DNA from: Nitrospirota bacterium
GTDB lineage: Bacteria; Nitrospirota; Nitrospiria; Nitrospirales; Nitrospiraceae
Reading direction: 5' to 3'
Assembly: GCA_040757595.1 (NCBI GenBank)
Contig: JBFLWP010000008.1
Span: forward strand, 1 to 64,000
DNA length: 64,000 nt
The notes under the pieces were generated by a model. The model was not told where the DNA came from. It did no database searches and saw only the letters and a program-made list of their open reading frames with translations. Every line of letters begins with the position of its first letter. Positions within the stretch are counted from its first letter, which is position 1. Made by a program: the position numbers and the translations under genes. Shown here in pieces: positions 1 to 64,000 of this stretch.

Positions 1-168
1 GCACCGGCCACACAGCGCGCTCGGGGATTTAACGCCCAGGGAATTCACTCAACGCGCGGCCGAAACCGGGCTGCAGGAAGAGCGAAATTTCCAGCTCACT
101 ACGGTCTAGTTTTGGGGAGGGGGTCAGTATCGCGCCCAACAATCACCCCAGGTGGCTTGATTCAGGGG

Positions 169-437
169 GAGCACTACAACATGGTGAACCCGGATGGCAT
201 AGTCGAGGGGTCTGGTATCTGGTCGGAAGAAATCAAGCGAGCTCGCGCCAAGGTCTATGGCATACTGAGGAGCCAATTCCAACAACATATGATCGAGCGA
301 ACCCTTCTCACGGTCAAGGTCTCAGGCCGCGACGTGGCCGAAGCTGTGCTGTTCCTGGCGTCCGATCGTTCCGCCAAGACCACGGGGGCGCCATGATCCC
401 CGTCGACGGAGGCGCTCGGGAGGCCTTTCCTCGATGA
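169..437 (+). pseudogene. Decayed C-terminal fragment of a short-chain dehydrogenase (aldolase/SDR relative)
   Basis: The reading frame from about 169 encodes a stretch beginning NMVNPDG and ending RSAKTTGA. It aligns without gaps to the last quarter of the fused aldolase/dehydrogenase at 11487-13550. After TTGA the frame breaks at about 391, and the expected C-terminus (IPVDGG..EAFPR and stop) continues in another frame up to 437. Nothing upstream of about 169 resembles the rest of the enzyme. The piece is therefore both 5'-truncated and frameshifted. Identity to the intact copy is only moderate (roughly 60 percent by eye), so this is an old or independently acquired homolog rather than a fresh duplicate. 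It is unlikely to make a working protein. Confidence 0.75.
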
Positions 438-651
438 CCGGAGCTTGTGGAGCATTGCAATTGCGTGCCCTTTGCAGACCGATGATCCTCGCCGCCCCGT
501 TGATCCCGCCTCGCTGATTCCCCGCAGGATTCCTGCCCATTCCTGACTCAGACCTCATAGGCTCTACACAATTTCCCAACCGAGGCTCGATGACGTACGA
601 CTGGGTACCTGTGCGGGCGTGTAGAGTGAGATGCTTCAGACCTGAGGAGCG

Positions 652-2286
652 ATGATCTTGTCCTGGCTGATTAAGGTATTGGCAATGTTGGCCCTGTCGG
701 CTCTTTGGGTATTGACCTCCAGCGAGTCGCACGCTTCGGTCAACCTGCCGACGCACCATTGGGCCTATGAGGTGATTGAGCGTTTGGTGGCCATGGGAGT
801 GATTGACGAGGCCATGGTGGTCCAGAAACCCTACAGCCGCAAGCAGGCGGCTCGATACGTGGCGCGGGCCGTCGACCGGGTCAGCGGGGAGCATCAGTTG
901 CCGGAAAGCCAGGAAGCGGTCGTTGGTCCTTTGCTGGAACGACTGATGCAGGAATTTCGGCCTGAGTTGGCCAGTCTCGGCGCAATGCCGGCCCCTTCGG
1001 GGTCGAAAGCCGGGAGGGTCCGTTTCGGGGGGCGGCTCCAGGTTGAAGGTGATGCCTTTTTCGTCGGGCACCAGACGGTCCGGTTCAGGGAGAACCGGGG
1101 CGGGGAGTATTACGCGAACGGCGAGCAGATCCAGACGGATCTCCGCGGGTGGATCGAGCTTGGCGACGCGCTTTCGATCGTGGCGCAGCCCAAATATATC
1201 AGTAATCCCCACGTCCTCGGCATCGGAGCTACCAACAACACCCAGAACGCCTACATGCGGGAGCTGAACGTCAAGTTGACCGTCGCCAATATTTCGCTCG
1301 AAGTGGGGCGAGGAACTCAGTGGTGGGGACCGGGATATCGGGGCTCGCTGCTCCTCACCGATCACGCCTTCCCGATGGACATGGTCAAACTGGGCAGCGA
1401 GGAGCCCTTCCGCCTCCCGTGGGTCTTCAAGGACCTGGGACAGTGGAAGCTGAACACGTTCCTGACGCAGTTGGAACGAGACCGTGATTTCCCGCGAGCC
1501 AAGGTGTTCGGATTGCGGCTCAGCTACCTGCCCACCAGCTGGCTGGAGCTGGGGTTCTCCCGCTTGACCCAGTTCGACGGGCGAGGGCGTACCCAGTCGT
1601 TCCCCTCCGCCGTCGTCAAGGCCTATACCTCCAGTCCCAACGCCCTGGGGGGGACCGATGTCAACGAACAGGCGATGCTGGACTTTCGGGTGAAAGTCCC
1701 GTCTGTCAACTATCTTGTTCCATTTCCCAGCGGCCTTCAGTTCTACGGGGAGATCGGATCGGAGGACAAGTGGTCTCAGTTTCCCCTGCCGAACCGGGCC
1801 GCCGTGCTCGGCGGGATCTATATCCCGCAGCTCTTTTCGGGCGATTCGACGGATCTGCGGATCGAGTATGCCACGACCGACCTGGCTCGTGAAAAGAGCG
1901 GTCTCTCGAACGTATGGTACGGGAACGCAATCTATACCAGCGGGATGCGGTATCGAGGGTTTCCTTTGGGGCACTGGATGGGGCCTGATGCCACGGACCT
2001 CTTCGTGCAAGTGACCCGTGCCATGACGGACGATCTTCGGATAGGGCTGCACCTCGAGCAGTCGGAGCGCGGCAAGGCCCTCCCAACCCCAGAGAAGAAG
2101 CAGGAGGCGGCCGCGGACCTGACTTGGTGGGTCTCGAAACGGCTCCAACTGACGGTCGGCTACACGTATCAGCGCATCAAGAACCCTGGTCAGATCACGA
2201 GCATCAACCCGTTCACGGAGACCTTCACCTCGGGCCTCACGTCCACCAATCATCTCCTTTGGACAAATCTGGCTGTAGAGTTCTGA
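652..2286 (+). CDS. Capsule assembly Wzi family outer-membrane beta-barrel protein
   Basis: This 544-residue protein begins with a signal peptide (hydrophobic residues 6-24, probable cleavage after SHA). A short S-layer-homology-like segment follows at about residues 34-70 (HWAYEVIERLVAMGVID). The remainder consists of alternating amphipathic strands, including a WWGPGYRGSL segment typical of the Wzi barrel. It ends in a strand with a terminal Phe (NLAVEF), the usual outer-membrane insertion signal. Wzi proteins anchor or help assemble surface polysaccharide, so the expected location is the outer membrane. The start ATG at 652 has an AGGAG ribosome site just upstream. No capsule genes are adjacent, and the family call rests on overall resemblance. 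Confidence 0.72.
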   Translation: MILSWLIKVLAMLALSALWVLTSSESHASVNLPTHHWAYEVIERLVAMGVIDEAMVVQKPYSRKQAARYVARAVDRVSGEHQLPESQEAVVGPLLERLMQEFRPELASLGAMPAPSGSKAGRVRFGGRLQVEGDAFFVGHQTVRFRENRGGEYYANGEQIQTDLRGWIELGDALSIVAQPKYISNPHVLGIGATNNTQNAYMRELNVKLTVANISLEVGRGTQWWGPGYRGSLLLTDHAFPMDMVKLGSEEPFRLPWVFKDLGQWKLNTFLTQLERDRDFPRAKVFGLRLSYLPTSWLELGFSRLTQFDGRGRTQSFPSAVVKAYTSSPNALGGTDVNEQAMLDFRVKVPSVNYLVPFPSGLQFYGEIGSEDKWSQFPLPNRAAVLGGIYIPQLFSGDSTDLRIEYATTDLAREKSGLSNVWYGNAIYTSGMRYRGFPLGHWMGPDATDLFVQVTRAMTDDLRIGLHLEQSERGKALPTPEKKQEAAADLTWWVSKRLQLTVGYTYQRIKNPGQITSINPFTETFTSGLTSTNHLLWTNLAVEF

Positions 2287-2518
2287 AGGAGGCGGTAGCG
2301 CGCGCCCTCTTCCGCTCAAGTCTGAATCCCGAATCTCTCCCTCGCTCCTCGCCTTTCCGATCAAGCCTTCTCACATTCCTGACTTAGACCGACCCTGCCC
2401 GGCTTCACCCATTTTCCTGATTCCCCCCATCCCATTGCTTGCCCGCGTCGCGCCCCTGCTGTATCCTCCGGGGCGAGTCCGGTGCTGCCGGTATCATCCT
2501 GTCTGCCTTGAGGGAATC

Positions 2519-4534
2519 GTGACGGACCACGCGGTTCTGGTCGATCTGTTACTAATCTTCGTGGTGTCAATCACCGTGGTCTTCGTGTTTCAGAAGATCA
2601 AGGTGCCGGCGATCGCCGGGTTTTTGGCCGCTGGGGCGTTGATCGGGCCGTACGGGTTGAACCTGGTGCCCGATGTCCAGCAGGTCAAGGTGCTGGCCGA
2701 GATCGGCGTGGCGCTCCTCCTGTTCACGATCGGGATCGAATTTTCGCTGGCCCACCTGACCGCAGTGCGCAGGCTGCTCCTGGTCGGAGGGCCGCTCCAG
2801 GTCGCCAGCGTGGTCGTGCTGGCGCTTCTCGGGGGCTGGTTCGCTGGCTTGCCGGCCCGCGAGACCATCTTCTGGGGTTGTCTCCTGTCGCTCAGCAGCA
2901 CGGCAATCGTGCTCAAGGCCCTGGCGGAGCGGGGCGAGAGCGATTCGCTCCACGGGCGCACGACGGTCAGCATCCTGATCTTCCAGGACCTGGCCGTGGT
3001 CCCGATGATGATGGTGACCCCCCTGCTGGCCGGACCGGGCGACGGGGACGTGGCGGGGATTCTGCTCGCGCTCGCGAAGTCGGCGATGCTGGTGGGGCTC
3101 ATCGTCGGGGCTGCCTGGTTCTTCGTGCCCGGTCTGCTGGAGCAGATCGCGGGGAGCCGGAGCCGCGAACTCTTCCTGCTGACGATCATCGTGTTGTGCC
3201 TGGGCATCGCCTGGCTGACATCACGGGCCGGGCTCTCGCTGGCCTTGGGGGCCTTCATTGCCGGTCTGGTCATTTCCGAATCCGAATACAGCCACCAGGC
3301 GCTTGCCGAGATCCTGCCGTTTCGGGACAGCTTCAACAGCCTCTTCTTCGTGTCCGTCGGCATGCTGATGGACGTGCGGGTCGTGTGGGCGCATCCGGTG
3401 CTCCTGGCTTCGCTGGTCGGAGCGGTGCTCATCGGCAAGTTCCTGACTGCGGCCGGACCGATCCTCGCCATGGGGCTTCCGCCCCGCTCGGCGATCCTGG
3501 CGGGCATCGCCTTGGCGCAGGTCGGGGAATTCAGCTTCATCCTGGCACAGGAGGGGCAGGCGGCAGGTCTCCTCCAGGCCGAGCCGTACCAGGTGTTCCT
3601 GGCCGTCTCGGTGCTGACGATGGTGGTCACGCCGTTCCTGATCCAACTCGCGCCAAAGGTCGCCCGGCGCGCAGAAGCGTTCCAGCGGCTGCGCCGCTGG
3701 TTCCCCGGCCGCACCACGTCCCATCTGACCCATCTGGACACGCGGCATCTCCGGATCAAGGACCACGTCATCGTGGTCGGTTACGGTCTGAACGGGCGCA
3801 ACCTGGCCCGCGTGCTGCAGGAGACGGAGATTCCCTACGTCGTGCTGGACCTGGACGGGGAGACCGTCCGGCGCGAGTCCCGCAACGGAGTCCCGATCTA
3901 CTACGGAGACGCCACGAATCCCGGCGTCCTCCGCCAGCTCCGGATCGAGGAGGCCCGCGTGCTGGTCCTGGCCATCTCCGACCCCTTTTCCGCCAGGCGC
4001 ACGGTCCAAATCGCCAAGGGGCTCAATCCGGCCGTCCACGTCGTGGTGCGGACCCGCTACCTGCGCGAGCTGGAGGAATTGCACCAGTTGGGCGCGGACG
4101 AGGTCGTGCCGGAGGAGTTCGAGACCTCGATCGAGATTTTCGCCCTCGTCCTGCGGAACTACCGGATGCCTCCCGACCTGATCACGAAGAAAGCCGAGCA
4201 GGTCAGGCGGGAAGGGTACGCCGTCCTCAGGCGCACGGCCCTGCCGGAGTTGGCCCATCACCTCCGCGGGGGAACCCTGGCCGAGGCGGAGGTCGAGACC
4301 TGGCGGATCGAGCCGGAGTCGCCTGCCGCCGGCAAGACCCTCGCGCAGGTCTCGATCCGGCCGAGGACCGGCGCCTCGGTCATCGCCCTGACCAGGGGCG
4401 GAGTCACGGAATCCAATCCGTCCGAGAAGGTTCGGCTGGAGGCCGGTGACGTGGTGGTCCTCCTGGGTACCAGGGAGCAGATCCGACGCGCCATCGGCCT
4501 GCTCACGGACAACAAGATGGAGGCGGACCGTTGA
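2519..4534 (+). CDS. Monovalent cation:proton antiporter-2 (KefB/KefC-like) with RCK domains
   Basis: This 671-residue membrane transporter has about 12 hydrophobic segments over residues 1-390, characteristic of the CPA2 exchanger fold. They include FQKIKVPAIAGFLAAGALIGPYG near the start and the AQVGEFSFIL stretch. An RCK_N/TrkA-N nucleotide-binding domain follows at about residues 418-535 (HVIVVGYGLNGRNLARVL, a GxGxxG-type fold), then a C-terminal RCK_C domain. It probably exchanges K+ or Na+ for protons across the inner membrane under nucleotide control. GTG at 2519 is chosen because it follows a GAGGGAA ribosome site and starts directly before the first membrane segment. An in-frame ATG at 2435 would add 28 uncharacteristic residues. 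Confidence 0.88.
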   Translation: MTDHAVLVDLLLIFVVSITVVFVFQKIKVPAIAGFLAAGALIGPYGLNLVPDVQQVKVLAEIGVALLLFTIGIEFSLAHLTAVRRLLLVGGPLQVASVVVLALLGGWFAGLPARETIFWGCLLSLSSTAIVLKALAERGESDSLHGRTTVSILIFQDLAVVPMMMVTPLLAGPGDGDVAGILLALAKSAMLVGLIVGAAWFFVPGLLEQIAGSRSRELFLLTIIVLCLGIAWLTSRAGLSLALGAFIAGLVISESEYSHQALAEILPFRDSFNSLFFVSVGMLMDVRVVWAHPVLLASLVGAVLIGKFLTAAGPILAMGLPPRSAILAGIALAQVGEFSFILAQEGQAAGLLQAEPYQVFLAVSVLTMVVTPFLIQLAPKVARRAEAFQRLRRWFPGRTTSHLTHLDTRHLRIKDHVIVVGYGLNGRNLARVLQETEIPYVVLDLDGETVRRESRNGVPIYYGDATNPGVLRQLRIEEARVLVLAISDPFSARRTVQIAKGLNPAVHVVVRTRYLRELEELHQLGADEVVPEEFETSIEIFALVLRNYRMPPDLITKKAEQVRREGYAVLRRTALPELAHHLRGGTLAEAEVETWRIEPESPAAGKTLAQVSIRPRTGASVIALTRGGVTESNPSEKVRLEAGDVVVLLGTREQIRRAIGLLTDNKMEADR

Positions 4535-4546
4535 GCAGTGGTTGCC

Positions 4547-4576
4547 TTGACATCAAAAAGAAGCGCGTTTTATAGT
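4547..4576 (+). promoter_or_regulatory. Sigma-70-like promoter for the DsrE-TusA unit
   Basis: A perfect -35 (TTGACA, 4547-4552) and a near-perfect -10 (TATAGT, 4571-4576) are separated by 18 bases, upstream of the DsrE gene at 4639. The leader contains a CGCACA-CT-TGTGCG inverted repeat at 4607-4620 that could be an operator or a small hairpin. Confidence 0.7.
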
Positions 4577-4638
4577 GAATTTCCTCGAAGGCCGCAAGCC
4601 ATCGGACGCACACTTGTGCGAGGAGCGCGAGGTGAACG

Positions 4639-5169
4639 ATGAGTACGACCCAACTCGAACCGGCAGCCGCACTGGCTGAGTTGCGGGAGAACAAGCCCGA
4701 CCGCGTCACGATCGTCGTCCTCAGCGGGGACATGGACCGGGTCATGGCCGCCTTCATCATTGCGACCGGTGCGGCGGCCATGGGGATGCCGGTGACCATG
4801 TTCTTCACGTTCTGGGGCTTGAATGCCATTCGCCGGCCCGGAGCGGTGAGCGCGGCCAAGGATTGGCTCCGCAGGCTCTTCGGTCTGTTGAACAGGGGAG
4901 GAGCCGACAGGTTGCCGCTGTCCCGCTTCCATTTCTGGGGGCTGGGGACCGTCATGATGAAGCAGGTCATGCGCCAGCATCGTATGCCGGGCATTCCGGA
5001 ACTGATGGCGACGGCGCAGGAGCTGGGAGTGCGGTTCATCGCTTGCACGACCACGATGGGCTTGATGGGGATCACCAAGGACACGCTGATCGAGGGAGTC
5101 GATCAGTTGGCCGGCGTCACGACCTACCTGGCCGAGGCAAAACAAGGAAGCGTAAATTTGTTCATTTAG
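4639..5169 (+). CDS. DsrE/DsrF/DrsH-like family protein
   Basis: This 176-residue protein has the DsrE-like fold signature: a first strand RVTIVVLSGDMDRVMAAFIIATGAAAMG, then MPVTMFFTFWGLNAIR, and a late segment VRFIACTTTMGLMGI that carries the Cys often used to bind sulfur. Members of this family shuttle persulfide sulfur together with TusA-type carriers and act in the cytoplasm, sometimes near the membrane. The gene is 80 bases upstream of a tusA homolog on the same strand and behind a strong promoter, so the two probably form one transcription unit. The start has a GAGGTG ribosome site. The exact sulfur donor and acceptor cannot be told from the sequence. Confidence 0.85.
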   Translation: MSTTQLEPAAALAELRENKPDRVTIVVLSGDMDRVMAAFIIATGAAAMGMPVTMFFTFWGLNAIRRPGAVSAAKDWLRRLFGLLNRGGADRLPLSRFHFWGLGTVMMKQVMRQHRMPGIPELMATAQELGVRFIACTTTMGLMGITKDTLIEGVDQLAGVTTYLAEAKQGSVNLFI

Positions 5170-5179
5170 GAGCGAGTTG

Positions 5180-5242
5180 CAAATAGCTAGTAGCTCTGAT
5201 CTGCCGGCTGCTAGCTATTCGCTGTGTGCTGTTTGCTGAGGT
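5180..5242. repeat. Imperfect palindrome built of 7-base units (element a)
   Basis: The left arm AATAGCTAGTAGC (5182-5194) pairs 12 of 13 bases with GCTGCTAGCTATT (5207-5219). The right side continues as 7-base units beginning GCTG (GCTGTGT, GCTGTTT, GCTGAGG). It fills the gap between the DsrE and tusA genes, and its last unit overlaps the tusA ribosome-site region. Confidence 0.6.
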
Positions 5243-5249
5243 GCTGGGG

Positions 5250-5498
5250 ATGATCCAATCAGACGTGAAGCTGGACACGCTCGGGTACTTCTGCCCGATG
5301 CCGATCATCATGACCTCCAAGAAGATCAAGGAGCTGTCGCCAGGGCAGGTGCTCGAAGTGCTGTCCGACGACGAAGGGATCAAGAAGGACATGCCGGCCT
5401 GGTGTCAGACCACCGGTCACGAGATGGTCGGATTGGAAGAGGAGATGGCTGATTCACGGAGGATCTACAAGGCCTTTGTGAGGAAAGCGAAGCGCTGA
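5250..5498 (+). CDS. tusA: TusA-family sulfur carrier protein
   Basis: This small 82-residue protein carries the hallmark CPxP motif early (LGYFCPMPIIMTSKKI). The Cys is the persulfide carrier in TusA/SirA/YeeD proteins. The rest matches the two-layer TusA fold, including the LEVLSDDEGIKKDMPAWCQTTGHE segment. It acts in the cytoplasm, passing sulfur between donors and DsrE-type partners for thiolation or sulfur oxidation pathways. The ATG at 5250 is preferred over one at 5226 because it directly precedes the conserved domain. The upstream DsrE gene supports a shared sulfur-relay role. Whether it serves tRNA thiolation or another pathway is open. Confidence 0.9.
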   Translation: MIQSDVKLDTLGYFCPMPIIMTSKKIKELSPGQVLEVLSDDEGIKKDMPAWCQTTGHEMVGLEEEMADSRRIYKAFVRKAKR

Positions 5499-5558
5499 CC
5501 TTCTTGGTCGAGGCGCTGAGGCCTGGCCATAGGGGCCGGGACAGAAACGGGGAATGAG

Positions 5559-5595
5559 AAAAACCGGAGGTGCGACAAGCACTTCCGGTTTTTTT
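5559..5595 (+). terminator. Rho-independent terminator after tusA
   Basis: AACCGGAGGTGC pairs with GCACTTCCGGTT (one G-T wobble) across a short loop, followed by a run of T. It lies 60 bases after the tusA stop. Confidence 0.85.
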
Positions 5596-5657
5596 GTGCC
5601 TGAGGCGCCGATCCGAGAGGCATCTGCCCTTTGGCTACGATATGTTGTAGATACTTC

Positions 5658-5686
5658 TTGACACAACCACAATACTTTGCTATCAG
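5658..5686 (+). promoter_or_regulatory. Sigma-70-like promoter with extended -10
   Basis: TTGACA (5658-5663), a 17-base spacer, then TATCAG (5681-5686) preceded by TGC, giving an extended -10. The next supported gene starts at 5976, so the leader would be about 280 bases. That leader (5690-5975) contains no gene I can support. Confidence 0.5.
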
Positions 5687-5975
5687 GAGGAGCCAATTCA
5701 CACAATCCTAACAGAAAGTTGAGGTCACGGGCATCCAGTAAGCGAATCTCCGCCTGGTTCAGGCGGCCACCGGGGTGATGAATATCCGGGAGGACTCTCC
5801 CCTGATTCTTCACCGATTCCTTCCCAGGCCCTTCCCGTCAAAGAGACAGCCACAGTCTCGCTTCTCTCCGGTCAAACTTCCACGGCGATCGGAATCTTTC
5901 CCAATCGGCCTGTTCTTGGGCGCGGAGGCGCAGCCTTGCGGATTGGTGCGGACGACCAAACCAAGGAGGTGGCAG

Positions 5976-6317
5976 ATGTCGGCACACAGCCTCGTCCTGG
6001 AAGAAAAGGCCCTGCAGGTTGCCGAGCAAGCGGCGGCGCAATTTGATGGAGCCAGAGTCGAGCCGATCCTGAATTGGGATCAGGAGCGGCCCGCCGGGTT
6101 CCTGATTGACTCCTTTCTGGAGCGGATCGCCGTCGTCGTCTGCGAGCGGAAAGAACTCCTCCTCCGCGATGTCCGAACCATCCGTCAGGCCATGGCGCGG
6201 GCCCAGGCCCGCCGTGTGCTGCTCTACGTGCCAGACGACATGGTGATTCCCAATCCCGTCATGCTCCTCGCCGCCCTCTCGAAGATCGAAATCGTGCGCA
6301 TGACCGAGACCCATTAA
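5976..6317 (+). CDS. Hypothetical protein, 113 residues
   Basis: I do not recognise this protein. The ATG at 5976 follows an ideal AAGGAGG ribosome site at 5963-5969, which overrules an earlier in-frame ATG at 5775. The sequence looks like a compact alpha/beta domain: a helical start (residues 7-25), then strands RPAGFLIDSF, RIAVVVCERK and RRVLLYVPDDM, and a final helix-strand ending IEIVRMTETH. There is no signal peptide, membrane segment or metal cluster. It lies between a promoter at 5658-5686 and another small unknown gene at 6387, possibly in one transcript. Confidence 0.75.
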   Translation: MSAHSLVLEEKALQVAEQAAAQFDGARVEPILNWDQERPAGFLIDSFLERIAVVVCERKELLLRDVRTIRQAMARAQARRVLLYVPDDMVIPNPVMLLAALSKIEIVRMTETH

Positions 6318-6386
6318 GGGCGCGGTGTCGCGAGAATCCAGCAGGAGGTCTGGTTCGCCACGATGGGCGTGAAAAGGGGGAGCATC

Positions 6387-6728
6387 ATGTCGGGACCTTT
6401 CAACCTCCGGTATCTCCACCTGTTCGTTCGGGAGCGGTCGGCGGGGGCGTTCATTCTGTCGCGGAACGGACGGTCGGCCGACTTCGTCGGAGCCAGCACG
6501 ACGGACGTAGCGAACGCGCTGAGACAGTACGGGAGCCAGTCCGGCTACCGGTACTTTTGGTTCGCCTATTCGAATTCTCCCGAGGAAGCGGTCCAGCTTG
6601 AGTTGACCTGGTACCACCGGTACCATCCGGCGGACAATGCCGTGCCTCCGGCCAGGAACCACGGAGCGGATTGGCATTGTACGGCCGAGGGGTGCGCGGC
6701 CTGTGCGTTGATTCAGTCCAGACGCTGA
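6387..6728 (+). CDS. Small protein resembling a degenerate GIY-YIG domain
   Basis: This 113-residue protein starts at ATG 6387 behind an AGGGGG ribosome site; an alternative ATG is at 6363. Residues about 22-90 follow the order of a GIY-YIG domain. GAFILSRNG stands where GIY would be, DFVGAS where YIG would be, and a helix with the AVQLELTWYHRYHP segment carries the usual Glu. The central Arg and both Tyr of the motif are not convincing, so nuclease activity is doubtful. The C-terminus has a Cys cluster (HCTAEGCAAC) that could bind zinc. The gene follows the unknown gene at 5976. The domain assignment is tentative. Confidence 0.6.
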   Translation: MSGPFNLRYLHLFVRERSAGAFILSRNGRSADFVGASTTDVANALRQYGSQSGYRYFWFAYSNSPEEAVQLELTWYHRYHPADNAVPPARNHGADWHCTAEGCAACALIQSRR

Positions 6729-6781
6729 TTCCGTCGAGCACCGGACCGCCAGTCCAGTACCCGCTCCTTCCCTCAGTCCCC

Positions 6782-6805
6782 GGCAGGGGCCCGTGTGCCC
6801 CTGCC
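6782..6805. terminator. Strong hairpin, terminator-like but without a T run
   Basis: GGCAGGGGC (6782-6790) and GCCCCTGCC (6797-6805) are perfectly complementary around a 6-base loop, 54 bases after the unknown gene ending at 6728. No T tract follows, so it may block or pause rather than terminate transcription. Confidence 0.45.
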
Positions 6806-6811
6806 ACCGCC

Positions 6812-6841
6812 TTGACTTCGTCCGACCGATGCCGATACCGT
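6812..6841 (+). promoter_or_regulatory. Possible promoter for hutI-ftcD
   Basis: TTGACT (6812-6817), an 18-base spacer and a weak TACCGT (6836-6841) lie about 70 bases upstream of hutI. The -10 match is poor, so confidence is low. Confidence 0.3.
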
Positions 6842-6909
6842 GTCCTCCCCGATGTCCGGCACGAGAGCAGTCATCCCATGTAGGCATCGGTCACGTGTGA
6901 GCCGGTCCC

Positions 6910-8196
6910 GTGCCTTCAGGAAAGAATGAGGCCTTGTTGATCCGGAACTGCGGGCAGCTCGTGACTCTGCGCGGGCCCGCCCGGCCTCGCCGAGGGGCGG
7001 AGATGGAGGAGCTGGGTCTGATCCGCCACGGGGCCGTGTTGCTCCGGGACGGACTCGTGACTGCAGTGGGCCCCGACGAGCGGATCTGCCGGTTGCCGGC
7101 GGCTCGCGGTGCGAAACCGGTGGACGCCGGCTGCCGCGTCGTCCTGCCGGGCTTCGTGGATTCCCACACGCACGCGCTCTTTGCAGCCCCCCGCCTGGAT
7201 GAGTATGAGGCGAGGATCGGCGGCTCGACCTACGCCGGGCTCGCCAGGGCCGGCGGCGGCATCCAGGCCAGCGCCAGGCTGATCCGGTCCGCGAGCGAGC
7301 GATCGTTGGTCTGCCGGCTCGGCCAAGTGGCGCGGCTGTTCCTGGAGCACGGAACGACCACAATCGAGGTCAAGAGCGGCTACGGCCTGGAGCTCGACGG
7401 GGAATTGAAGATGCTCCGGGCAATCCGGGAGGCCGCCGGACGAAGCCCGCTGGAGATGGTGCCGACGCTCCTGGCCCACGATGTGCCCCGCCGTTTTCGG
7501 CGGAAGCGTGCCCGCTTTCTCCGGGTCTGGACGCGCGAACTGATCCCCCTGGTCGCCCGGTCCGGGCTGGCCGAGTGCTGCGACGTCTTTTGCGACCGGG
7601 GCTATTTCTCGCTCCGCGAGACCGGGATGGTGCTGCGTGCGGCGGCCCGAGCCGGGCTGAAGCTGAAGGTCCATGCGGAACAGTTGGTCCGATCCGGATC
7701 GGCCCTGCTGGCCGCGGGGCTCGGCGCCCTGTCCGCGGATCATCTGGATCACCTGTCCGAGGCTGATATCCGGCGCCTGCGGGGGACCCCGACGGTCGCG
7801 ACCCTGCTGCCGGGCACGACCCTGCACCTCGACTCGCATCCAGATCCGCCGGCCCGCTGGTTGATCGACGCCGGAGTCCCGGTCGCGCTCGCGACGAATT
7901 TCAATCCGGGCAGCTCGCCGACTGTGAGCATGCAGCTCATCCTCTCACTGGCCTGCTCGCGGCTGAAGATGAGCCCGGCGGAGGCGCTCACGGCCGCCAC
8001 CGTGAACGGGGCCTACGCGCTTGGACGGGGCAGCCTGGTCGGATCGCTGGAGGTCGGCAAGCAGGCCGATCTCATCATCATGGATGCAACGGATTACCGG
8101 GAGATCCCGTACTACGTCGGGATGAATCATTGCGTCACGGTGATCAAGAGGGGGCGCGTGGTCTTTTCAAGGGGAGGGCGAGAGGCGCGAGGCTAG
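6910..8196 (+). CDS. hutI: Imidazolonepropionase
   Basis: This 428-residue amidohydrolase hydrolyses imidazolone-5-propionate to N-formimino-glutamate, the third step of histidine degradation, in the cytoplasm. It shows the metal-binding DSHTHALF motif at about residue 84, the conserved GSTYAGLARAGGGIQ stretch, VKSGYGLEL, the HAEQLV histidine, the ADHLDHL segment and ATNFNPGSSP near the C-terminus, all HutI features. Length is normal. The GTG start at 6910 has a weak ribosome site. TTG codons at 6934 and 6937, just after AGGAAAG and GAGG, would begin at the conserved LLIRNCGQLVTL and may be the true start. The last codons and stop lie in a 7-base-unit repeat element. Confidence 0.93.
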   Translation: MPSGKNEALLIRNCGQLVTLRGPARPRRGAEMEELGLIRHGAVLLRDGLVTAVGPDERICRLPAARGAKPVDAGCRVVLPGFVDSHTHALFAAPRLDEYEARIGGSTYAGLARAGGGIQASARLIRSASERSLVCRLGQVARLFLEHGTTTIEVKSGYGLELDGELKMLRAIREAAGRSPLEMVPTLLAHDVPRRFRRKRARFLRVWTRELIPLVARSGLAECCDVFCDRGYFSLRETGMVLRAAARAGLKLKVHAEQLVRSGSALLAAGLGALSADHLDHLSEADIRRLRGTPTVATLLPGTTLHLDSHPDPPARWLIDAGVPVALATNFNPGSSPTVSMQLILSLACSRLKMSPAEALTAATVNGAYALGRGSLVGSLEVGKQADLIIMDATDYREIPYYVGMNHCVTVIKRGRVVFSRGGREARG

Positions 8197-8247
8197 AGGC
8201 TAGGGGGCAGAAGTCAGGAAAAGGCCTCTAGCCCCTCGCCCCTTGCC
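8182..8247. repeat. Imperfect palindrome built of 7-base units (element b)
   Basis: Left units GAGGCGC, GAGGCTA, GAGGCTA (8182-8202) face right units CCTCTAG, CCCCTCG, CCCCTTG (8225-8245), which are roughly complementary. The hutI stop codon (8194-8196) is inside the left arm, so the element supplies the end of the protein. Confidence 0.6.
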
Positions 8248-8266
8248 ACGAGCCTGCGCGTGAGCG

Positions 8267-9829
8267 ATGCAGCGGCTCATCGAGTGCGTGCCGAACTTCA
8301 GCGAGGGCCGTCGGGCCGAAACCGTCAACCGGCTCGTCGCGGCAGTCCGATCGGTGCCGGGGGTGTTCCTGCTCGATCAGGAGATGGACGCCGATCACCA
8401 CCGGTCCGTGCTGACGTTCGTCGGGGAACCGGACGCGGTCGGGGAGGCGGCCTTTCGGGTGACGCAGGCTGCGACGGAGTTGATTGATCTGAGGCGGCAC
8501 GAGGGCGAACATCCCCGCGTGGGAGCGACGGACGTCGTGCCGTTCGTGCCGATCCGGGGCGTCACGATGGGCGAATGCGTCGCCCTGGCCAAGCGGGTCG
8601 GGGCCAGGATCGGGAGCGAGCTACGGATCCCGGTCTTCCTGTACGAGCGGGCCGCGGCCAACCAGGATCGCGCCAGGCTGGAGGTGATCAGGAAAGGAGG
8701 CTTGGAAGGCCTCGCCGGGCGAATGACAGCTCAGGCCTGGCAGCCGGATTTCGGGCCGGCGGCTCTCCATCCCACGGCGGGAGCCACGGTCGTCGGGGCC
8801 AGGCCGCCGCTCATCGCCTACAACGTCAACCTCCAGACGGACGACCTCGAGGCGGCCAAGACCATCGCCAAGAAAGTACGGTTCTCCAGCGGGGGGCTGC
8901 CCGCCGTGAAAGCCATCGGCGTGGAGTTGCGGAGCCGCGGCCTCGTCCAGGTGTCCATGAACCTGACCAATTTCGAGGAGACCCCGATCCATGTGGCCTA
9001 TGAAGCCGTGCGCCGCGAGGCGGAGCAACGGGGGATCAGGGTGGTGGAGAGCCAGGTGGTCGGGCTGGTGCCTCAGCGGGCCCTTGTGCAGGCAGCCGAG
9101 CACCTCCTCAAGCTGGAGGGATTCGATCCGATGCAGGTGCTGGAGGCCCGCCTGGAGTCGGTGCTGGCGAAGGAAGCCGGCGCTCTTGCCGGTACAGCAG
9201 GGGACTGGTCGTCAGCCCTTTCGCCCTTTCTCGATGCCCTGTCGGCCGGTACGCCCACGCCGGGAGGCGGGAGCGCGGCGGCGCTGGCCGGGGCCCTCGC
9301 CGCATCGCTGGGCGTGATGGGATGCAAAGTCGGACCGCCCAAGCCCACAGCCGGACAAGGACAGCCCAAGCCGTCAGCCGACGAACCGGCGAGCTTGGAG
9401 CAGATGGAGCGCCGGTTGGCTCAGCTCCGCGCGGAGCTTCACAGACTCGTCCGGGCCGATGCTGACGCCTATGAGGCGGTGGTCCGAGCCTACCGCCTGC
9501 CCAAGGAGGACAAGGCCAGATCCGAGCACATTGCTGCGAGCCTCGCGGCGGCCACGCTGGTTCCCCTCGAGACGGCGACCCTGGCCGGCGAGGTCGCCTC
9601 CCTGCTCCGCTCGGTCATGGGCAAGACCAAGCAGTCCGTCACCCCGGACCTTAGGGTCGGCCTGCTCCTGGCCATGGCCGCAGTAGAGGGGGGGCTGGAG
9701 AATGTGGCTGTCAACTTGAAAGCTCAATCAAATCAGCAGCTTATATCAGATGTTCAGGGGAAGGTAGCCGCCCTTCAGCAGAGGCTTGTGGAACTGAAAA
9801 GGCTATGCTATCCTTCCACGGCTGGTTGA
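8267..9829 (+). CDS. ftcD: Bifunctional glutamate formimidoyltransferase / formimidoyl-THF cyclodeaminase
   Basis: This is a fusion of 520 residues. Residues 1-300 are the formiminotransferase, starting LIECVPNFSEGR and containing DADHHRSVLTFVG and HEGEHPRVGATDVVPFVP with its catalytic His. Residues about 320-515 are the cyclodeaminase (FLDALSAGTPTPGGGSAAALAGALAAS). Together they move the formimino group of formiminoglutamate to tetrahydrofolate, releasing glutamate, then ammonia and methenyl-THF. A Pro/Gln-rich insert (about residues 350-365) sits after the PGGGSAAAL region. It lies directly after hutI, separated only by repeat element b, which fits a hutI-ftcD unit. It takes the place of HutG or HutF in this pathway. 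Confidence 0.93.
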   Translation: MQRLIECVPNFSEGRRAETVNRLVAAVRSVPGVFLLDQEMDADHHRSVLTFVGEPDAVGEAAFRVTQAATELIDLRRHEGEHPRVGATDVVPFVPIRGVTMGECVALAKRVGARIGSELRIPVFLYERAAANQDRARLEVIRKGGLEGLAGRMTAQAWQPDFGPAALHPTAGATVVGARPPLIAYNVNLQTDDLEAAKTIAKKVRFSSGGLPAVKAIGVELRSRGLVQVSMNLTNFEETPIHVAYEAVRREAEQRGIRVVESQVVGLVPQRALVQAAEHLLKLEGFDPMQVLEARLESVLAKEAGALAGTAGDWSSALSPFLDALSAGTPTPGGGSAAALAGALAASLGVMGCKVGPPKPTAGQGQPKPSADEPASLEQMERRLAQLRAELHRLVRADADAYEAVVRAYRLPKEDKARSEHIAASLAAATLVPLETATLAGEVASLLRSVMGKTKQSVTPDLRVGLLLAMAAVEGGLENVAVNLKAQSNQQLISDVQGKVAALQQRLVELKRLCYPSTAG

Positions 9830-9877
9830 CCGGTTGTGGTCCTGTTCTGAGGCGAATTAAGTCAAAGCTGGAGAGCG

Positions 9878-10072
9878 ATGGAAATCAAGGTCTTCAACAA
9901 TAACGTCGAGAAGGCGCTGAAGGTCGCGAAGAAGAAGCTGGCCGGGGAGGGACTCTTCCGCGAGCTCAAGCGCCGCCGGTACTACGAGAAGCCCAGCGTC
10001 AGGCGAAAGGCCAAGCAGCGGGAGGCGATGCGTCGTCGCCAGAAGTGGCTGGCCAAGCACAGGATGGACTGA
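9878..10072 (+). CDS. rpsU: 30S ribosomal protein S21
   Basis: This 64-residue, very basic protein has the S21 signature: FNNNVEKALKVAKKKLAGEGLFRELKRRRYYEKPSVRRKAKQREA in sequence order from residue 5. S21 binds the small ribosomal subunit near the anti-Shine-Dalgarno end of 16S rRNA and helps initiation. The ATG at 9878 follows a GGAGAG ribosome site. It is 48 bases after ftcD and 65 bases before the endonuclease III gene, but no promoter could be pinned down in the short gap. Confidence 0.96.
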   Translation: MEIKVFNNNVEKALKVAKKKLAGEGLFRELKRRRYYEKPSVRRKAKQREAMRRRQKWLAKHRMD

Positions 10073-10137
10073 GCGCCGGTTTTCTTCCCTCCTGTTCCCT
10101 CGGTTCCCCGTCGTTTTTCATCTCCAACGGTCTCTCC

Positions 10138-10794
10138 ATGCGCGAGACGGAGATCCATGCGGCCATCCGCATCCTCCGGCGCGAGGTGCGCCGGTGGCAG
10201 GAGCCGGTGGTCGGCGTGGTGGCCAAGGAGTCGCAGGACCCCTTCCGCATCCTGATCTCCTGCGTCCTGAGCCTCAGGACCAAGGACCAGACGACCGCGG
10301 AGGCCAGCCGCCGGCTATTCGCGTTGGCCACCGACCCGTCCCGCATGCTGACCCTGCCGGTCCGTCGGATCGAGACCGCCATCTACCCAGTCGGCTTCTA
10401 CAGGACCAAGGCCCGGCAGATTCGCGAGATCAGTCGGCGCCTGCTGGAGCGCTATGGAGGCCGCGTCCCCGATTCTATCGCCGAACTCTTGACGCTCAAG
10501 GGGGTGGGGCGCAAGACCGCCAACCTGGTGGTGACGGTGGGGTACGGGAAGCCCGGCATCTGCGTGGACACACACGTGCACCGGATCAGCAACCGGTGGG
10601 GCTACGTGAAGACCAAGACGCCCGAGCAGACCGAGGAGGCGCTGCGCCGCAAGCTCCCGCGCCGCTACTGGATCACGTTCAACGACCTGCTCGTCCCGTT
10701 CGGCCAGAACCTCTGCCAGCCCGTGTCGCCCTACTGCAGCCGGTGCAAGCTGACGACCTATTGCGACCGGGCGGGGGTTGTAAAGTCGCGTTAG
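10138..10794 (+). CDS. nth: Endonuclease III-like DNA glycosylase/AP lyase
   Basis: This 218-residue base-excision repair enzyme contains the helix-hairpin-helix motif LKGVGRKTANLVV with the catalytic Lys, followed by VDTHVHRIS with the catalytic Asp. Four Cys in the C-x6-C-x2-C-x5-C pattern of the [4Fe-4S] cluster lie near the C-terminus (LCQPVSPYCSRCKLTTYC). It removes oxidised pyrimidines and nicks abasic sites. The start at ATG 10138 places the conserved RETEIHAAIRIL helix at the N-terminus; an upstream ATG at 10045 would overlap rpsU. The final Arg codon and stop are provided by repeat element c. Confidence 0.93.
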   Translation: MRETEIHAAIRILRREVRRWQEPVVGVVAKESQDPFRILISCVLSLRTKDQTTAEASRRLFALATDPSRMLTLPVRRIETAIYPVGFYRTKARQIREISRRLLERYGGRVPDSIAELLTLKGVGRKTANLVVTVGYGKPGICVDTHVHRISNRWGYVKTKTPEQTEEALRRKLPRRYWITFNDLLVPFGQNLCQPVSPYCSRCKLTTYCDRAGVVKSR

Positions 10795-10885
10795 ACGTGA
10801 AAGGTTAGACGCGAGAGGAACCGAGGCAAAGCGACTGCTTCTGTCTGATGCGTCTCACGTTTTACGTCTCACATCTCACGAGTCT
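10789..10885. repeat. Imperfect palindrome built of 7-base units (element c)
   Basis: Left units CGTTAGA, CGTGAAA, GGTTAGA, CGCGAGA (10789-10816) face right units CGTCTCA, CGTTTTA, CGTCTCA, CATCTCA, CGAGTCT (10851-10885), which are approximately their reverse complement. It lies between the convergent nth and DsrE genes and overlaps the stop codons of both. Confidence 0.7.
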
Positions 10886-11304
10886 TAGATGAATAAAGTA
10901 GTTTCCGCGCCGGCGGTCAGCGAGAGGATGGCCGGGAGTCCCATGACCTCGTCCACGTTCTGCGCGACAACGGCCGGATCCACCCCCATGTACTCCAGGC
11001 CGGCGCTGCAGGCGATCAACTGGAAGTGCCCCACCTGCCTGGCCTCGCGGAACATCTCCGAGATCAGCGGGACTTTCTTCTCCTGGAGCAGCCGGGCGAC
11101 CTCCTTCCCCTGCTGACCGTATTCCGGGGGGAAGTCCATCTCGTCAATCCGTCCCTCCGCCAGCTTCTTGATCGTCCAGAAGAGCAGTACGACGCGGACG
11201 TCCTTCCCCATGGCGGCGGCGGTCAGCCCCAGGGTCGCCACCTGGTGCAGCTTGTCGTAGGTGGCGTTGTGGGCGAAGATGACGAACCGGGGCGTTCGGC
11301 TCAC
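10885..11304 (-). CDS. DsrE family protein
   Basis: This 139-residue protein has a DsrE-like fold: first strand RFVIFAHNATYDKLHQVATLGLTAAAMG, second VRVVLLFWTIKKLAEG, and a later segment FQLIACSAGLEYMG with a Cys in the usual sulfur-binding position. It ends TTLFI, echoing the SVNLFI end of the DsrE protein at 4639. The start is a GTG at 11304 with a GGAG site upstream. A strong reverse promoter (11348-11376) drives it alone. The role is probably sulfur transfer or a redox-linked regulatory task. No sulfur gene is adjacent, so the partner is unknown. Confidence 0.85.
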   Translation of the reverse strand: MSRTPRFVIFAHNATYDKLHQVATLGLTAAAMGKDVRVVLLFWTIKKLAEGRIDEMDFPPEYGQQGKEVARLLQEKKVPLISEMFREARQVGHFQLIACSAGLEYMGVDPAVVAQNVDEVMGLPAILSLTAGAETTLFI

Positions 11305-11347
11305 GGCGGCTCCAGTGACTGGGTCTGACCGGGTAAGTTGTGGCTGG

Positions 11348-11376
11348 ATTATACGTCTTCATCGGAAGCCAAACAA
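11348..11376 (-). promoter_or_regulatory. Sigma-70-like promoter for the reverse DsrE gene
   Basis: On the minus strand, TTGTTT (11376-11371), a 17-base spacer and a perfect TATAAT (11353-11348) lie about 40 bases before the GTG start at 11304. Confidence 0.7.
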
Positions 11377-11405
11377 GGTATGCGCTCTTACAGGACAACA
11401 ACCTT

Positions 11406-11434
11406 TTGACATGGTGTTCGTCAGTCACTACAAT
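11406..11434 (+). promoter_or_regulatory. Sigma-70-like promoter for the aldolase/SDR gene
   Basis: TTGACA (11406-11411), a 17-base spacer and TACAAT (11429-11434) lie about 50 bases before the ATG at 11487. This is one of the best-matching promoters in the window. Confidence 0.75.
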
Positions 11435-11486
11435 CCGTTGACACAATTCTGTTGCCACTCACACCGCATGATATGAGGGGACGTTG

Positions 11487-13550
11487 ATGCGAAGTCACTG
11501 GTCTGATCGGGAGGCTAGGGGTCTGGAAGGGCTGGACGCCCTCGTGTATGCGACGAGGACGATCGGCGCTGAGCCGGAGTTGGTCCTGTGGGGTGGAGGG
11601 AATTCTTCGGCCAAGCTTACCATGCAGGACCATGCCGGTCGCGAGACTAGGGTCTTGTGGATCAAGGGCAGCGGCTCTGATATGCGGACGATCACTGCCA
11701 AGCAGTTTACGCCTCTGCGCTTGGATGAGTTGCTACTCCTGTTCGACCGGGAGACCATGACGGACGAAGCCATGGTCGCCTATCAAGCCAAGTGTATATT
11801 GGAACCGACAGCGCCGAAACCCTCCATCGAAACGCTGCTGCACGCCTTTGTGCCGGCTCCGCACGTGTACCATACTCACGCGGACTCGATCTGCGCGCTG
11901 GTTGATACGTCGGATAGCGAGAAAATAATCAAGCGCGTGTACGGGACTGATGCGGTGTTGATTCCGTACGTCCGCCCCGGCTTTGCTTTGGCCAAGCTGG
12001 TCGGCACGGCGTACCGGAAAGATCCACGTCTCAGCGCCATCATCCTTGATAAGCACGGGCTTGTGACCTGGGGCAACTCTCCCAAGGAGGCCTATCTGGC
12101 GACGATCAGGGTGGTGAGTCGAGCCGAGCGGTTCATTCAACAGGCCGGCGGCCGGAGTGAAAAGCGCAGGGTTGTATCGTTGGGAAACTGCTCCTCGGCC
12201 CGTGAGCGTCAGGAGTTGGCCGCCATTGTGGCACCGGTTCTCCGGGGAGCAATCGGTCAGCGCGCGCGTATGCTGCTGATGTTTGATGATAGCCCAGCGG
12301 TGTTGCGGTTCGTGAACGGGCCTCGCGCTCGGCAGCTCAGCCAGGTTGGTCCCTTCACGCCGGACCATATCCTTCACACCAAGGCCAGGCCTCTATTTTT
12401 GGATCTGCCTCGGTCCAAGGCTCCGGAAGTCGTCGCGCAGGCTATCCGCAAAGGCGTGGAACGGTATCGTCAGGACTATATCCGATACTTCGAGCGGTAC
12501 AAGAGCCCGAGCGTCACGATGATGGACCCCCATCCACGCGTCATACTGGTTTCTGGCCTCGGGCTGTTTACATCCGGGAAGGACAGACGCGCCTGTCGGA
12601 TTGCGCACGACCTCTATGTCCATACGATGCGGGTCATTCGGGCCTCGTCGGTTCTGGATACATATACGTCTCTTTCTTCGCAGGATCTCTGCGACTTCGA
12701 ATATTGGCCAATGGAGAATTTCAAGCTGACCTTGCTCCCCCCGGAGAAGGAGTTCTCGCGAAGAATCGTCCTCGTGACCGGCGCCGCCGGAGCAATCGGT
12801 CGGGCGATCAGCCAACGGTTCGTTGCCGAAGGGGCCGCAGTGATCCTTGCCGATCTCGATCAAGAGAAGATCTCCCGGCTGTGTGATGAGTGCAATCGTC
12901 AGGTCGGGGAGGAGCACGCTGTGCCCCTTGTCATGGATGTTGCCGACAGATCCAGCGTGACCGAGGGATTTCAGAAAGCGGTCAGGTGTTTTGGTGGCCT
13001 CGACGTCATTGTCTCGAATGCCGGCATCGCCTGCTCGGCGCCGGTCGAACGAATGTCGCTGCGAGACTGGACCCGTGTTTTCGAAGTGAATGCCACGGGG
13101 CACCTTCTGATTTGCCAAGAAGCTGTTAAGATCTTCAAACGGCAGGGGCTTGCGGGGAACATCGTGGTGGTGGCGAGCAAGAACGTGGTCGCGCCGGGAA
13201 AGGAATTTGGCGCCTATTCGGCCTCAAAAGCAGCACAGGCTCAACTGAGCAAGATCCTGGCGATCGAGGGAGCGGAGAGCGGCATCCGCGTCAACATGGT
13301 GAATCCGGACGGTGTGTTTGAGGGCTCTGGCCTCTGGTCAGAACGGGTCCGAGAGCAGCGGGCCAAGGTGTACGGAGTCCCAGTAGAGAAGATCGAGGAG
13401 TATTACGCCAGCCGGAATCTCCTCAAGACCAAGGTTACCGCTGCAGATGTCGCAGAAGCAGTATTGTTTTTTGCCTCCCAACGCTCGGCGAAGACGACTG
13501 GGGCAATGTTGCCCGTGGACGGCGGTGTCAAAGAGGCCTTTCCACGCTAG
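11487..13550 (+). CDS. Bifunctional class II aldolase / short-chain dehydrogenase
   Basis: This 687-residue fusion has a class II aldolase domain at residues 1-410, with the zinc-site HVYHTHADS motif and LDKHGLVTWG. A Rossmann short-chain dehydrogenase follows at about 425-687: VTGAAGAIGRAI for NAD binding, SNAGIA, and the YSASKAA catalytic Tyr/Lys. The layout matches enzymes annotated as rhamnulose-1-phosphate aldolase/lactaldehyde dehydrogenase and relatives acting on deoxysugar phosphates; the substrate here is unknown. Base composition looks less GC-rich than the neighbours, hinting at transfer. ATG 11487 follows a GAGGGG site; a TTG at 11484 is less likely. A decayed relative is at 169-437. 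It has its own promoter and terminator, so it is a single-gene unit. Confidence 0.88.
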   Translation: MRSHWSDREARGLEGLDALVYATRTIGAEPELVLWGGGNSSAKLTMQDHAGRETRVLWIKGSGSDMRTITAKQFTPLRLDELLLLFDRETMTDEAMVAYQAKCILEPTAPKPSIETLLHAFVPAPHVYHTHADSICALVDTSDSEKIIKRVYGTDAVLIPYVRPGFALAKLVGTAYRKDPRLSAIILDKHGLVTWGNSPKEAYLATIRVVSRAERFIQQAGGRSEKRRVVSLGNCSSARERQELAAIVAPVLRGAIGQRARMLLMFDDSPAVLRFVNGPRARQLSQVGPFTPDHILHTKARPLFLDLPRSKAPEVVAQAIRKGVERYRQDYIRYFERYKSPSVTMMDPHPRVILVSGLGLFTSGKDRRACRIAHDLYVHTMRVIRASSVLDTYTSLSSQDLCDFEYWPMENFKLTLLPPEKEFSRRIVLVTGAAGAIGRAISQRFVAEGAAVILADLDQEKISRLCDECNRQVGEEHAVPLVMDVADRSSVTEGFQKAVRCFGGLDVIVSNAGIACSAPVERMSLRDWTRVFEVNATGHLLICQEAVKIFKRQGLAGNIVVVASKNVVAPGKEFGAYSASKAAQAQLSKILAIEGAESGIRVNMVNPDGVFEGSGLWSERVREQRAKVYGVPVEKIEEYYASRNLLKTKVTAADVAEAVLFFASQRSAKTTGAMLPVDGGVKEAFPR

Positions 13551-13605
13551 ACGCGCGCTGAAACGTCGCGCACTTTTCCGTTTTCATAAAGCCCCGCCCT
13601 TGGAT

Positions 13606-13633
13606 ACCCCCCAGCTTGCTGAGGGGTTCTTTA
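13606..13633 (+). terminator. Rho-independent terminator after the aldolase/SDR gene
   Basis: ACCCCCCAGC pairs with GCTGAGGGGT (one mismatch) around a short loop, followed by TCTTT. It lies between the convergent aldolase/SDR and hutU genes. Confidence 0.7.
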
Positions 13634-13684
13634 CTCTGTTCTCACAACGATTTCCCGATCGGCTTCCTGGGTGCCGGATATTGC

Positions 13685-15352
13685 TTAGCGAGGCTGGGTG
13701 GGGGGCGGGAGCGGGAGGCGCAGGTCGTGGCGCCGCGCGGCGGCGAGGGCTTCCGGATAGCCGGCGTCGGCATGGCGCAGGATGCCGAGCCCCGGGTCGT
13801 TGGTCAGCACCAGCTCCAGCTTCCTGGCCGCCTCAGGGGTCCCGTCGGCCACGACCGCCTGTCCCGCGTGCAGGGAGTAGCCAATCCCGACGCCGCCTCC
13901 GTGGTGGAAGGAGACCCAACTGGCGCCGGAGGCGGTGTTGAGCAGGGCGTTGAGGATCGGCCAGTCGGCGATCGCGTCGCTCCCGTCCTTCATGCCCTCG
14001 GTCTCCCGGTAGGGGGAGGCGACCGAGCCTGCGTCCAGGTGGTCCCGTCCGATGACGATCGGGGCCTTCAGCCTGCCCTCCCGCACCAGCTCGTTCATCC
14101 GGAGGCCCATTGCGGCCCGCTCCCCGTAGCCCAGCCAACAGATGCGGGCTGGCAGCCCCTGGAACCGGACCCGCTCGCGGGCCAGCCTGAGCCAGCGCTG
14201 AAGGGAACGGTTGTCCGGGAAGAGCTCGCCGGCCGCCTGGTCGGTTGCGGCGATGTCCGCCGGATCGCCGGACAGGGCCACCCACCGGAAGGGGCCGCGC
14301 CCTTCGCAGAAGAGCGGCCGGATGTAGGCCGGCACGAACCCGGGAAAGGCGTAGGCGTCCTGCACGCCCCGCTGGTGGGCCATGGTCCGGATGTTGTTGC
14401 CGTAGTCGAACACGACCGAGCCGGCCTTCTGGAAGGCGAGCATCGCGCGCACGTGGACGGCGATCGAGTCCAGGGCCCGGTTCACGTAGTCCGACGGGTT
14501 CCGCTTGCGCAGGTCTGCCGCCTCCTCCACGGACAGGCCGGCTGGGATGTAGCCGTTCAGCGGGTCATGGGCGGAGGTCTGGTCCGTCACCACGTCCGGG
14601 ACCTCACCGCGTCTCACCAGTTCGGGCAGAACCGTGGCGCAGTTGCCGACGAGCCCCACGGAGAGAGCTTCGCGCCGCGCCTTGGCGGCCGTGATCCAGC
14701 CGAGCGCCTGGTCCAGCGAGACGGTCATCCGGTCGCAGTAGCCGGTCTTGATCCGCCGCTCGATCCGGGCCGGATTCACCTCGACGCAGAGGATCGCGGC
14801 CCCGTTCATGGCGCCGGCCAACGGCTGGGCGCCCCCCATTCCGCCCATCCCGCCGGTCAGCACGAACCGGCCGGCCAGGTCGCCGCCGAAGTGCCGGGCC
14901 GCGCAGGCCGCGAAGGTCTCGAAGGTCCCCTGCACGATCCCCTGGGTGCCGATGTACATCCAGGAGCCGGCGGTCATCTGCCCGTACATGATCAGGCCCA
15001 GCGCCTCCAGCCGGCGGAACTCGTCCCAGGTGGCCCAGTGGCCGACCAGGTTGGCGTTGGCGATGAGGACGCGGGGCGCGAATTCGTGGGTCCGGAGCAC
15101 GCCGACCGGCTTGCCCGACTGGACGAGCAGGGTCTGGTCGTTCTTCAGGTCGGTCAACTCCTGCACGATGGCGTCGTAGGCGCGCCAGTCGCGCGCCGCC
15201 TTGCCCGCGCCCCCGTAGACGATCAGCTCGCGCGGATTCTCTGCCACTTCTTCGTCGAGGTTGTTCATGAGCATCCGCAGCGCGGCCTCCTGGCTCCAGC
15301 CTCTGCAGGTCAGGGTCGCGCCCCTCGGGGCTTTGACGGACCGTGCGCCCAT
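13685..15352 (-). CDS. hutU: Urocanate hydratase
   Basis: This 555-residue NAD-dependent lyase converts urocanate to imidazolone-5-propionate, the second step of histidine degradation. Family marks include [22 protein letters not shown] at the start, the [15 protein letters not shown] stretch, the glycine-rich NAD site [21 protein letters not shown], and the C-terminal [18 protein letters not shown]. Length is normal for the family. It is the last gene of a reverse operon hutH - exported protein - hutU, beginning one base after the stop of the middle gene, which implies coupled translation. The sequence shows no dedicated promoter or specific regulator site. Confidence 0.96.
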
Positions 15353-15353
15353 G

Positions 15354-15737
15354 TCACTTCCGTTTCCTCACCTGGGCCTTCACGCCGTTGATGAAGGCGT
15401 CGATCGCCGCGTCCACCTCGCCGGCGGTCATGGCCCGGTCGTGGGTCTCACTCTCGTCCAGCAGGAAGGTCTCGCTGTCCTTCTCCTGCCTCACGATCAC
15501 GGTGTTTTCCGGCGTGACCTCGACCATCATGTACCACTCCTTGCTGCCCTTGTGGATCGAGACCTCCTTTCCGAGGCCTTTCTTGGTGACCTCCACCTGA
15601 AGCTCTTCGTCGGCCCTCGGTGAGGACGGAGCCGGATCGGCTGCCTTGGCCGACCCGGCGTCGAGCAATGGCAGGGCTGTCATGGCGACCAGCCCTAGGA
15701 GAGCGAGAGACCGTTGTGCAAGAGAACGTCGGTTCAT
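15354..15737 (-). CDS. Small exported protein coupled between hutH and hutU
   Basis: This unknown 127-residue protein starts with a clear signal peptide: charged MNRRSLAQR, hydrophobic residues 10-22, and probable cleavage after AKA (about residue 32). The mature part is a charged domain with strands [13 protein letters not shown] and [27 protein letters not shown], then a helix [19 protein letters not shown]. Its ATG shares bases with the hutH stop (ATGA overlap), and its stop is one base from the hutU start. It is therefore expressed with the histidine genes, although the flanking enzymes are cytosolic. It could bind a substrate in the periplasm, but nothing proves it. Confidence 0.8.
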
Positions 15738-17272
15738 GACTGACTCCCTTGTGATGATCGGGCCGTGGACAAGAGAGTGGAAAAGGCCCCGTCGGCGACG
15801 AGCGTGCGAATTTTCTCGATGTCCGGAGCCAGGGGCCGGTCCCCTTCCAGGCGCGGCACCAGCCGACGGATCAGCTTCATGGCTCCGACGCTCCCCGCGC
15901 CGGGACGCAGAGGCCTGTGGAACTCCACCCCCTGCGCGGCGCAGAGGAGCTCGATCGCGAGGATGTGCTCGGTGTTCGTGAGAATCTGTTTCAGCTTGAG
16001 CGCAGATCCCATGCCCATGCTGACGTGGTCCTCACGGTTGCCCGAGGTCGGGATCGAGTCCACCGAGGCGGGATGCGAGAGGACCTTGTTCTCGGAAGCC
16101 AGGGCGGCGGCGGTGACCTGGGCGATCATGAAGCCGGAATTGAGGCCCGGATGGGGGCTCAGGAAGGGCGGCAGGTCCCCGTATTCCGGATTGATCAGCC
16201 GCTCGATGCGGCGCTCCGCAATGCTGGCCAACTCGGTCATCGCGATGGCCAGGTAGTCGAGGACGAGCCCCAGGGGCTGACCGTGAAAGTTGCCGCCGGA
16301 CAGGACTTCGTTCCGATCGGCGAACACAAGGGGGTTGTCGGTCACGCTGTTGATCTCGGTGCTCAGGGTCGCGCGGACGTGGTCGAGCGCGTCGCGCACG
16401 GCTCCGTGCACCTGCGGCATGCAGCGGAGGCTGTAGGCGTCCTGCACGCGCGGGCAGGAGAGGTGCGAGGCGCGGATCTCGCTGTCCCGGACGAGGGCCC
16501 GGAGGTTGGCCGCCACGGCCGCCTGCCCCAGATAGGGGCGCAGCCGGTGGATCCGCTGATCGAAGGCGACGGGGGTCCCCATGAGCGCTTCCAGCGACAG
16601 GGCGCCGGCCACGTCGGCCGTGTCCAGGAGCCGTTCGCTTCGGCGGAGGGCCAGCAGACCCAGGGCCAGCATGGCCTGGGTCCCGTTGACGAGCGACAGC
16701 CCCTCCTTGGCTTCCAATTGGAGCGGCTTCAACCCGGCCCGGGCCAGTGCGGCCCGGCCTGGCAGGGAGCGGGCACCGACGGTCGCGGTGCCTTCCCCGA
16801 TCAGGACCAGGGCCAGGTGGGCCAGCGGAGCCAGGTCGCCGCTCGCCCCCACCGATCCCCGGCAGGGGATCACCGGCAGGATGTCCCTGTTCAGCAGCGT
16901 CAGGAGCGACTCGACGACGAGCGGGCGCACCCCGCTGTGGCCGCGCGCGAGCACGTTGGCGCGCAGGAGGAGGACGCCCCTGGTCTCCTCCCTGGTCAGC
17001 GGCTCGCCGACCCCGGCTGCGTGGCTGCGCACCAGGTTCAGTTGCAGTTGCCGGATGTCGGCGGCGGGGATGCGCTGGTCGGCCAGCTTGCCGAAGCCGG
17101 TGTTCACCCCGTAGACCGGCTCGTCGCCGGCGCTCGCGCGCCGGATCACGGCGTGGGAGGCCGCCATGCGACGCCTGGCCCGAGGCGACAACCGGGCGGG
17201 TCGCCCCTTGAAGACCACTTCGTAGAAGGCCGGCAGGCTCAAGTCTTCACCGGTCACGTCGAGCGGCTTCAC
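15734..17272 (-). CDS. hutH: Histidine ammonia-lyase
   Basis: This 512-residue enzyme removes ammonia from histidine to give urocanate. The Ala-Ser-Gly triad that cyclises into the MIO electrophile is at residues 143-145 (GSVGASGDLAPL). Other family marks are the catalytic YGVNTGFGKL near residue 54, QLQLNLVRSHAAGVG, SVTDNPLVF and the NREDHVSMG region. The open frame extends further upstream into the divergent gene, but the conserved domain begins at the GTG at 17272. That GTG lies only a few bases below a TATAAT box, so the mRNA may be nearly leaderless. It heads the hutH - exported protein - hutU operon. Confidence 0.95.
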   Translation of the reverse strand: MKPLDVTGEDLSLPAFYEVVFKGRPARLSPRARRRMAASHAVIRRASAGDEPVYGVNTGFGKLADQRIPAADIRQLQLNLVRSHAAGVGEPLTREETRGVLLLRANVLARGHSGVRPLVVESLLTLLNRDILPVIPCRGSVGASGDLAPLAHLALVLIGEGTATVGARSLPGRAALARAGLKPLQLEAKEGLSLVNGTQAMLALGLLALRRSERLLDTADVAGALSLEALMGTPVAFDQRIHRLRPYLGQAAVAANLRALVRDSEIRASHLSCPRVQDAYSLRCMPQVHGAVRDALDHVRATLSTEINSVTDNPLVFADRNEVLSGGNFHGQPLGLVLDYLAIAMTELASIAERRIERLINPEYGDLPPFLSPHPGLNSGFMIAQVTAAALASENKVLSHPASVDSIPTSGNREDHVSMGMGSALKLKQILTNTEHILAIELLCAAQGVEFHRPLRPGAGSVGAMKLIRRLVPRLEGDRPLAPDIEKIRTLVADGAFSTLLSTARSSQGSQS

Positions 17273-17279
17273 AGGCCGG

Positions 17280-17308
17280 ATTATAGCCCGGTTCCGGCCG
17301 TTTGTCTT
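17280..17308 (-). promoter_or_regulatory. Candidate hutH promoter
   Basis: On the minus strand, AAGACA (17308-17303), a 17-base spacer and a perfect TATAAT (17285-17280). Transcription would start near 17273, essentially at the hutH GTG. Confidence 0.5.
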
Positions 17309-17338
17309 TTGCCTTTTCCCGACGGCCTTTGCTAGGAT
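17309..17338 (+). promoter_or_regulatory. Candidate promoter for the membrane protein-polA unit
   Basis: TTGCCT (17309-17314), an 18-base spacer and TAGGAT (17333-17338), preceded by TGC as an extended -10, lie 10 bases from the ATG at 17348. It is back-to-back with the hutH promoter. Confidence 0.45.
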
Positions 17339-17347
17339 GCGATCCCG

Positions 17348-17761
17348 ATGATGGAGGCGCTCCTCAGCAGGGACGTGCTGCTCTGGCTCTTCGTCCTTTC
17401 GGTGGTCGGCTTCGTGGGCAGCCTGGTCGCGATCCCCTTCATCCTCGTGAGGCTCCCGCCTCACTATTTCGACGAGCGCCACCCCCGCATCTGGATGAGG
17501 GACCATCATCCGGCGCTGCGCCTGACCGGACTCGCGATCAAGAACGCGGCGGGGATCGTTTTCCTGTTGGCCGGGTTCGCGATGCTGTTCCTGCCCGGAC
17601 AGGGCATCCTGACCATGCTGATCGGGGTCTCGCTCGTGGACTTTCCCGGCAAGCGCTATCTGGAGCGGAAGCTGATCGGCCAGCCGTCGGTCCTCGGCAC
17701 GATCAACAAGCTGCGGGAGAAGTTCGGCCGGCCCCCGCTGATCGTGAAACCCGACCCGTAG
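17348..17761 (+). CDS. Small PGPGW-like membrane protein
   Basis: This 137-residue protein has two main hydrophobic regions: residues 8-35, and residues about 60-100 containing AAGIVFLLAGFAMLFLPGQGILTMLIGVSLVDFPGKR. The FLPGQGILT motif followed by a second helix matches the PGPGW-type putative transmembrane family, whose function is not known. The C-terminal tail is basic and cytosolic. The polA gene starts two bases after its stop, so the two are probably co-transcribed. The start may be ATG 17348 or the next ATG three bases later. The role cannot be inferred beyond an inner-membrane location. Confidence 0.75.
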   Translation: MMEALLSRDVLLWLFVLSVVGFVGSLVAIPFILVRLPPHYFDERHPRIWMRDHHPALRLTGLAIKNAAGIVFLLAGFAMLFLPGQGILTMLIGVSLVDFPGKRYLERKLIGQPSVLGTINKLREKFGRPPLIVKPDP

Positions 17762-17763
17762 TC

Positions 17764-20448
17764 ATGTCAACCCTCTACCTCATTGACGGCTCCGCCTACG
17801 TTTACCGCGCCTTCTTCGCCCTCCCGGCCCTCTCCAACTCCAAGGGGCTCCAGACCAACGCGGTCTACGGCTTCACCACGATGCTGATGAAGGTTCTGCG
17901 CGAGCACAAGCCGGACCTGCTCGCAGTGGTCTTCGACGAGAAGGGGCCGACCCTTCGCCACGAGGCCTTCAAGGAGTACAAGGCCCACCGGCCGGAGATG
18001 CCGCAAGGCATGCAGGCCCAGATCCCGTACGTCCATCGGATGGTCGAGGCCTTCGGTGTGCCGGCCATCCGCCAGTCGGGATACGAGGCGGACGACCTGA
18101 TCGGCACCCTGGCCCGCAAGGCGGAGGCGGCGGGATTCCTCGTCGTGATCGTCACCGGCGACAAGGACATGTTCCAGCTCCTAACCCCCTCGGTGCGGAT
18201 CTACGACCCGGTGAAGGACAGGTGGTTCGGGGAGGCAGACTGTCGGGAGCGGTTCGGAGTGGAGCCGGCCCGCGTCGTCGAGGTCATGGGGCTCATGGGC
18301 GACGCGACCGACAACATCCCGGGGGTCAAGGGGATCGGGGAGAAGACGGCGATCAAGCTGATCGCGGAGTTCGGGACGATCGAGGATCTGCTCCGGCGGG
18401 TCCAGGAGGTCACGCCGCCGAGGATCAGGACATTCCTCACCGAGCAGGCGGAGAACGCCCGTCTCAGCCGGCAACTGGCCACGATCCGGGTGGACTGCCC
18501 GGTGGACTTTCAGCCGGACCGGTTCCGGGCCGGCTCGCCCTCCACCGAGGCCCTGGTTGCCTTGCTGCGGGAGCTGGAGTTCACGACCCTCCTCAAGTCT
18601 ATTCAGCCGGCCGGGCAGGCCGAGACGCCACAGGGCGAGGTGACGATCATCTCGGACGATGCTTCGGCCCGGCGCTTCGCGGCTGATATGCCGAAGGAAG
18701 GCCCAGTCGCGATCCAGGTGGTCTTGGACGGCCAGGGAGTCTCGGCCAGGGTGAAGGGCCTGGCCGTCGGCCTGCCCAACGGCCGGACCGCCTTCGCCGA
18801 ACGGGTCTGGCCCTCGCTCAGCCGGCTCTTCCGGAACGAGACCAATCTCAAGGCCGTCCATGATCTGAAGCCCGCGCTCCTGGCGCTCGAGCGGGCGGGG
18901 GTTGACCTGGCTCCGCCCTGGTTCGACACGATGGTCGCCACCTATCTCTTGAATCCCAACCGCCGGACCCATGAGCTGGACTCGGTCGCGCTGGAAGTGT
19001 TGGGACGCCATCTCACCGGCGGGTCGGTTTCCGTGCAGCCGGCCGGGCCCAAGGCTGAATCCGAGGCTGACGAGCCGCAGGATCTCTTTAGCGGGAGCGG
19101 GGAAGAGCCAGCCGATCCTCCGGTCGAAGCTGCGGCCATCCAGAAGGCGGCGGAAGAAGCGGCGGCCGTGTTGCAATTGGTGCCGGTGCTCAAGCAGCGG
19201 CTGGAGGAGCAGGGGAGCCTACGGCTGTTCGAGGAGGTCGAGATGCCGCTCGTGCCGGTCCTGGCCGAGATCGAGCGAAACGGCTTCGGCCTGGACGTGG
19301 CGGCGCTCCAGGCCTTGAGCAAGGAATTGGAACGGGAGCTGGACCGGATGATGGAGGGGATCGCCAGGCTGGCCGGGGGGGAGTTCAACATCAACTCGCC
19401 CAAGCAACTGGCGGCCGTCCTGTTCGACAAGCTGGGCCTCAAGCCCATCCGGAAGACCAAGACCGGCTATTCTACGGACGAGGAGACCCTAACCCAACTG
19501 GCCATGCAGCACGAGTTGCCGGCCCAGATCCTCAACTACCGGAGCCTGAGCAAGCTCAAGTCCACCTACGTGGACGCCCTGCCAGAGCTGGTGAATCCCG
19601 AGACCGGCCGGCTGCACACGTCGCTCAACCAGACCGTGACGGCCACCGGCCGGCTTTCTTCATCCGATCCCAATCTCCAGAACATCCCGGTGAAGGGGGA
19701 ATATGGCCTCCGGATCAGGGAGGCCTTCGTCGCGTCGCCGGGCCACACGCTGCTTTGCGCCGACTACAGCCAGATCGAGCCGCGCATCCTGGCCTACCTC
19801 TCGCGGGATGAGAAGCTCATCCAGGTTTTCGAGCGGGGTGAGGACATCCACATGGCCACGGCGGTCGAAATCTTCAAGCTGCCGCCGGAACAGATCACGA
19901 GGGAGATGCGGCGCACGGCCAAGAGCGTGGTGTTCGGGATCGTGTACGGGATCAGCGCGTTCGGGCTCTCGCAAAACATCGGCGTGTCCCAGCAGGAAGC
20001 CAAGAAGTACATTGACACCTACTTCGAACGGTACGCGGGCGTGAAGGCGCTGATGGATCGGACGATCGCGGAAGCCAAAGAAAAGGGCTACACGACGACG
20101 ATCCTGGGAAGACGGAGGCCGATCCCCGAGCTGCAAAGCTCCGATCCCGCCCAGCGCGGCTTCGGCGAGCGGATGGCGGTGAACAGCCCGATCCAGGGGT
20201 CGGCCGCGGATTTGATCAAGGTGGCCATGATCGGCGTGAGCCGGACGCTGCAGGCCGAATTGCCGAGCACCAGGATGATCCTCCAGGTCCACGACGAGCT
20301 GATCTTCGAGACCCCGGAGCGGGATGTGGAAAACGCCAAGGAGCTGGTCAAGGCCGAGATGGAAAGTGCCGGCCCGCGCCTGGGCCTCACCGTGCCGCTG
20401 AAGGTGGATCTGGGGGTTGGTCGCAACTGGCGGGAAGCCCATCCGTAA
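17764..20448 (+). CDS. polA: DNA polymerase I
   Basis: This 894-residue repair polymerase has the 5'-3' exonuclease domain at residues 1-290 (LIDGSAYVYRAFFALP, YEADDLIGTLA, VTGDKDMFQLL, MGDATDNIPGVKGIGEKTA). A 3'-5' exonuclease-like domain at about 310-560 lacks the catalytic acidic residues: no DxE in the first motif, and Ala in place of the second-motif Asp. The polymerase domain then shows TATGRLSSSDPNLQNIP, motif A DYSQIEPR at 667-674, the O-helix RRTAKSVVFGIVYG and motif C QVHDELIFE. Motif A has Pro where most homologs have Leu. Proofreading is probably lost, as in several bacterial PolA proteins. The start ATG follows the membrane-protein stop by two bases. Confidence 0.96.
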   Translation: MSTLYLIDGSAYVYRAFFALPALSNSKGLQTNAVYGFTTMLMKVLREHKPDLLAVVFDEKGPTLRHEAFKEYKAHRPEMPQGMQAQIPYVHRMVEAFGVPAIRQSGYEADDLIGTLARKAEAAGFLVVIVTGDKDMFQLLTPSVRIYDPVKDRWFGEADCRERFGVEPARVVEVMGLMGDATDNIPGVKGIGEKTAIKLIAEFGTIEDLLRRVQEVTPPRIRTFLTEQAENARLSRQLATIRVDCPVDFQPDRFRAGSPSTEALVALLRELEFTTLLKSIQPAGQAETPQGEVTIISDDASARRFAADMPKEGPVAIQVVLDGQGVSARVKGLAVGLPNGRTAFAERVWPSLSRLFRNETNLKAVHDLKPALLALERAGVDLAPPWFDTMVATYLLNPNRRTHELDSVALEVLGRHLTGGSVSVQPAGPKAESEADEPQDLFSGSGEEPADPPVEAAAIQKAAEEAAAVLQLVPVLKQRLEEQGSLRLFEEVEMPLVPVLAEIERNGFGLDVAALQALSKELERELDRMMEGIARLAGGEFNINSPKQLAAVLFDKLGLKPIRKTKTGYSTDEETLTQLAMQHELPAQILNYRSLSKLKSTYVDALPELVNPETGRLHTSLNQTVTATGRLSSSDPNLQNIPVKGEYGLRIREAFVASPGHTLLCADYSQIEPRILAYLSRDEKLIQVFERGEDIHMATAVEIFKLPPEQITREMRRTAKSVVFGIVYGISAFGLSQNIGVSQQEAKKYIDTYFERYAGVKALMDRTIAEAKEKGYTTTILGRRRPIPELQSSDPAQRGFGERMAVNSPIQGSAADLIKVAMIGVSRTLQAELPSTRMILQVHDELIFETPERDVENAKELVKAEMESAGPRLGLTVPLKVDLGVGRNWREAHP

Positions 20449-20528
20449 CGGGATGATGGAAAGGGTCCCGTCATTTACAAGCCAGCACTGGTCGTTCGTG
20501 CAACGCACGTCCTTACGGAGGCGGTGCT

Positions 20529-20813
20529 ATGCCAAGACAGGCCAAATTGTTCGAGCAGGCCGACGGGAGCGTATTGAAGGGGTATCGGCTCATCCGACGG
20601 CGCGGGGCCAACATTCCGCCCATGTGGATCGAGCGGGCCACCGAGTCGCGCCGCCGGCTGCACGGGGACGTCGCCCGTGCTCTGCAACGAGGTCGGGGGA
20701 AGGGAGCCCTCGGGACGCTCCGGGCATGGGAGGAGCGATACCGGAAAGAATGCTTCTATTACGGTCTCCGGGTGCTGCTGGAGCTGGAGCGAAGGGGAAA
20801 AACGAAATACTGA
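20529..20813 (+). CDS. Hypothetical basic protein, 94 residues
   Basis: I do not recognise this protein. The ATG at 20529 follows an ACGGAGG ribosome site. It is rich in Arg and Lys, with no signal peptide or membrane segment. Residues 20-45 (YRLIRRRGANIPPMWIERATESRRRL) and a C-terminal helix (about 60-90, WEERYRKECFYYGLRVLLELERRG) suggest a small helical, possibly nucleic-acid-binding protein. It stands 80 bases after polA and 43 bases before the DUF429 gene on the same strand, so it could share their transcript. Confidence 0.7.
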   Translation: MPRQAKLFEQADGSVLKGYRLIRRRGANIPPMWIERATESRRRLHGDVARALQRGRGKGALGTLRAWEERYRKECFYYGLRVLLELERRGKTKY

Positions 20814-20856
20814 GCATGGGGCCCGTGGCTCCTTAAATCTGTAGGCGACTTGTTGC

Positions 20857-21567
20857 ATGACCTGGGTCGCCGGGGCGGATGGCTGTCGGGGCGGGTGGAT
20901 CGTCGTCTTATTGAACAGGCGGAAAGGTCGGCCTCCCGCCTGGCAAGTCAGGCTCTGCCCCACCTTCGAGGAAGTGCTGATCCTCTCGCCTCGCCCCTCC
21001 GTCATTGCCGTTGACATGCCGATCGGTCTCTCGGATCGTCCTGAGCCGGGCGGGCGGCGGTGCGATCGGGAGGCGAGACGGCTGCTCGGTCCGCGGGCGA
21101 GCAGCATCTTCAGCCCGCCGAGCCGGTCTCTGCTCTTCGCCACCAGCTATGCACAGGTCCGCTGGAAAGGGCTGAGCGTCCAGGCCTTCGGCATCCTGCC
21201 CAAGATTCGCGAGGTGGACCGGCTCATGACCCCCTCGCTCCAGCGGCTGGTCTATGAGAGCCACCCGGAGCTGGCCTTTGCGGCCCTGGCCGGACGGCCA
21301 CTGCGCTTCAACAAGAAGACTCCGCAAGGTCGGCGCGAACGGCTTCATGTCCTGGCTCTGGCCCAAGGGAAGCTCTTTCACGGGATTGGCGGGATTGCCC
21401 GGCAGGAGCTCAGCCGGTTTCCCCGGACTCAGGTGATGCCGGACGATCTGCTGGATGCGACCGTTCTGACTTTGACGGCCCTGCGGATCGCTAACGGCAC
21501 CGCAACACGGGTTCCAGCCGATCCGCCACTGGATCGCAAGGGGCTCAGACAGGAAATCTGGTATTGA
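20857..21567 (+). CDS. DUF429 domain protein, predicted RNase H-fold
   Basis: This 236-residue protein begins WVAGADGCRGGWIVVLL, the typical DUF429 opening, with an Asp where RNase H-fold proteins place a metal ligand. A second segment, VIAVDMPIGLSD, carries another likely metal-binding Asp. The central PRASSIFSPPSRS and VYESHPELAFAALAG stretches, and the late MPDDLLDATVLTLTALRIANG with two Asp, also fit the family. DUF429 proteins are predicted nucleases without an established reaction. Length is usual. It ends 17 bases from the end of a converging gene and is probably co-transcribed with the small gene at 20529. Confidence 0.85.
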   Translation: MTWVAGADGCRGGWIVVLLNRRKGRPPAWQVRLCPTFEEVLILSPRPSVIAVDMPIGLSDRPEPGGRRCDREARRLLGPRASSIFSPPSRSLLFATSYAQVRWKGLSVQAFGILPKIREVDRLMTPSLQRLVYESHPELAFAALAGRPLRFNKKTPQGRRERLHVLALAQGKLFHGIGGIARQELSRFPRTQVMPDDLLDATVLTLTALRIANGTATRVPADPPLDRKGLRQEIWY

Positions 21568-21583
21568 TCCACGACTGACTCGG

Positions 21584-22921
21584 TCAGGAGGCGTACAGGG
21601 TCCGGACGATCTGAGTCGTGTTGAAGAGCAGGTTGGCGAGACGCGTGTAGGCCGCGTGGCCGTAGAGATGCTCGCGGACGTTGGGGGAGCCGGCGTCCTT
21701 GTAATCCGCCAGCAGGCAGAGGCCGTCGTTCGCGCAGCGGACGCTCCGGCGCGCACATTCCAGCCACCGTTCGAACCCGTCGTAGGGCTCCAGCAGCTCC
21801 CACAGATCCTTGTTGGCGGCCTGCGCCCCCGGTTCCTTGGGGGTGGCTGCGTCGCTGGCGGCCACGGCCAGTTGCTGCACATAGTCGCCGCCCCAGGCGA
21901 TCGGCATCTCCATCGTGATCTGCGGCAGCTCCGTCTTGGCGAGCCACCGCTTTCCGTCCGTCCGCATGACCCGGTGGTTGACGACGTGGAGGAGTCTCCC
22001 TACGCCGGAGGTGTCCCACCCGTAGCGGATGGGGGTGCCGAAGGTTACCACGTCGAGAGTCGCCCCGCTTAACAGGCGGCCGTCGGCGAGCTGTTCGGCG
22101 AGCCCGGTCAATTGTGCGATCGTCTCCGGGCCGGCTCCGCTCCGCTCAGAGAAGCCGGTCAGAATCTGGAAGAACCGCTTCCGTCCGGACGATGCCTCCT
22201 GGGCCAGGAGGTTCGACGCCAGCGCGAGGACCAGCCCGGCCTGGCCGTGAGCCTGCACGAGGAGCCGATCGTCCGGGCCGAGCTTGAGTTCCTCGCAGAC
22301 TCCGCGCAGACGCAGCAGCAGGCGCCAGGCCGCCTGGGACCGCCCCAGATGGTGATGTTCCGAGGACCAAAGGAGGCGCAGACAGGCGATCTGCCGCGAG
22401 ACGTTCCGATTGACCGCCTCCTTGAACCGGTCCACATAGGCCGTGGTGAAGCTGCAAGCGTCGCCGATCTGCTCGTCGAGCAGCTTCCTGGTCTGGTCGT
22501 CGTCCTTGAACGGCGGGTTCAAGGAGCCGGGCAACTGCGGCAGGCCGTTCGTCTCCTGCCGCATCAGGGCCAGCAGGGCGTCCAGGCCGGCAATGCCGCG
22601 GGAATAGCCCCGCCGTAACCCGCCCACCTCGTCCAGCCGTTGCGCGCCGAACGGGTCCGTCCCGGGAGCGACTCCGTGGACGAACAGGACCGCGCGCACG
22701 CCCGCCGCGGCCAATTGGGCGCCGAGCCTGGCCATCTCATCCTGCCAGGCCGGCGAGTCGGGCGGCGCGGCTGCCTCGACTTCCCGATAGCTCGCCCGCT
22801 CGCCCGGATCCGCCCGCGAATAGTCTGCGTGCTGGAAATTGTTCCCGATCGGCATGGGCTGTTCATACCCGAATTCCCGTTCCGAGTGCAACGAGGGATC
22901 TGCTCCCCATTCATGCTTCAT
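21584..22921 (-). CDS. Alpha/beta-hydrolase-like protein lacking the nucleophile Ser
   Basis: This 445-residue cytosolic protein was not recognised as a named family. It has features of an alpha/beta-hydrolase fold: strand AVLFVHGVAPGTDPFG (residues about 76-91), and a nucleophile-elbow-like turn LLVQAHGQAGLVLALASNLL at about 220-240. It also has LDVVTFGTPIRYGW and a late His segment (LLHVVNHRVM). The elbow reads AHGQAG instead of GHSxGG, so the usual catalytic Ser is missing and hydrolase activity is unlikely. It is divergent from the gene at 23008. The start at 22921 has no strong ribosome site, and downstream ATGs (for example MPIGNNF) are possible. Confidence 0.65.
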   Translation of the reverse strand: MKHEWGADPSLHSEREFGYEQPMPIGNNFQHADYSRADPGERASYREVEAAAPPDSPAWQDEMARLGAQLAAAGVRAVLFVHGVAPGTDPFGAQRLDEVGGLRRGYSRGIAGLDALLALMRQETNGLPQLPGSLNPPFKDDDQTRKLLDEQIGDACSFTTAYVDRFKEAVNRNVSRQIACLRLLWSSEHHHLGRSQAAWRLLLRLRGVCEELKLGPDDRLLVQAHGQAGLVLALASNLLAQEASSGRKRFFQILTGFSERSGAGPETIAQLTGLAEQLADGRLLSGATLDVVTFGTPIRYGWDTSGVGRLLHVVNHRVMRTDGKRWLAKTELPQITMEMPIAWGGDYVQQLAVAASDAATPKEPGAQAANKDLWELLEPYDGFERWLECARRSVRCANDGLCLLADYKDAGSPNVREHLYGHAAYTRLANLLFNTTQIVRTLYAS

Positions 22922-22946
22922 CGTTCCGGCTTCATACTTTGTCTGG

Positions 22947-22976
22947 TTGACCGGTCAGAAATCAGCGTGTTAAGGT
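22947..22976 (+). promoter_or_regulatory. Promoter TTGACC-N18-TAAGGT upstream of the phosphatase-like gene
   Basis: TTGACC (22947-22952), an 18-base spacer and TAAGGT (22971-22976), preceded by TGT, lie 30 bases before the ATG at 23008. The same boxes and spacing occur at 27318-27347 before another HEAT-gene unit. Confidence 0.6.
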
Positions 22977-23007
22977 ACTTTGCCTTGCTGGAGCTTGCAG
23001 GTCGTTA

Positions 23008-23994
23008 ATGCTGAAATACCATGGTCTGATGCCGGTTCTTCTCGCCTGGCTCCTCGTCGTGGGACCGGTCTCTCCGGCTCCAAGCCGGGGAGCCGACTTG
23101 GCGGAAGGGGTTGCCGCCGAGCACGTGATCCTGTTCGTGTTGGAAGGCGTCGGGCAGGAATCGCCCAAGGCCGGCCCGATGCCGACGCTCGCCCGGCTGG
23201 TCAAGGAAGGCTCGGTCACCTGGTCAGCCGCCTCCGTCAACCCGCCCCTGCGGCTCCCGACGATGGCTTCCCTCCTGACCGGCATGCCGGTCGAGAAGCA
23301 CGGGATCACCTGGAATGCCTTTGACTTCATCCGCGGCTATCCTCGCCCGCCGACCGTCTTCGATTACCTGGACCTGAGCGGGGGCAAGGACAGCGCGATC
23401 TTCTTCATGGATGAGTCCCTGTATCAGTTGGCCAGGCCGGAGCCCTACACGGACTATCAGATGTGCGGGCCGCTCAAGCCCGAGTGCAATCCGGCCACCG
23501 TGGTCGGGTACATCCGCGAGTATTTCCGCAAGGCCACGAGCGGACACGGCTACGGCCATGCGATCCTGTCGCTGCCGCACTTCCTCGTCGTGCACCTGCC
23601 GGAGCCGGGGCGCGCGGCGACGGCGCACGGGCGCGGCTCTCGGGACTATCGGGAAGCCTTGAGGACCGTGGACACGGCCATGAAGGACATCCTGGGGATC
23701 TACCGGGACCTGGGCATCCTGGGGCGGACGACCGTGTTCGTAACCGGCGTGAACAACGAGGAAGGGGCCAAGCTCAACGGCCACGGTCCGCCAGCGGTCC
23801 CCTGGATCGCCTGGGGGGCGGGGATCAAGGCAGGCTACGCGATCAAGCAGCCGGTCTCGATCCTGGACACGGGCGCGACGGTCATGCGGACGCTCGGGCT
23901 CGAGACCCATACGGAGTGGGAGAGTCACGCGGTCGAAGAGATCTTCCGGACGCCCCGGCTCCCTCGGGAGCCCCAGGCGGAGCCGAAGCGATAG
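23008..23994 (+). CDS. Exported alkaline-phosphatase-superfamily protein with degenerate metal site
   Basis: This 328-residue protein has a signal peptide (hydrophobic residues 7-24) and a mature domain laid out like a type I phosphodiesterase. First strand VILFVLEGVG has Glu46 where the first metal Asp is expected. LPTMASLLTG contains the nucleophile Thr85. The D-x3-H motif is replaced by PEPGRAATAHG, TSDHG is replaced by TGVNNEEG, and only a late NGHG remains. With most metal ligands changed, phosphatase activity is doubtful, and a binding role is possible. It is followed 10 bases later by a small exported gene and then a HEAT-repeat gene, probably one operon. Confidence 0.75.
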   Translation: MLKYHGLMPVLLAWLLVVGPVSPAPSRGADLAEGVAAEHVILFVLEGVGQESPKAGPMPTLARLVKEGSVTWSAASVNPPLRLPTMASLLTGMPVEKHGITWNAFDFIRGYPRPPTVFDYLDLSGGKDSAIFFMDESLYQLARPEPYTDYQMCGPLKPECNPATVVGYIREYFRKATSGHGYGHAILSLPHFLVVHLPEPGRAATAHGRGSRDYREALRTVDTAMKDILGIYRDLGILGRTTVFVTGVNNEEGAKLNGHGPPAVPWIAWGAGIKAGYAIKQPVSILDTGATVMRTLGLETHTEWESHAVEEIFRTPRLPREPQAEPKR

Positions 23995-24004
23995 ACGGGA
24001 CGGC

Positions 24005-24451
24005 ATGAGCGGGCGAGGACCTTACGGACACTCGACTCTGGAACGTGGACTCTGGACCCTGGCGGCCGGGTCATCCCTCGCTGCGGCTCTCGCCCTCTCG
24101 GCCTGGGCGGCCCCGCCGGCTCCCTATTCCAAGGAGTACACGATTACGATTGACGCGACCGCGCTGAACCCTCCCACCTGGTGGCAGGTGCCGGGCGTGA
24201 CGCCGATGATCATGACGCTGGACCCCGACAGCACCGACGCGTTCCGGACCACGGCTCCGCGCGATCTGAGGCTCAAGCCCGGAACCTATCGGTTCGGGAC
24301 CTTCACCTTCGACTTCCCGTTCGCGGTGACGCTGGAAGGGACCCTGGACTATGCCAAGGGGTTGGACCAGTGCGTGTCGGGTCGGGGAACGAACGTCCTG
24401 ACGGTCCGGTGCAGCCGCACCCAGCCCTACGGCGGGAACCCGGAATATTGA
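24005..24451 (+). CDS. Small exported protein, unknown function
   Basis: This 148-residue protein has a hydrophobic N-terminal segment (residues about 18-34) ending WAAPPA, a likely signal peptide with an unusually long n-region. The mature part looks like a beta-sandwich: KEYTITIDATALNPPTWWQVPG, FRTTAPRDLRLKPGTYRFGTFTFDFPFAVTLEGTL, and a C-terminal pair of Cys (QCVSGRGTNVLTVRC) that may form a disulfide. Residues 8-20 are encoded by 7-base tandem units (24026-24060), so the n-region may be a later extension. It is 10 bases after the phosphatase-like gene and 35 bases before a HEAT-repeat gene. No family was recognised. Confidence 0.7.
   Translation: MSGRGPYGHSTLERGLWTLAAGSSLAAALALSAWAAPPAPYSKEYTITIDATALNPPTWWQVPGVTPMIMTLDPDSTDAFRTTAPRDLRLKPGTYRFGTFTFDFPFAVTLEGTLDYAKGLDQCVSGRGTNVLTVRCSRTQPYGGNPEY
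24026..24060. repeat. Single-armed tandem 7-base units inside a gene (element i)
   Basis: Five successive units GGACACT, CGACTCT, GGAACGT, GGACTCT, GGACCCT run through the signal-peptide region of the gene at 24005. No complementary second arm is seen. Confidence 0.5.
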
Positions 24452-24486
24452 GGGCCGGCGCCCGGTTTGGAGAAGAGAGACGCACC

Positions 24487-25854
24487 ATGGCTGATCAAGT
24501 GGAAGACCTGCTGGAAGCGCTGGACGACGTGGACGACGCGACGCGGGAGGAGGCCGCCAAGGCCCTGGCCGCGCTGGCCGATCCGAGCACGCTGGAGTCC
24601 CTGCTGCGGGCCTGCGAGGACGAGTTCTGGTCCGTGCGGGCCCACGCCGCCTGGGGAGTCGCGAAGATCGGCGGGCCGAAGGCGATCGAGGCGTTGATCG
24701 CGCTCTTCAACGATCCGATCATGGAAGTGCGGAACGAGGCGGTGGACGCGATGGCGCACCTGGGCCGGCCCGCCGCGGACCGGCTCATCGCCTGTCTCAA
24801 GGACGAGCGGTGGCGGGTGCGCGAGCATGCCGCCAAGGCCTGCGGCCTCATCAAGGAGGCCCGGGCCGTGGACGGGCTGATCGTGGCCTGCCGGGACCGG
24901 GACGGGGCCGTCAAGAGCGCGGCGGCCGAGGCGCTGGGCCGGATCGCGGACGCGAAGGCGGTGCCCGCCCTGATCAAGCTGTTCAAGGATTCGTCCAAAA
25001 CGGTGCGGGAGACGGCCGGTACCGCCCTGGTGGCGATCGGCACGCCGTCGGTGGACCCGCTCATCCAGAGCCTCAAGGATCCGGACTTCGTCGTCCGGTG
25101 CCACGCGGCGCGGGCGCTCGGCGGCATGACGACCGACTACCAGATCGGCCGGACCTGGGTGACGGATCAGAAGGTCGTGGACGCGCTGATCGGGGCCTTG
25201 AAGGACGCGGACCGGGCGGTGCGCGAGGATGCGACGATCGCGCTGGGCATGATCGGGGACAAGCGGGCGATCGAGCCGCTGATCGAGGCGATGAAGGACG
25301 GGGCCGTCAAGCGGCACGCGATCATGTCGCTCGGCATGATCGGCGACGCCAGCGCCCTGCCGGCGGTGCTCGACGCCCTGAAGGGCAAGGGGATCCGGCA
25401 GGAGGGGACGCCGACCCCCGGCTGCATCGTGAGCGAGGAGGCTTTCGTCAAGGAAGCCGCGGCCACGGCCCTCGGGCACTTCCGGGACCCGCGCGTGATC
25501 CCCGACTTGGTCATGCTGCTCAAGGACGGAATTCTGCGCGAAAAAGCCGCCGCGTCGCTCGTGCTGATCGGGGACGCGGCCATCGAGCCGCTCGTGGCCT
25601 TCCTCCACGATCCCAAGGCGTCGGAGATCGAGGGCAACGAGCGGGCCCTCTCGTTCGCCACCAGCCGGCTCACCGCCGCCGAGGCCCTCAAGAAGCTGAC
25701 CCTCGAAACGCTGCGCAAGCTGGGCTGGGAGCCGCCTCCAGAGGAGGAGGAGTCGGTGGAGGCTTCCAAGGCCGACAATCTCCGGGTGGACAAGCCGCTC
25801 GGAGACACGGGCCGGTTCGGCCCATCCGGCGATTTGGCCCGCCCGACGAAGTAG
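24487..25854 (+). CDS. HEAT-repeat protein 1 (455 residues)
   Basis: The protein is built almost entirely of PBS-lyase-type HEAT repeats of about 31 residues, roughly 13 of them. An example is the unit VRAHAAWGVAKIGGPKAIEALIALFND. Two longer loops interrupt the array: near residues 215-230 (MTTDYQIGRTWVTD), and near 300-318 (a loop with one Cys, TPGCIVSEEAF). The last repeat ends LRKLGWEP, followed by an acidic, disordered tail. There is no signal peptide. HEAT arrays act as scaffolds for protein partners, and no partner is evident. ATG 24487 is preceded by GAAGAGAGA. It is probably third in the unit 23008-24005-24487. Confidence 0.9.
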   Translation: MADQVEDLLEALDDVDDATREEAAKALAALADPSTLESLLRACEDEFWSVRAHAAWGVAKIGGPKAIEALIALFNDPIMEVRNEAVDAMAHLGRPAADRLIACLKDERWRVREHAAKACGLIKEARAVDGLIVACRDRDGAVKSAAAEALGRIADAKAVPALIKLFKDSSKTVRETAGTALVAIGTPSVDPLIQSLKDPDFVVRCHAARALGGMTTDYQIGRTWVTDQKVVDALIGALKDADRAVREDATIALGMIGDKRAIEPLIEAMKDGAVKRHAIMSLGMIGDASALPAVLDALKGKGIRQEGTPTPGCIVSEEAFVKEAAATALGHFRDPRVIPDLVMLLKDGILREKAAASLVLIGDAAIEPLVAFLHDPKASEIEGNERALSFATSRLTAAEALKKLTLETLRKLGWEPPPEEEESVEASKADNLRVDKPLGDTGRFGPSGDLARPTK

Positions 25855-25876
25855 GCCGGGTTCCCCGCCGGCCCGG

Positions 25877-27142
25877 CTATTTCCTCACCGCGATCCCGTG
25901 GGTGTCCGCCGTCTCCTTCCCGTCCTTCATGTTGGAGATCCGCGCGACGCCGACGAACTGGCCGCCCCGCCCGCCGTCCGTCACCTTGATCACGCCCACG
26001 CCCGGAGTCGAGCCCTTGGCGTTGTTGACGGTCTTGTCGTTGCCCGTGAGCGGGTTCGGCCCCCTCGTGCCGACGAAGACGTAGGCGCCGTCCGGGGAAA
26101 CGTCCATCAGGTCCGGCGCCGGATCGTCGCTGATGGATCCGGCCAGCTCGACGGACCCGACGCTCAGGTTGGTCAACGTGTCGATGATCTCCACGTTGTT
26201 GCCAGCCCGGTCCGCGCTCCAGAGGTAACGTCCGACGGCCGCCATCCCGTGGGAGTCGGCGAACCTCGAGTCCCGGGAAGTGATCAACTTGACCGACACC
26301 GACTTGGGAAGGTTGGCAAGATCGAGGGCGTAGACGTCGTAGGACAGGGGGGCCACAGGCCAGCCGCCGCCCGAGTTGAGGTACATCGTGTTGCCCACCT
26401 GGATGCCGCCGCAGCCGGCCGGATGAACCTCGTTGTTGGTCAGCGTCGCCACGACCTTCATCGGGGTCGCCGTCACGTCCACCACGAGGAGCCCGCCGCC
26501 CCGCAGCGTGACGAACGCGTACGTGCTCGACGCCTCGGTGATCGGGCAGATCGGCGCCGTGTCCGGCCGCTCGCCGCTCTCCATCACGCCCAGGTTCAGC
26601 ACGTCCTTCGCGGGATCAAAAGCGAACTTGTGTCCCGCGTAGTCGGTCCAGATCCGGATGAACTTCTTCTCGGCGATGTTGGCCGCGATCGCCATTTTCT
26701 GGTCCGGCGTCGGCCAGGCCGCGTGGACGTTCTTGCCCATCGAGAGGCAGGCGTCCAGCTTCTTCCTGTCGGAGTCCATGATCAGGACGTGTCCGCTCAG
26801 GAACGACAGGATGGCGTGGGACTGGTCCCGGGTGAAGAAGAGCATGTGCGGCCGGCGGACCGCCTTCTTCGTGGCGTCCTGGCAGAACTGGTTGATCTGG
26901 CCGCCCAGATCGATCGTTTCCTTCGGTTTGGCGGCTGAGGGGTTGGCGGCCAGCTGCGCGCCGTCATAGATGTGCAGGAACCCACCGCTCTCCTTGGCCG
27001 TGTCCGACTGGTCCGTGACCCAGACCTCGTAAGCAAGGATCGTGGGAGGAGACGCGAGGCTCCAGCCAACGGGCAGGGTCAGGGCCAAGGCGAGAGCCAG
27101 TCCTGTTCGGAACCGTCCGGGTATGGCCGTTTGTATGCTCAT
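25877..27142 (-). CDS. Exported beta-propeller (YncE/SMP-30-like) protein
   Basis: This 421-residue protein starts at ATG 27142 behind a GGAGG site. It carries a signal peptide (hydrophobic residues about 14-32, cleavage near ILA). The mature part contains repeated propeller blades: HMLFFTRDQSHAILSFLSGHVLIMDSDRKK, MAIAANIAEKKFIRIW, YAFVTLRGGGLLVVDVT, YLWSADRAGNNVEIIDTLTN and LMDVSPDGAYVFVGTRGP. Its Cys (FCQDATKK, DACLSMG, PICPI, AGCGG) are not arranged as heme CxxCH. The protein is expected in the periplasm, with an unknown ligand. It lies convergent to HEAT gene 1 and divergent from HEAT genes 2-5, so it sits inside the HEAT region. Confidence 0.78.
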   Translation of the reverse strand: MSIQTAIPGRFRTGLALALALTLPVGWSLASPPTILAYEVWVTDQSDTAKESGGFLHIYDGAQLAANPSAAKPKETIDLGGQINQFCQDATKKAVRRPHMLFFTRDQSHAILSFLSGHVLIMDSDRKKLDACLSMGKNVHAAWPTPDQKMAIAANIAEKKFIRIWTDYAGHKFAFDPAKDVLNLGVMESGERPDTAPICPITEASSTYAFVTLRGGGLLVVDVTATPMKVVATLTNNEVHPAGCGGIQVGNTMYLNSGGGWPVAPLSYDVYALDLANLPKSVSVKLITSRDSRFADSHGMAAVGRYLWSADRAGNNVEIIDTLTNLSVGSVELAGSISDDPAPDLMDVSPDGAYVFVGTRGPNPLTGNDKTVNNAKGSTPGVGVIKVTDGGRGGQFVGVARISNMKDGKETADTHGIAVRK

Positions 27143-27317
27143 CGGAGGCCTCCTTCTGAAATGGCGGTATCGGTTCGAAATCCGTTCGGGTAAGGGATTG
27201 GGTCTAGGCAATGGGCCCGAATGACGATCATACTAATGAGCCCCGGTCGGCTCTGTCAACGGAGATGGGACGGTGTGGCACAAGCGGCGAGAGCCGGCCG
27301 GCCGACCGGGATTCCTG

Positions 27318-27347
27318 TTGACCGTCAAAAAAGGCCTGTGCTAAGGT
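27318..27347 (+). promoter_or_regulatory. Promoter TTGACC-N18-TAAGGT upstream of HEAT genes 2-5
   Basis: TTGACC (27318-27323), an 18-base spacer and TAAGGT (27342-27347), preceded by TGC, would start RNA about 145 bases before the ATG at 27501. The same boxes precede the gene at 23008. The rest of the divergent gap 27143-27500 shows no gene. Confidence 0.6.
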
Positions 27348-27500
27348 GTTCAATCAAGAATCGCCACGTCCCAAGCGGCCCGGAACCGATGTGAGCACCC
27401 GGTTACCCCTCCTCCCGTCCACCCCGTCCCGCCGCCGCGTCCCTCGCTCGAACGTCGGAACGGTCGACTGCTGGGACAACGACGGCGTGAGTGAGGCGCC

Positions 27501-28586
27501 ATGGCGGACAGCGTGTCGGAGCAGATCGCGGCCCTGAAGGATGAGGACTGGGCCGTTCGCGAGGAGGCGGCCGCCGCGTTGGGCTCGTTCCGCGACGCGA
27601 GGGCGGTGGGTCCCTTGATCGCGGTGCTCGGGGACGCGGACCGGGCGGTGCGCGAGGCGGCCATCGCGGCCTTGACCGCGATCGGGGAAGCGGCCGTCGA
27701 GCGGCTGGGCGCCTGCCTGGCCAATCCGGACCTGACGGTCCAGGAGTCGGCTGCCGCGGTTCTCTCGCGGGTCGCCGATGCGCGCGTGGTCGAGCCGCTG
27801 GTCGAAGCGCTGCGCAGCGGCGACTGGATCGTGCGCATGCAGGCGGCCAAGGCGTTGGGCCGGGTGGGCGACGCCCGCGCCGTCTCCCCGCTCCTGTCCC
27901 TCCTGCAGGACAAGGTCAAAGCCGTCCGGGTCGAGGCCGCCGACGCGCTGGTGGCGATCGGGCCCGCGGCGGCACCCTCGCTGCTGGCGGTGCTTCGGCA
28001 CGGGGAGTGGCTGGTTCGGCTGCACGCGGTCGAGGCCCTGGGGAAGATCAAATCGCCTGAGGCGGTCGAGCCGTTGCTCTGGCTGCTGTTCAACGATCAC
28101 GATTCGGCCATCCGCGAGGATGCGGTCCGGTCCCTGGGAGAGATCGGGGACTCGAGAGCCACGGAGTTCCTGATCACCGTCCTGACCGACACCCGCCTTC
28201 GCCCGCTGGCCGTCGAGGCGCTGGGCAAGATCGGCGACCGGCGCGCGGTTCCCGTGCTGGTGGCGGTGGTCACGGGAGCGAGCCGGCCCCAGGACAGCCA
28301 GGCCATTGACGGGTGCGGGGACCGGTGGGACGCCGAGATGTTCGCGATGGAGGCGGCGGTGAAGGCCCTGGGGCGGATCCGTGACGAGAGCACGGTTCCT
28401 ACGCTGGTCGAGGCGCTCAGGAATACCGCGGTGCGCGCCGAGGCGGCAGCCGCCCTTGTGGCCATCGGGTCGTCGGCGATCCCTCCTCTCCTGGGCGTCT
28501 TGAGGAACGAGCAGGACGACAATATCCTCTACCACGTGAAGGAGGCGCTGACTCAACTGGGCTGGAGACCCAATCGAATCCGGTGA
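27501..28586 (+). CDS. HEAT-repeat protein 2 (361 residues)
   Basis: About 11 PBS-lyase-type HEAT repeats fill the protein, starting IAALKDEDWAVREEAAAALGSF and continuing with units such as VRMQAAKALGRVGDARAVSPLLSLL. One loop near residues 255-275 is longer and contains a single Cys (IDGCGDRWDAE). That resembles the Cys-containing loop in HEAT protein 1. The last repeat ends ALTQLGWRPNRIR, sharing the LGW.P ending with HEAT proteins 1 and 4. There is no signal peptide. It is the first gene after the promoter at 27318-27347 and is separated from HEAT gene 3 by a 7-base-unit palindrome that begins at its stop codon. Its binding partner is unknown. Confidence 0.9.
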   Translation: MADSVSEQIAALKDEDWAVREEAAAALGSFRDARAVGPLIAVLGDADRAVREAAIAALTAIGEAAVERLGACLANPDLTVQESAAAVLSRVADARVVEPLVEALRSGDWIVRMQAAKALGRVGDARAVSPLLSLLQDKVKAVRVEAADALVAIGPAAAPSLLAVLRHGEWLVRLHAVEALGKIKSPEAVEPLLWLLFNDHDSAIREDAVRSLGEIGDSRATEFLITVLTDTRLRPLAVEALGKIGDRRAVPVLVAVVTGASRPQDSQAIDGCGDRWDAEMFAMEAAVKALGRIRDESTVPTLVEALRNTAVRAEAAAALVAIGSSAIPPLLGVLRNEQDDNILYHVKEALTQLGWRPNRIR

Positions 28587-28696
28587 TGAACGCTGAGCGA
28601 TGAGTGCTGAATACAGAGCGAAGAACGCTGAACGGGAGAGAGGTTTCTTCCACAATTCATCATTAATTCATCGTTCAGCACTCTGCATTCAGCATT
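28585..28696. repeat. Imperfect palindrome built of 7-base units (element d)
   Basis: Left units include GATGAAC, GCTGAGC, GATGAGT, GCTGAAT, GAAGAAC, GCTGAAC (28585-28633). Right units include ATTCATC, CATCGTT, CAGCACT, CTGCATT, CAGCATT (28655-28696). The arms are approximately reverse complements. The element fills the gap between HEAT genes 2 and 3 and starts within the stop codon of gene 2. Confidence 0.7.
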
Positions 28697-28707
28697 GAGT
28701 TGGAGTC

Positions 28708-29814
28708 ATGTCGAAGGAGTCGCTGGAGACTCTGATTGCGGAGCTGGTCCACGAGGAGGACTGGCGGCGCATGCGCGCCACGGCCGCCTGTCTGAAGGGC
28801 GGGCCGAAGGCGGTGGCGGGGCTGGTCCATGCGCTGGAGACGGGCAGCCCGGAGCTGAAGGTCGAGGCGGCCGGCATGCTCGCGCGGATCAGGGACCCGG
28901 CCGCCGGCGTGCCGCTGGTGCGGCTGCTCACGGATCCGGACGAAGCGGTCCGCAGGGCCGGCGCGCTGGCCCTGGAGCAGATGGCGGGTGTCCTGGATCG
29001 GGCGGCGGCCGCCGCGCTCGTGCAGGATCTGCACGAGTTCCGGGAGGAGGGGCGGCGTGAGTCGGTGAGCCGGCTCCTGGGCCTGATTCCCAACGCCATC
29101 GGCCCCCTGACCGACCTGCTGAAACATCCGGATGCGGCCGCCCGACAGACTGCCGCGGCGATCCTGGAGCAGCTCCTGGATCCCCGCGCGGGGGACGCGC
29201 TGGTGGACGCGATGGCGGACCCGGCGCTGCGCGAGGCGGCGGTCCGCACGCTCAAGAAGCTCGCGGCCGTCCGGGACCGGATCGACCGGACGTTCGAGAC
29301 GCTGCGGAACGTCGAGGGGTCGGCTGAGCGGGAGGAAGCCAGGATGGCCGCGGTCATTGACCTGCTGGGGATCGGGCGGCCGAGCGTCGAAATCCTGATC
29401 GAATTCTTAGGAGACGAGGACTGGGTCGTGCGGGAGGCTGCGGCGGACCTGCTCGGTAAGATCGGCGACGCGCGGGCCGTCGAGCCGCTGATGGAACGGC
29501 TCCGGAGGGACAAGGACACCGGCGTCAAGGAACTGGCGTTGAAGTCGCTGGGGCTGATCGGCGATCCGCGCCCGGTGGACCTGTACATCGAGGCGATTCC
29601 GATCCGGCCCTTGCGCGTGTACGCCATGGAGGCGCTGGCGAAGGTGAAGGACGTGGAGGTGCTGCGGCCCCATGCAGACCTGTTCGCGCAACTCAAGACG
29701 GATCGGGACGGGCTGGTCGCCTACAACGCCGGGATGATCGTAGACAAGCTGGAGGCCTTGACCATGCAAGCGGAGCAGGCGGCCATGCGGGAAGGAGCGG
29801 GTGCGGATGGGTGA
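28708..29814 (+). CDS. HEAT-repeat protein 3 (368 residues)
   Basis: HEAT repeats of the PBS-lyase type occupy residues 1-190 and again about 230-330 (VREAAADLLGKIGDARAVEPLMERLRRDKDTGVKELALKSLGLIG). Between them is a helical stretch without clear repeats (about 185-225, KKLAAVRDRIDRTFETLRNVEGSAEREEARMAAVIDLL) that may be a linker or coiled coil. Unlike HEAT proteins 1, 2, 4 and 5, it lacks the LGW.P-type ending and finishes with a short helical tail. There is no signal peptide. Its stop overlaps the start of HEAT gene 4 by 8 bases, so the two are translated together. A structural or scaffold role is inferred. Confidence 0.88.
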   Translation: MSKESLETLIAELVHEEDWRRMRATAACLKGGPKAVAGLVHALETGSPELKVEAAGMLARIRDPAAGVPLVRLLTDPDEAVRRAGALALEQMAGVLDRAAAAALVQDLHEFREEGRRESVSRLLGLIPNAIGPLTDLLKHPDAAARQTAAAILEQLLDPRAGDALVDAMADPALREAAVRTLKKLAAVRDRIDRTFETLRNVEGSAEREEARMAAVIDLLGIGRPSVEILIEFLGDEDWVVREAAADLLGKIGDARAVEPLMERLRRDKDTGVKELALKSLGLIGDPRPVDLYIEAIPIRPLRVYAMEALAKVKDVEVLRPHADLFAQLKTDRDGLVAYNAGMIVDKLEALTMQAEQAAMREGAGADG

Positions 29815-30586
29815 AGCCGAACAGGACCGGTTGAACGAGCGGGTCGAGCAGTTGCTCGGGGCGCTCAGGGACGAGAACGAGGCGCTGCGCGACCACGCCG
29901 TGGCCAGCCTGGGGCAGATGGGCGTCGAGGCCCTGCCCGGCCTGATCGGCCTGTTGGCGGACGAGGACGTGCTGATTCGCGAGGCGGCTACCAGCGCGAT
30001 CGTGCGGATCGGTCCGGTGGCGGTCGAACGGCTCGTCGAAGCCCTGCAGGACGACGAGTGGGCGGTGCGGGAACAGGCCGCCTCCGCGCTGGGACGGCTC
30101 AAGGATCCCCGCGGGGTCGAGCCCCTGGTTCGCGCCTTGAAGGACAAGGACGGGGCGGTCCGGAACGCGGCGGTCTGGGCCCTGGAACGGATCGGCGACC
30201 CCCGGGCCGTGCCGGGGCTGATCGAGGCCCTGACCGACGGCACCCTGCGGGAGGACGTGGCCCGGGTGCTCAAGAAGATCGGCGATGCGCGCGCCGTCGA
30301 AGCCCTGATCGGCGGACTGCTCGGGAACAATTGGATGGTCCGCCGCCATGCGGCCGAGGCCCTGGGCCGGATCGGGGATCCGAGGGCGATGGGGCCGCTC
30401 ATCGAGGCGCTGAAAGACGAAGACTGGCTGGTCCGGCGCAACGCGGCCGAATCGCTGGCCAGACTGGGCGATCCGCGGGCGGTCGAGTCCCTGGTGCCGC
30501 TGCTGGAGGACGAAAACGAAATGGTCCAGGAGACCGTGGAAGGGGCGCTGGCCAGCCTGGGCTGGAAGCCGCAGGCGGCCGGTTGA
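29807..30586 (+). CDS. HEAT-repeat protein 4 (259 residues)
   Basis: About eight regular HEAT repeats run from end to end: for example VREQAASALGRLKDPRGVEPLVRALKD, VRRHAAEALGRIGDPRAMGPLIEALKD, and VRRNAAESLARLGDPRAVESLVPLLED. The last repeat ends ALASLGWKPQAAG, the shared LGW.P ending. ATG 29807 follows GGAAGGAG and overlaps the end of gene 3 by 8 bases; an in-frame GTG at 29801 is less likely. It is soluble and acidic, with no other domain. Gene 5 follows after 24 bases. Its very regular repeats suggest recent expansion within the family. Confidence 0.9.
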   Translation: MGEAEQDRLNERVEQLLGALRDENEALRDHAVASLGQMGVEALPGLIGLLADEDVLIREAATSAIVRIGPVAVERLVEALQDDEWAVREQAASALGRLKDPRGVEPLVRALKDKDGAVRNAAVWALERIGDPRAVPGLIEALTDGTLREDVARVLKKIGDARAVEALIGGLLGNNWMVRRHAAEALGRIGDPRAMGPLIEALKDEDWLVRRNAAESLARLGDPRAVESLVPLLEDENEMVQETVEGALASLGWKPQAAG

Positions 30587-30610
30587 CGAAAAGGGAAAAG
30601 GGGATTTGGT

Positions 30611-31330
30611 ATGGCGAGCGAAGCTCCGAAGGAACCGGGTAAGCTGCTGCAGATCACGCCGAAGGGCGGGGGCAAGAAGGACGGGTTCAACCTCGTCACC
30701 GAGAGGGTCGTCTCGGTGAACCCCGAGGCCAAGCAACTCGAGGTGGAGTTGTTGGCCTATGACGGGAAGACGGTCGTGCTGGACGTCGCCGAGGAGGCGC
30801 TCGAGGACCTCAAGAAGCTCAAACCCGGGGACGGCGCGACGATCCGGGTGGTGGAAGAAGGCGGCAAGCGGGTCGCCAAGAGCTTCCGGATCCGGTCCAA
30901 GGACCCGAACGCGGCGAAGGCCGATGCGATGCTCCTGGACCTCAAGGATTCCCACTGGCTCAACCGCAAGTATGCGGCGGAGGCGCTCGGGGATCTCAAG
31001 GATGTCAGGGCCGTCGGCCCGCTGGTGGAGGCCCTGACCAGCGACGAGGTGGGGGACGTGCGGCAGCGGGCTTACGACTCGCTCATCAAGCTGGGGGCCG
31101 TCTCCGTCCCGGCCCTGATCCCGCTGCTGGTGTCCGAGGAGGACGAGGTCCGCCAGTCCGTCACCGAGATCATCAGGAAGATCGGCAAGCCGGCGGTCGA
31201 GCCCCTGGCGGTGGCCCTCGGAGAAGCGGACGACCGGCTCAAGGGCCGGATCATGAAGGTCCTGGACCGGATGGGCTACAAGCCCAAGCCGAAGGACGAA
31301 GGGGTCAAGCAGATCGCGTCGCAGAACTGA
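30611..31330 (+). CDS. HEAT-repeat protein 5 with an N-terminal beta domain (239 residues)
   Basis: Residues 1-95 form a separate small beta domain (FNLVTERVVSVNPEAKQLEVELLAYDGKTVVLDVAEEALEDLKKLKPGDGATIRVVEEGGKRVAKSFRI in order), reminiscent of an OB or SH3-like barrel. Residues 100-225 are four PBS-lyase-type HEAT repeats ending VLDRMGYKPKPK, a variant of the LGW.P ending. There is no signal peptide. It is the last gene of the run of HEAT genes 2-5 and ends just before the converging ugd gene. The added domain makes it the best candidate for a partner- or ligand-binding member of the set. Confidence 0.88.
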   Translation: MASEAPKEPGKLLQITPKGGGKKDGFNLVTERVVSVNPEAKQLEVELLAYDGKTVVLDVAEEALEDLKKLKPGDGATIRVVEEGGKRVAKSFRIRSKDPNAAKADAMLLDLKDSHWLNRKYAAEALGDLKDVRAVGPLVEALTSDEVGDVRQRAYDSLIKLGAVSVPALIPLLVSEEDEVRQSVTEIIRKIGKPAVEPLAVALGEADDRLKGRIMKVLDRMGYKPKPKDEGVKQIASQN

Positions 31331-31337
31331 AGGTGCG

Positions 31338-32663
31338 TCAAGCCGGTTGTTCCGGGCCGCGGGGCGGCCGGCCGACCGAGAGATAGCGGAACCCCAGGCT
31401 CGCCATCCGCTCCGGCTCGTACACGTTGCGCAGGTCGATGAAGATGGGCCGGCGCAACGTTCCCTTCAGCCGATTCAAGTCCAGGTTGCGGAATTCGTTC
31501 CATTCGGTGACGAGGACCAGTGCGTCCGCCCCCTTCGCGGCGTCGTAGGCGTCCGTGCAGGGGATCAGGCCGGGGAACAGCCTCGTCGCTTCCTCCATGG
31601 CGGCCGGGTCGAAGGCGCGCACAACGGCACCTTCCTGCATCAGTTGCCCGGCGATCGCCAGGGCCGGAGCTTCCCGCAGGTCGTTCGTGTTCGGCTTGAA
31701 CGAGAGCCCCAACAGGCCGACCGTCTTGCCCTTGAGCCCGCCCACCGCCACGCGGATTTTTTCCACCATGCGCTGCCGTTGAAGCTCGTTGACCTGCGCG
31801 GCCGCGCGGGCGACCAGCATCGGCTCTCCGGCCCGGTCCCCGATCTGAGTCAGGGCTGCCAGGTCCTTCGGGAAGCACGAGCCGCCGAACCCGGGACCGG
31901 CGTGCAGGAATTTGGAGCCGATGCGATGGTCCAGTCCCATGGCCTTGGCGACGACCTGCACGTCCGCGCCGACCTTTTCGCAGAGGTTCGCGATCTCGTT
32001 GATGAACGAGATCTTGGTCGCGAGGAAGGCGTTGGAAGCGTACTTGATCATCTCCGCGGTGGCGATGTCGGTCACGACGAACGGGGTCTCGATCAGGTAG
32101 AGGGGACGGTAGAGGTCCCTCATGATCGCGACCGCTTCAGGACCGTCCGCCCCGATGACCACCCGGTTTGGCCTCAGGAAATCCTCGATCGCCGAGCCTT
32201 CCCGGAGGAACTCGGGGTTGGAGACGATGTCGAACCGACAGGGTTCGACCTGGCTGGATCGGATCACCTCCCGGAGCTTTTCGCCGGTGCCCACGGGAAC
32301 CGTGGATTTGGTGGCGATCACCTTGTAGCTGCGCATGTGGCGCGCGATCCCGCGTCCCACCTGCTCGACGTAGGACAGGTCAGCGGATCCGTCGGCCTTC
32401 GGGGGAGTTCCGACCGCAATGAAGATCACCAGAGCCTGGTCCACGGCTTTGGCGAGATCCGTCGTGAAGCCCAGCCGATTCTCCTTCAACCCCTTGCTCA
32501 CGAGCTCCGTGAGCCCCGGCTCGTAAAAGGGGACGTCCCCCTTCTCGAGCCTGGCGATCCGCTTGGCGTCGGAGTCCATGCAGATCACGTTGAGGCCGAA
32601 CTCGGCGAAGCAGGCGCCAGTGACCAAACCGACGTAGCCCGTTCCGATCACGCTGATGTGCAT
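31338..32663 (-). CDS. ugd: UDP-glucose 6-dehydrogenase
   Basis: This 441-residue enzyme oxidises UDP-glucose to UDP-glucuronate with two NAD, for surface polysaccharide synthesis. The N-terminal Rossmann motif is HISVIGTGYVGLVTGACFAEFG. The catalytic Cys is in GPGFGGSCFPKDLAAL. The central SKFLHAG and LGLSFKPNTNDLREAPAL stretches and the C-terminal DAYDAAKGADALVLVTEWNEF are all characteristic. Length is typical. It is a single reverse-strand gene, convergent with the HEAT genes, and the divergent gap to 32908 carries its likely promoter. The product could feed the surface polymer handled by the Wzi-type protein at 652. Confidence 0.96.
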   Translation of the reverse strand: MHISVIGTGYVGLVTGACFAEFGLNVICMDSDAKRIARLEKGDVPFYEPGLTELVSKGLKENRLGFTTDLAKAVDQALVIFIAVGTPPKADGSADLSYVEQVGRGIARHMRSYKVIATKSTVPVGTGEKLREVIRSSQVEPCRFDIVSNPEFLREGSAIEDFLRPNRVVIGADGPEAVAIMRDLYRPLYLIETPFVVTDIATAEMIKYASNAFLATKISFINEIANLCEKVGADVQVVAKAMGLDHRIGSKFLHAGPGFGGSCFPKDLAALTQIGDRAGEPMLVARAAAQVNELQRQRMVEKIRVAVGGLKGKTVGLLGLSFKPNTNDLREAPALAIAGQLMQEGAVVRAFDPAAMEEATRLFPGLIPCTDAYDAAKGADALVLVTEWNEFRNLDLNRLKGTLRRPIFIDLRNVYEPERMASLGFRYLSVGRPPRGPEQPA

Positions 32664-32826
32664 GTCTCCGCCCTCGCCTCCAAATCCTCGGCCTCCGTGC
32701 CAGCGGGCCGATCACCGTAGTTTAGCCAGGGGAGCGAGTATACCATACTTTCGGGAAGGCCCGGTGCCGCCCGCGCAGAGCAGGTTTGGCGCCGCACTCC
32801 CGCACGCTGATCGGGTCAGCGCGTCA

Positions 32827-32855
32827 TTGACACCTCCGGCCGGCTCCCTTACAAT
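32827..32855 (+). promoter_or_regulatory. Sigma-70-like promoter for the CBS-pair gene
   Basis: TTGACA (32827-32832), a 17-base spacer and TACAAT (32850-32855) lie about 50 bases before the ATG at 32908. Confidence 0.75.
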
Positions 32856-32907
32856 TTCGTCGTCTTCGCCAGGGCCTTGGTGCTCGGGCACTCGGAGGGA
32901 GAAGCCG

Positions 32908-33318
32908 ATGGCGCTCCAGGGCGGTGCGATGTTGCGGCCTCTGGCCGTCATGATGAGCCGCAACATCCGGGCGATCGGTCCAGACGCGACGTTGGCGGAG
33001 GCGGCCCGTCTCATGCGCGACGCGCGAGTGGGGGCCCTGCTGGTGTCCGCCGCCGGCTCGTACGTCGGAGTCGTGAGCGAGACCGATCTCGTGAGCAAGG
33101 CCATGGCGGGGGGGCTGGACCCGGCTCAGACCCCGGTGCGGACGATCATGAGCAGCCCCGTCATCGGCATCGAGATCACCAGCTCCGCCCATGACGCCAG
33201 CGACCTGATGGCCGACAAGGGGATCAGGCACCTGGCGATCACTCAGGACGGGCAGATCGTCGGCATCATTTCGGTTCGCGACCTCCTCCGCTATTTCAAG
33301 AATTGGGGCACGCTCTGA
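32908..33318 (+). CDS. Tandem CBS-domain protein
   Basis: This 136-residue protein consists of two CBS motifs forming one Bateman module: residues about 12-65 (MMSRNIRAIGPDATLAEAARLMRDARVGALLVSAAGSYVGVVSETDLV) and 75-132 (IMSSPVIGIEITSSAHDASDLMADKGIRHLAITQDGQIVGIISVRDLL). Such modules sense adenine nucleotides and regulate attached or partner proteins. Nothing else is fused. ATG 32908 follows GGAGGGA; the longer upstream frame is not conserved in character. It has its own strong promoter and stands just before the fused MFS/spermidine-synthase-like gene. Confidence 0.92.
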   Translation: MALQGGAMLRPLAVMMSRNIRAIGPDATLAEAARLMRDARVGALLVSAAGSYVGVVSETDLVSKAMAGGLDPAQTPVRTIMSSPVIGIEITSSAHDASDLMADKGIRHLAITQDGQIVGIISVRDLLRYFKNWGTL

Positions 33319-33385
33319 GTCTCTCCGCCAGTCCCTCTATCAGCGATCTCATGACCGATCACGTCGCTCCCCGGTCTGTGCAGCC

Positions 33386-34960
33386 ATGATTTCGCCGTCG
33401 TCAGAGACCTGCGCCTGGGCCCGCTGGTGGCTCTTCGCGACGGCCTTTATCACCGGAGCCGTCGTGATGGCCCTGGAGATTCTCGGGAGCCGGCTGCTGG
33501 CGCCCGTGTTCGGCAATTCCCTGTTCGTCTGGGGGGCACTGATCGGCGTGATCCTGGCCGCGATGAGCAGCGGCTACGCGATGGGAGGCTGGCTGGCGGA
33601 CCGCCATCCGGTCGGAAAAGTCCTGTCCTGGCTGCTCCTGGCCTCGGGCTTCTGGACGTTTCTTCTGGCCTGGAAGGGCTTGCCGGTGATGTTCGCGGTG
33701 TCCGAATGGATCGAGGATCCGCGGTTGGGCCCCTGTCTGGCCGCCAGCATCCTGCTGGCCCCGCCGGCCTTCGGGCTCAGCGGAGTGTTGCCCGCCTTGC
33801 TCCGCCTCTCGATCGCAGACATGGGGCACCTCGGACGGCATACCGGACGGATGATCGCCGTGTCCACGGTCGGAAGCCTGATCGGAACCTGGGGGACCGC
33901 GTTTTTTCTTCTCAGTTGGTTGGGCAGCATGACCCTGGTGGCGGTGCTGGGCGCGGTGCAGGTGCTGCTCGGGCTCATCTGGTGGCGGCAGGCGGCGACG
34001 GGACAGGCTCGGACCGCGGTCAGGGCGGCCGGGAGCCTGGTGCTTTTGACCGGCGCCATCGGTCTCGGCTGGCTGGCTTGGCATCCGGACCTGGTTCTCC
34101 CCGCGCCGGTCTATCAAGAGGACAGTCCCTACCAGCAAATTCGCGTCAGGGACACCGATCTGCACCGGTACCTGATCCTGGACCGAACGTTCCACGCGAT
34201 CATGTGGCGCGTCGAGCCGGTGGAGCTGTTCCTGCCCTACAGCCACATGATGGTTGCGGCCTTGGCGCTCACCCCAGAACCCAAACGGGCGCTGCTCCTC
34301 GGGCACGGCGGCGGCTCCATCGCCAAGTGGCTTGCCCGCCACTGGCCCGAGCTCGCTCTCGACCTCGTGGAGGTGGACCCTTCCGTGGCGCGGGCCGCGG
34401 AGCGGTTTTTCGACTACCGACCGACGGAGCGACACCACGTGTACGTGAGGGATGCAAGGGTGTTCCTGCGGACTTCGCAGGAGCGCTACGATATCATCTG
34501 GGTGGACGTCTTTGCGCGGCACCTGGTCCCCTTTCACTTGACCACGCGGGAGTTCTTTGCCGAGGTTCGCGCCCACTTGAATCCCAACGGCGTGGCGGTC
34601 GTGAATCTGGCCTCGTCCGGCGACGGGCCGGACCGGCAGCGGGCGCAGGCGATCGTGGCGACGCTTCGAACGGTGTTTCCCGTCATTGAGACCTATCCGA
34701 TAAGAGGAGCCAGGGGAGCGCACAATCTCATCTTTTTCGCCGGGGCCCCCGTAGAAGCTCTGCGGCAACCTTCCTTCGCCGCCAGGGTCGCCCAGCTCAT
34801 CGAGCAGCACCGCATGCCGAAGGAAGTGCCGGACCTTCTTCTCAGCAGGCGAGACGAGGAGTGGCAGCCCGGAGTTGTCCTGACCGACGACTACGCGCCC
34901 TTTGATCTGTTGATCGGGAGAGGTCAGACCGATGGCCTGGCACCAGTCGTTGGTCAGTGA
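33386..34960 (+). CDS. Fused membrane / spermidine synthase-like protein
   Basis: This 524-residue protein has about eight hydrophobic segments over residues 1-240 (for example FITGAVVMALEILGSRLLAPVFGNSLFVWGALIGVILAAMSSGYAMGGWLADR). A cytosolic spermidine synthase-like methyltransferase fold at 250-510 then shows YQQIRVRD, SHMMVAALAL, ALLLGHGGGSIAKWLA, VDLVEVDPSVARAAERFF, YDIIWVDVFA and TDDYAPFD. Proteins with this architecture are common but their product is not established. The GHGGGS loop corresponds to the GGGDG aminopropyl-donor loop but lacks its Asp, so polyamine synthesis is uncertain. It follows the CBS gene by 67 bases. Confidence 0.85.
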   Translation: MISPSSETCAWARWWLFATAFITGAVVMALEILGSRLLAPVFGNSLFVWGALIGVILAAMSSGYAMGGWLADRHPVGKVLSWLLLASGFWTFLLAWKGLPVMFAVSEWIEDPRLGPCLAASILLAPPAFGLSGVLPALLRLSIADMGHLGRHTGRMIAVSTVGSLIGTWGTAFFLLSWLGSMTLVAVLGAVQVLLGLIWWRQAATGQARTAVRAAGSLVLLTGAIGLGWLAWHPDLVLPAPVYQEDSPYQQIRVRDTDLHRYLILDRTFHAIMWRVEPVELFLPYSHMMVAALALTPEPKRALLLGHGGGSIAKWLARHWPELALDLVEVDPSVARAAERFFDYRPTERHHVYVRDARVFLRTSQERYDIIWVDVFARHLVPFHLTTREFFAEVRAHLNPNGVAVVNLASSGDGPDRQRAQAIVATLRTVFPVIETYPIRGARGAHNLIFFAGAPVEALRQPSFAARVAQLIEQHRMPKEVPDLLLSRRDEEWQPGVVLTDDYAPFDLLIGRGQTDGLAPVVGQ

Positions 34961-35082
34961 ACAAGAGAGGCAGGCGGCATCCTGTCCTTCTTCGGGAGCC
35001 GGGACCTCGCGGTTTATAACTATAAGAAATATTTAAACATTTTTGAGAGCGTTTCGGCCTGTCCGATCCGAAAAGAACGGCC

Positions 35083-35111
35083 TTGCTTCCCTCTAGCGCC
35101 TGTGCTATAAG
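35083..35111 (+). promoter_or_regulatory. Extended -10 promoter for the cupredoxin gene
   Basis: TTGCTT (35083-35088), a 17-base spacer and TATAAG (35106-35111) preceded by TGC. Its 3' part matches GCCTGTGCTA of the promoter at 27318-27347. The remaining gap 34961-35228 is AT-rich near 35010-35045 and shows no gene. Confidence 0.6.
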
Positions 35112-35228
35112 GGGCGGCGGCTTAGGCATTGCGCGTGTGTTTGCGCGCTCACGGTGAGCAGTCATCAGACGGATCGTTGCTCCGCACTAACCTAAATCAC
35201 AGCTCTTTTCATTCAAGGGAGGTAGGTC

Positions 35229-35711
35229 ATGGGTAAGATGGTGTTGACGGTCTTTATCGGCCTTCTCTTCATCGCGGCCGGGGCGACAGCCTCATTCGCC
35301 CACCATGCAGGTGGCGTCGAGATTGGGGATTTGGAAACCGGATCGGTCATCGGCCAGCCCTTCAAGGAGCTGCCCATTGACATGGACTTCCACGCGTTGG
35401 AGAACGTGGGCGGGAAGAAGGTCTGGTATCCGCCGGTCGCGATCCTTAGCGTCAGGGATCGGGGGAGCAACCCGGTGGTGCTGAAGGTGACGAACGATAC
35501 CTCGAGCGAGCACGGGTTCTACCTGACCGCCGGCGACAGCTACGCGCCGCCGTCGTCCCTGAACGTGAAGATCGTGCTGAAGCCAGGCGAGACCAAGTAC
35601 ATCGGCATTCCCACCAGCGACCTCACCTATACGGTCGTGGGGAATGTGCTCCGCTACAAGTGCCACCTGCATGAGGCCCATGCCGGCGGGCAGTTGCTGA
35701 TCTTGAAGTAG
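35229..35711 (+). CDS. Exported cupredoxin, nitrosocyanin-like
   Basis: This 160-residue protein has a signal peptide (hydrophobic residues 4-22, cleavage near SFA-HH) and a cupredoxin domain. Likely copper ligands lie in SSEHGFYL and in the C-terminal loop YKCHLHEAHAGGQ. The loop places Cys, then His at +3 and +6, with no Met axial ligand. The order SE(H)GF, PGETKYI, then CxLH...H resembles nitrosocyanin as I recall it, rather than plastocyanin or azurin. It should be a periplasmic electron carrier or red-copper protein. ATG 35229 follows GGGAGGT. It has its own promoter and a strong terminator, so it is a single-gene unit likely to be well expressed. Confidence 0.78.
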   Translation: MGKMVLTVFIGLLFIAAGATASFAHHAGGVEIGDLETGSVIGQPFKELPIDMDFHALENVGGKKVWYPPVAILSVRDRGSNPVVLKVTNDTSSEHGFYLTAGDSYAPPSSLNVKIVLKPGETKYIGIPTSDLTYTVVGNVLRYKCHLHEAHAGGQLLILK

Positions 35712-35732
35712 GCCGTCCTGTTTTTCGAGAGG

Positions 35733-35770
35733 ATCCCCCCGGCCGCGCGGGTGACCGGGGGGATTTTTTT
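35733..35770 (+). terminator. Rho-independent terminator after the cupredoxin gene
   Basis: ATCCCCCCGG and CCGGGGGGAT are perfectly complementary around a 12-base loop, followed by seven T. It ends at the stop of the converging gene. Confidence 0.92.
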
Positions 35771-36101
35771 ACGCAGGCTCGCCCTGGCAGTCCGTTTGCG
35801 CGTTCAGAGGCAGGCGCTGGCTGGCCGCCACCTTCCCTTTCACGATCAATAGCAGGAACCGGCCTTCCGTCGGAACTTGACCGGGCCGTTCCGTGACGAC
35901 GGTATTCAGGTCCACCACGACTTCGTTCTCCGCCTGCCACTGCGCCCCGTTGACCACCCAGACGTGGCTGCTGGCTCGTGGAAATTGCTTCGCCACGAAC
36001 CCGTCAATGGCGCGGGAGAGGTCGGTGGTCGTACCTGAAGCCAGTCCGGCGGTACTCAGGCTCCCGATCAGACAGAGCAGCAACACCCATCTGGAGGCCA
36101 T
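35769..36101 (-). CDS. Small exported protein, unknown function
   Basis: This 110-residue protein has a signal peptide (MASRWVLLLCLIGSLSTAGLA). The mature region is a small alpha/beta domain: helix TTDLSRAIDGFVAKQFP, strands HVWVVNGAQWQAENEVVVDLNTVV and RFLLLIVKGKVAASQRL. A single Cys lies near the end. ATG 36101 is used because GGAGGG lies 6 bases before it; an ATG six bases further upstream abuts that site. No family was recognised. It converges on the cupredoxin gene, and the region upstream (36102-36243) holds no gene. Confidence 0.7.
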   Translation of the reverse strand: MASRWVLLLCLIGSLSTAGLASGTTTDLSRAIDGFVAKQFPRASSHVWVVNGAQWQAENEVVVDLNTVVTERPGQVPTEGRFLLLIVKGKVAASQRLPLNAQTDCQGEPA

Positions 36102-36243
36102 GATCATCCCTCCTACGTTGGTGATCCCGAGGGCGGCTGCATCGGCGATGCTCCGCCCGCATGCATCACGGGACAGGATGTTCCCCTGTCCCCGTGGAGC
36201 TGCCTGTTTGAAATTATACCACGGGGTCCGGATTTGAAAAATG

Positions 36244-36283
36244 AAAAGCCCCCTTCCCGGATCCACCCGGGAAGGGGGCTTTT
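36244..36283 (-). terminator. Strong terminator after the ferredoxin gene
   Basis: GCCCCCTTCCCGG and CCGGGAAGGGGGC form a perfect stem flanked by AAAA and TTTT. Read on the minus strand it follows the ferredoxin stop at 36322 and ends in TTTTCATTTTTC. It could act in both directions. Confidence 0.92.
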
Positions 36284-36321
36284 CGCGTGAGCCTACAGCT
36301 TGTCGTCGCGAAGGGAAGAAG

Positions 36322-36669
36322 TTAGTTCCGGACCCCGCTCCACACCTTGGCGTCGTCTATGTGCTTGTCCGGGTTCAGCTTGCGGGCCTTCTCGAGCAGG
36401 ACCTCGGTCGTCTCCGGGTAGCCGGGGTCCGGCACGCAGCAATTGTCGACGGGACAGACGGCGGCGCACTGCGGTTCGTCGAAGTGCCCGACGCACTCCG
36501 TGCACCGCTCATGGGTGATGACGTAAATGCTGTCTCCAACGCCCTGACCTTCCCCAACGTGGTAGCCCTTGCCTTCGGCGTCGCTCCTGGTCTCGAAGAT
36601 GGCTTCGTTCGGGCACTCCGGCAGGCAGGCCCCGCAGGAGATGCATTCGTCAGTGATTAAAAGAGCCAT
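36322..36669 (-). CDS. YfhL-type 2[4Fe-4S] ferredoxin
   Basis: This 115-residue ferredoxin has the first cluster motif C-x2-C-x2-C-x3-CP (ECISCGACLPECP). The second has a long insertion, C-x2-C-x8-C-x3-CP (RCTECVGHFDEPQCAAVCP), as in the Alvin/YfhL type. An insert between them (about residues 27-50) and a C-terminal helical tail follow the usual pattern for this subfamily. It carries low-potential electrons in the cytoplasm, and its redox partner is not adjacent. The ATG at 36669 has AAGGAGG upstream. It is a single-gene unit closed by a strong terminator. Confidence 0.95.
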   Translation of the reverse strand: MALLITDECISCGACLPECPNEAIFETRSDAEGKGYHVGEGQGVGDSIYVITHERCTECVGHFDEPQCAAVCPVDNCCVPDPGYPETTEVLLEKARKLNPDKHIDDAKVWSGVRN

Positions 36670-36869
36670 GACTCACGCCTCCTTGACTCGGTATTCGGTA
36701 TTGACAACAAAGGGCGACACTGACCATAGTGCGTGCCGCAAGGTAGGGGCTCATTCTAGATCGCGATTCCTCGGCAAGTCAACTGGCAAAAAGGCGAGCA
36801 GAAGGCCTATCTGTTTGATCTATATGGGCCATTGGGCCTAGGTGGGAACGCGATGGCACCGGACTGGCC

Positions 36870-37367
36870 GTGACCGAGTCTTCGCTCCCCGAAAAAGGCG
36901 TGTCGAAACGCAGCCGGGTGTTCGCGCTCATCGTCCTGGCGCTTGCGTTGATGACGGCCAGCCTGTTCCTCTCCAATCCCAAGGAGACGGACACCATCAT
37001 CGTGACGTTTCCCACAGGCAAGACGATCGAAGCCGAGGTGGCCGACACGCCGGAAAAGCTTCTGTTCGGGCTGGCGTTCAGGGACTCGTTGCCGCAGGAT
37101 TCCGGCATGCTGTATATCTTCGAGACCTCCGACCGCCATCGCGTCCGGACCAAGGGGTTCCGGATTCCGGTCGACATGATCTGGGCGGACGAGAACAAGC
37201 GTGTAGTCTTTCTGGTGGAAGGGGCCCAGCCCTGCCAGCAGGATCCCTGTCCGTTCTACGGGCCGCCCCCGGAGAACGTCCGGTACGTGATCCAGACGGC
37301 TGCCGGCTTTGTCAAGCGGGAGCAGGTGACCACGGGTATGGAATTGAAGTTCGCGCTTCGGATGTGA
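36870..37367 (+). CDS. DUF192 family membrane-anchored protein
   Basis: This 165-residue protein has an N-terminal hydrophobic anchor (residues 16-35, RVFALIVLALALMTASLFL). The DUF192 domain follows: IIVTFPTGKTIEAEVADTPEKLLFGLAFRDSLPQDSGMLYIFE, then GFRIPVDMIWADENKRVVFLVEG, and YVIQTAAGFVKREQV. A Cys pair (PCQQDPCPFYG) is an unusual insert. DUF192 proteins are small periplasmic beta proteins of unknown function. The GTG at 36870 is the likely start. It lies upstream of a Rieske gene with a 7-base-unit palindrome between them, so co-transcription is uncertain. Confidence 0.85.
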   Translation: MTESSLPEKGVSKRSRVFALIVLALALMTASLFLSNPKETDTIIVTFPTGKTIEAEVADTPEKLLFGLAFRDSLPQDSGMLYIFETSDRHRVRTKGFRIPVDMIWADENKRVVFLVEGAQPCQQDPCPFYGPPPENVRYVIQTAAGFVKREQVTTGMELKFALRM

Positions 37368-37379
37368 AGAGCAAGAAGA

Positions 37380-37450
37380 GCCATCAGCGATCAGCTCTCG
37401 GTCTGGAGTCAAAAGGGTTTAGGCTGACGGCTGAGAGTTGATGGCTGAGT
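37380..37450. repeat. Imperfect palindrome built of 7-base units (element e)
   Basis: Left units GCCATCA, GCGATCA, GCTCTCG (37380-37400) face right units GCTGACG, GCTGAGA, GTTGATG, GCTGAGT (37423-37450), which are roughly complementary. It separates the DUF192 and Rieske genes. Confidence 0.65.
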
Positions 37451-37463
37451 GCCGGAGAGGAAC

Positions 37464-37781
37464 ATGGACGGGTTTCAGCAGGTCGCGCGGGTGGAGGAGA
37501 TTCCGCCGGGCCACTCCAAGGTCGTCATGGTGAAGGAGAGGCCGATCGCCCTCTTCAACGTCGAGGGCACGTTGTACGCGATTTACAACGAGTGTCCGCA
37601 CGAGGGGGGGCCGCTGGGCGAGGGTCGGCTGAAGGGCTGCGTCGTGTCCTGTCCCTGGCACGACTTGGCGTTCGACGTTCGGAACGGACGGGCAACTGAC
37701 GGAGGCGGATACTGCGTGGGGAGTTACGAGGTGTGCGTGCGGGGGCAGGACGTGTTCGTCGGAGGGCGGCGCAAGGGCTGA
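37464..37781 (+). CDS. Rieske [2Fe-2S] ferredoxin
   Basis: This 105-residue single-domain Rieske protein carries the cluster motif C-x-H (ECPHEGG) followed 16 residues later by C-x2-H (SCPWHDL). The surrounding RPIALFNVEGTLYAIYNECPHEGGPLGEG is typical of stand-alone Rieske ferredoxins and of NirD-like subunits. It lacks a signal peptide, so it should work in the cytoplasm as an electron carrier, but no oxygenase or reductase partner is adjacent. ATG 37464 follows GGAGAGG; a GTG at 37449 would add five residues. It is followed 45 bases later by the I42-like gene. Confidence 0.92.
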   Translation: MDGFQQVARVEEIPPGHSKVVMVKERPIALFNVEGTLYAIYNECPHEGGPLGEGRLKGCVVSCPWHDLAFDVRNGRATDGGGYCVGSYEVCVRGQDVFVGGRRKG

Positions 37782-37826
37782 TCCGAGGCCTGCCTGTTCG
37801 GAGTGGAGTGGAGAGGGGGCCGAGAC

Positions 37827-38198
37827 ATGGTCGGAATCCAGTTGAGGACTGAAGGACCGGGGGCCGATCCCGATCGCGATGCCCGACCCATCACGGCGAT
37901 GGTGGGGGGCAGCTTCCAGATCCACCTGTGGGAGGATCGGACGAGGGGGGAACAGTGGGTTCCGTCCTACGATCCGCAGGCGCTCGTGCTGGTGAGCGAC
38001 GAGTTTCTGCGCACGACCAGCAACAACGCCGTGGATTCCGGGCGGCGAACCTTCGAGTTTCGCTCCTTGGCGTCCGGGACCCACCGCCTGGTCTTCGAAA
38101 AGCGCATGGGCTGGAAGTTCACCGCCGAGGACCGCCGCGTCTTCCTCGTGCGAGCGACGGACGGAGCGCTTCCCGCCGGAGGCACGGGAGCCGGCTGA
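37827..38198 (+). CDS. Chagasin-like (I42 family) protease inhibitor homolog
   Basis: This 123-residue protein has the I42 immunoglobulin-like layout: GGSFQIHLWEDRTRGEQWVPSYD (matching the NPTTGYxW loop), then a region ending GTHRLVFEKRMGWKFTAEDRRVFLVR, where KRMGW stands for the RPW loop. I42 proteins inhibit papain-like cysteine peptidases. There is no signal peptide, unlike many bacterial members, so the target would be cytosolic or the role different. The start at 37827 follows a GAGAGGGGG site. Its stop shares a base with the start of the next gene, so translation is coupled to the transaminase. Confidence 0.72.
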   Translation: MVGIQLRTEGPGADPDRDARPITAMVGGSFQIHLWEDRTRGEQWVPSYDPQALVLVSDEFLRTTSNNAVDSGRRTFEFRSLASGTHRLVFEKRMGWKFTAEDRRVFLVRATDGALPAGGTGAG

Positions 38199-39046
38199 TG
38201 GGCGAAGTGGGGTTCGTCAACGGCCGGTTCATGCCGCTGGAGCAGGCGACCGTGCCGGTCGAAGACCGCGGCTATCAATTCGGCGACGGGGTCTATGAAG
38301 TCGTCCGCACGTACCGAGGCGCGCCGTTCCAGCTCGAGGCGCACCTGGCCCGGCTCGAGCGGAGCGCCCAGGCCATCGGACTCCCCCTCCCGTATCGGGC
38401 CCAGCAATGGGCGGACTTCGTCGCCGAGGGCATCAAGTTGGCCGGGTTCGGAGAGAGCAAAATCTATATCCAGCTCACACGGGGCGTTGCGCCGAGGGAC
38501 CATCTGTTCCCCGCCTCCCCACGTCCCACCGCGGTCATGACCGTGCGGGAGTTGCAGCCTCTGCCTCTCTCCTTCCATGCGAACGGGGTGGAGGCCATCA
38601 CGCTGGAAGATGTCCGCTGGGGGCGATGCGACATCAAGAGCGTGAACCTGCTGCCGAACGTGATGGCCCGGCAGCGTGCCAGGGAGGCCGGCGCCTTCGA
38701 GGCGATTTTGGTGCGGGAAGGCGAGGTGACCGAAGGAGCGGTCAGCAACGTGCTGGCGGTGCATGGCGGCATCTTGCTGACCCCGCCAGAAGGTTCGCGC
38801 ATCCTGTCCGGAGTGACGAGGGCGGTGACGCTCTCCCTGGCCCGCAAAGAAGGTCTCACGGTTCAGGAACGTTCGGTGCGGCTGGACGAGCTGCGGGCCG
38901 CCCAGGAGATCATGCTGACCGGCACCACGGTCGAAGTGCTGCCGGTGGTCGGGCTCGATGGCAAACCGGTCGGGACTGGCCGACCCGGCGAGGTGTCCGG
39001 CCTCTTGTTGGACCGCTTCCGGCAGTTGACCGGCCCGGCTGCCTAG
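38198..39046 (+). CDS. D-amino-acid transaminase (class IV aminotransferase)
   Basis: This 282-residue PLP enzyme of fold type IV starts GEVGFVNGRFMPLEQATVPVEDRGYQFGDGVYEVVRTY. The PLP Lys lies in CDIKSVNLLPNVMARQRA, followed by AFEAILVREGEVTEGAVSNVLAV with the cofactor-binding Glu. The C-terminus shows TRAVTLSLARKEGL and EIMLTGTTVEVLPVV. Sequence details favour D-alanine-type transaminases, though branched-chain and aminodeoxychorismate relatives share the fold. D-Glu or D-Ala supply for peptidoglycan is the likely role. The start ATG overlaps the stop of the I42-like gene by one base. Confidence 0.88.
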   Translation: MGEVGFVNGRFMPLEQATVPVEDRGYQFGDGVYEVVRTYRGAPFQLEAHLARLERSAQAIGLPLPYRAQQWADFVAEGIKLAGFGESKIYIQLTRGVAPRDHLFPASPRPTAVMTVRELQPLPLSFHANGVEAITLEDVRWGRCDIKSVNLLPNVMARQRAREAGAFEAILVREGEVTEGAVSNVLAVHGGILLTPPEGSRILSGVTRAVTLSLARKEGLTVQERSVRLDELRAAQEIMLTGTTVEVLPVVGLDGKPVGTGRPGEVSGLLLDRFRQLTGPAA

Positions 39047-39119
39047 CGCCGTTCCACGGCTCTCCGGGCCCCGGCGAATCGCGTGGCGCGGGGCCGTTCC
39101 GCTCCCGCTCCCCCTTGCG

Positions 39120-39178
39120 TTGACCTGATGAAAATGGTAACGTATCGCGATTGGAAGTGGGCGCAGGCCCACTTTTTT
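39120..39178 (+). promoter_or_regulatory. rimP operon promoter region and 5' terminator-like hairpin
   Basis: A TTGACC box (39120-39125) and a weak TATCGC (39143-39148) would place the RNA start near 39155. There AAGTGGGC (39155-39162) pairs with GCCCACTT (39167-39174), followed by T. A short terminator hairpin at the very front of the rimP-nusA leader suggests attenuation. Confidence 0.6.
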
Positions 39179-39198
39179 GTTTGAGGTTGGTGCTTCGG

Positions 39199-39702
39199 AT
39201 GGGGGAGCCGCTGCGGACCGGGGTGTTCGGCGAGGCGGCGCGGGTCGCCGAGCGGGTCCGGACGATCGTTGCGCCCATCGCGCGCGCGTTGGCCCTCGAC
39301 CTCGTCGACGTGGAGTGTGCGGGGCAGGGGGGCCGGACGGTGGTCCGGGTCTTCATCGACAAGCCGGGGGGCGTCACCCTCCAGGATTGCGAGCAGGTGC
39401 ACCAGTCGCTGGGGCGGGCGCTCGACGTGGAAGACCCGATCCCGCACGCCTATACGCTCGAGGTGTCCTCGCCGGGCCTGGATCGGCCTCTCAAGAGGCG
39501 CGAGGACTATCAGCGTGCAGTCGGGAAGCTCGTGAATCTGAAGCTGCGCCAGCCTTGGAACGGGCAGTGGCGGGTGGTGGCCAGCCTGCTGGCAGTGGGA
39601 GACGGGGGCGTCACGATGGCCGGCTTGGCCCAGGATCCGGAGCAGACCACGCTCGTTCCGTGGGACATGATCGGAGAAGCGCGGCTGGAAGCAGAGTGGT
39701 AG
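39199..39702 (+). CDS. rimP: Ribosome maturation factor RimP
   Basis: This 167-residue cytosolic factor assists 30S assembly. The N-terminal domain shows VRTIVAPIARALALDLVDVECAGQGGRTVVRVFIDKPGGVTLQDCEQVHQSLGRALD. The EVSSPGLDRPLKRREDY motif links to the C-terminal SH3-like domain. ATG 39199 is selected because it starts just ahead of the conserved domain; upstream codons run into the leader hairpin. It opens the transcription-translation operon, followed 97 bases later by nusA. Position and content match the conserved rimP-nusA-infB order of many bacteria. Confidence 0.94.
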   Translation: MGEPLRTGVFGEAARVAERVRTIVAPIARALALDLVDVECAGQGGRTVVRVFIDKPGGVTLQDCEQVHQSLGRALDVEDPIPHAYTLEVSSPGLDRPLKRREDYQRAVGKLVNLKLRQPWNGQWRVVASLLAVGDGGVTMAGLAQDPEQTTLVPWDMIGEARLEAEW

Positions 39703-39799
39703 TCGGCTTCACGGGACGGACGGGCACTGGATCGAGTTCGTATGGTCTCCAGTGGCTTTCGCGACCGGGCCGGAAGCCGGGGGGCGGGGAACGTCAATT

Positions 39800-41011
39800 A
39801 TGAACCGAGAATTGATCGCGGTGATCGACCAGATCGGACGCGAAAAGGGCATCGACAAGGCCAAGGTGATCGGCGCGGTGGAAGCCGCGCTCCAGACTGC
39901 GGCCAAGAAGCGGTTCGGCCAGGGTGAAAACATCCAGGTCCAGATCGATCCGAAGACCGGCGAGATCTCCGTGGTCTCACTCAAGACGATCGTCGAGACC
40001 GTGACGAATCCCAAGGCCGAGATTTCGCTGGCCGAAGCGCGGCGCGTCGACAGCGAGGCCGAAGTCGGGGACGAGATCGGGTCCATGATCGAGATGGACG
40101 AGCTGGGACGGATCGCGGCCCAGACGGCCAAGCAGGTGATCTGCCAGAAGGTCCGGGAGGCCGAGTGGGAAGCGGTCCAGCGCGAATATTCCACCCGCCA
40201 GGGGGAGTTGGTCACCGGCATCATCCTGGGGCAGGAGCGGCGGAACTACCTCGTGGACTTGGGCAAGACGGAAGCGATCCTGCCGATGCAGGAGCAGATC
40301 CCGCGGGAGTCCTACCGGCGGGGAGACCGGATCAAGGCCTATCTCGTGGAGGTTCGTCGCACGCCCAAGGACGTCCAGGTGATTCTGTCCCGCGCCCATC
40401 CCCAGTTCGTTGCCAAGCTCTTCGAGCTGGAGGTTCCCGAAGTGACGGAGAAGATCGTGGAGATCAAGGGCATCGTGCGGGAGCCGGGCGACCGGACGAA
40501 AATCGCGGTGGCCTCGCGCGACAAGGCGGTCGATCCGGTCGGGGCCTGCGTGGGGATCAAAGGGTCGCGCGTGCAGGCGGTGGTGCGGGAGTTGCGCGGG
40601 GAAAAGATCGACATCATCGCCTGGACTTCGGACCCCCGGGTCTTCATCGCCGAGGCGCTGAACCCGGCGACGATCGAGAAGGTCGGCGTCGACGAGGAAA
40701 AAAAGTCGGCGCTGGTGGTGGTGGCGGACTCGCAGCTCTCCCTGGCGATCGGGAAGAACGGACAGAACGTCCGCCTCGCCGCCAAGCTGACCGGCTGGAA
40801 GATCGACATCATCAGCGCCACCGAGTACGAGAAGGAGAAGGCCGAGCGCGACAAGGAGATCAAGGCGGCGCTGGCCGAGGAGGCGCAGGCCCAACGTGAA
40901 GAAGAGGAGGCCAGGGCCCAACGGGCGGCGGCCCTTGCCGCTGAAGCGGCGGAGGCCTCGTCCGTCCAGGACGGGTCGCCAGCGACGACGCCGGAGGGGG
41001 CTCAGGCCTAA
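39800..41011 (+). CDS. nusA: Transcription factor NusA
   Basis: This 403-residue elongation factor acts on RNA polymerase in pausing, termination and antitermination. The N-terminal domain (1-125) starts MNRELIAVIDQIGREKGIDKAKVIGAVEAAL. An S1 domain follows (about 130-200, GELVTGIILGQERRNYLVDLGKTEAILP), then two KH domains (VGACVGIKGSRVQAVVREL and LAIGKNGQNVRLAAKLTGWKIDI). The C-terminal tail is Ala/Glu-rich and lacks the extra acidic repeats of the E. coli protein. ATG 39800 starts exactly at the conserved domain. It sits between rimP and infB as expected. Confidence 0.97.
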   Translation: MNRELIAVIDQIGREKGIDKAKVIGAVEAALQTAAKKRFGQGENIQVQIDPKTGEISVVSLKTIVETVTNPKAEISLAEARRVDSEAEVGDEIGSMIEMDELGRIAAQTAKQVICQKVREAEWEAVQREYSTRQGELVTGIILGQERRNYLVDLGKTEAILPMQEQIPRESYRRGDRIKAYLVEVRRTPKDVQVILSRAHPQFVAKLFELEVPEVTEKIVEIKGIVREPGDRTKIAVASRDKAVDPVGACVGIKGSRVQAVVRELRGEKIDIIAWTSDPRVFIAEALNPATIEKVGVDEEKKSALVVVADSQLSLAIGKNGQNVRLAAKLTGWKIDIISATEYEKEKAERDKEIKAALAEEAQAQREEEEARAQRAAALAAEAAEASSVQDGSPATTPEGAQA

Positions 41012-41023
41012 CGGACATCGACG

Positions 41024-43681
41024 ATGCGAGTCTACGAACTGGCTAAGAAGCTCGGGATGGAAAACCGGGACCTGATCCCCGAACTCAAGCGCATGGGCAT
41101 CGCCGTGGTCTCGCACAGCAGCGCCCTGGACGAGACCGCGGTCCAGAAGGCGCTCGATCGGTTCTCACCCAAGGCCAAGGGCGACGGACATGCCGCCGCC
41201 AAGCGGAGCGAGGATCACCCGGAATCGGGCAAGACCGGACTCCACAGAGGAACGGCCCAGGCGAAGGAGGCCAGGTCGGCCGTCGCGGAGGTCGCGCGGC
41301 AACCAGCCAAGGCGGGTGCGGCAAAAACGGCCCCCCTCGTTGCGGAAGAGCCCCCGAAGCCTGACAAGAAACGGATCCTGATCAAGCGTAAGAGAGCCGA
41401 GGAGGAGCTGGCCGGTGAGGCGGTCGCAGCGACCCTGCCCGAGGCCGTCGTTCCCCCTCCCAGTGCTCCGGTGGCACCTGCCGAGGGTCCCTCGGGATTG
41501 ACCGTGCCGCCGGCGGTGCAGGTCTCGCCCGTCGAGGAGGCCGCCGGCGTCAGCGCGCCGGTCCATGTCCTCCCCAGAATCGAGCCTCCAAGTCCTCAGC
41601 CGGCCCCGACCATCCACCCGCCCGCTGCGCCCCCGCCTGCGGCCGCCCAGGTTCCCGTTGCTGCGACCGTCGGACTCGAAGGAGGACCGGCGGAAAAGCG
41701 CAAGCCGGGGCTCGAGGCCCTTGTCAGCGAGCCGTCCGGACTCAAGGACAAGCTCAAGAAGCCCAAGAAGCCGGGTCGGGCGCGAGACGACGAGGCGCTC
41801 CGCTTCCGGGAAGACGCAGCCCGCTGGCAGGACCTGCGGGCCATCCCGGTCCATCGGCGGGACGAACGGGCGCGACACCTTCAGCCCTCGGCCGTCACGG
41901 AGATCACCAAGCCCCGCAAAAAGACGATCAAGCTCGCCCCCGGCCTGACCGTCAAGGACTTCGCCGAGCTGGTCGGGCAGCGTCCCGGCGACATCATCAA
42001 GAAGCTCATGGAAATGGGGCAGATGCTCACCCTCAACCAGGCGATGAACCTGGATGCCGCGCAGTTGATCGCGGAGGGGATGGGGCTGAAGGCCGAGGCG
42101 GCCACCGAAAAGCAAGGCGAGGAGCTGCTGGCGGAGGCGGCCGAATGGGCCGAGGAGGAGCGGCTGGAACCGAGGCCGCCGGTCGTGACCATCATGGGGC
42201 ACGTGGACCACGGCAAGACCTCCCTCCTGGACGCGATCCGGCAGACCAAGGTCACCGAGCAGGAGGCGGGCGGCATCACCCAGCACATCGGCGCCTACAC
42301 GGTGCAGGTCCACGGCAAGCCGATCACGTTCCTGGACACGCCGGGGCACGAGGCCTTCACGGCCATGCGGGCGCGCGGGGCCAAGATTACGGACATCGTC
42401 GTGCTCGTGGTCGCGGCCGACGACGGGGTGATGCCGCAGACCGTCGAGGCGATCCACCACGCGACGGCCGCGAATGTCCCGATCATCGTCGCGATCAACA
42501 AGATCGACAAGCCCGGGGCCAATCCGGACCGGGTCAAGCACGCGCTGTCGGAGCACAACCTCATTCCCGAGTCCTGGGGGGGACAGACGATCTTCGCGGA
42601 GGTGTCCGCCAAGCAGAAAGTCGGGCTCGACTCGCTGCTGGAAATGATCCTGCTCCAAGCCGAGGTGCTGGAGCTGAAGGCCGATCCCCACCGCCTGGCC
42701 AAAGGCGCGGTCGTGGAGGCCAAACTGGACCGGGGGCGCGGCCCCGTGGCCACGGTGCTGGTGCAGGGCGGCACCCTGCGGGTCGGCGACGCCTTCGTCG
42801 TCGGGACGTTCAGCGGCCGCGTGCGGGCCTTGGTCACCGACACGGGCGCGAAGATCGCCGAGGCGGGGCCCGCGGTGCCGGTCGAGGTCATCGGCCTGCC
42901 GGGCGTGCCGTCGGCCGGAGAGTCGTTCATCGTCGTGAAGGACGAGCGGGTCGCGCGCGAGATCGCCGAGTCCCGCCTCCAGAAACAGCGGGCCGAGGAG
43001 CTGGCGGCGGGCGCCACGCGGGTCTCGCTCGACGACCTCTACAGCCGCATCAAGGAAGGCGAGGTCAAGGAGCTCGCCCTCGTCATCAAGTCGGACGTGC
43101 AGGGTTCGGCCGAGGCCTTGTCCAGCGCGGTCGAAAAGCTGTCCGGCGCCGCCGTGAAGCTGCAGGTGATCCACGCCGGCGTGGGGGGCATCACGGAGAC
43201 CGACGTCCTGCTGGCTTCGGCTTCCCGGGCCATCATCATCGGGTTCAACATCCGGCCCGAGCCCAAGGCCGCGGCCCTGGCCGAGCGCGAGGGCGTGGAC
43301 ATCCGGCTGTACTCGGTCATTTACGACGCGATCGCCGACATCAAGGCCGCCATGGAAGGATTGCTGGAGCCGACGCTGAAGGAGCGCGTGCTGGGGCGCG
43401 CCGAAGTGCGGCAGGTGTTCACCATCCCGAAGGTCGGCGTGATCGCGGGCTGCTACGTCACCGACGGGACCATCGCCCGGGCCAGCGCCGGCGTCCGCGT
43501 GATCCGGGACCACGTCACGGTCTACGAGGGCCGGATCGGCTCGCTCCGCCGGTTCAAGGACGACGTGCGCGAAGTGCAGCAGGGCTACGAGTGCGGCATC
43601 GGCGTCGAGAACTTCGGCGACATCAAGACCGGCGATGTGCTCGAGGTCTTCGTGGTTGACAAGGTGGCGGCCAAGCTCTGA
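41024..43681 (+). CDS. infB: Translation initiation factor IF-2
   Basis: This 885-residue GTPase places initiator tRNA on the 30S subunit. The IF2_N domain starts [24 protein letters not shown], followed by a long Pro/Ala/Lys-rich linker (about 50-300). A second IF2_N-like part is [24 protein letters not shown]. GTPase motifs are GHVDHGKTS (G1), DTPGHEAF (G3), NKID (G4) and the SAK region (G5). Domains II-IV follow ([31 protein letters not shown] and the C-terminal [12 protein letters not shown]). Length is normal for GC-rich bacteria. It starts 12 bases after the nusA stop. Confidence 0.98.
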
Positions 43682-43721
43682 GCCGGCCTTCCCTGCCGCT
43701 CTCCATCCCCGCGCTTCCGAT

Positions 43722-44003
43722 ATGGTCATTGGGCTCTGCACGGTCGAGCTGTACATCCCGGACGGGCACTCGCTGAAGTCGAAGCGGCAGGTGCTCCTGA
43801 GCCTGAAAGACCGTCTGCGCGACAAGTTCAACGTCTCGGTCGCCGAAGTCGGCGACCAGAACTTGTGGCAGAAGGCGGTGCTCGGGATCGCCTGCGTGGC
43901 GAACGAGCGGGCCTACGTGAACCAGGTGTTGGACCAGGCGGTGAATCTGATCCGGTCCGTGCCGCCGGTCGAGTTGGTGCAATCCCGGATCGAGCTGCTG
44001 TGA
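43722..44003 (+). CDS. DUF503 / YlxP-like protein
   Basis: This 93-residue ferredoxin-like-fold protein has the family opening VIGLCTVELYIPDGHSLKSKRQVLLSLKDRLRDKFNVSVAEVGDQNLWQKAVLGIACVANE in order. YlxP/DUF503 proteins are encoded beside infB and rbfA in many bacteria and are linked to ribosome maturation, though their reaction is not settled. ATG 43722 lies 40 bases after infB and begins at the conserved domain. A hexamer-based palindrome (element f) separates it from rbfA. Confidence 0.92.
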   Translation: MVIGLCTVELYIPDGHSLKSKRQVLLSLKDRLRDKFNVSVAEVGDQNLWQKAVLGIACVANERAYVNQVLDQAVNLIRSVPPVELVQSRIELL

Positions 44004-44006
44004 AGC

Positions 44007-44082
44007 AGGTCAAGGTCGAGGTCAAGGCTGAGGAAAAGGGAAAATCGTCACCTCATCTTCGCTCAACCTTAGCCTCAGCCTG
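44007..44082. repeat. Imperfect palindrome built of 6-base units (element f)
   Basis: Left hexamers AGGTCA, AGGTCG, AGGTCA, AGGCTG (44007-44030) face a right arm with TCAACC, TTAGCC, TCAGCC (within 44051-44082), approximately complementary. It lies between ylxP and rbfA. Confidence 0.55.
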
Positions 44083-44092
44083 TCATTTGTCT

Positions 44093-44494
44093 ATGACGAA
44101 GACGGCGTACAAGCGGGCCACCCGCGTGGCGGACCAGATCCGCATGGAAGTGGCCGACATCATCATGCGCAAGACCAAGGACCCGCGGCTGGGCCGCGTC
44201 ACGGTGACGGACGTGGAGCTGACGAGCGACCTCCGGCTGGCCCGGGTCTACGTCACGGCCGGGCTCGACGCGCAGCAGGAGGCGGAAGTGTTCGCGGGGC
44301 TGGCCAAGGCGAGCGGATTCATCCGGTCGGAGCTCGGGCGACGGCTTCGCCTGCGGTACACCCCCGAGTTGAGCTTCCACAAGGATCTCAGCGGTCCCCG
44401 GGGAGACCGGATCCTCACCCTCCTGGAAGAGCTCGGCGCACAGGAACCGGCCGGGCGCTCGGAGCCGGGAACGGAACAGCACGATGAACCCTGA
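44093..44494 (+). CDS. rbfA: Ribosome-binding factor A
   Basis: This 133-residue KH-fold protein helps mature the 16S rRNA 5' end and cold adaptation of the 30S subunit. Marks are YKRATRVADQIRMEVADIIMRKTKDPRLGRVTVTDVELTSDLRLARVYVTA in order and the SGFIRSELGRRLRLRYTPELSFHKD region. ATG 44093 directly precedes the conserved domain; no strong ribosome site is seen, perhaps because repeat element f lies just upstream. Its end overlaps an alternative start of truB, indicating tight coupling. Confidence 0.95.
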   Translation: MTKTAYKRATRVADQIRMEVADIIMRKTKDPRLGRVTVTDVELTSDLRLARVYVTAGLDAQQEAEVFAGLAKASGFIRSELGRRLRLRYTPELSFHKDLSGPRGDRILTLLEELGAQEPAGRSEPGTEQHDEP

Positions 44495-44510
44495 GTCGGG
44501 GAGGACGGCC

Positions 44511-45521
44511 ATGGCTGAGCGCCCGCGGTCGGTCGGCTCCCGCCCGACGCCGGGAGCCGGCGTAGCGGACGGCATCCTGGTCGTCAAGAAGGCGGCCGGC
44601 TGGACCTCCCACGACGTGGTGGCCAAGCTGCGGGGCCTGCTCGGAGACCACAAGGTCGGACACGCCGGCACCCTTGATCCGGCCGCAACCGGCGTGCTGC
44701 CGGTCCTGATCGGCCGGGCGACGCGGATCGCCGAGTACCTGCTGGAGTGGGACAAAGAATACCGGGCGGTCCTCCGGCTGGGCGAGACGACGGACACCCA
44801 GGACGCGACCGGCACGATCCTCGCCCGGCGGTCGACGGAAGGGCTGACCGAGGAAGCCATCCGTTCGGCGGTCTTGGGCTTCCAGGGGCGAGTCGTCCAG
44901 TTGCCGCCGATGTATTCGGCGGTGAAGGTCGGTGGGGTCCCGCTCTACAAGGCGGCTCGCGCGGGCCGAACCGTCGCGCGCGGCCCACGCGAGGTGACGG
45001 TCTACGCGATCGAGGTGCTCGGCATCGAAGGGCGCGATGTGTCGCTCTCGGTCCGGTGCTCCAAGGGGACCTACATCCGGACGCTCTGCGCCGACATCGG
45101 CGAAGCGCTCCAGGTCGGCGGCCATTTGCTGACGTTGGAGCGGACCAGGGTCGGGCCTCTGGACATCGAGCGTGCGCTGACCGTCGAGGAGATCCAGTCC
45201 CGGTTCCTGCTCGGGCGCCTGGCCGAGGATCTGGTCACGCTCGATCAGGCCCTGGACCGGTTTCCGGCCCTCACGGTCGAGGACGCGACGGCCCGGCGGG
45301 TTCTCCACGGGGTGCCGGTCCCCCACAGGTCGGTGGCGGGGACGGAAGGCGGCCGCTCGGTGGACCTGACGGCCGGCCAGCTCGTCCGGCTGAAGGATGC
45401 AGCCGGCCGGTTGCTGGCGTTGGGTCTGGTACGGGAGCGCTCCGGCGCCCACCAGGGCGGGGGATCCGAAGGATCGGGTTGGACGATCGCCATTCAAAAA
45501 GTGTTGATGGACAGTCGGTAG
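44511..45521 (+). CDS. truB: tRNA pseudouridine-55 synthase
   Basis: This enzyme of 336 residues from ATG 44511 isomerises U55 in the T-loop of tRNAs. The catalytic Asp is in [21 protein letters not shown]. Other marks are [39 protein letters not shown] and the [16 protein letters not shown] segment, followed by a C-terminal PUA-like region. ATG 44511 has GGGGAGGA upstream and is preferred; ATG 44484 would overlap the rbfA stop and add nine residues. The order rbfA-truB-rpsO-pnp is the conserved one. Confidence 0.96.
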
Positions 45522-45550
45522 AGGAACAGGAAAGGAGGAAGGACGATCCC

Positions 45551-45820
45551 ATGGCGCTGACGAAGGAAGCAAAAACCGAAATGGTGCAGCAGCATCGGCG
45601 GCACGGGGAGGACACGGGCTCCCCGGAGGTGCAGATCGCGATTCTGACGAATCGCATCGCCTACCTGACCGAGCACTTCAAGCTCCACAAGAAGGACCAC
45701 CATTCCCGGAGGGGCTTGCTGCAACTGGTCGGCCGCCGCCGGCGGTTGCTGGATTACCTTCGCGATGCGGACGAAGAGCGGTACCGGGCGGTCTTGGACC
45801 GGCTCGGGATCAGAAAGTAA
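45551..45820 (+). CDS. rpsO: 30S ribosomal protein S15
   Basis: This 89-residue protein has the S15 signature: [35 protein letters not shown] and [26 protein letters not shown] in order. S15 binds the central domain of 16S rRNA early in 30S assembly. The ATG at 45551 follows AAAGGAGGA. In many bacteria rpsO is co-transcribed with pnp and represses its own translation. Here 250 bases with a 7-base-unit palindrome (element g) separate rpsO from pnp. Confidence 0.98.
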
Positions 45821-45915
45821 CGGCCGTTCAGGCGGGCGCTCGTGCAATGGGGCGCGGGCGCCGAAACAACCGCTGCACCACAGGTGAACACGGACATAGA
45901 CTCGCCAGGAGCTTC

Positions 45916-46008
45916 GTGATGAGTGAGGCGTGATGGGTGATGGGTGGGGAAGTGACTCCCCCGAGCCCTCCCTAGGTGTCCTTCACTCATCACCGTTCAC
46001 CTCTCGCC
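45916..46008. repeat. Imperfect palindrome built of 7-base units (element g)
   Basis: Left units GTGATGA, GTGAGGC, GTGATGG, GTGATGG (45916-45943) face right units CACTCAT, CACCGTT, CACCTCT (45984-46004), approximately complementary. It lies in the rpsO-pnp gap, where other bacteria carry an RNase III processing hairpin. Confidence 0.65.
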
Positions 46009-46069
46009 CTGGACGAGTCTATTTCTGTGGGCATCTGTGGGGCAGGAAGCACGGAGGAGAGACAAGCGT

Positions 46070-48169
46070 ATGGCGCACGTCGTTGAGATCGAGTTGGCGG
46101 GCCGGACCCTGCGGTTGGAGACCGGGCGCATGGCCAAGCAGGCCGGCGGGGCGGTGCTGGCCTCGTACGGGGACACGGTGGTGCTGGCGACGGCGGTCGC
46201 CTCCCAGACGATCAAACCGGGGACCGATTTTTTGCCCTTGACGGTGGACTATCAGGAAAAGGCCTACGCGGCGGGCAAGATTCCCGGCGGGTATTTCAAG
46301 CGGGAGGGCCGTCCGTCGGAAAAGGAAGTGCTGACCAGCCGGCTGATCGACCGGCCGCTGCGGCCGCTGTTCCCGGAAGGCTACTACTACGAGACGCAGG
46401 TGATTGCGGCGGTCCTCTCGGCCGACCAGACCGGCTCCTCCGACGTGGTGGGCATCACGGCCGCCTCGGCGGCGGTGACGATCTCGGACATCCCGTTCGA
46501 CGGGCCGGTCGCCGGGGTCAAGATCGGCCGGGTGAACGGGCAGTTCGTCATCAACCCCGACCTCGAGACCCTGGAGCGGAGCGATCTGCACCTCGTGGTG
46601 GCCGGCACGGCCGACGCGGTCATGATGGTCGAGGGAGGAGCGAGCGAGTTGCCGGAGTCGGTGATGATCGACGCGATCGAGGCGGCCCACGCGGAGATCA
46701 AGAAGATCGTAGCCAAGATCGGGGAGCTGAGGAACCTCGCCGGAAAGCCCAAGCGGACCGTCCAGACCGAGCAGATCGACCCGGCCCTGACCGAGGCCGT
46801 GCGCGAGGCCACGGCCGGGCCGATCCGGGAGGCGATCCTGATCCCGAACAAGAGCGCGCGCCAGGAGCGGCTGGACCAAGTCCGGGCGGAGGCGGTCGGC
46901 AAGCTCAAGAACGACGACCCGAATCGCGAGCGGCACGTCAAGCTCGTCTTCCACTCGCTGGAGTACGACGAGGTGCGCCGGATGATCCTCGATCGCGGGA
47001 TCCGGGCGGACGGCCGGGGGCCGGCCGACATCCGGCCGGTCACCTGCGAGGTCGGAATCCTGCCGAGGACCCACGGGTCCGCCCTCTTCACCAGGGGCGA
47101 GACGCAGAGCCTGGCGGTCGTGACGCTCGGCTCCACGGAAGACGAGCAGCGCATTGACGCGCTGGAGGGCGAGTACTACCGGACCTTCATGCTGCACTAC
47201 AACTTCCCCCCGTTCAGCGTCGGGGAGGCCCGGCCGCTCCGCTCTCCGGGACGGCGCGAGGTCGGGCACGGGGCGCTCGCCGAGCGGGCGCTGAAACCGG
47301 TGATCCCCACCAAGGAGGCGTTCCCGTACACGTTGCGGCTGGTGTCCGACATCCTGGAGTCCAACGGATCCTCCTCCATGGCCACCGTGTGCGGCGGCAC
47401 GCTCGCGCTCATGGACGCGGGCGTGCCGATCAAAGAGCCCGTCGCGGGGATCGCCATGGGCCTGATCAAGGAAGGCGAACGGGTGGTCGTGCTGTCCGAC
47501 ATCCTGGGCCTGGAGGACCACCTCGGCGACATGGACTTCAAGGTCACGGGGACGAAGAACGGCGTCACGGCGCTCCAGATGGACATCAAGATTGCCGGGA
47601 TTACGCCGACCCTGATGCGCCAGGCGCTGGAACAGGCCAGGACCGGCCGGCTCTACATCCTGGGACGGATGGCCGAGGCGCTGAAAGAGCCGCGCCCGAA
47701 CCTCTCGCCCTTCGCGCCGCGCATCTTCACCCTCAAGATCAAACAAGACAAGATCCGCGACGTGATCGGGCCGGGCGGGAAGGTCATCCGCGGCATCATC
47801 GCGGAATGCGGGGTCAAGATCAACGTCGAGGACACGGGCGACATCTCGATCGCGGCGGTGGACGAGGCTTCGGCCAAGAAGGCCATCGAGATGATCGAGC
47901 GGCTGACCGCGGAGGTCGAGGTCGGCAAGATCTACCTGGGCACGGTCCGGAAGATCATGGACTTCGGCGCGTTCGTGGAGATCCTGCCGGGCACCGACGG
48001 GCTCGTGCACATCTCCCAGCTCGCGCACCACCGGGTGAAGTCCGTGGCGGACGAGGTCTCGGAAGGCGATCAGGTCATGGTCAAGGTGCTGGAGATCGAC
48101 AAGCAGGGGAAGATTCGCTTGAGCCGCAAGGAGGCGATGGCGGCTCCCTCGGTCCCCGAGAAGTCGTAG
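46070..48169 (+). CDS. pnp: Polynucleotide phosphorylase
   Basis: This 699-residue enzyme degrades RNA 3'-5' with phosphate and joins the RNA degradosome. Two RNase PH domains frame a helical linker: the first (about 10-220) has [14 protein letters not shown] and [26 protein letters not shown]. The second (about 310-540) has [34 protein letters not shown] and [28 protein letters not shown] domain ([15 protein letters not shown]) and an S1 domain ([30 protein letters not shown]) complete it. ATG 46070 follows GGAGGAGA and begins at the conserved domain. Confidence 0.98.
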
Positions 48170-48178
48170 AGGGGGCGC

Positions 48179-49432
48179 GTGTATCGCAAGTTCGTCCTCG
48201 GAAACGGCGTTCGGGTCGTGACCGAGCGGATTCCGGCCCTGCGGTCGGTGACGGTCGGCGTCTGGATGAACGTCGGGTCCCGCGACGAAGGTGAAGGCGA
48301 GGAAGGGCTCTCGCACTTCCTCGAGCACATGTTCTTCAAGGGGACCCGGACCCGCACGGGCACGCAGATCTCGCAGGAGATCGACGCGCTCGGCGGGGAA
48401 ATGAACGCGTTTACCGGCCACGAGACCACGACCTTCTACGTCAAGGTGCTGGACCAGCAGCTCAAGCCCGCCGTGAACCTGCTCGCGGACCTGCTCCACC
48501 ATTCGCGCTTCGCCGCCCAGGAGATCGAGAAGGAGAAACGGGTCGTGCTCGAGGAGATCCGCATGGTGCAGGACGACCCCGAGGATCTCGTCCAGGAAAT
48601 CCACGCCGAACAGGCGATGCGGCACCATCCGCTCGGACGGCCCATCCTCGGGCGCGCGGCGACGATCCAGGCCCTCCGTCGGGAAGACCTCCTCCGGTAC
48701 GTGCGCGCCCATTATCACCCGCACGACACGGTCGTCGCCGTGGCAGGAAATTTCGACCTCGGCGAGCTGGCGGACTTGCTTGAGGCCGCCTTCGGCGGGG
48801 GCGGGCGGGCCGGCCGGCCCCGAGCGGAACGCTGGCCCTCGGAGGTGCACGGGGGGCTGTTCGTCCGCCGCAAGCAGCTCGAGCAAGCCCATCTGTGCCT
48901 CGGCGTGCGGGGGGTTGCGGTTGGCCACAAGGACCGATACGCGGCCCATGCCCTGAACGCCGTGCTGGGAGGCAGCGTCAGCTCGCGGTTGTTTCAGGAG
49001 GTGCGGGAGAAGCGCGGGCTCGCCTATTCGATCTATTCGTACCTCTCCTCGTTCTCTGACAGCGGGATGCTCACGGTCTACGCGGCCACGAGACCCGGCG
49101 GAGCGGCGCACGTGGTCGAGCTGGTCTGCCGCGAGCTGACGCGGCTGCGCAAAGGGGGCGTGAGCCGCGCGGAGCTGGAGCGGACCAAGAACCAGATGAA
49201 GGGCGGACTCATGCTGAGCCTGGAGAGCTCGCACAGCCGGATGAGCAAGCTGGCCAAAGACGAGCTCTACCAAGGCCGCCATACGTCGTTGCAGGAAATG
49301 CTGTCCGAGATCGATCAGGTATGCGAGGAGCAGGTACTTCGGTTGGGCCGCGAACTGTTCGATTTCGACCGTCTGGTCGTCACGGCGCTGGGACCCGTGT
49401 CCAGGCAGGCCCTGCAGGCGACTTTTTCTTGA
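48179..49432 (+). CDS. M16 family zinc metallopeptidase
   Basis: This 417-residue peptidase has the inverted zinc motif HFLEHMFFKGT (HxxEH) at about residue 43, with the downstream Glu in the EKEKRVVLEEIRM helix, as in pitrilysin/MPP-type enzymes. The C-terminal half is the paired inactive domain (NAVLGGSVSSRLFQEVREKRGLAYSIYSY). GTG at 48179 is the start, nine bases after the pnp stop, matching the common pnp-M16 pairing (PepR/YmxG type). No signal peptide is seen, so it acts in the cytosol, probably on short peptides. Confidence 0.94.
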   Translation: MYRKFVLGNGVRVVTERIPALRSVTVGVWMNVGSRDEGEGEEGLSHFLEHMFFKGTRTRTGTQISQEIDALGGEMNAFTGHETTTFYVKVLDQQLKPAVNLLADLLHHSRFAAQEIEKEKRVVLEEIRMVQDDPEDLVQEIHAEQAMRHHPLGRPILGRAATIQALRREDLLRYVRAHYHPHDTVVAVAGNFDLGELADLLEAAFGGGGRAGRPRAERWPSEVHGGLFVRRKQLEQAHLCLGVRGVAVGHKDRYAAHALNAVLGGSVSSRLFQEVREKRGLAYSIYSYLSSFSDSGMLTVYAATRPGGAAHVVELVCRELTRLRKGGVSRAELERTKNQMKGGLMLSLESSHSRMSKLAKDELYQGRHTSLQEMLSEIDQVCEEQVLRLGRELFDFDRLVVTALGPVSRQALQATFS

Positions 49433-49512
49433 CCGGTAAAATCGTTTAACTAATTGATAAAATTTGACTTTCCATCCACTTTCCGCCCTTGACCGGAGTG
49501 CGACATATTCCC

Positions 49513-49541
49513 TTGACAAGCCTGGAGCGATTAGCTACGAT
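49513..49541 (+). promoter_or_regulatory. Strong promoter with a long leader, before the paired exported genes
   Basis: TTGACA (49513-49518), a 17-base spacer and TACGAT (49536-49541). RNA would start near 49548, about 185 bases before the ATG at 49734. The leader holds a direct repeat of CTGCGAGTGA (near 49563 and 49636) and T-rich stretches at 49651-49674, but matches no riboswitch I recognise. Confidence 0.7.
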
Positions 49542-49733
49542 TGCACCCTGCTCGGCCGTAGTCTGCGAGTGACGAACACAAAGATACAGCCGTTGCGGGC
49601 GAACGAAGGGAGGTGGCGGCGGAAGCTTTCGTTCTGCGAGTGAGCGGGCTTTTTTCACCATTTTTATTTTTTGGTCCTCGTGATCGAGTCGGCTAATAGA
49701 GGGGGCTTGGTTCTTATGAAGGAGGTGCGAAGG

Positions 49734-50225
49734 ATGAGCAGGGGCGTAATCATAGCCATCGTGTCAGTCTTTTTCGTCGCCAGTTTGGTCACCGTGGGGC
49801 TCGTGGCTGCTGCTGATGCTCCGGGCGGCGGGGCTCCGGTCCTCAAGGGGCAGACCGTGAAGACCTTGAAGGGCCGCGTCTGGTCCCAGTGGGCGGACAA
49901 CCCGGAGCACGAGATCCTCTTCGGCATCCAGTATTGGAACACCGGCGAGCCGGCTTCGGGCAACCCCGCAGGCCGGGCTTCTTCCGATCTGGACGTGCGG
50001 CCTCCCGATCCGCTCTTCTCCTGCTGCGCGTGGGGCTTCGTGGGCGGGACCGAGAAAAACAACCCCTACTCCGGCTGGTACCACGCTCAGACCACGGTCC
50101 GTCTCCAAGTGAAGGACAAGGCTCTCATGGACCAGATCATCAAAGCTTCGCAGGATCTGGTGGCCCTGGAAGTGACGCTGGACGGCCGGACCGTCACCGG
50201 GTTCAAGGTCCTCAAGAAGGACTGA
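49734..50225 (+). CDS. Exported protein, paralog of the next gene (163 residues)
   Basis: The ATG at 49734 follows a consensus AAGGAGGT site; an ATG at 49716 lies before that site. A signal peptide (residues 4-26, VIIAIVSVFFVASLVTVGLVAAA) leads a mature beta-rich protein. Core segments are TVKTLKGRVWSQWADNPEHEILFGIQYWN, a Cys pair FSCCAWGF, and SGWYHAQTTVRLQVKDKALMDQIIKASQ. The order TLKGRV...SGWY...LMDQI parallels TLQGRV...SGYF...VWDQL in the next gene, so the two look like distant paralogs. Function is unknown. With a strong promoter and ribosome site it is probably abundant in the periplasm. Confidence 0.78.
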   Translation: MSRGVIIAIVSVFFVASLVTVGLVAAADAPGGGAPVLKGQTVKTLKGRVWSQWADNPEHEILFGIQYWNTGEPASGNPAGRASSDLDVRPPDPLFSCCAWGFVGGTEKNNPYSGWYHAQTTVRLQVKDKALMDQIIKASQDLVALEVTLDGRTVTGFKVLKKD

Positions 50226-50283
50226 GCGGGCGCGTCGGCCATTATCGGATTTTTTCACACCGACTGTGTGAGGGAGGGACGTA

Positions 50284-50940
50284 ATGATGAGAACTCATGG
50301 GAAAGGGTGGGCGGTCCTCGCCGCCGTGGCCTTGGTCGTCGGGATCGCCTCGACCGCTCTGGCTATCGAAGCGTTCCAGGAGCGGTTCGAGTGGGGTGAC
50401 ATGAGCAAGCCGACCACGCTGCAGGGTCGGGTCATCATCCTGGACCCCTATGACGAGGCCGTGTGGCTCAACATCGCGGTCTTCGGCGGCAACGCCGAGA
50501 GCGGGTACTTCTGGCAGAGGGTGCACCCGGGCAAGAACCTGAAGTTCTACGCGGCCAACAAGGAAGTCTGGGATCAGCTGAAGGCGATGGCCCGTCCGCA
50601 CGCCGGACCGGCCGCGGCGAAGGAGGTCCCGCCGGCTTCCAACGCGACGTTGATCGAGTTCGTGGCCCAGGAAGTCGAGCAGAACCGTCGCGTGATCTCC
50701 TCGGTCAAGAAGCTCCAGGACATCGCCGGGGAGCCGGGCAAGACGCGGAGCATCATGGCCTTGAAGGCCGGCTGCGCCGACGAGACGTCGGCGGACTGCG
50801 CCAAGAAGAAGCAGGCATTCAACATGGCGCCCAAGGGGGCGGACAAGCTCCCGATGCAGTATGACGTGATGATCCCGGGCGGCAAGGTGCAGGCCGGCGG
50901 CCTGATTCCCTGGACCCCCGAATACAATAGCGGTCACTGA
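50284..50940 (+). CDS. Exported protein, paralog of the preceding gene (218 residues)
   Basis: The signal peptide (about residues 9-27, GWAVLAAVALVVGIASTALA) is followed by KPTTLQGRVIILDPYDEAVWLNIAVFGGNAESGYFWQRVHPGKNLKFYAANKEVWDQLK in order, related to the core of the preceding protein. A C-terminal half absent from the neighbour has a helix (about 118-150) and two Cys (AGCADETSADCAKK). The gene starts 58 bases after its paralog with a GAGGGAGGG site (start ATG 50284, or the next codon), and a perfect terminator follows. The two form a dedicated two-gene unit. Function is unknown. Confidence 0.78.
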   Translation: MMRTHGKGWAVLAAVALVVGIASTALAIEAFQERFEWGDMSKPTTLQGRVIILDPYDEAVWLNIAVFGGNAESGYFWQRVHPGKNLKFYAANKEVWDQLKAMARPHAGPAAAKEVPPASNATLIEFVAQEVEQNRRVISSVKKLQDIAGEPGKTRSIMALKAGCADETSADCAKKKQAFNMAPKGADKLPMQYDVMIPGGKVQAGGLIPWTPEYNSGH

Positions 50941-50967
50941 CCCGGCCTGAGTCGTAGAAGCTCACAG

Positions 50968-51000
50968 GGGCGGCGCGGGGTTCCCGCGCCGCCCTTTTTA
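50968..51000 (+). terminator. Rho-independent terminator of the paired exported genes
   Basis: GGGCGGCGCGGG and CCCGCGCCGCCC are perfectly complementary around a 3-base loop, followed by TTTTTA. Its T run overlaps the mutS stop codon on the other strand. Confidence 0.93.
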
Positions 51001-53676
51001 TTTTCCTGGCCCCTCGCCGAGCCGCCGTTGCAAGTCGGCCAGACGATTCAAGGCCTCCAGAGGCGTCATCGAGAAGAGATCCATCTGGCGCACCTCCTCG
51101 ACGATCGGATGGGGAGGCGGCAGGGAAGGATCGAGCGGCGGAATGGGTGATGGGTGATGGGTGATGGGTTCAGGGGGAACTTGAGTATTGTTTCCTGACT
51201 GCTCCAATTGGGCCAGGACCTCGCTGGCGCGACTGAGCACCGGCTGCGGGAGACCCGCCAACCGGGCGACGTGGATGCCGTAGCTCCGATCCGCCGCCCC
51301 CTCTACGATCTTCCTCAGGAACAGCACCTCTTCGTCCCGCTCGCGGACCAGCACCGTATAGTTCTTGATCCCGTCCCTCAACCTGGCCAACTCCGTCATT
51401 TCGTGGTAGTGGGTGGCGAAGAGCGCGCGGGCGCCAAGGCGGCTCCGGTCCTGGATGTGCTCGGCCACCGCCCAGGCGATGCTCAGCCCGTCGTAGGTGC
51501 TGGTCCCGCGTCCGATCTCGTCGAGGAGGATCAGGCTGCGCGCGGTCGCGCAGTTGAGGATCTGGGCCGTTTCGGTCATCTCCACCATGAACGTGCTCTG
51601 CCCGCCGGCCAGGTTGTCCGAGGCGCCGACCCTCGTGAAGATCCGGTCCACCAAGCCGATCCGGGCTGACTTGGCCGGGACGAAGGACCCGATCTGCGCC
51701 ATCAAGACGATCAGGGCGACCTGCCGCAGATAGGTGCTCTTGCCCGCCATGTTCGGGCCGGTGATGATCAGGAGCCGGTTGCCCTCCAGGTCTAGGAAGG
51801 TGTCGTTCGCGATGAACCCGCCCGGGAGGTCCAGCCGCTCCACGACCGGGTGCCGGCCCTCGCTGATCTGGACGACGGCTCCTTCGTCCACCTCGGGCCG
51901 GACGTACTGGTTGAGCGCGGCCGTCTCGGCCAGAGCAGTAAGGACGTCCAGTTGGGCGAGGGCGGCTCCCATGGCCTGCAGACGCTGGGCCTCCAGCGCG
52001 AGGGTCTGCCGGACCTGCTCGAAGAGCTCCTGCTCGAGGGCTTTCAGCTTGAGGTCCGCGCCGGTCACCCGGTCCTCCAGCTCCTTCAGCTCGGGCGTCA
52101 CGAAGCGCTCGGCATTCACGAGGGTCTGTTTGCGGATGTAGTCGGCCGGCACTCGGCCCAGGTTGGCCTTGGTCACCTCGATGTAATAGCCGAAAACCTG
52201 GTTGAACCGGACCTTGAGGGATTCGATGCCCGTTCGTTCCCGCTCCTTGGCCTCCAGGCCCAGGATCCATCCCTTGCCGTCCTTGCAGGTCCGCCGGAGC
52301 TCGTCCAGCGGTTCGTGATAGCCGTCCTTGATGATGCCCCCGTCCCTAATGGAATGGGGGGCCTCCGGCAGGATCGTGCGCTCGATCAGGTCGCGCACGT
52401 CGGTCAGATTGTCCCAGCCCCGGGACAGCTCCTGGAGCAGAGAGGACCGGAAGCCCGACAGCTTGGTCCCGATGTCGGGCAGCGCCTCGGCCGACTGTTT
52501 CAGGGCCAGGAGATCCCGGGGGGTGGCGGCGCCCAGCGAGATCCTGCCGCTCAGGCGCGCGATGTCCTGGACCGATTTGAGCGACGCCCGGACGGACACC
52601 CGCGAGGGAAACTCCCGGACCAGCTCCTCGACCGCGTCGAGGCGGGCCAGGATCGGCGGCGACTGCAACAACGGGCGGAGAATCCACTCGCGGAGCAGGC
52701 GGCTGCCCATGGTCGTGACGGTCCGGTCGAGGACGGCCAGCAGGGTGGTGTCCTGCCGCTGGCTGGCGCTCTCGAACAGCGGGCGGACCAGCTCGAGGTT
52801 GCGGATCGTCGCGCCGTCCAGGTGCATCTCTCCCCCGGAACGACGGACGAGCAGCCGGCGCACGTGGCCGAGCCCGCCGCTCGGCTGCGTCTCCCTGACG
52901 TATCGGATGACGGCGCCGGCAGCCTCCAGGCCCAGGCTCAGCCCCTGGCATCCGAATCCGTCCAGGGAGGCGACGCCGAACAGGTCCTGCAGGCTCTGCC
53001 TGGCCGTTTGCAGGTCGAACCAGGACCGCTCCTTGGCGCAGAATCGGATGCCCTTCTGTTCGGTGAGGAGGGTCTGCATGGGGAGCGGGAGATCGCCCGG
53101 ATAGAGCAGTTCCCTGGGCTCAAGCCTGGCCAGTTCGTCGCGGAGCGCCCCATCGGCTCGGTCTCCGTCGAGTTCGGCGACCCAGAACTCGCCGGTGGAG
53201 GCGTCGAAGGCGGCGAGCCCGAACGCCGGTGCCCGGACATCCCGGCTGGACGGCGGGCGCGGCTGACGGGAGGCCGGGGCCACCGCGGCCAGGAAGTTGG
53301 ACTCGGTCGCCGGCAGGAGTTCCGTATCAATGAGTGTCCCGGGCGTGTAGAGGCGGACCACCTCCCGTCGGACCAGGCCCTTGGCCTGCTTGGGGTCTTC
53401 GACCTGCTCGCAGAGCGCAACCGTCCGCCCGGCCTTCAGGAGCTTGGCGATGTACCCGGTGGCCGCATGGTAGGGGACCCCGCAGAGGGGGATCGGATCC
53501 GGGCTGGCCTTGTCGCGGGAGGTCAAGGCGATGGAGAGGAGCCGAGAGGCTTCCTGCGCGTCCTCGTAGAACATCTCATAGAAGTCGCCGACGCGGAAGA
53601 ACAGGATCGCGTCCCGATACGCGCGCTTGATCTCCCGGTATTGGCGCATCAGGGGGGGCAGGTCGTGGTCACTCAT
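50998..53676 (-). CDS. mutS: DNA mismatch repair protein MutS
   Basis: This 892-residue protein recognises mismatches. The N-terminal Phe-x-Glu reader is in FFRVGDFYEMFYEDA. The core includes the MutS II-IV domains. The ATPase shows Walker A GPNMAGKST, the signature STFMVEMTETAQIL, Walker B LILLDEIGRGTSTYDG and the ATHYHE His loop. The C-terminal linker (about residues 832-855) contains PITHHPSPIPPLDP encoded by tandem 7-base units (51141-51175). The dimerisation helix MDLFSMTPLEALNRLADLQRRL remains after it. The 3' end overlaps a terminator. It overlaps the end of the upstream lapA-like gene by 8 bases, so they are co-transcribed. Confidence 0.97.
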   Translation of the reverse strand: MSDHDLPPLMRQYREIKRAYRDAILFFRVGDFYEMFYEDAQEASRLLSIALTSRDKASPDPIPLCGVPYHAATGYIAKLLKAGRTVALCEQVEDPKQAKGLVRREVVRLYTPGTLIDTELLPATESNFLAAVAPASRQPRPPSSRDVRAPAFGLAAFDASTGEFWVAELDGDRADGALRDELARLEPRELLYPGDLPLPMQTLLTEQKGIRFCAKERSWFDLQTARQSLQDLFGVASLDGFGCQGLSLGLEAAGAVIRYVRETQPSGGLGHVRRLLVRRSGGEMHLDGATIRNLELVRPLFESASQRQDTTLLAVLDRTVTTMGSRLLREWILRPLLQSPPILARLDAVEELVREFPSRVSVRASLKSVQDIARLSGRISLGAATPRDLLALKQSAEALPDIGTKLSGFRSSLLQELSRGWDNLTDVRDLIERTILPEAPHSIRDGGIIKDGYHEPLDELRRTCKDGKGWILGLEAKERERTGIESLKVRFNQVFGYYIEVTKANLGRVPADYIRKQTLVNAERFVTPELKELEDRVTGADLKLKALEQELFEQVRQTLALEAQRLQAMGAALAQLDVLTALAETAALNQYVRPEVDEGAVVQISEGRHPVVERLDLPGGFIANDTFLDLEGNRLLIITGPNMAGKSTYLRQVALIVLMAQIGSFVPAKSARIGLVDRIFTRVGASDNLAGGQSTFMVEMTETAQILNCATARSLILLDEIGRGTSTYDGLSIAWAVAEHIQDRSRLGARALFATHYHEMTELARLRDGIKNYTVLVRERDEEVLFLRKIVEGAADRSYGIHVARLAGLPQPVLSRASEVLAQLEQSGNNTQVPPEPITHHPSPIPPLDPSLPPPHPIVEEVRQMDLFSMTPLEALNRLADLQRRLGEGPGK
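51141..51175. repeat. Single-armed tandem 7-base units inside mutS (element h)
   Basis: Units GAATGGG, TGATGGG, TGATGGG, TGATGGG, TTCAGGG occur in succession on the plus strand. On the coding strand they encode the Pro/His-rich linker near the mutS C-terminus. Slippage of one unit would shift the frame. Confidence 0.65.
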
Positions 53677-54013
53677 CGAGCCGCTCCTCGGCCTGTTCCG
53701 GAGCCGGATGGGCTCCCGTCTGAGAGGGGCGTTTCGCGAGGATGTCGCGCAGCCGTTCTAGGTCGGCCTCGGCCTCTTGAAGCGCCTTGGTCTTGCGCCG
53801 GAGCGCGATGCGCCCCCGCACCCAGGCCGGAAACAGCAGGATGGAGGAGACGAGCAGGCCGACCACGAAGGCGCCGAGGATCGGCTTGTAGATCTCGGTG
53901 GACGCCTCACGCAGCCCGAAGAAGTATCGCAGGGTCACTTCCTGCTCCTGGTTCTGGAGGAAGAAGGACAACGAGAGCAGGAGCAGAATGGCGACCAGAA
54001 TGAGCCGGATCAT
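53669..54013 (-). CDS. LapA-domain membrane protein
   Basis: This 114-residue protein has two membrane helices (about 3-21 and 42-62), flanking NQEQEVTLRYFFGLREAS, as in LapA/YciS-type proteins. A charged coiled-coil tail follows (LRRKTKALQEAEADLERLRDIL). E. coli homologs act in lipopolysaccharide regulation; here the role is inferred only from the fold. ATG 54013 overlaps the end of the HIT gene by 4 bases and its own end overlaps the mutS start by 8 bases, so it is tightly embedded in the operon. Confidence 0.85.
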   Translation of the reverse strand: MIRLILVAILLLLSLSFFLQNQEQEVTLRYFFGLREASTEIYKPILGAFVVGLLVSSILLFPAWVRGRIALRRKTKALQEAEADLERLRDILAKRPSQTGAHPAPEQAEERLDE

Positions 54014-54591
54014 AGGCGCGACCTCGTCTTCTTGCCCCTTCTCCCCACGGTCCGACGGGAAGGGCCGGCTGTGGACGGCGCACCGTTCGGCTCGCCGGAT
54101 GCTCCCCTGACGGATCGGAACCGAGCACGCAGCCTCCGGTAAGTCGCCTGGAGGTGCTCGGGGATGACCCGGGTCTCCGCGAACAGGGTCATGAAATTGG
54201 TGTCCCCGTTCCAGCGGGGTACGATGTGCAGGTGTACGTGGGATGCGATCCCCGCGCCGCTCACCCGTCCCAAGTTGAGCCCGACGTTGAACCCCTCCGG
54301 CCTGCTTTCCTCTCTCAGCACTTTCAGGGAGAGGCCGGTCAGCCGCATCAGGTCCAGCACGCTCTCGGGCGGCAGAGTCTCCAGACTGTCCACGTGCGCA
54401 TAGGGCGCCACCATCAGGTGGCCGCTGTTGTAAGGGAAGAGGTTCATCATCACGAATCCGTGCTCTCCGCGGTGGAGCACCAGATTGGCGCGATCCCGCC
54501 TCCCTCGGCTCTTGGAGCAGAAAATGCACCCGGCTGGCCGGCTCGCGGACTTGACGTAGGTCATGCGCCAGGGCGCCCACAGGATTTTCAT
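54010..54591 (-). CDS. HIT family nucleotide hydrolase
   Basis: This 193-residue protein has the histidine-triad motif HVHLHIVP at about residue 118 and the N-terminal APWRMTYVKS and GCIFCSK (zinc-like CxxC) typical of HIT/Ap4A phosphorylase-like proteins (LWAPWR group). These cleave nucleotide phosphoramidates or dinucleoside polyphosphates in the cytosol. The C-terminal 50 residues are basic and probably disordered. ATG 54591 overlaps the tsaE end by 4 bases and places LWAPWR at the N-terminus. Confidence 0.93.
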   Translation of the reverse strand: MKILWAPWRMTYVKSASRPAGCIFCSKSRGRRDRANLVLHRGEHGFVMMNLFPYNSGHLMVAPYAHVDSLETLPPESVLDLMRLTGLSLKVLREESRPEGFNVGLNLGRVSGAGIASHVHLHIVPRWNGDTNFMTLFAETRVIPEHLQATYRRLRARFRSVRGASGEPNGAPSTAGPSRRTVGRRGKKTRSRL

Positions 54592-55199
54592 GTCGCGCGG
54601 GCCCCCTTCCTTCCGCCTGGAAGCCGGCCGGCCCGCCACCGCTTCGCCACTCGGGCCAGCAGGCCCCGAGCCCGCTCCCCCTTGGCGATCATGGCGATCT
54701 CCCGTTCGGTCTTGCTCCGGTGGCTGAGACGGACTTCGAGCCGGTCTCCCGCCAGATCCCCGCCGGCCTTGTCAGCCCATTCGATGGCCAGGACGGTCTG
54801 CCCGTTGAGATACTCATCGAGACCGAGGTGGGTCAACTCGCCGGGCCCCTCGATCCGATACAGATCCGCATGGGCGAGCGGGAGCCGACCGCGGTACTCG
54901 TGGATCAAGACGAAGGTCGGACTGGCCACCGCCACAGGCGGAGCCCCGAGTCCGGCGGCGAGCCCGCGGACGAGAACGGTCTTCCCGGTCCCGAGGTCGC
55001 CGAAGAGGGCGAGGACCTCTCCGCCGCGCGCGGCCTGGCCGATGACCCGACCCAAACGGTCGGTTTCAGCCGCCGAACGGGCGTGGAGACGCCATTCGGG
55101 CGACGCTGCTGGCGAGCCTCCGCGCGGCCGTGCCCGCACTGCTTCCCGCCTCCCTTGAAGGTCTTTCGATTCTCCCGGTCTACTCGCCTTGACTGACAC
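54588..55199 (-). CDS. tsaE: tRNA threonylcarbamoyladenosine biosynthesis ATPase TsaE
   Basis: This 203-residue protein has the TsaE Walker A motif ALFGDLGTGKTVLVRGLAAGLG, the SPTFVLIHEYRG switch, HADLYRI and the EWADKAGG region. TsaE works with TsaB/TsaD in the t6A modification of ANN-decoding tRNAs. The first 40 residues are Arg/Ser-rich and not conserved, so a downstream start near the HARSAAETDRLG segment is possible. It lies between nnr and the HIT gene on the minus strand in the run pdxJ-acpS-nnr-tsaE. Confidence 0.93.
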   Translation of the reverse strand: MSVKASRPGESKDLQGRREAVRARPRGGSPAASPEWRLHARSAAETDRLGRVIGQAARGGEVLALFGDLGTGKTVLVRGLAAGLGAPPVAVASPTFVLIHEYRGRLPLAHADLYRIEGPGELTHLGLDEYLNGQTVLAIEWADKAGGDLAGDRLEVRLSHRSKTEREIAMIAKGERARGLLARVAKRWRAGRLPGGRKGARAT

Positions 55200-55208
55200 G
55201 AGACTGGC

Positions 55209-56789
55209 TCACCTCGTGGCCGGCAAGGGCGAGGGCCAGGGATTGGTCAGTTGCAGCAGGGCGCGGGGAATCCGATCGAGCAGGTCTCCCGCGGTCATGC
55301 CCGCCTGGCCGAGGTCGGCAGCCGCTAGGTCCCCGGCCAGCCCGTGAACATAGGTGCTGACGCAAGCCGCTTCCCACGGGGGGAGCCGCTGGGCGAGGAA
55401 GCCGGCAATCATGCCGGTGAGCACGTCTCCGGTCCCGGCCGTGGCCATCCCAGGATTGCCGGTCGGACAGACGGCGGCTCGTCCGTCCGGATGGGCCACC
55501 ACGGTCCTGGCGCCTTTCAGCAACAACACGACCCCGTGCCGTCGGGCGAACCGGGTTGCCAGGCCGATCCGGTCTTCGTTCACCATCTGGGGGGTGACGT
55601 GCTCCTCCAGCCTCGCCATCTCCCCCGGGTGCGGCGTGAGGATCAGCGGGATCTTGCATTCGCCCAGGAGCGCGGTTCGACCGGCCAGCGCGTTCAGCGC
55701 GTCGGCATCCAGCACACAGGGCCGCTCCAGCCGGCGGATCAGCGTCTGGACCAGCTCGACGGTCTCCGGGTGGGTGGTGAGGCCGGGGCCGACGGCCACC
55801 GAACTCCTCGCATGGGCGAAGGCCAGGAGGCGGTCGAGCCCGGACCTGGCCAGGGTTCTCACCTCGGTCTCCGGCATCGGCACGGTCATCACTTCCAGCA
55901 GCTTGGCTTCCAGGGTCCCGTTCACGCTCGTCGGAGTCGCCACGGTCACGAGGCCGGCCCCGACGCGGAGCGCGCCCTTGGCGGCGAGCGCGGCCGCCCC
56001 GGTCTTGCCCACCGAGCCGGCGATGATCGCAGCATGGCCGAAGGTGCCCTTGTGGGCCGAGGGGGGGCGAACCGGGAGCAGGCGCCGGATCTCCCCGGAA
56101 GTCATCAGCGTCACGCGACTGTCAACGGCGTCCACGAACGGGCCGGGAATCCCGATGTCCACGACCTCGACCGGCCCAGCGTGGTCGAGGCCTGGGCCTG
56201 TGTAGAGGCCCAGCTTGGGCTGGCCGAAGGTGACCGTGAGCGCGGCCCGCACTGCCGCGCCGAGCACCGCTCCCGTGTCCGCGTGGATTCCGGAGGGCAG
56301 GTCCACGGCGACGACGGGGGCCCGTGCGTCGCCCATCGCCTCGATGGCGGTTCGATACGGGCCGGTCACCGGCGCCGACAGGCCGGTTCCCAGGAGGGCA
56401 TCCACGATCAGATCGCTCTCGCGCAAGAAATCTCTGACACGGTCGGGAGACGGCTGGGCGTGAACAGCCGAGGCGCCGGCCGCTTTGGCGAACCGCCGGT
56501 ACATGGTCCTGGCGTCTCCCGCCAGGTCTCCGGGCTTGGCAAAGAGGAGGACCCGCACCGGGACGCGCTTTCGCTTCAGCCATCGCGCGACGACGAACCC
56601 GTCCCCTCCGTTGTTCCCCTTCCCGCAGCAAACCGTGACCCTCTTGCCCTTCAGCGGTCCGAAGATCCGCTCCATGGCCCTCACGACCCCAATTCCGGCC
56701 CGCTCCATCAGCGTGAGGCCGGGGATGCGGGCCTCCGCGATGGTGCGGCGGTCGAGCTGCTGCATCTGGGCGGCGGTGACGAGTTTCAT
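55209..56789 (-). CDS. nnr: Bifunctional NAD(P)H-hydrate epimerase / dehydratase
   Basis: This 526-residue fusion repairs damaged NAD(P)HX. Residues 1-220 are the epimerase (KLVTAAQMQQLDRRTIAEARIPGLTLMERAG, CCGKGNNGGDGFVVAR, VDLPSGIHADTG). Residues 230-520 are the ADP/ATP-dependent dehydratase (KGTFGHAAIIAGSVGKTGAAALAAKGALRVGAGLVTVATP, VLDADALNAL, LTPHPGEMARL, GNPGMATAGTGDVLTGMIAGFLAQ). The start at ATG 56789 begins the conserved domain; upstream in-frame residues are not typical. The order with tsaE downstream matches many bacteria. Confidence 0.95.
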   Translation of the reverse strand: MKLVTAAQMQQLDRRTIAEARIPGLTLMERAGIGVVRAMERIFGPLKGKRVTVCCGKGNNGGDGFVVARWLKRKRVPVRVLLFAKPGDLAGDARTMYRRFAKAAGASAVHAQPSPDRVRDFLRESDLIVDALLGTGLSAPVTGPYRTAIEAMGDARAPVVAVDLPSGIHADTGAVLGAAVRAALTVTFGQPKLGLYTGPGLDHAGPVEVVDIGIPGPFVDAVDSRVTLMTSGEIRRLLPVRPPSAHKGTFGHAAIIAGSVGKTGAAALAAKGALRVGAGLVTVATPTSVNGTLEAKLLEVMTVPMPETEVRTLARSGLDRLLAFAHARSSVAVGPGLTTHPETVELVQTLIRRLERPCVLDADALNALAGRTALLGECKIPLILTPHPGEMARLEEHVTPQMVNEDRIGLATRFARRHGVVLLLKGARTVVAHPDGRAAVCPTGNPGMATAGTGDVLTGMIAGFLAQRLPPWEAACVSTYVHGLAGDLAAADLGQAGMTAGDLLDRIPRALLQLTNPWPSPLPATR

Positions 56790-56867
56790 GGAAGAGGGCG
56801 AACCGCCAATGGCGGGCGGCTTGTCACTCTGGTCGTCGTGTGCCCGCAAGCGGTTCGCGGTTCGCGA

Positions 56868-57254
56868 TTAGCCGTCCTTGCTCAGGATCGCTTGGGCGAC
56901 GGCGTAGTCGGCGTCGTGCGACAGGCTGACGTGGATGCTCGTCACGCCCGCCTCGCGGAGCAGGTCCCGGACCCGGCCCTCGACTTGGGCCGTGGGCCTG
57001 CCGGCGGCGTCGTTGAGGACCTGGATGTCCACCCACCGGACTCCGTTCGCCCAGCCGGTTCCCAGGGCCTTGAGCACCGCTTCCTTGACGGCGAAGCGGC
57101 CGGCCAGGGAAGCGTAGGGAGCCGCCCCTCTGAAGCAATAGTCTCGTTCGGCCTCGGTGTAGACCCGCTCGAAAAACCGATTTTGCCACCGCACCCCCAG
57201 CGCGCGGATACGATCGATGCGGACGAGGTCCAGACCGATGCCGACGATCGTCAT
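56868..57254 (-). CDS. acpS: Holo-[acyl-carrier-protein] synthase
   Basis: This 128-residue enzyme transfers phosphopantetheine from CoA to acyl carrier protein. Marks are the opening [19 protein letters not shown] with the Mg-binding Asp, the [15 protein letters not shown] segment and the [20 protein letters not shown] motif with the second ligand Glu. The late [19 protein letters not shown] also fits. Length is typical. Its start overlaps the pdxJ stop by 4 bases, so the pair is translated in step. The gap 56790-56867 to nnr holds no gene. Confidence 0.96.
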
Positions 57255-57964
57255 GCGAGCAACTGTTTCATTTCCCGGACCGCCCGCTCCAGCCCGACGA
57301 GCACGGCCCGGGCGACGATGCTGTGGCCGATGTTGTATTCCACGATTTCGGGAATTTGCGTGAGGCGTTTCACGTTCCGGTAGTTCAGGCCGTGGCCCGC
57401 GTTCACCCCCATCCCCAACTTGTAGGCCAGCTTGGCGGCCTGGGCGATGGCTTCGAACTCCGTCTCCTCCTCCTTGAGCCGACGGGCGTTGGCGTAACGG
57501 CCCGTGTGCAACTCGACATAGTCCGCAGAGACCTTGTGGGCGGCCTTCACCTGGTCCAGGGCCGGCTCGATGAAGAGGCTGACCGGGATGCCTCCGTCGT
57601 GGAGGCGCTGGATGACCTCCTTGAGCCGGTCCCGCTGGCCGGCCACCTCGAGCCCCCCCTCGGTCGTCAATTCCTGGCGCCGTTCCGGGACCAGCGTGAC
57701 CAGGTGCGGCTTGACGTTCAAGGCGACCTTGGTCATGGACTCCTCGGGAGCCATTTCCAGGTCGAGCTTGGTCTGGATGATCTCTCTCAGGAGGGTCAAG
57801 TCCCGGTCCTGGACGTGGCGGCGGTCCTCCCGCAGGTGCACGACGATCCCGTCCGCGCCGGCCAGCTCCACGAGCACCGCGGCGGCGACGGGATCCGGCT
57901 CGCTCCCCCCCCTGGCCTGCCTGAGCGTTGCCACATGGTCCACGTTGACCCCGAGTCTGGCCAC
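57251..57964 (-). CDS. pdxJ: Pyridoxine 5'-phosphate synthase
   Basis: This 237-residue TIM-barrel enzyme joins 1-deoxyxylulose 5-phosphate with aminoacetone phosphate to make pyridoxine phosphate. Marks are [28 protein letters not shown] at the start, [19 protein letters not shown], the [23 protein letters not shown] stretch, [17 protein letters not shown] and [13 protein letters not shown]. The GTG at 57964 follows AAAGGGGGA and starts at the conserved domain. It heads the reverse operon pdxJ-acpS-nnr-tsaE-HIT-lapA-mutS, and its promoter should lie in the 57965-58247 divergent gap. Confidence 0.96.
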
Positions 57965-58142
57965 AAGTCCCCCTTTCGGTTCTCGAGAAGACAGCGCCCG
58001 GCCCTGCCACCCTACCGGCTTTTTCCCGCAAGGTGCGAAAAGATTGGGTATTATGGCAAAAACGGGTGAGGGGAGCAAGGATCGGACCGGCGCGGCGGCA
58101 CGGGGAGTGAGATCGGCGAACGCCTCTAACCCCGGAATCAAA

Positions 58143-58171
58143 TTGACTGAATTGCACCGGTGCATTAAAAT
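58143..58171 (+). promoter_or_regulatory. alaC-hom-thrC-lysC promoter with a palindrome in the spacer
   Basis: TTGACT (58143-58148), a 17-base spacer and TAAAAT (58166-58171). The spacer holds the perfect 12-base palindrome TGCACCGGTGCA (58153-58164), centred between the two boxes. That is a likely operator. Confidence 0.72.
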
Positions 58172-58247
58172 GTGGCAATTTTTCAGGGCTCTCCGTCCAG
58201 GGACGCATCAACAACAGGGGTTCGACGGCCATTCGGTTGAGGGAAGC

Positions 58248-59435
58248 GTGGAAGGGTTTTACCGTATAAAACGGCTTCCGCCCTACGTCTTTGCCCAGGT
58301 CCAGGCACTCAAGCTGGATGCCAGGCACAGGGGGGAGGACATCATTGACTTCGGCATGGGCAATCCCGACCAGCCGACCCCGGACCACATTGTGGACAAG
58401 CTGATCGAGGCGGCCCGAAACGGGAGGAACCATCGGTACTCGGCTTCCAAGGGCATCACGAAGCTGCGCCATGCCATCACCGGCTGGTACAAACGACGCT
58501 ATGACGTGGACTTGGACCCGGAGACGGAGGCCATCGTCACGATCGGCTCGAAGGAGGGGATCGCGCACCTGGCGCTCGCGATGATCGGCCCGGGCGACGT
58601 GGTGCTGACGCCGACGCCGACCTATCCGATCCATATGTACAGCGTGATCATCGCGGGCGGGGAGGTGCGCGGGATCGAGCTGCGCCAGGACAGCGATTTT
58701 TTCGAGGACCTAACCCGGGTCTACCGCCAGACTCTGCCCAGGCCGCGCATCCTGGTCATCAATTTCCCACACAACCCGACCACGGCGGTGGTGGACCTGG
58801 AGTTTTTCAAGAAGGTGGTGGCCTTTGCGAAGGAGCACCAGGTCATCGTGATCCACGACCTGGCTTACGCCGACCTGGTGTTCGACGGCTATCGGGCGCC
58901 GAGCCTCCTGCAGGTGCCGGAAGCCAAGGACGTCGGCGTCGAGTTCTACACCCTGTCGAAGAGCTACAACATGCCGGGCTGGCGGGTCGGGTTCTGCGTG
59001 GGCAACCGCGAGGTGGTCGGGGCCCTGGGCAAGATCAAAAGCTACCTGGACTACGGCATCTTTCAGCCGGTGCAGATCGCCAGCATCATCGCGCTCAACG
59101 GGCCGCAGGATTGCGTGAAGGAAACGGTGGCCCGCTACGAGCGCCGGCGGAACGAGCTGGTGGACGGGATGAACCGGATCGGCTGGCACGTGGAGAAGCC
59201 CCGGGCCACCATGTTCGTCTGGGCGCGGATCCCCGTTCCCTACCGGGGGATGGGCTCGCTGGAGTTTTCCAAGCTGCTGTTGCGGGACGCCAAGGTGGCG
59301 GTCTCGCCCGGCGTCGGGTTCGGGGAGGGCGGAGACGAATACGTGCGGTTCGCGCTGGTCGAGAACGAGCAGCGGATCAAGCAGGCGGTGCGGGGCATCA
59401 AGAAGGTCTTGAAGCTGGACGGGGCGGAACGATGA
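58248..59435 (+). CDS. alaC: Alanine-type aminotransferase (AlaC-like)
   Basis: This 395-residue class I PLP aminotransferase has [20 protein letters not shown] near the start, [47 protein letters not shown], the [16 protein letters not shown] Asp-x-x-Tyr motif and the PLP Lys in [20 protein letters not shown]. It most resembles AlaC, which makes alanine from pyruvate and glutamate. Its place before hom-thrC-lysC suggests a role near aspartate-family synthesis. The GTG at 58248 follows GAGGGA. Its stop overlaps the hom start by 4 bases. Confidence 0.92.
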
Positions 59436-60757
59436 AAGACCGGGTTCGCGTGGGCGTGATCGGGTTCGGGACGGTCGGGACCGGGGTCGCGAAGATCCTG
59501 CTCCAGAATGCCGCCTTGATCCAGCGCCGGGTGGGCGTGCCCGTCGAGCTGGCCCGGGTGGCGGATCTGGACGTGACGAGGGATCGGGGCGTGAAGCTCC
59601 CGGCCGGGGTCCTGACCGCCGACGCCCGTCAGTTGATCGAGGATGCCTCGCTCGACATCGTCATCGAATTGATCGGCGGCTACGACGCGGCGAAGCGGTT
59701 CATCCTGGACGCCATGGCCCGGGGCAAGCACGTCGTGACCGCGAACAAGGCCCTGTTGGCCGTCCACGGCGAAGAGATCTTCGACGCGGCGGCCCGCCAC
59801 GGGGTGGACCTGGGATTCGAAGCCAGCGTCGGCGGCGGAATCCCGGTGATCCGGGCGTTGACGGAAGGCCTCGCGGCCAACCGCCTGTTGTCCATCTACG
59901 GGATCATCAACGGCACCTCGAACTACATCCTCAGCCGCATGACCCATGAAGGGCTCGGCTTCCAGGAGGTCCTGGCGGAAGCCCAGAAGGCCGGCTATGC
60001 GGAGGCCGATCCGACGTTCGACGTGGCCGGGATCGACTCGGCCCACAAGCTCTCGATCATGGTGAGCCTGGCCTACGGGACGCCCGTCAACGTCAAGGAC
60101 ATCTACACGGAGGGGATCACGCGGCTGACTCCGCTGGACATCGCCTATGCCAAGGAGTTCGGCTACCGGATCAAGCTGCTGGGCATCGCCAAGCTCCTGG
60201 AGAGCGGGCAGAGCAGCGAGATCGAGGCGCGGGTCCATCCGACGATGATTCCGCTGACCTCGCCGGTGGCGCAGGTGGAGGGGGTCTACAACGCGATCCA
60301 GCTCGTGGGGGACGCGGTCAACGACATCGTCCTCTACGGGCAGGGAGCCGGCTCGATGCCGACCGGGAGCGCGGTGGTGAGCGACGTGATCGACATCGCC
60401 CGCAACCTCCTGCGCGGGGCCTCCGGGCGCGTCCCGCCGGCTTCCTTCCAGCGGGACCAGCGCCGTCCCTTGCGCCTCCGGCCGATCGAAGACGTCACGA
60501 CCTGCTACTACCTGCGTTTCATGGTGCTGGACAAGCCGGGAGTCCTCTCGCAGATCGCGGGCGTGCTGGGGCGCCACGGCATCAGCATCTCCTCGGTGCT
60601 CCAGAAGGGGCGGAAGGAGGGGCAGACGGTGCCGGTGGTCATCATGACCCACACCGCGGCGGAGCGGTCCGTCCGGGCCGCGCTCCGCGAGATCGATCCG
60701 ATGGCGTTCATTTCCGAGCCCACCACGTTGATCCGCGTCGAGGGGCCGGACGAATAG
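59432..60757 (+). CDS. hom: Homoserine dehydrogenase
   Basis: This 441-residue enzyme reduces aspartate semialdehyde to homoserine. The NAD(P)-binding motif is [18 protein letters not shown]. Catalytic and substrate segments include [30 protein letters not shown], the [16 protein letters not shown] motif, [28 protein letters not shown] with the catalytic Lys, and [15 protein letters not shown]-terminal ACT domain ([36 protein letters not shown]) suggests feedback by threonine. It overlaps alaC by 4 bases and precedes thrC by 54 bases. Confidence 0.97.
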
Positions 60758-60811
60758 ATCATCCATGAGCCCCGCTCTTCCCAGGCGAGTCCCCGCGACG
60801 GTGCGTCGTCC

Positions 60812-61870
60812 ATGATCCGATGGCGCGGTGTGATCGAGGAGTACCGGAAGTTCCTGCCGGTGACGGAGAAGACCCCCGTCGTGACGCTGGGCGAGGGGAA
60901 CACGCCGCTCATTCCGGCCGCGCGGCTGGCCCGCAAGATCCGTCCGGGGATCGAGCTCTACCTGAAGTACGAAGGCGCCAACCCCACCGGCTCCTTCAAG
61001 GACCGGGGGATGACGCTGGCGATCTCGAAAGCGCTGGAAGCGGGAGCCAAGGCCGTGATCTGCGCCTCGACCGGGAATACCTCGGCCTCGGCGGCGGCCT
61101 ACGGAGCGCGGGCCGGCCTGGCCGTGTACGTGCTGATTCCGGCGGGCAAGATCGCGCTGGGCAAACTGTCCCAGGCCATGATGCACCAGGCCACGGTCAT
61201 CCAGATCGAGGGAAACTTCGACCAGGCCCTCGCGATCGTCAAGGAGATCGCGGCGGCCTATCCGATCGAGCTGGTCAACTCGATCAACCCGTTCCGGATC
61301 GAGGGGCAGAAGACGGCGGCGATGGAGGTCTGCGACCGGCTCGGCAGCGCGCCGACCTTTCATGTCCTGCCGGTGGGAAACGCCGGCAACATCACGGCCT
61401 ACTGGCGCGGGTATCGGGAATACCTGGCCGCAGGCCAGATCACCCGCGCGCCGCGCATGATGGGATTCCAGGCTGCGGGCGCGGCGCCGATCGTGCTCGG
61501 TCGGATCGTAGAGAATCCCCAGACCGTCGCGACGGCGATCCGCATCGGCAACCCCGCCAGTTGGAAGGGGGCGCTGCAGGCGGTGGAGGAGTCCTCGGGC
61601 CAGATCGACATGGTGACGGACGAGGAGATTCTCAAGGCTTACCAACTGGTGGCGGCCGAGGAGGGGGTCTTCTGCGAGCCGGCCTCGGCGGCCTCGGTGG
61701 CCGGCGCGATCAAGTTGGGCGCGAAGGGGGCCTTCCAAGAGGGGGACCGGATCGTCTGCACCTTGACCGGCCACGGTCTGAAGGATGCGGACACGGCCAT
61801 CGGCGTGTCGCGCGAGCCGCTGACGATCAAGGCCAGCCGAGACGAGGTCATCCGTCTGCTGAAGCTGTGA
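60812..61870 (+). CDS. thrC: Threonine synthase
   Basis: This 352-residue PLP enzyme turns O-phosphohomoserine into threonine. The PLP Lys is in [20 protein letters not shown]. Marks are [59 protein letters not shown] and [20 protein letters not shown]. It needs phosphohomoserine, but no standard homoserine kinase (ThrB) is encoded nearby. The next gene is an ApgM-like protein. A perfect palindrome, TGAAGCGAGTCGCTTCA, covers its stop region at 61868-61884. Confidence 0.97.
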
Positions 61871-61913
61871 AGCGAGTCGCTTCACGAGATACGAACGACG
61901 AGGGACAAACAGG

Positions 61914-63158
61914 ATGAAGTACGTGATCCTGCACGGCGAAGGGATGGTGGACGGACCGCACAAGGATCTGGGCGGCAAAACGCCGCTTCAAGCGGCGGCC
62001 ACGCCGAACATGGACGGGCTGGCCAAGACGGGCGAGTTGGGGCTGGCCGTGATCGCCACGGAGGGGGTGACCGCCGGGCGTCCGCTGAGCGCCCTGGCTT
62101 TTCTGGGATACGACCTGCGGAAGTACCAGTCCGGGCTGGCTCCGTTCGAAGCGGCCAGTCAGGGGGTCGCACTGGGGGAGCACGACGTGGCCTTCCGATG
62201 CAGCCTCGTGACGTTGCGATCAGGCGCGCCCAAGGGGAAAGCCGAGGCCTTCGACGAGATCAAGAAGCTCGGCCCCCAGGTCGTGATGGACGATGCCGCC
62301 GCGGGAGGGGTCTCCAACGACCAGGCGCGGGAGGTGATCGACGCGATCAACGAGCAACTGGGGTCCGAAGCGATCCAGTTCTATCCCGGCGAAGGGCACC
62401 GGAACTTGATGGTTTGGGTCGGAGGCAAGGCCAGGGCGACCTGTCATGATCCGAGGGAAGTGGCCGGGCAGGCGATCGGCCCGTTCTTGCCGACCGGCGA
62501 CGGAGCCGACATCCTCCGCAAGGTGATGGAGTCCTCGCTCGTCATCCTGCAAGGCCATCCGGTCAACCTCGAGCGGCGGGACGCGGGGCTCAAGCCGGCC
62601 AACTGCATCTGGCTCTGGGCGCCGGGCCGGGCGCCCAAGATCCCGAAGCTCACGGAGCGGTACCAGCTCACGGGAGCGATCGTGTCGGGCAGAGAATTGG
62701 TCCGGGGGATCGGGATCTACGCCGGGCTCGACGCGGTCAGTCCGTCCGGCTCCGCGGAAGCGGGCGAAACGGACTTCCTCGCCCTCGCCGAGGCGGGGCT
62801 GCGCGAATTGGAGAAAAAGGATCTCGTGTATGTGCACGGGAAGATGCCGTCCGACGTGGCGCGGGGAGCGGATCCCAAGGCCAAGGTCAAGGTCGTGGAG
62901 GAGTTCGATCGGAAGCTCGTCGGGACTCTCCTCGACGGCCTGTCGAAGCTGGGATCCTACCGGCTCGTGCTCGTGTGCGACCGACCGTCTGTCGGCAAGC
63001 CCGACCAGCCGGCCTCCCCGGCCCTGTATGTCTTGAGCGAGGGGCCGGGCGGGGCGGCCAAGGGCCGAGGGGGCTTCAACGAGGCCGACGCGGAGGCGGC
63101 TGGCGCCGGGGCGCGTGACGCCACCAGGCTGATCAACCGGCTCTTGAACAAGGGGTGA
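61914..63158 (+). CDS. ApgM-like protein in the threonine operon, catalytic residues replaced
   Basis: This 414-residue protein matches cofactor-independent phosphoglycerate mutases of the ApgM type over its whole length (KYVILHGEGMVDGPHKDLGGKTPLQAAATPNMD, then YQSGLAPFEAAS and AFRCSLVTL). Members beside hom and thrC in genomes without ThrB have been proposed as homoserine kinases. Here key sites differ. GDG is GEG (8-10), and the nucleophile motif PGSD is AGRP (54-57). The metal-site DEAGH region reads SDVAR (about 310), and DHPTP reads DRPSV (about 355). It could be a non-catalytic partner or use new chemistry. The gene has GGACAAACAGG before its ATG and is 43 bases after thrC. Confidence 0.85.
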   Translation: MKYVILHGEGMVDGPHKDLGGKTPLQAAATPNMDGLAKTGELGLAVIATEGVTAGRPLSALAFLGYDLRKYQSGLAPFEAASQGVALGEHDVAFRCSLVTLRSGAPKGKAEAFDEIKKLGPQVVMDDAAAGGVSNDQAREVIDAINEQLGSEAIQFYPGEGHRNLMVWVGGKARATCHDPREVAGQAIGPFLPTGDGADILRKVMESSLVILQGHPVNLERRDAGLKPANCIWLWAPGRAPKIPKLTERYQLTGAIVSGRELVRGIGIYAGLDAVSPSGSAEAGETDFLALAEAGLRELEKKDLVYVHGKMPSDVARGADPKAKVKVVEEFDRKLVGTLLDGLSKLGSYRLVLVCDRPSVGKPDQPASPALYVLSEGPGGAAKGRGGFNEADAEAAGAGARDATRLINRLLNKG

Positions 63159-63162
63159 GAAA

Positions 63163-63181
63163 AAGAAGCTGACAGCTTCTT
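63163..63181. repeat. Perfect palindrome before lysC
   Basis: AAGAAGCTGACAGCTTCTT is a 19-base perfect palindrome centred on one base, in the 30-base gap between the ApgM-like gene and lysC. A similar 17-base palindrome lies at 61868-61884 before the ApgM-like gene. Confidence 0.6.
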
Positions 63182-63188
63182 GTGAGAC

Positions 63189-64000
63189 ATGGCGCTCATC
63201 GTCCAGAAATACGGCGGCACGTCGGTCGGGAACGTCGAGCGAATTCACCGCGTGGCCGACCAGGTCGCGGAAGCCAAGAAGGCCGGCCACGACTTGGTCG
63301 TGGTGGTCTCCGCTATGAGCGGCGAGACGGACCGGCTCATGCGCCTCGCGCACGAGGTGACGCCGAACCCGGACGAACGGGAGATGGACATGCTGCTCTC
63401 CACGGGCGAGCGGGTCACGATCGCGCTGCTGGCGATGGACCTGCGGGGGCGCGGCCTCGACGCCCGGTCGTTCACGGGGCGCCAGGTCGGCATCCTCACC
63501 GACAGCACCCATACGAAGGCCCGGATCACGCGGGTGACGGCGGAGCGGATCAAGGAGGCGCTGGCCGAAGGCGCCATCCCCATCGTCGCCGGGTTCCAGG
63601 GCATCAACGAGCGGTCGGACGTGACGACGCTGGGGCGCGGCGGGTCCGACCTGACCGCCGTCGCGCTGGCGGCGGCGCTGAAGGCGGATCGCTGCGTCAT
63701 CTACACGGACGTGGACGGGGTCTACACGGCGGACCCGAACGTCGTGCCGACGGCCCGTCGGCTGGACAAGGTCTCCTACGAGGAGATGCTCGAGCTGGCC
63801 AGCCTCGGGGCCAAGGTGTTGCAGAGCCGGTCGGTGGAATTTGCGGCCAAGCACGGGGTGCCGGTGGAAGTCAAATCCAGCTTCAAGGGGGGGCAGGGAA
63901 CGCTCGTGACAAAAGAGGATGCCGACATGGAACGGGTGCTGGTCTCCGGCGTGACCGGGGATCGGAATCAGGCCAAACTCACGATCATCGGGGTGCCGGA
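63189..64000 (+). CDS. lysC: Aspartate kinase (5' part, runs off the window)
   Basis: The visible 270 residues cover the whole kinase domain: [146 protein letters not shown]. The regulatory ACT domains begin near the window edge ([21 protein letters not shown]). The enzyme phosphorylates aspartate, the first step to lysine, threonine and methionine, and is normally feedback-inhibited. ATG 63189 starts at the conserved domain, 30 bases after the ApgM-like gene. Confidence 0.97.

Follow-up and report, generated by a model that had tools for sequence, protein, structure and literature searches.

A predicted His3Cys cupredoxin related to nitrosocyanin in Nitrospira-type nitrifiers

Introduction

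Nitrosocyanin (NcyA; family model TIGR03096; PDB 1iby, 1ibz and 1ic0) is a homotrimeric cupredoxin with a red spectrum and an open coordination position, with Glu60, Cys95, His98 and an axial His103 as ligands. Small Met-type cupredoxins of the amicyanin and plastocyanin kind (Pfam Cupredoxin_1 and Copper-bind; 4hcf) carry His, Cys and His as equatorial ligands and an axial Met, and the spacing C-x2-H-x2-X is that of amicyanin-type sites. As of 2014, no red copper cupredoxin apart from nitrosocyanin had been studied in depth, according to PMC4059628. The same source describes AcoP of Acidithiobacillus ferrooxidans as a green periplasmic respiratory cupredoxin of unusual colour, and cites a title according to which azurin Met121His has a type-1.5 site.

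Nitrosocyanin has been discussed as an NO oxidoreductase of ammonia oxidisers; its gene ncyA is reported only from ammonia-oxidising bacteria (AOB) and is absent from comammox, which leaves the NO oxidoreductase role open there (PMC6478695, PMC6967387). A 'nitrosocyanin family' was counted in 15% of copper-using bacteria (PMC2147054), so distant relatives of nitrosocyanin were already known from many bacteria. For Nitrospina, the genome paper proposes cupredoxin-like proteins of the nitrite-oxidation gene cluster as electron carriers (PMC3578206). No natural His3Cys or axial-His cupredoxin was found in the open-licence literature searched, where one mention of an 'axial histidine' concerned a designed porphyrin protein.

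Here we describe P0001, a protein encoded in the window, a stretch of 64,000 nucleotides from a Nitrospirota bacterium (GCA_040757595.1, contig JBFLWP010000008.1, positions 1 to 64,000). P0001 is predicted to be a new ligand variant among the nitrosocyanin-related cupredoxins and, judged by the features that define nitrosocyanin, is not one itself. As a near-universal Nitrospira relative with one ligand changed, it offers a ready test of the role of the nitrosocyanin Glu, and its family bears on the evolution of the red site (from Met-type through axial His to red) and on which copper protein serves Nitrospira.

Gene and encoded protein

The open reading frame occupies exactly positions 35229-35711 on the forward strand and has the following parts:

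35229..35711, + strand: cupredoxin P0001, predicted to be secreted and of His3Cys type, 160 aa (open reading frame, homologues, conservation, AF2 model)
35229..35300, + strand: putative signal peptide, aa 1-24, hydrophobic, with SFA before HHAGG (sequence; cleavage site placed by eye)
35310..35381, + strand: conserved N-terminal block, aa 28-51, GGVEIGDLETGSVIGQPFKELPID (alignments; pLDDT about 95 at residues 31-50)

The AF2 model has a helix at residues 2-25 and low pLDDT at residues 22-27, in the signal peptide region, and the mature, probably exported protein would begin HHAGGVE. The N-terminal block is missing in short homologues and does not align to nitrosocyanin; it is also kept in metal-less paralogues.

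P0001 has matches at E<=0.001 in 54 of 61 relatives' genomes, many of them full-length at 55-66% identity and in other genera, and an alignment of 17 diverse members is invariant at N89, H95, G96, F97, E121, C145, L147, H148 and H151; the reading frame is therefore not a chance one. Searches with P0001 alone matched none of the Pfam and NCBIfam families and, with phmmer, no PDB chain. A promoter and terminator scan around the gene gave nothing on the + strand, and no relatives were found in the viral contigs scanned. Two plasmid matches were set aside after translation, neither having the C-x2-H-x2-H loop.

Relationship to nitrosocyanin and other cupredoxins

The link of P0001 to nitrosocyanin, which the single-sequence searches did not give, runs through a profile and through its relatives. 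The best PDB match of the 17-member profile was nitrosocyanin 1iby (3.2e-7), followed by a weak match to 4hcf (0.24). The NCBIfam nitrosocyanin model matched 8 of the 17 members, more than any other model did, with a best value of 1.4e-8 that is far under its cut-off; Pfam Cupredoxin_1 matched 6 of the 17 (best 9e-6). Searched singly, a short-form relative of a different Nitrospirota family matched 1iby at 1.6e-10 over 67 ungapped residues, with a His opposite Glu60. The preliminary description, made from the sequence alone, had called the protein nitrosocyanin-like, and this kinship was borne out at the family level.

Membership in the nitrosocyanin family proper is another matter. Against the curated score cut-off of TIGR03096 (142.85 bits), P0001 gave no match and the best relative scored singly reached 49.9 bits. 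A true nitrosocyanin elsewhere in the phylum was likewise discounted, as 0 of 295 Nitrospirota genomes passed this cut-off, which fits the absence of ncyA from comammox stated in the literature (PMC6478695, PMC6967387). P0001 and nitrosocyanin share the cupredoxin fold, the C-x2-H motif, an axial His in place of Met and the sequence relation described above. They differ in that P0001 has His95 instead of Glu60 and a spacing of C-x2-H-x2-H instead of C-x2-H-x4-H, carries an insertion behind HGF as well as the additional conserved block at the N-terminus, and lies under the family cut-off. The Met-type small cupredoxins resemble P0001 in fold, in the equatorial His-Cys-His set and in the C-x2-H-x2-X spacing, but have an axial Met where P0001 has His. 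Both features looked for as marks of a type 1 blue copper protein were lacking in P0001: there is no axial Met (or Gln/Leu), His151 standing in its place, and no match to Pfam Copper-bind or Cupredoxin_1.

In a tree with one nitrosocyanin and two Met-type rows, from which the multi-domain rows L048, L053 and L054 were excluded, nitrosocyanin was sister to all His3Cys forms with support of 80/57; an alternative that placed it with five short forms of other classes was not rejected (AU p 0.379).

The AF2 model of P0001, built with 43 sequences, had a pLDDT of 85.2 and showed a cupredoxin Greek-key beta sandwich, aligning with solved cupredoxins at Z 10-11 over about 90 residues. With Foldseek, ranks 1-4 were all nitrosocyanin. 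The VIA aligner gave 4hcf_B (Z 11.4, 2.1 A, 95 residues), nitrosocyanin 1ibz_C (Z 10.8, 2.1 A, 91 residues) and FtrB 8vuk (Z 10.7, 2.1 A, 89 residues), and since these three tie, nitrosocyanin is set apart by sequence and not by fold. AcoP matched the model at Z 9.0 (2.5 A, 96 residues); Met was studied as a ligand there, according to the title of its M171A structure entry, and no sequence match of AcoP to P0001 or to the profile was listed. Azurin Met121His (PDB 1a4a) matched at Z 8.3 (3.4 A, 103 residues) and shares the His3Cys set predicted for P0001, but it is man-made, has another loop spacing and belongs to another family.

Predicted copper site

The residues that bear on the copper site lie in two motifs, TSSEHGFYL (Glu94, His95, Gly96, Phe97) and YKCHLHEAHAGG (Cys145, His146, His148, His151):

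35508..35510, + strand: Glu94, earlier proposed as a ligand; variable and not lost together with the metal site (comparison of 134 homologues)
35511..35513, + strand: His95, predicted equatorial ligand, aligned to nitrosocyanin Glu60 (alignments, invariance, co-loss)
35661..35663, + strand: Cys145, predicted ligand, aligned to nitrosocyanin Cys95 (alignments, invariance, co-loss)
35670..35672, + strand: His148, predicted ligand, aligned to nitrosocyanin His98 (alignments, invariance, co-loss)
35679..35681, + strand: His151, predicted axial ligand, aligned to nitrosocyanin His103 across a 2-residue gap (alignments, co-loss)

Cys95, His98 and the axial His103 of nitrosocyanin are all matched, by Cys145, His148 and His151 in a loop two residues shorter. 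The preliminary description had read the loop CHLHEAH as lacking Met, and this stands, a His being predicted in the axial place as in nitrosocyanin. It had also expected Glu60 to meet a Glu ligand in P0001, with the adjacent His as an extra; here the comparison reverses the roles, as Glu60 falls one residue off, on the invariant His95, and Glu94 is variable. When 24 short and long forms were compared directly to nitrosocyanin, every one of them had all four residues (His, Cys, His, His), and the column of Glu60 holds Glu in 0 of 134 homologues.

Of the 134 distinct homologues, 108 carry His95 and Cys145. As two of the four ligand positions served to choose these 108, only the remaining two carry information, and His148 and His151 are present in 108 of 108. 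The remaining 26 have mostly lost all four ligands, with His148 and His151 each kept in 2 of them. When the ligand columns were left out of tree building, the metal-site state changed at least six times on strongly supported branches, so that the co-loss of the ligands is not one event. Position 94 behaves otherwise, being E in 84, D in 23 and A in one of the 108 metal-type homologues, and E or D in 22 of the 26 without the metal site; position 146 is H in 77 and Q in 31 of the 108. From the nitrosocyanin alignments and the co-loss pattern, we assign the predicted site to His95, Cys145 and His148 (equatorial) and His151 (axial), that is His3Cys, and exclude Glu94.

If Glu94 were a ligand and His95 an addition to it, the site would be truly red, and this would account for the Glu that adjoins the His in P0001, as it does in 84 of the 108 metal-type homologues. 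We give it next to no credence, given that Glu60 of nitrosocyanin aligns with His95, that 24 of the 108 have Asp or Ala at position 94, and that Glu or Asp persists there in 22 of 26 metal-less homologues. The His3Cys site is instead predicted to combine the canonical equatorial His with an axial His as in nitrosocyanin, and would be intermediate between the Met-type blue site (His, Cys, His, Met) and that of nitrosocyanin (Glu, Cys, His, His).

The column of His151 holds Met in Met-type relatives (L174, of the same phylum, and 4hcf). With the identical spacing of L174, and with equatorial ligands and a C-x2-H-x2-X spacing of the amicyanin type, P0001 could be an ordinary blue type 1 cupredoxin bound through His95, Cys145 and His148, His151 being too distant to take part. 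This is very unlikely in our estimate: His151 occurs in 108 of 108 metal-type homologues and is lost together with the other ligands, and an axial Met to His change moves azurin off blue, going by a title cited in PMC4059628.

Our favoured explanation, to which we give about an even chance, is that P0001 is a periplasmic His3Cys electron-transfer cupredoxin with a low-potential, green or red-shifted site. The single-domain protein would hold one copper in the His3Cys site and cycle between Cu(I) and Cu(II), carrying electrons one at a time within the periplasm in Nitrospira-type nitrifiers. Bonding by the axial His would draw the site away from blue, as in azurin Met121His, and give it a type 1.5 to 2 character, not a classic blue one.

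Distribution among Nitrospirota

A profile of 43 sequences was searched at E<=1e-10 against 295 Nitrospirota genomes. The cupredoxin family was found in 96 of them, 95 with the long form and one with a weak short form (G037, family f2). The long form is limited to two families, the family of the window's genome (f1, 77 genomes) and a second one (f3, 18 genomes); two listed genomes of f1 are without it. Other families of the order and class have short forms, about 130 aa in length, that share the four residues. The ligand residues were intact in all 24 newly fetched loci in which they were read, seven of these from AMO-positive genomes.

Nitrospira-type NXR alpha was found in 81 of the 295 genomes at a threshold of E<=1e-100, after 12 of 93 genomes had been dropped whose match was only 39-42% identical. 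A cupredoxin-family match accompanied it in 80 of the 81, the weak short-form match of G037 included, and 16 family-positive genomes showed no NXR alpha at this threshold. The family is thus present in nearly all sampled Nitrospira-type nitrifiers. Its co-occurrence with NXR is uninformative on function, because presence follows clade (the two families) and is confounded with descent.

The preliminary description had taken the genome to be Nitrospira-like. This agrees with the NXR alpha of the window's genome (G000), which was found only as two fragments at the ends of contigs C13 and C29 and is of Nitrospira type, sharing 87-88% identity with the N. defluvii subunit. No match was obtained with a model of the DMSO-reductase-type beta subunit, and a search for AMO in the window's genome found none. 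The single-contig genome G159, from the same family, holds two cupredoxin-family copies and shows no NXR alpha at E<=1e-100; it is possibly a family member that does not oxidise nitrite.

The same survey bears on whether P0001 takes the place of ncyA in Nitrospira, acting on NO or nitrite as a copper enzyme or carrier in the manner proposed for nitrosocyanin. Its closest solved relative is nitrosocyanin, the family is present in 30 of the 31 genomes (of 295) with AMO above cut-off, cytochrome P460-like genes lie near the metal-less paralogue in several genomes, and comammox bacteria, lacking ncyA, have an NO oxidoreductase still to be found, according to PMC6478695. We nevertheless hold such a role to be unlikely, since canonical nitrite oxidisers, which have no AMO, hold the family just as often, His in place of Glu60 would give the copper a full set of four strong ligands from the protein, and the function of nitrosocyanin is itself unproven.

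Genomic neighbourhood

The neighbours of the cupredoxin gene are the nusA-infB operon, a spermidine-synthase-like gene and a ferredoxin. An argument for function from operon structure was set aside, as the gene sits in a conserved stretch before nusA-infB and a redox partner is absent. In N. defluvii, the gene lies at 4.09 Mb and NXR at 3.19-3.22 Mb, and hence not near it. One convergent neighbour accompanies the gene in many genomes:

35769..36101, - strand: small secreted protein, 110 aa (HMM found in 29 of 39 loci of the metal-type copy examined, some of them truncated)

This protein has no match in Pfam or NCBIfam. It gave a weak hhalign match (probability 92%, resting partly on the signal peptide) to the small gene that precedes the metal-less paralogue, to which it is possibly related.

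Metal-less paralogue

The window's genome has a second copy at L071:6652-7188 on contig C6, which is 70% identical to P0001 over residues 13-160, and N. defluvii has its metal-less copy at L147:7905-8480. In this paralogue (B, as against the metal-type copy A), present in many genomes, His95, Cys145 and His148 are replaced by Arg, Asp and Asn in most cases and by Gln, Ser and Pro in the window's genome. The N. defluvii B model keeps the fold (pLDDT 79.7; 1ibz_C at Z 10.5, 2.1 A, 90 residues).

Upstream of B a small secreted gene was found in 12 of 14 loci, the exceptions being two f3 loci, and the surroundings include a Slp-family lipoprotein and a DsbA-like protein, with a Cu-type P-ATPase, an HtrA-like protease and cytochrome P460-like genes in various genomes. 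The P-ATPase near the N. defluvii copy has YHS and HMBD domains, and HMA-domain proteins and NikR are encoded near the copy of the window's genome.

This setting raises the question of whether P0001 handles copper as a carrier, buffer or metallochaperone, with B as its partner or decoy, and is not a redox carrier. In the window's genome and N. defluvii, B indeed sits among metal-handling genes together with the Slp, DsbA-like and HtrA-like genes, and the N-terminal block is common to A and B, as if for a common partner. A, however, lies outside the metal-handling locus, B has no metal site, and a His3Cys cupredoxin site makes a poor transient copper carrier; we therefore regard copper handling as possible but rather unlikely.

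The two copies are more alike within a genome than between genomes. Mature-core identity is 75.6% for A and B of the same genome, 63.3% for A and B of different genomes, 66.2% between A copies and 62.3% between B copies. The within-genome excess is significant in 13 genomes (shuffle p 5e-5), and the signal peptide shows none (31.2 vs 30.1). A single clade for all B copies was rejected (AU p 1e-5, 14 B rows against 16). The identity test covers 13 of 14 genomes and the clade test is one A row short, as L013, a duplicate, had been left out of the homologue set. The likeness is uneven: A and B of G020 are only 54% alike, and B is closer to the B of another genome in 8 of 13 (G011, G020, G019, G002, G001, G060, G050 and G027), by 3-34 points. 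Recent gene conversion between A and B was rejected, since A and B of one genome share uninterrupted DNA identity over at most 9-29 bases (14 genomes), too little for a recent tract. Set against the conserved neighbourhood of B, the pattern may reflect old concerted evolution, such as early or piecemeal gene conversion from which the metal site was spared, or else several duplications into a single locus.

A more speculative proposal, which we think quite unlikely to hold as a whole, joins these observations. The almost universal Nitrospira family would be the His3Cys sister of nitrosocyanin, nature's equivalent of azurin Met121His and a type of precursor that could have become a red site once Glu replaced His95; it would be the missing NO- or nitrite-linked copper carrier in Nitrospira, both comammox and nitrite-oxidising, and would form a pair with a paralogue in which an Arg and an Asp took over the metal site in many lineages.

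As a separate observation, the gene upstream of B in the window's genome (L071:4755-5336) is cytochrome P460-like by a clear match (1.3e-25) and has a CxxCH motif. In N. defluvii, the corresponding gene ahead of B (L147:6329-6853) gave a sub-threshold cytochrome P460-like match (0.0018) and has CxxCR in its stead; judged from this motif, the N. defluvii protein may be without its heme His by loss.
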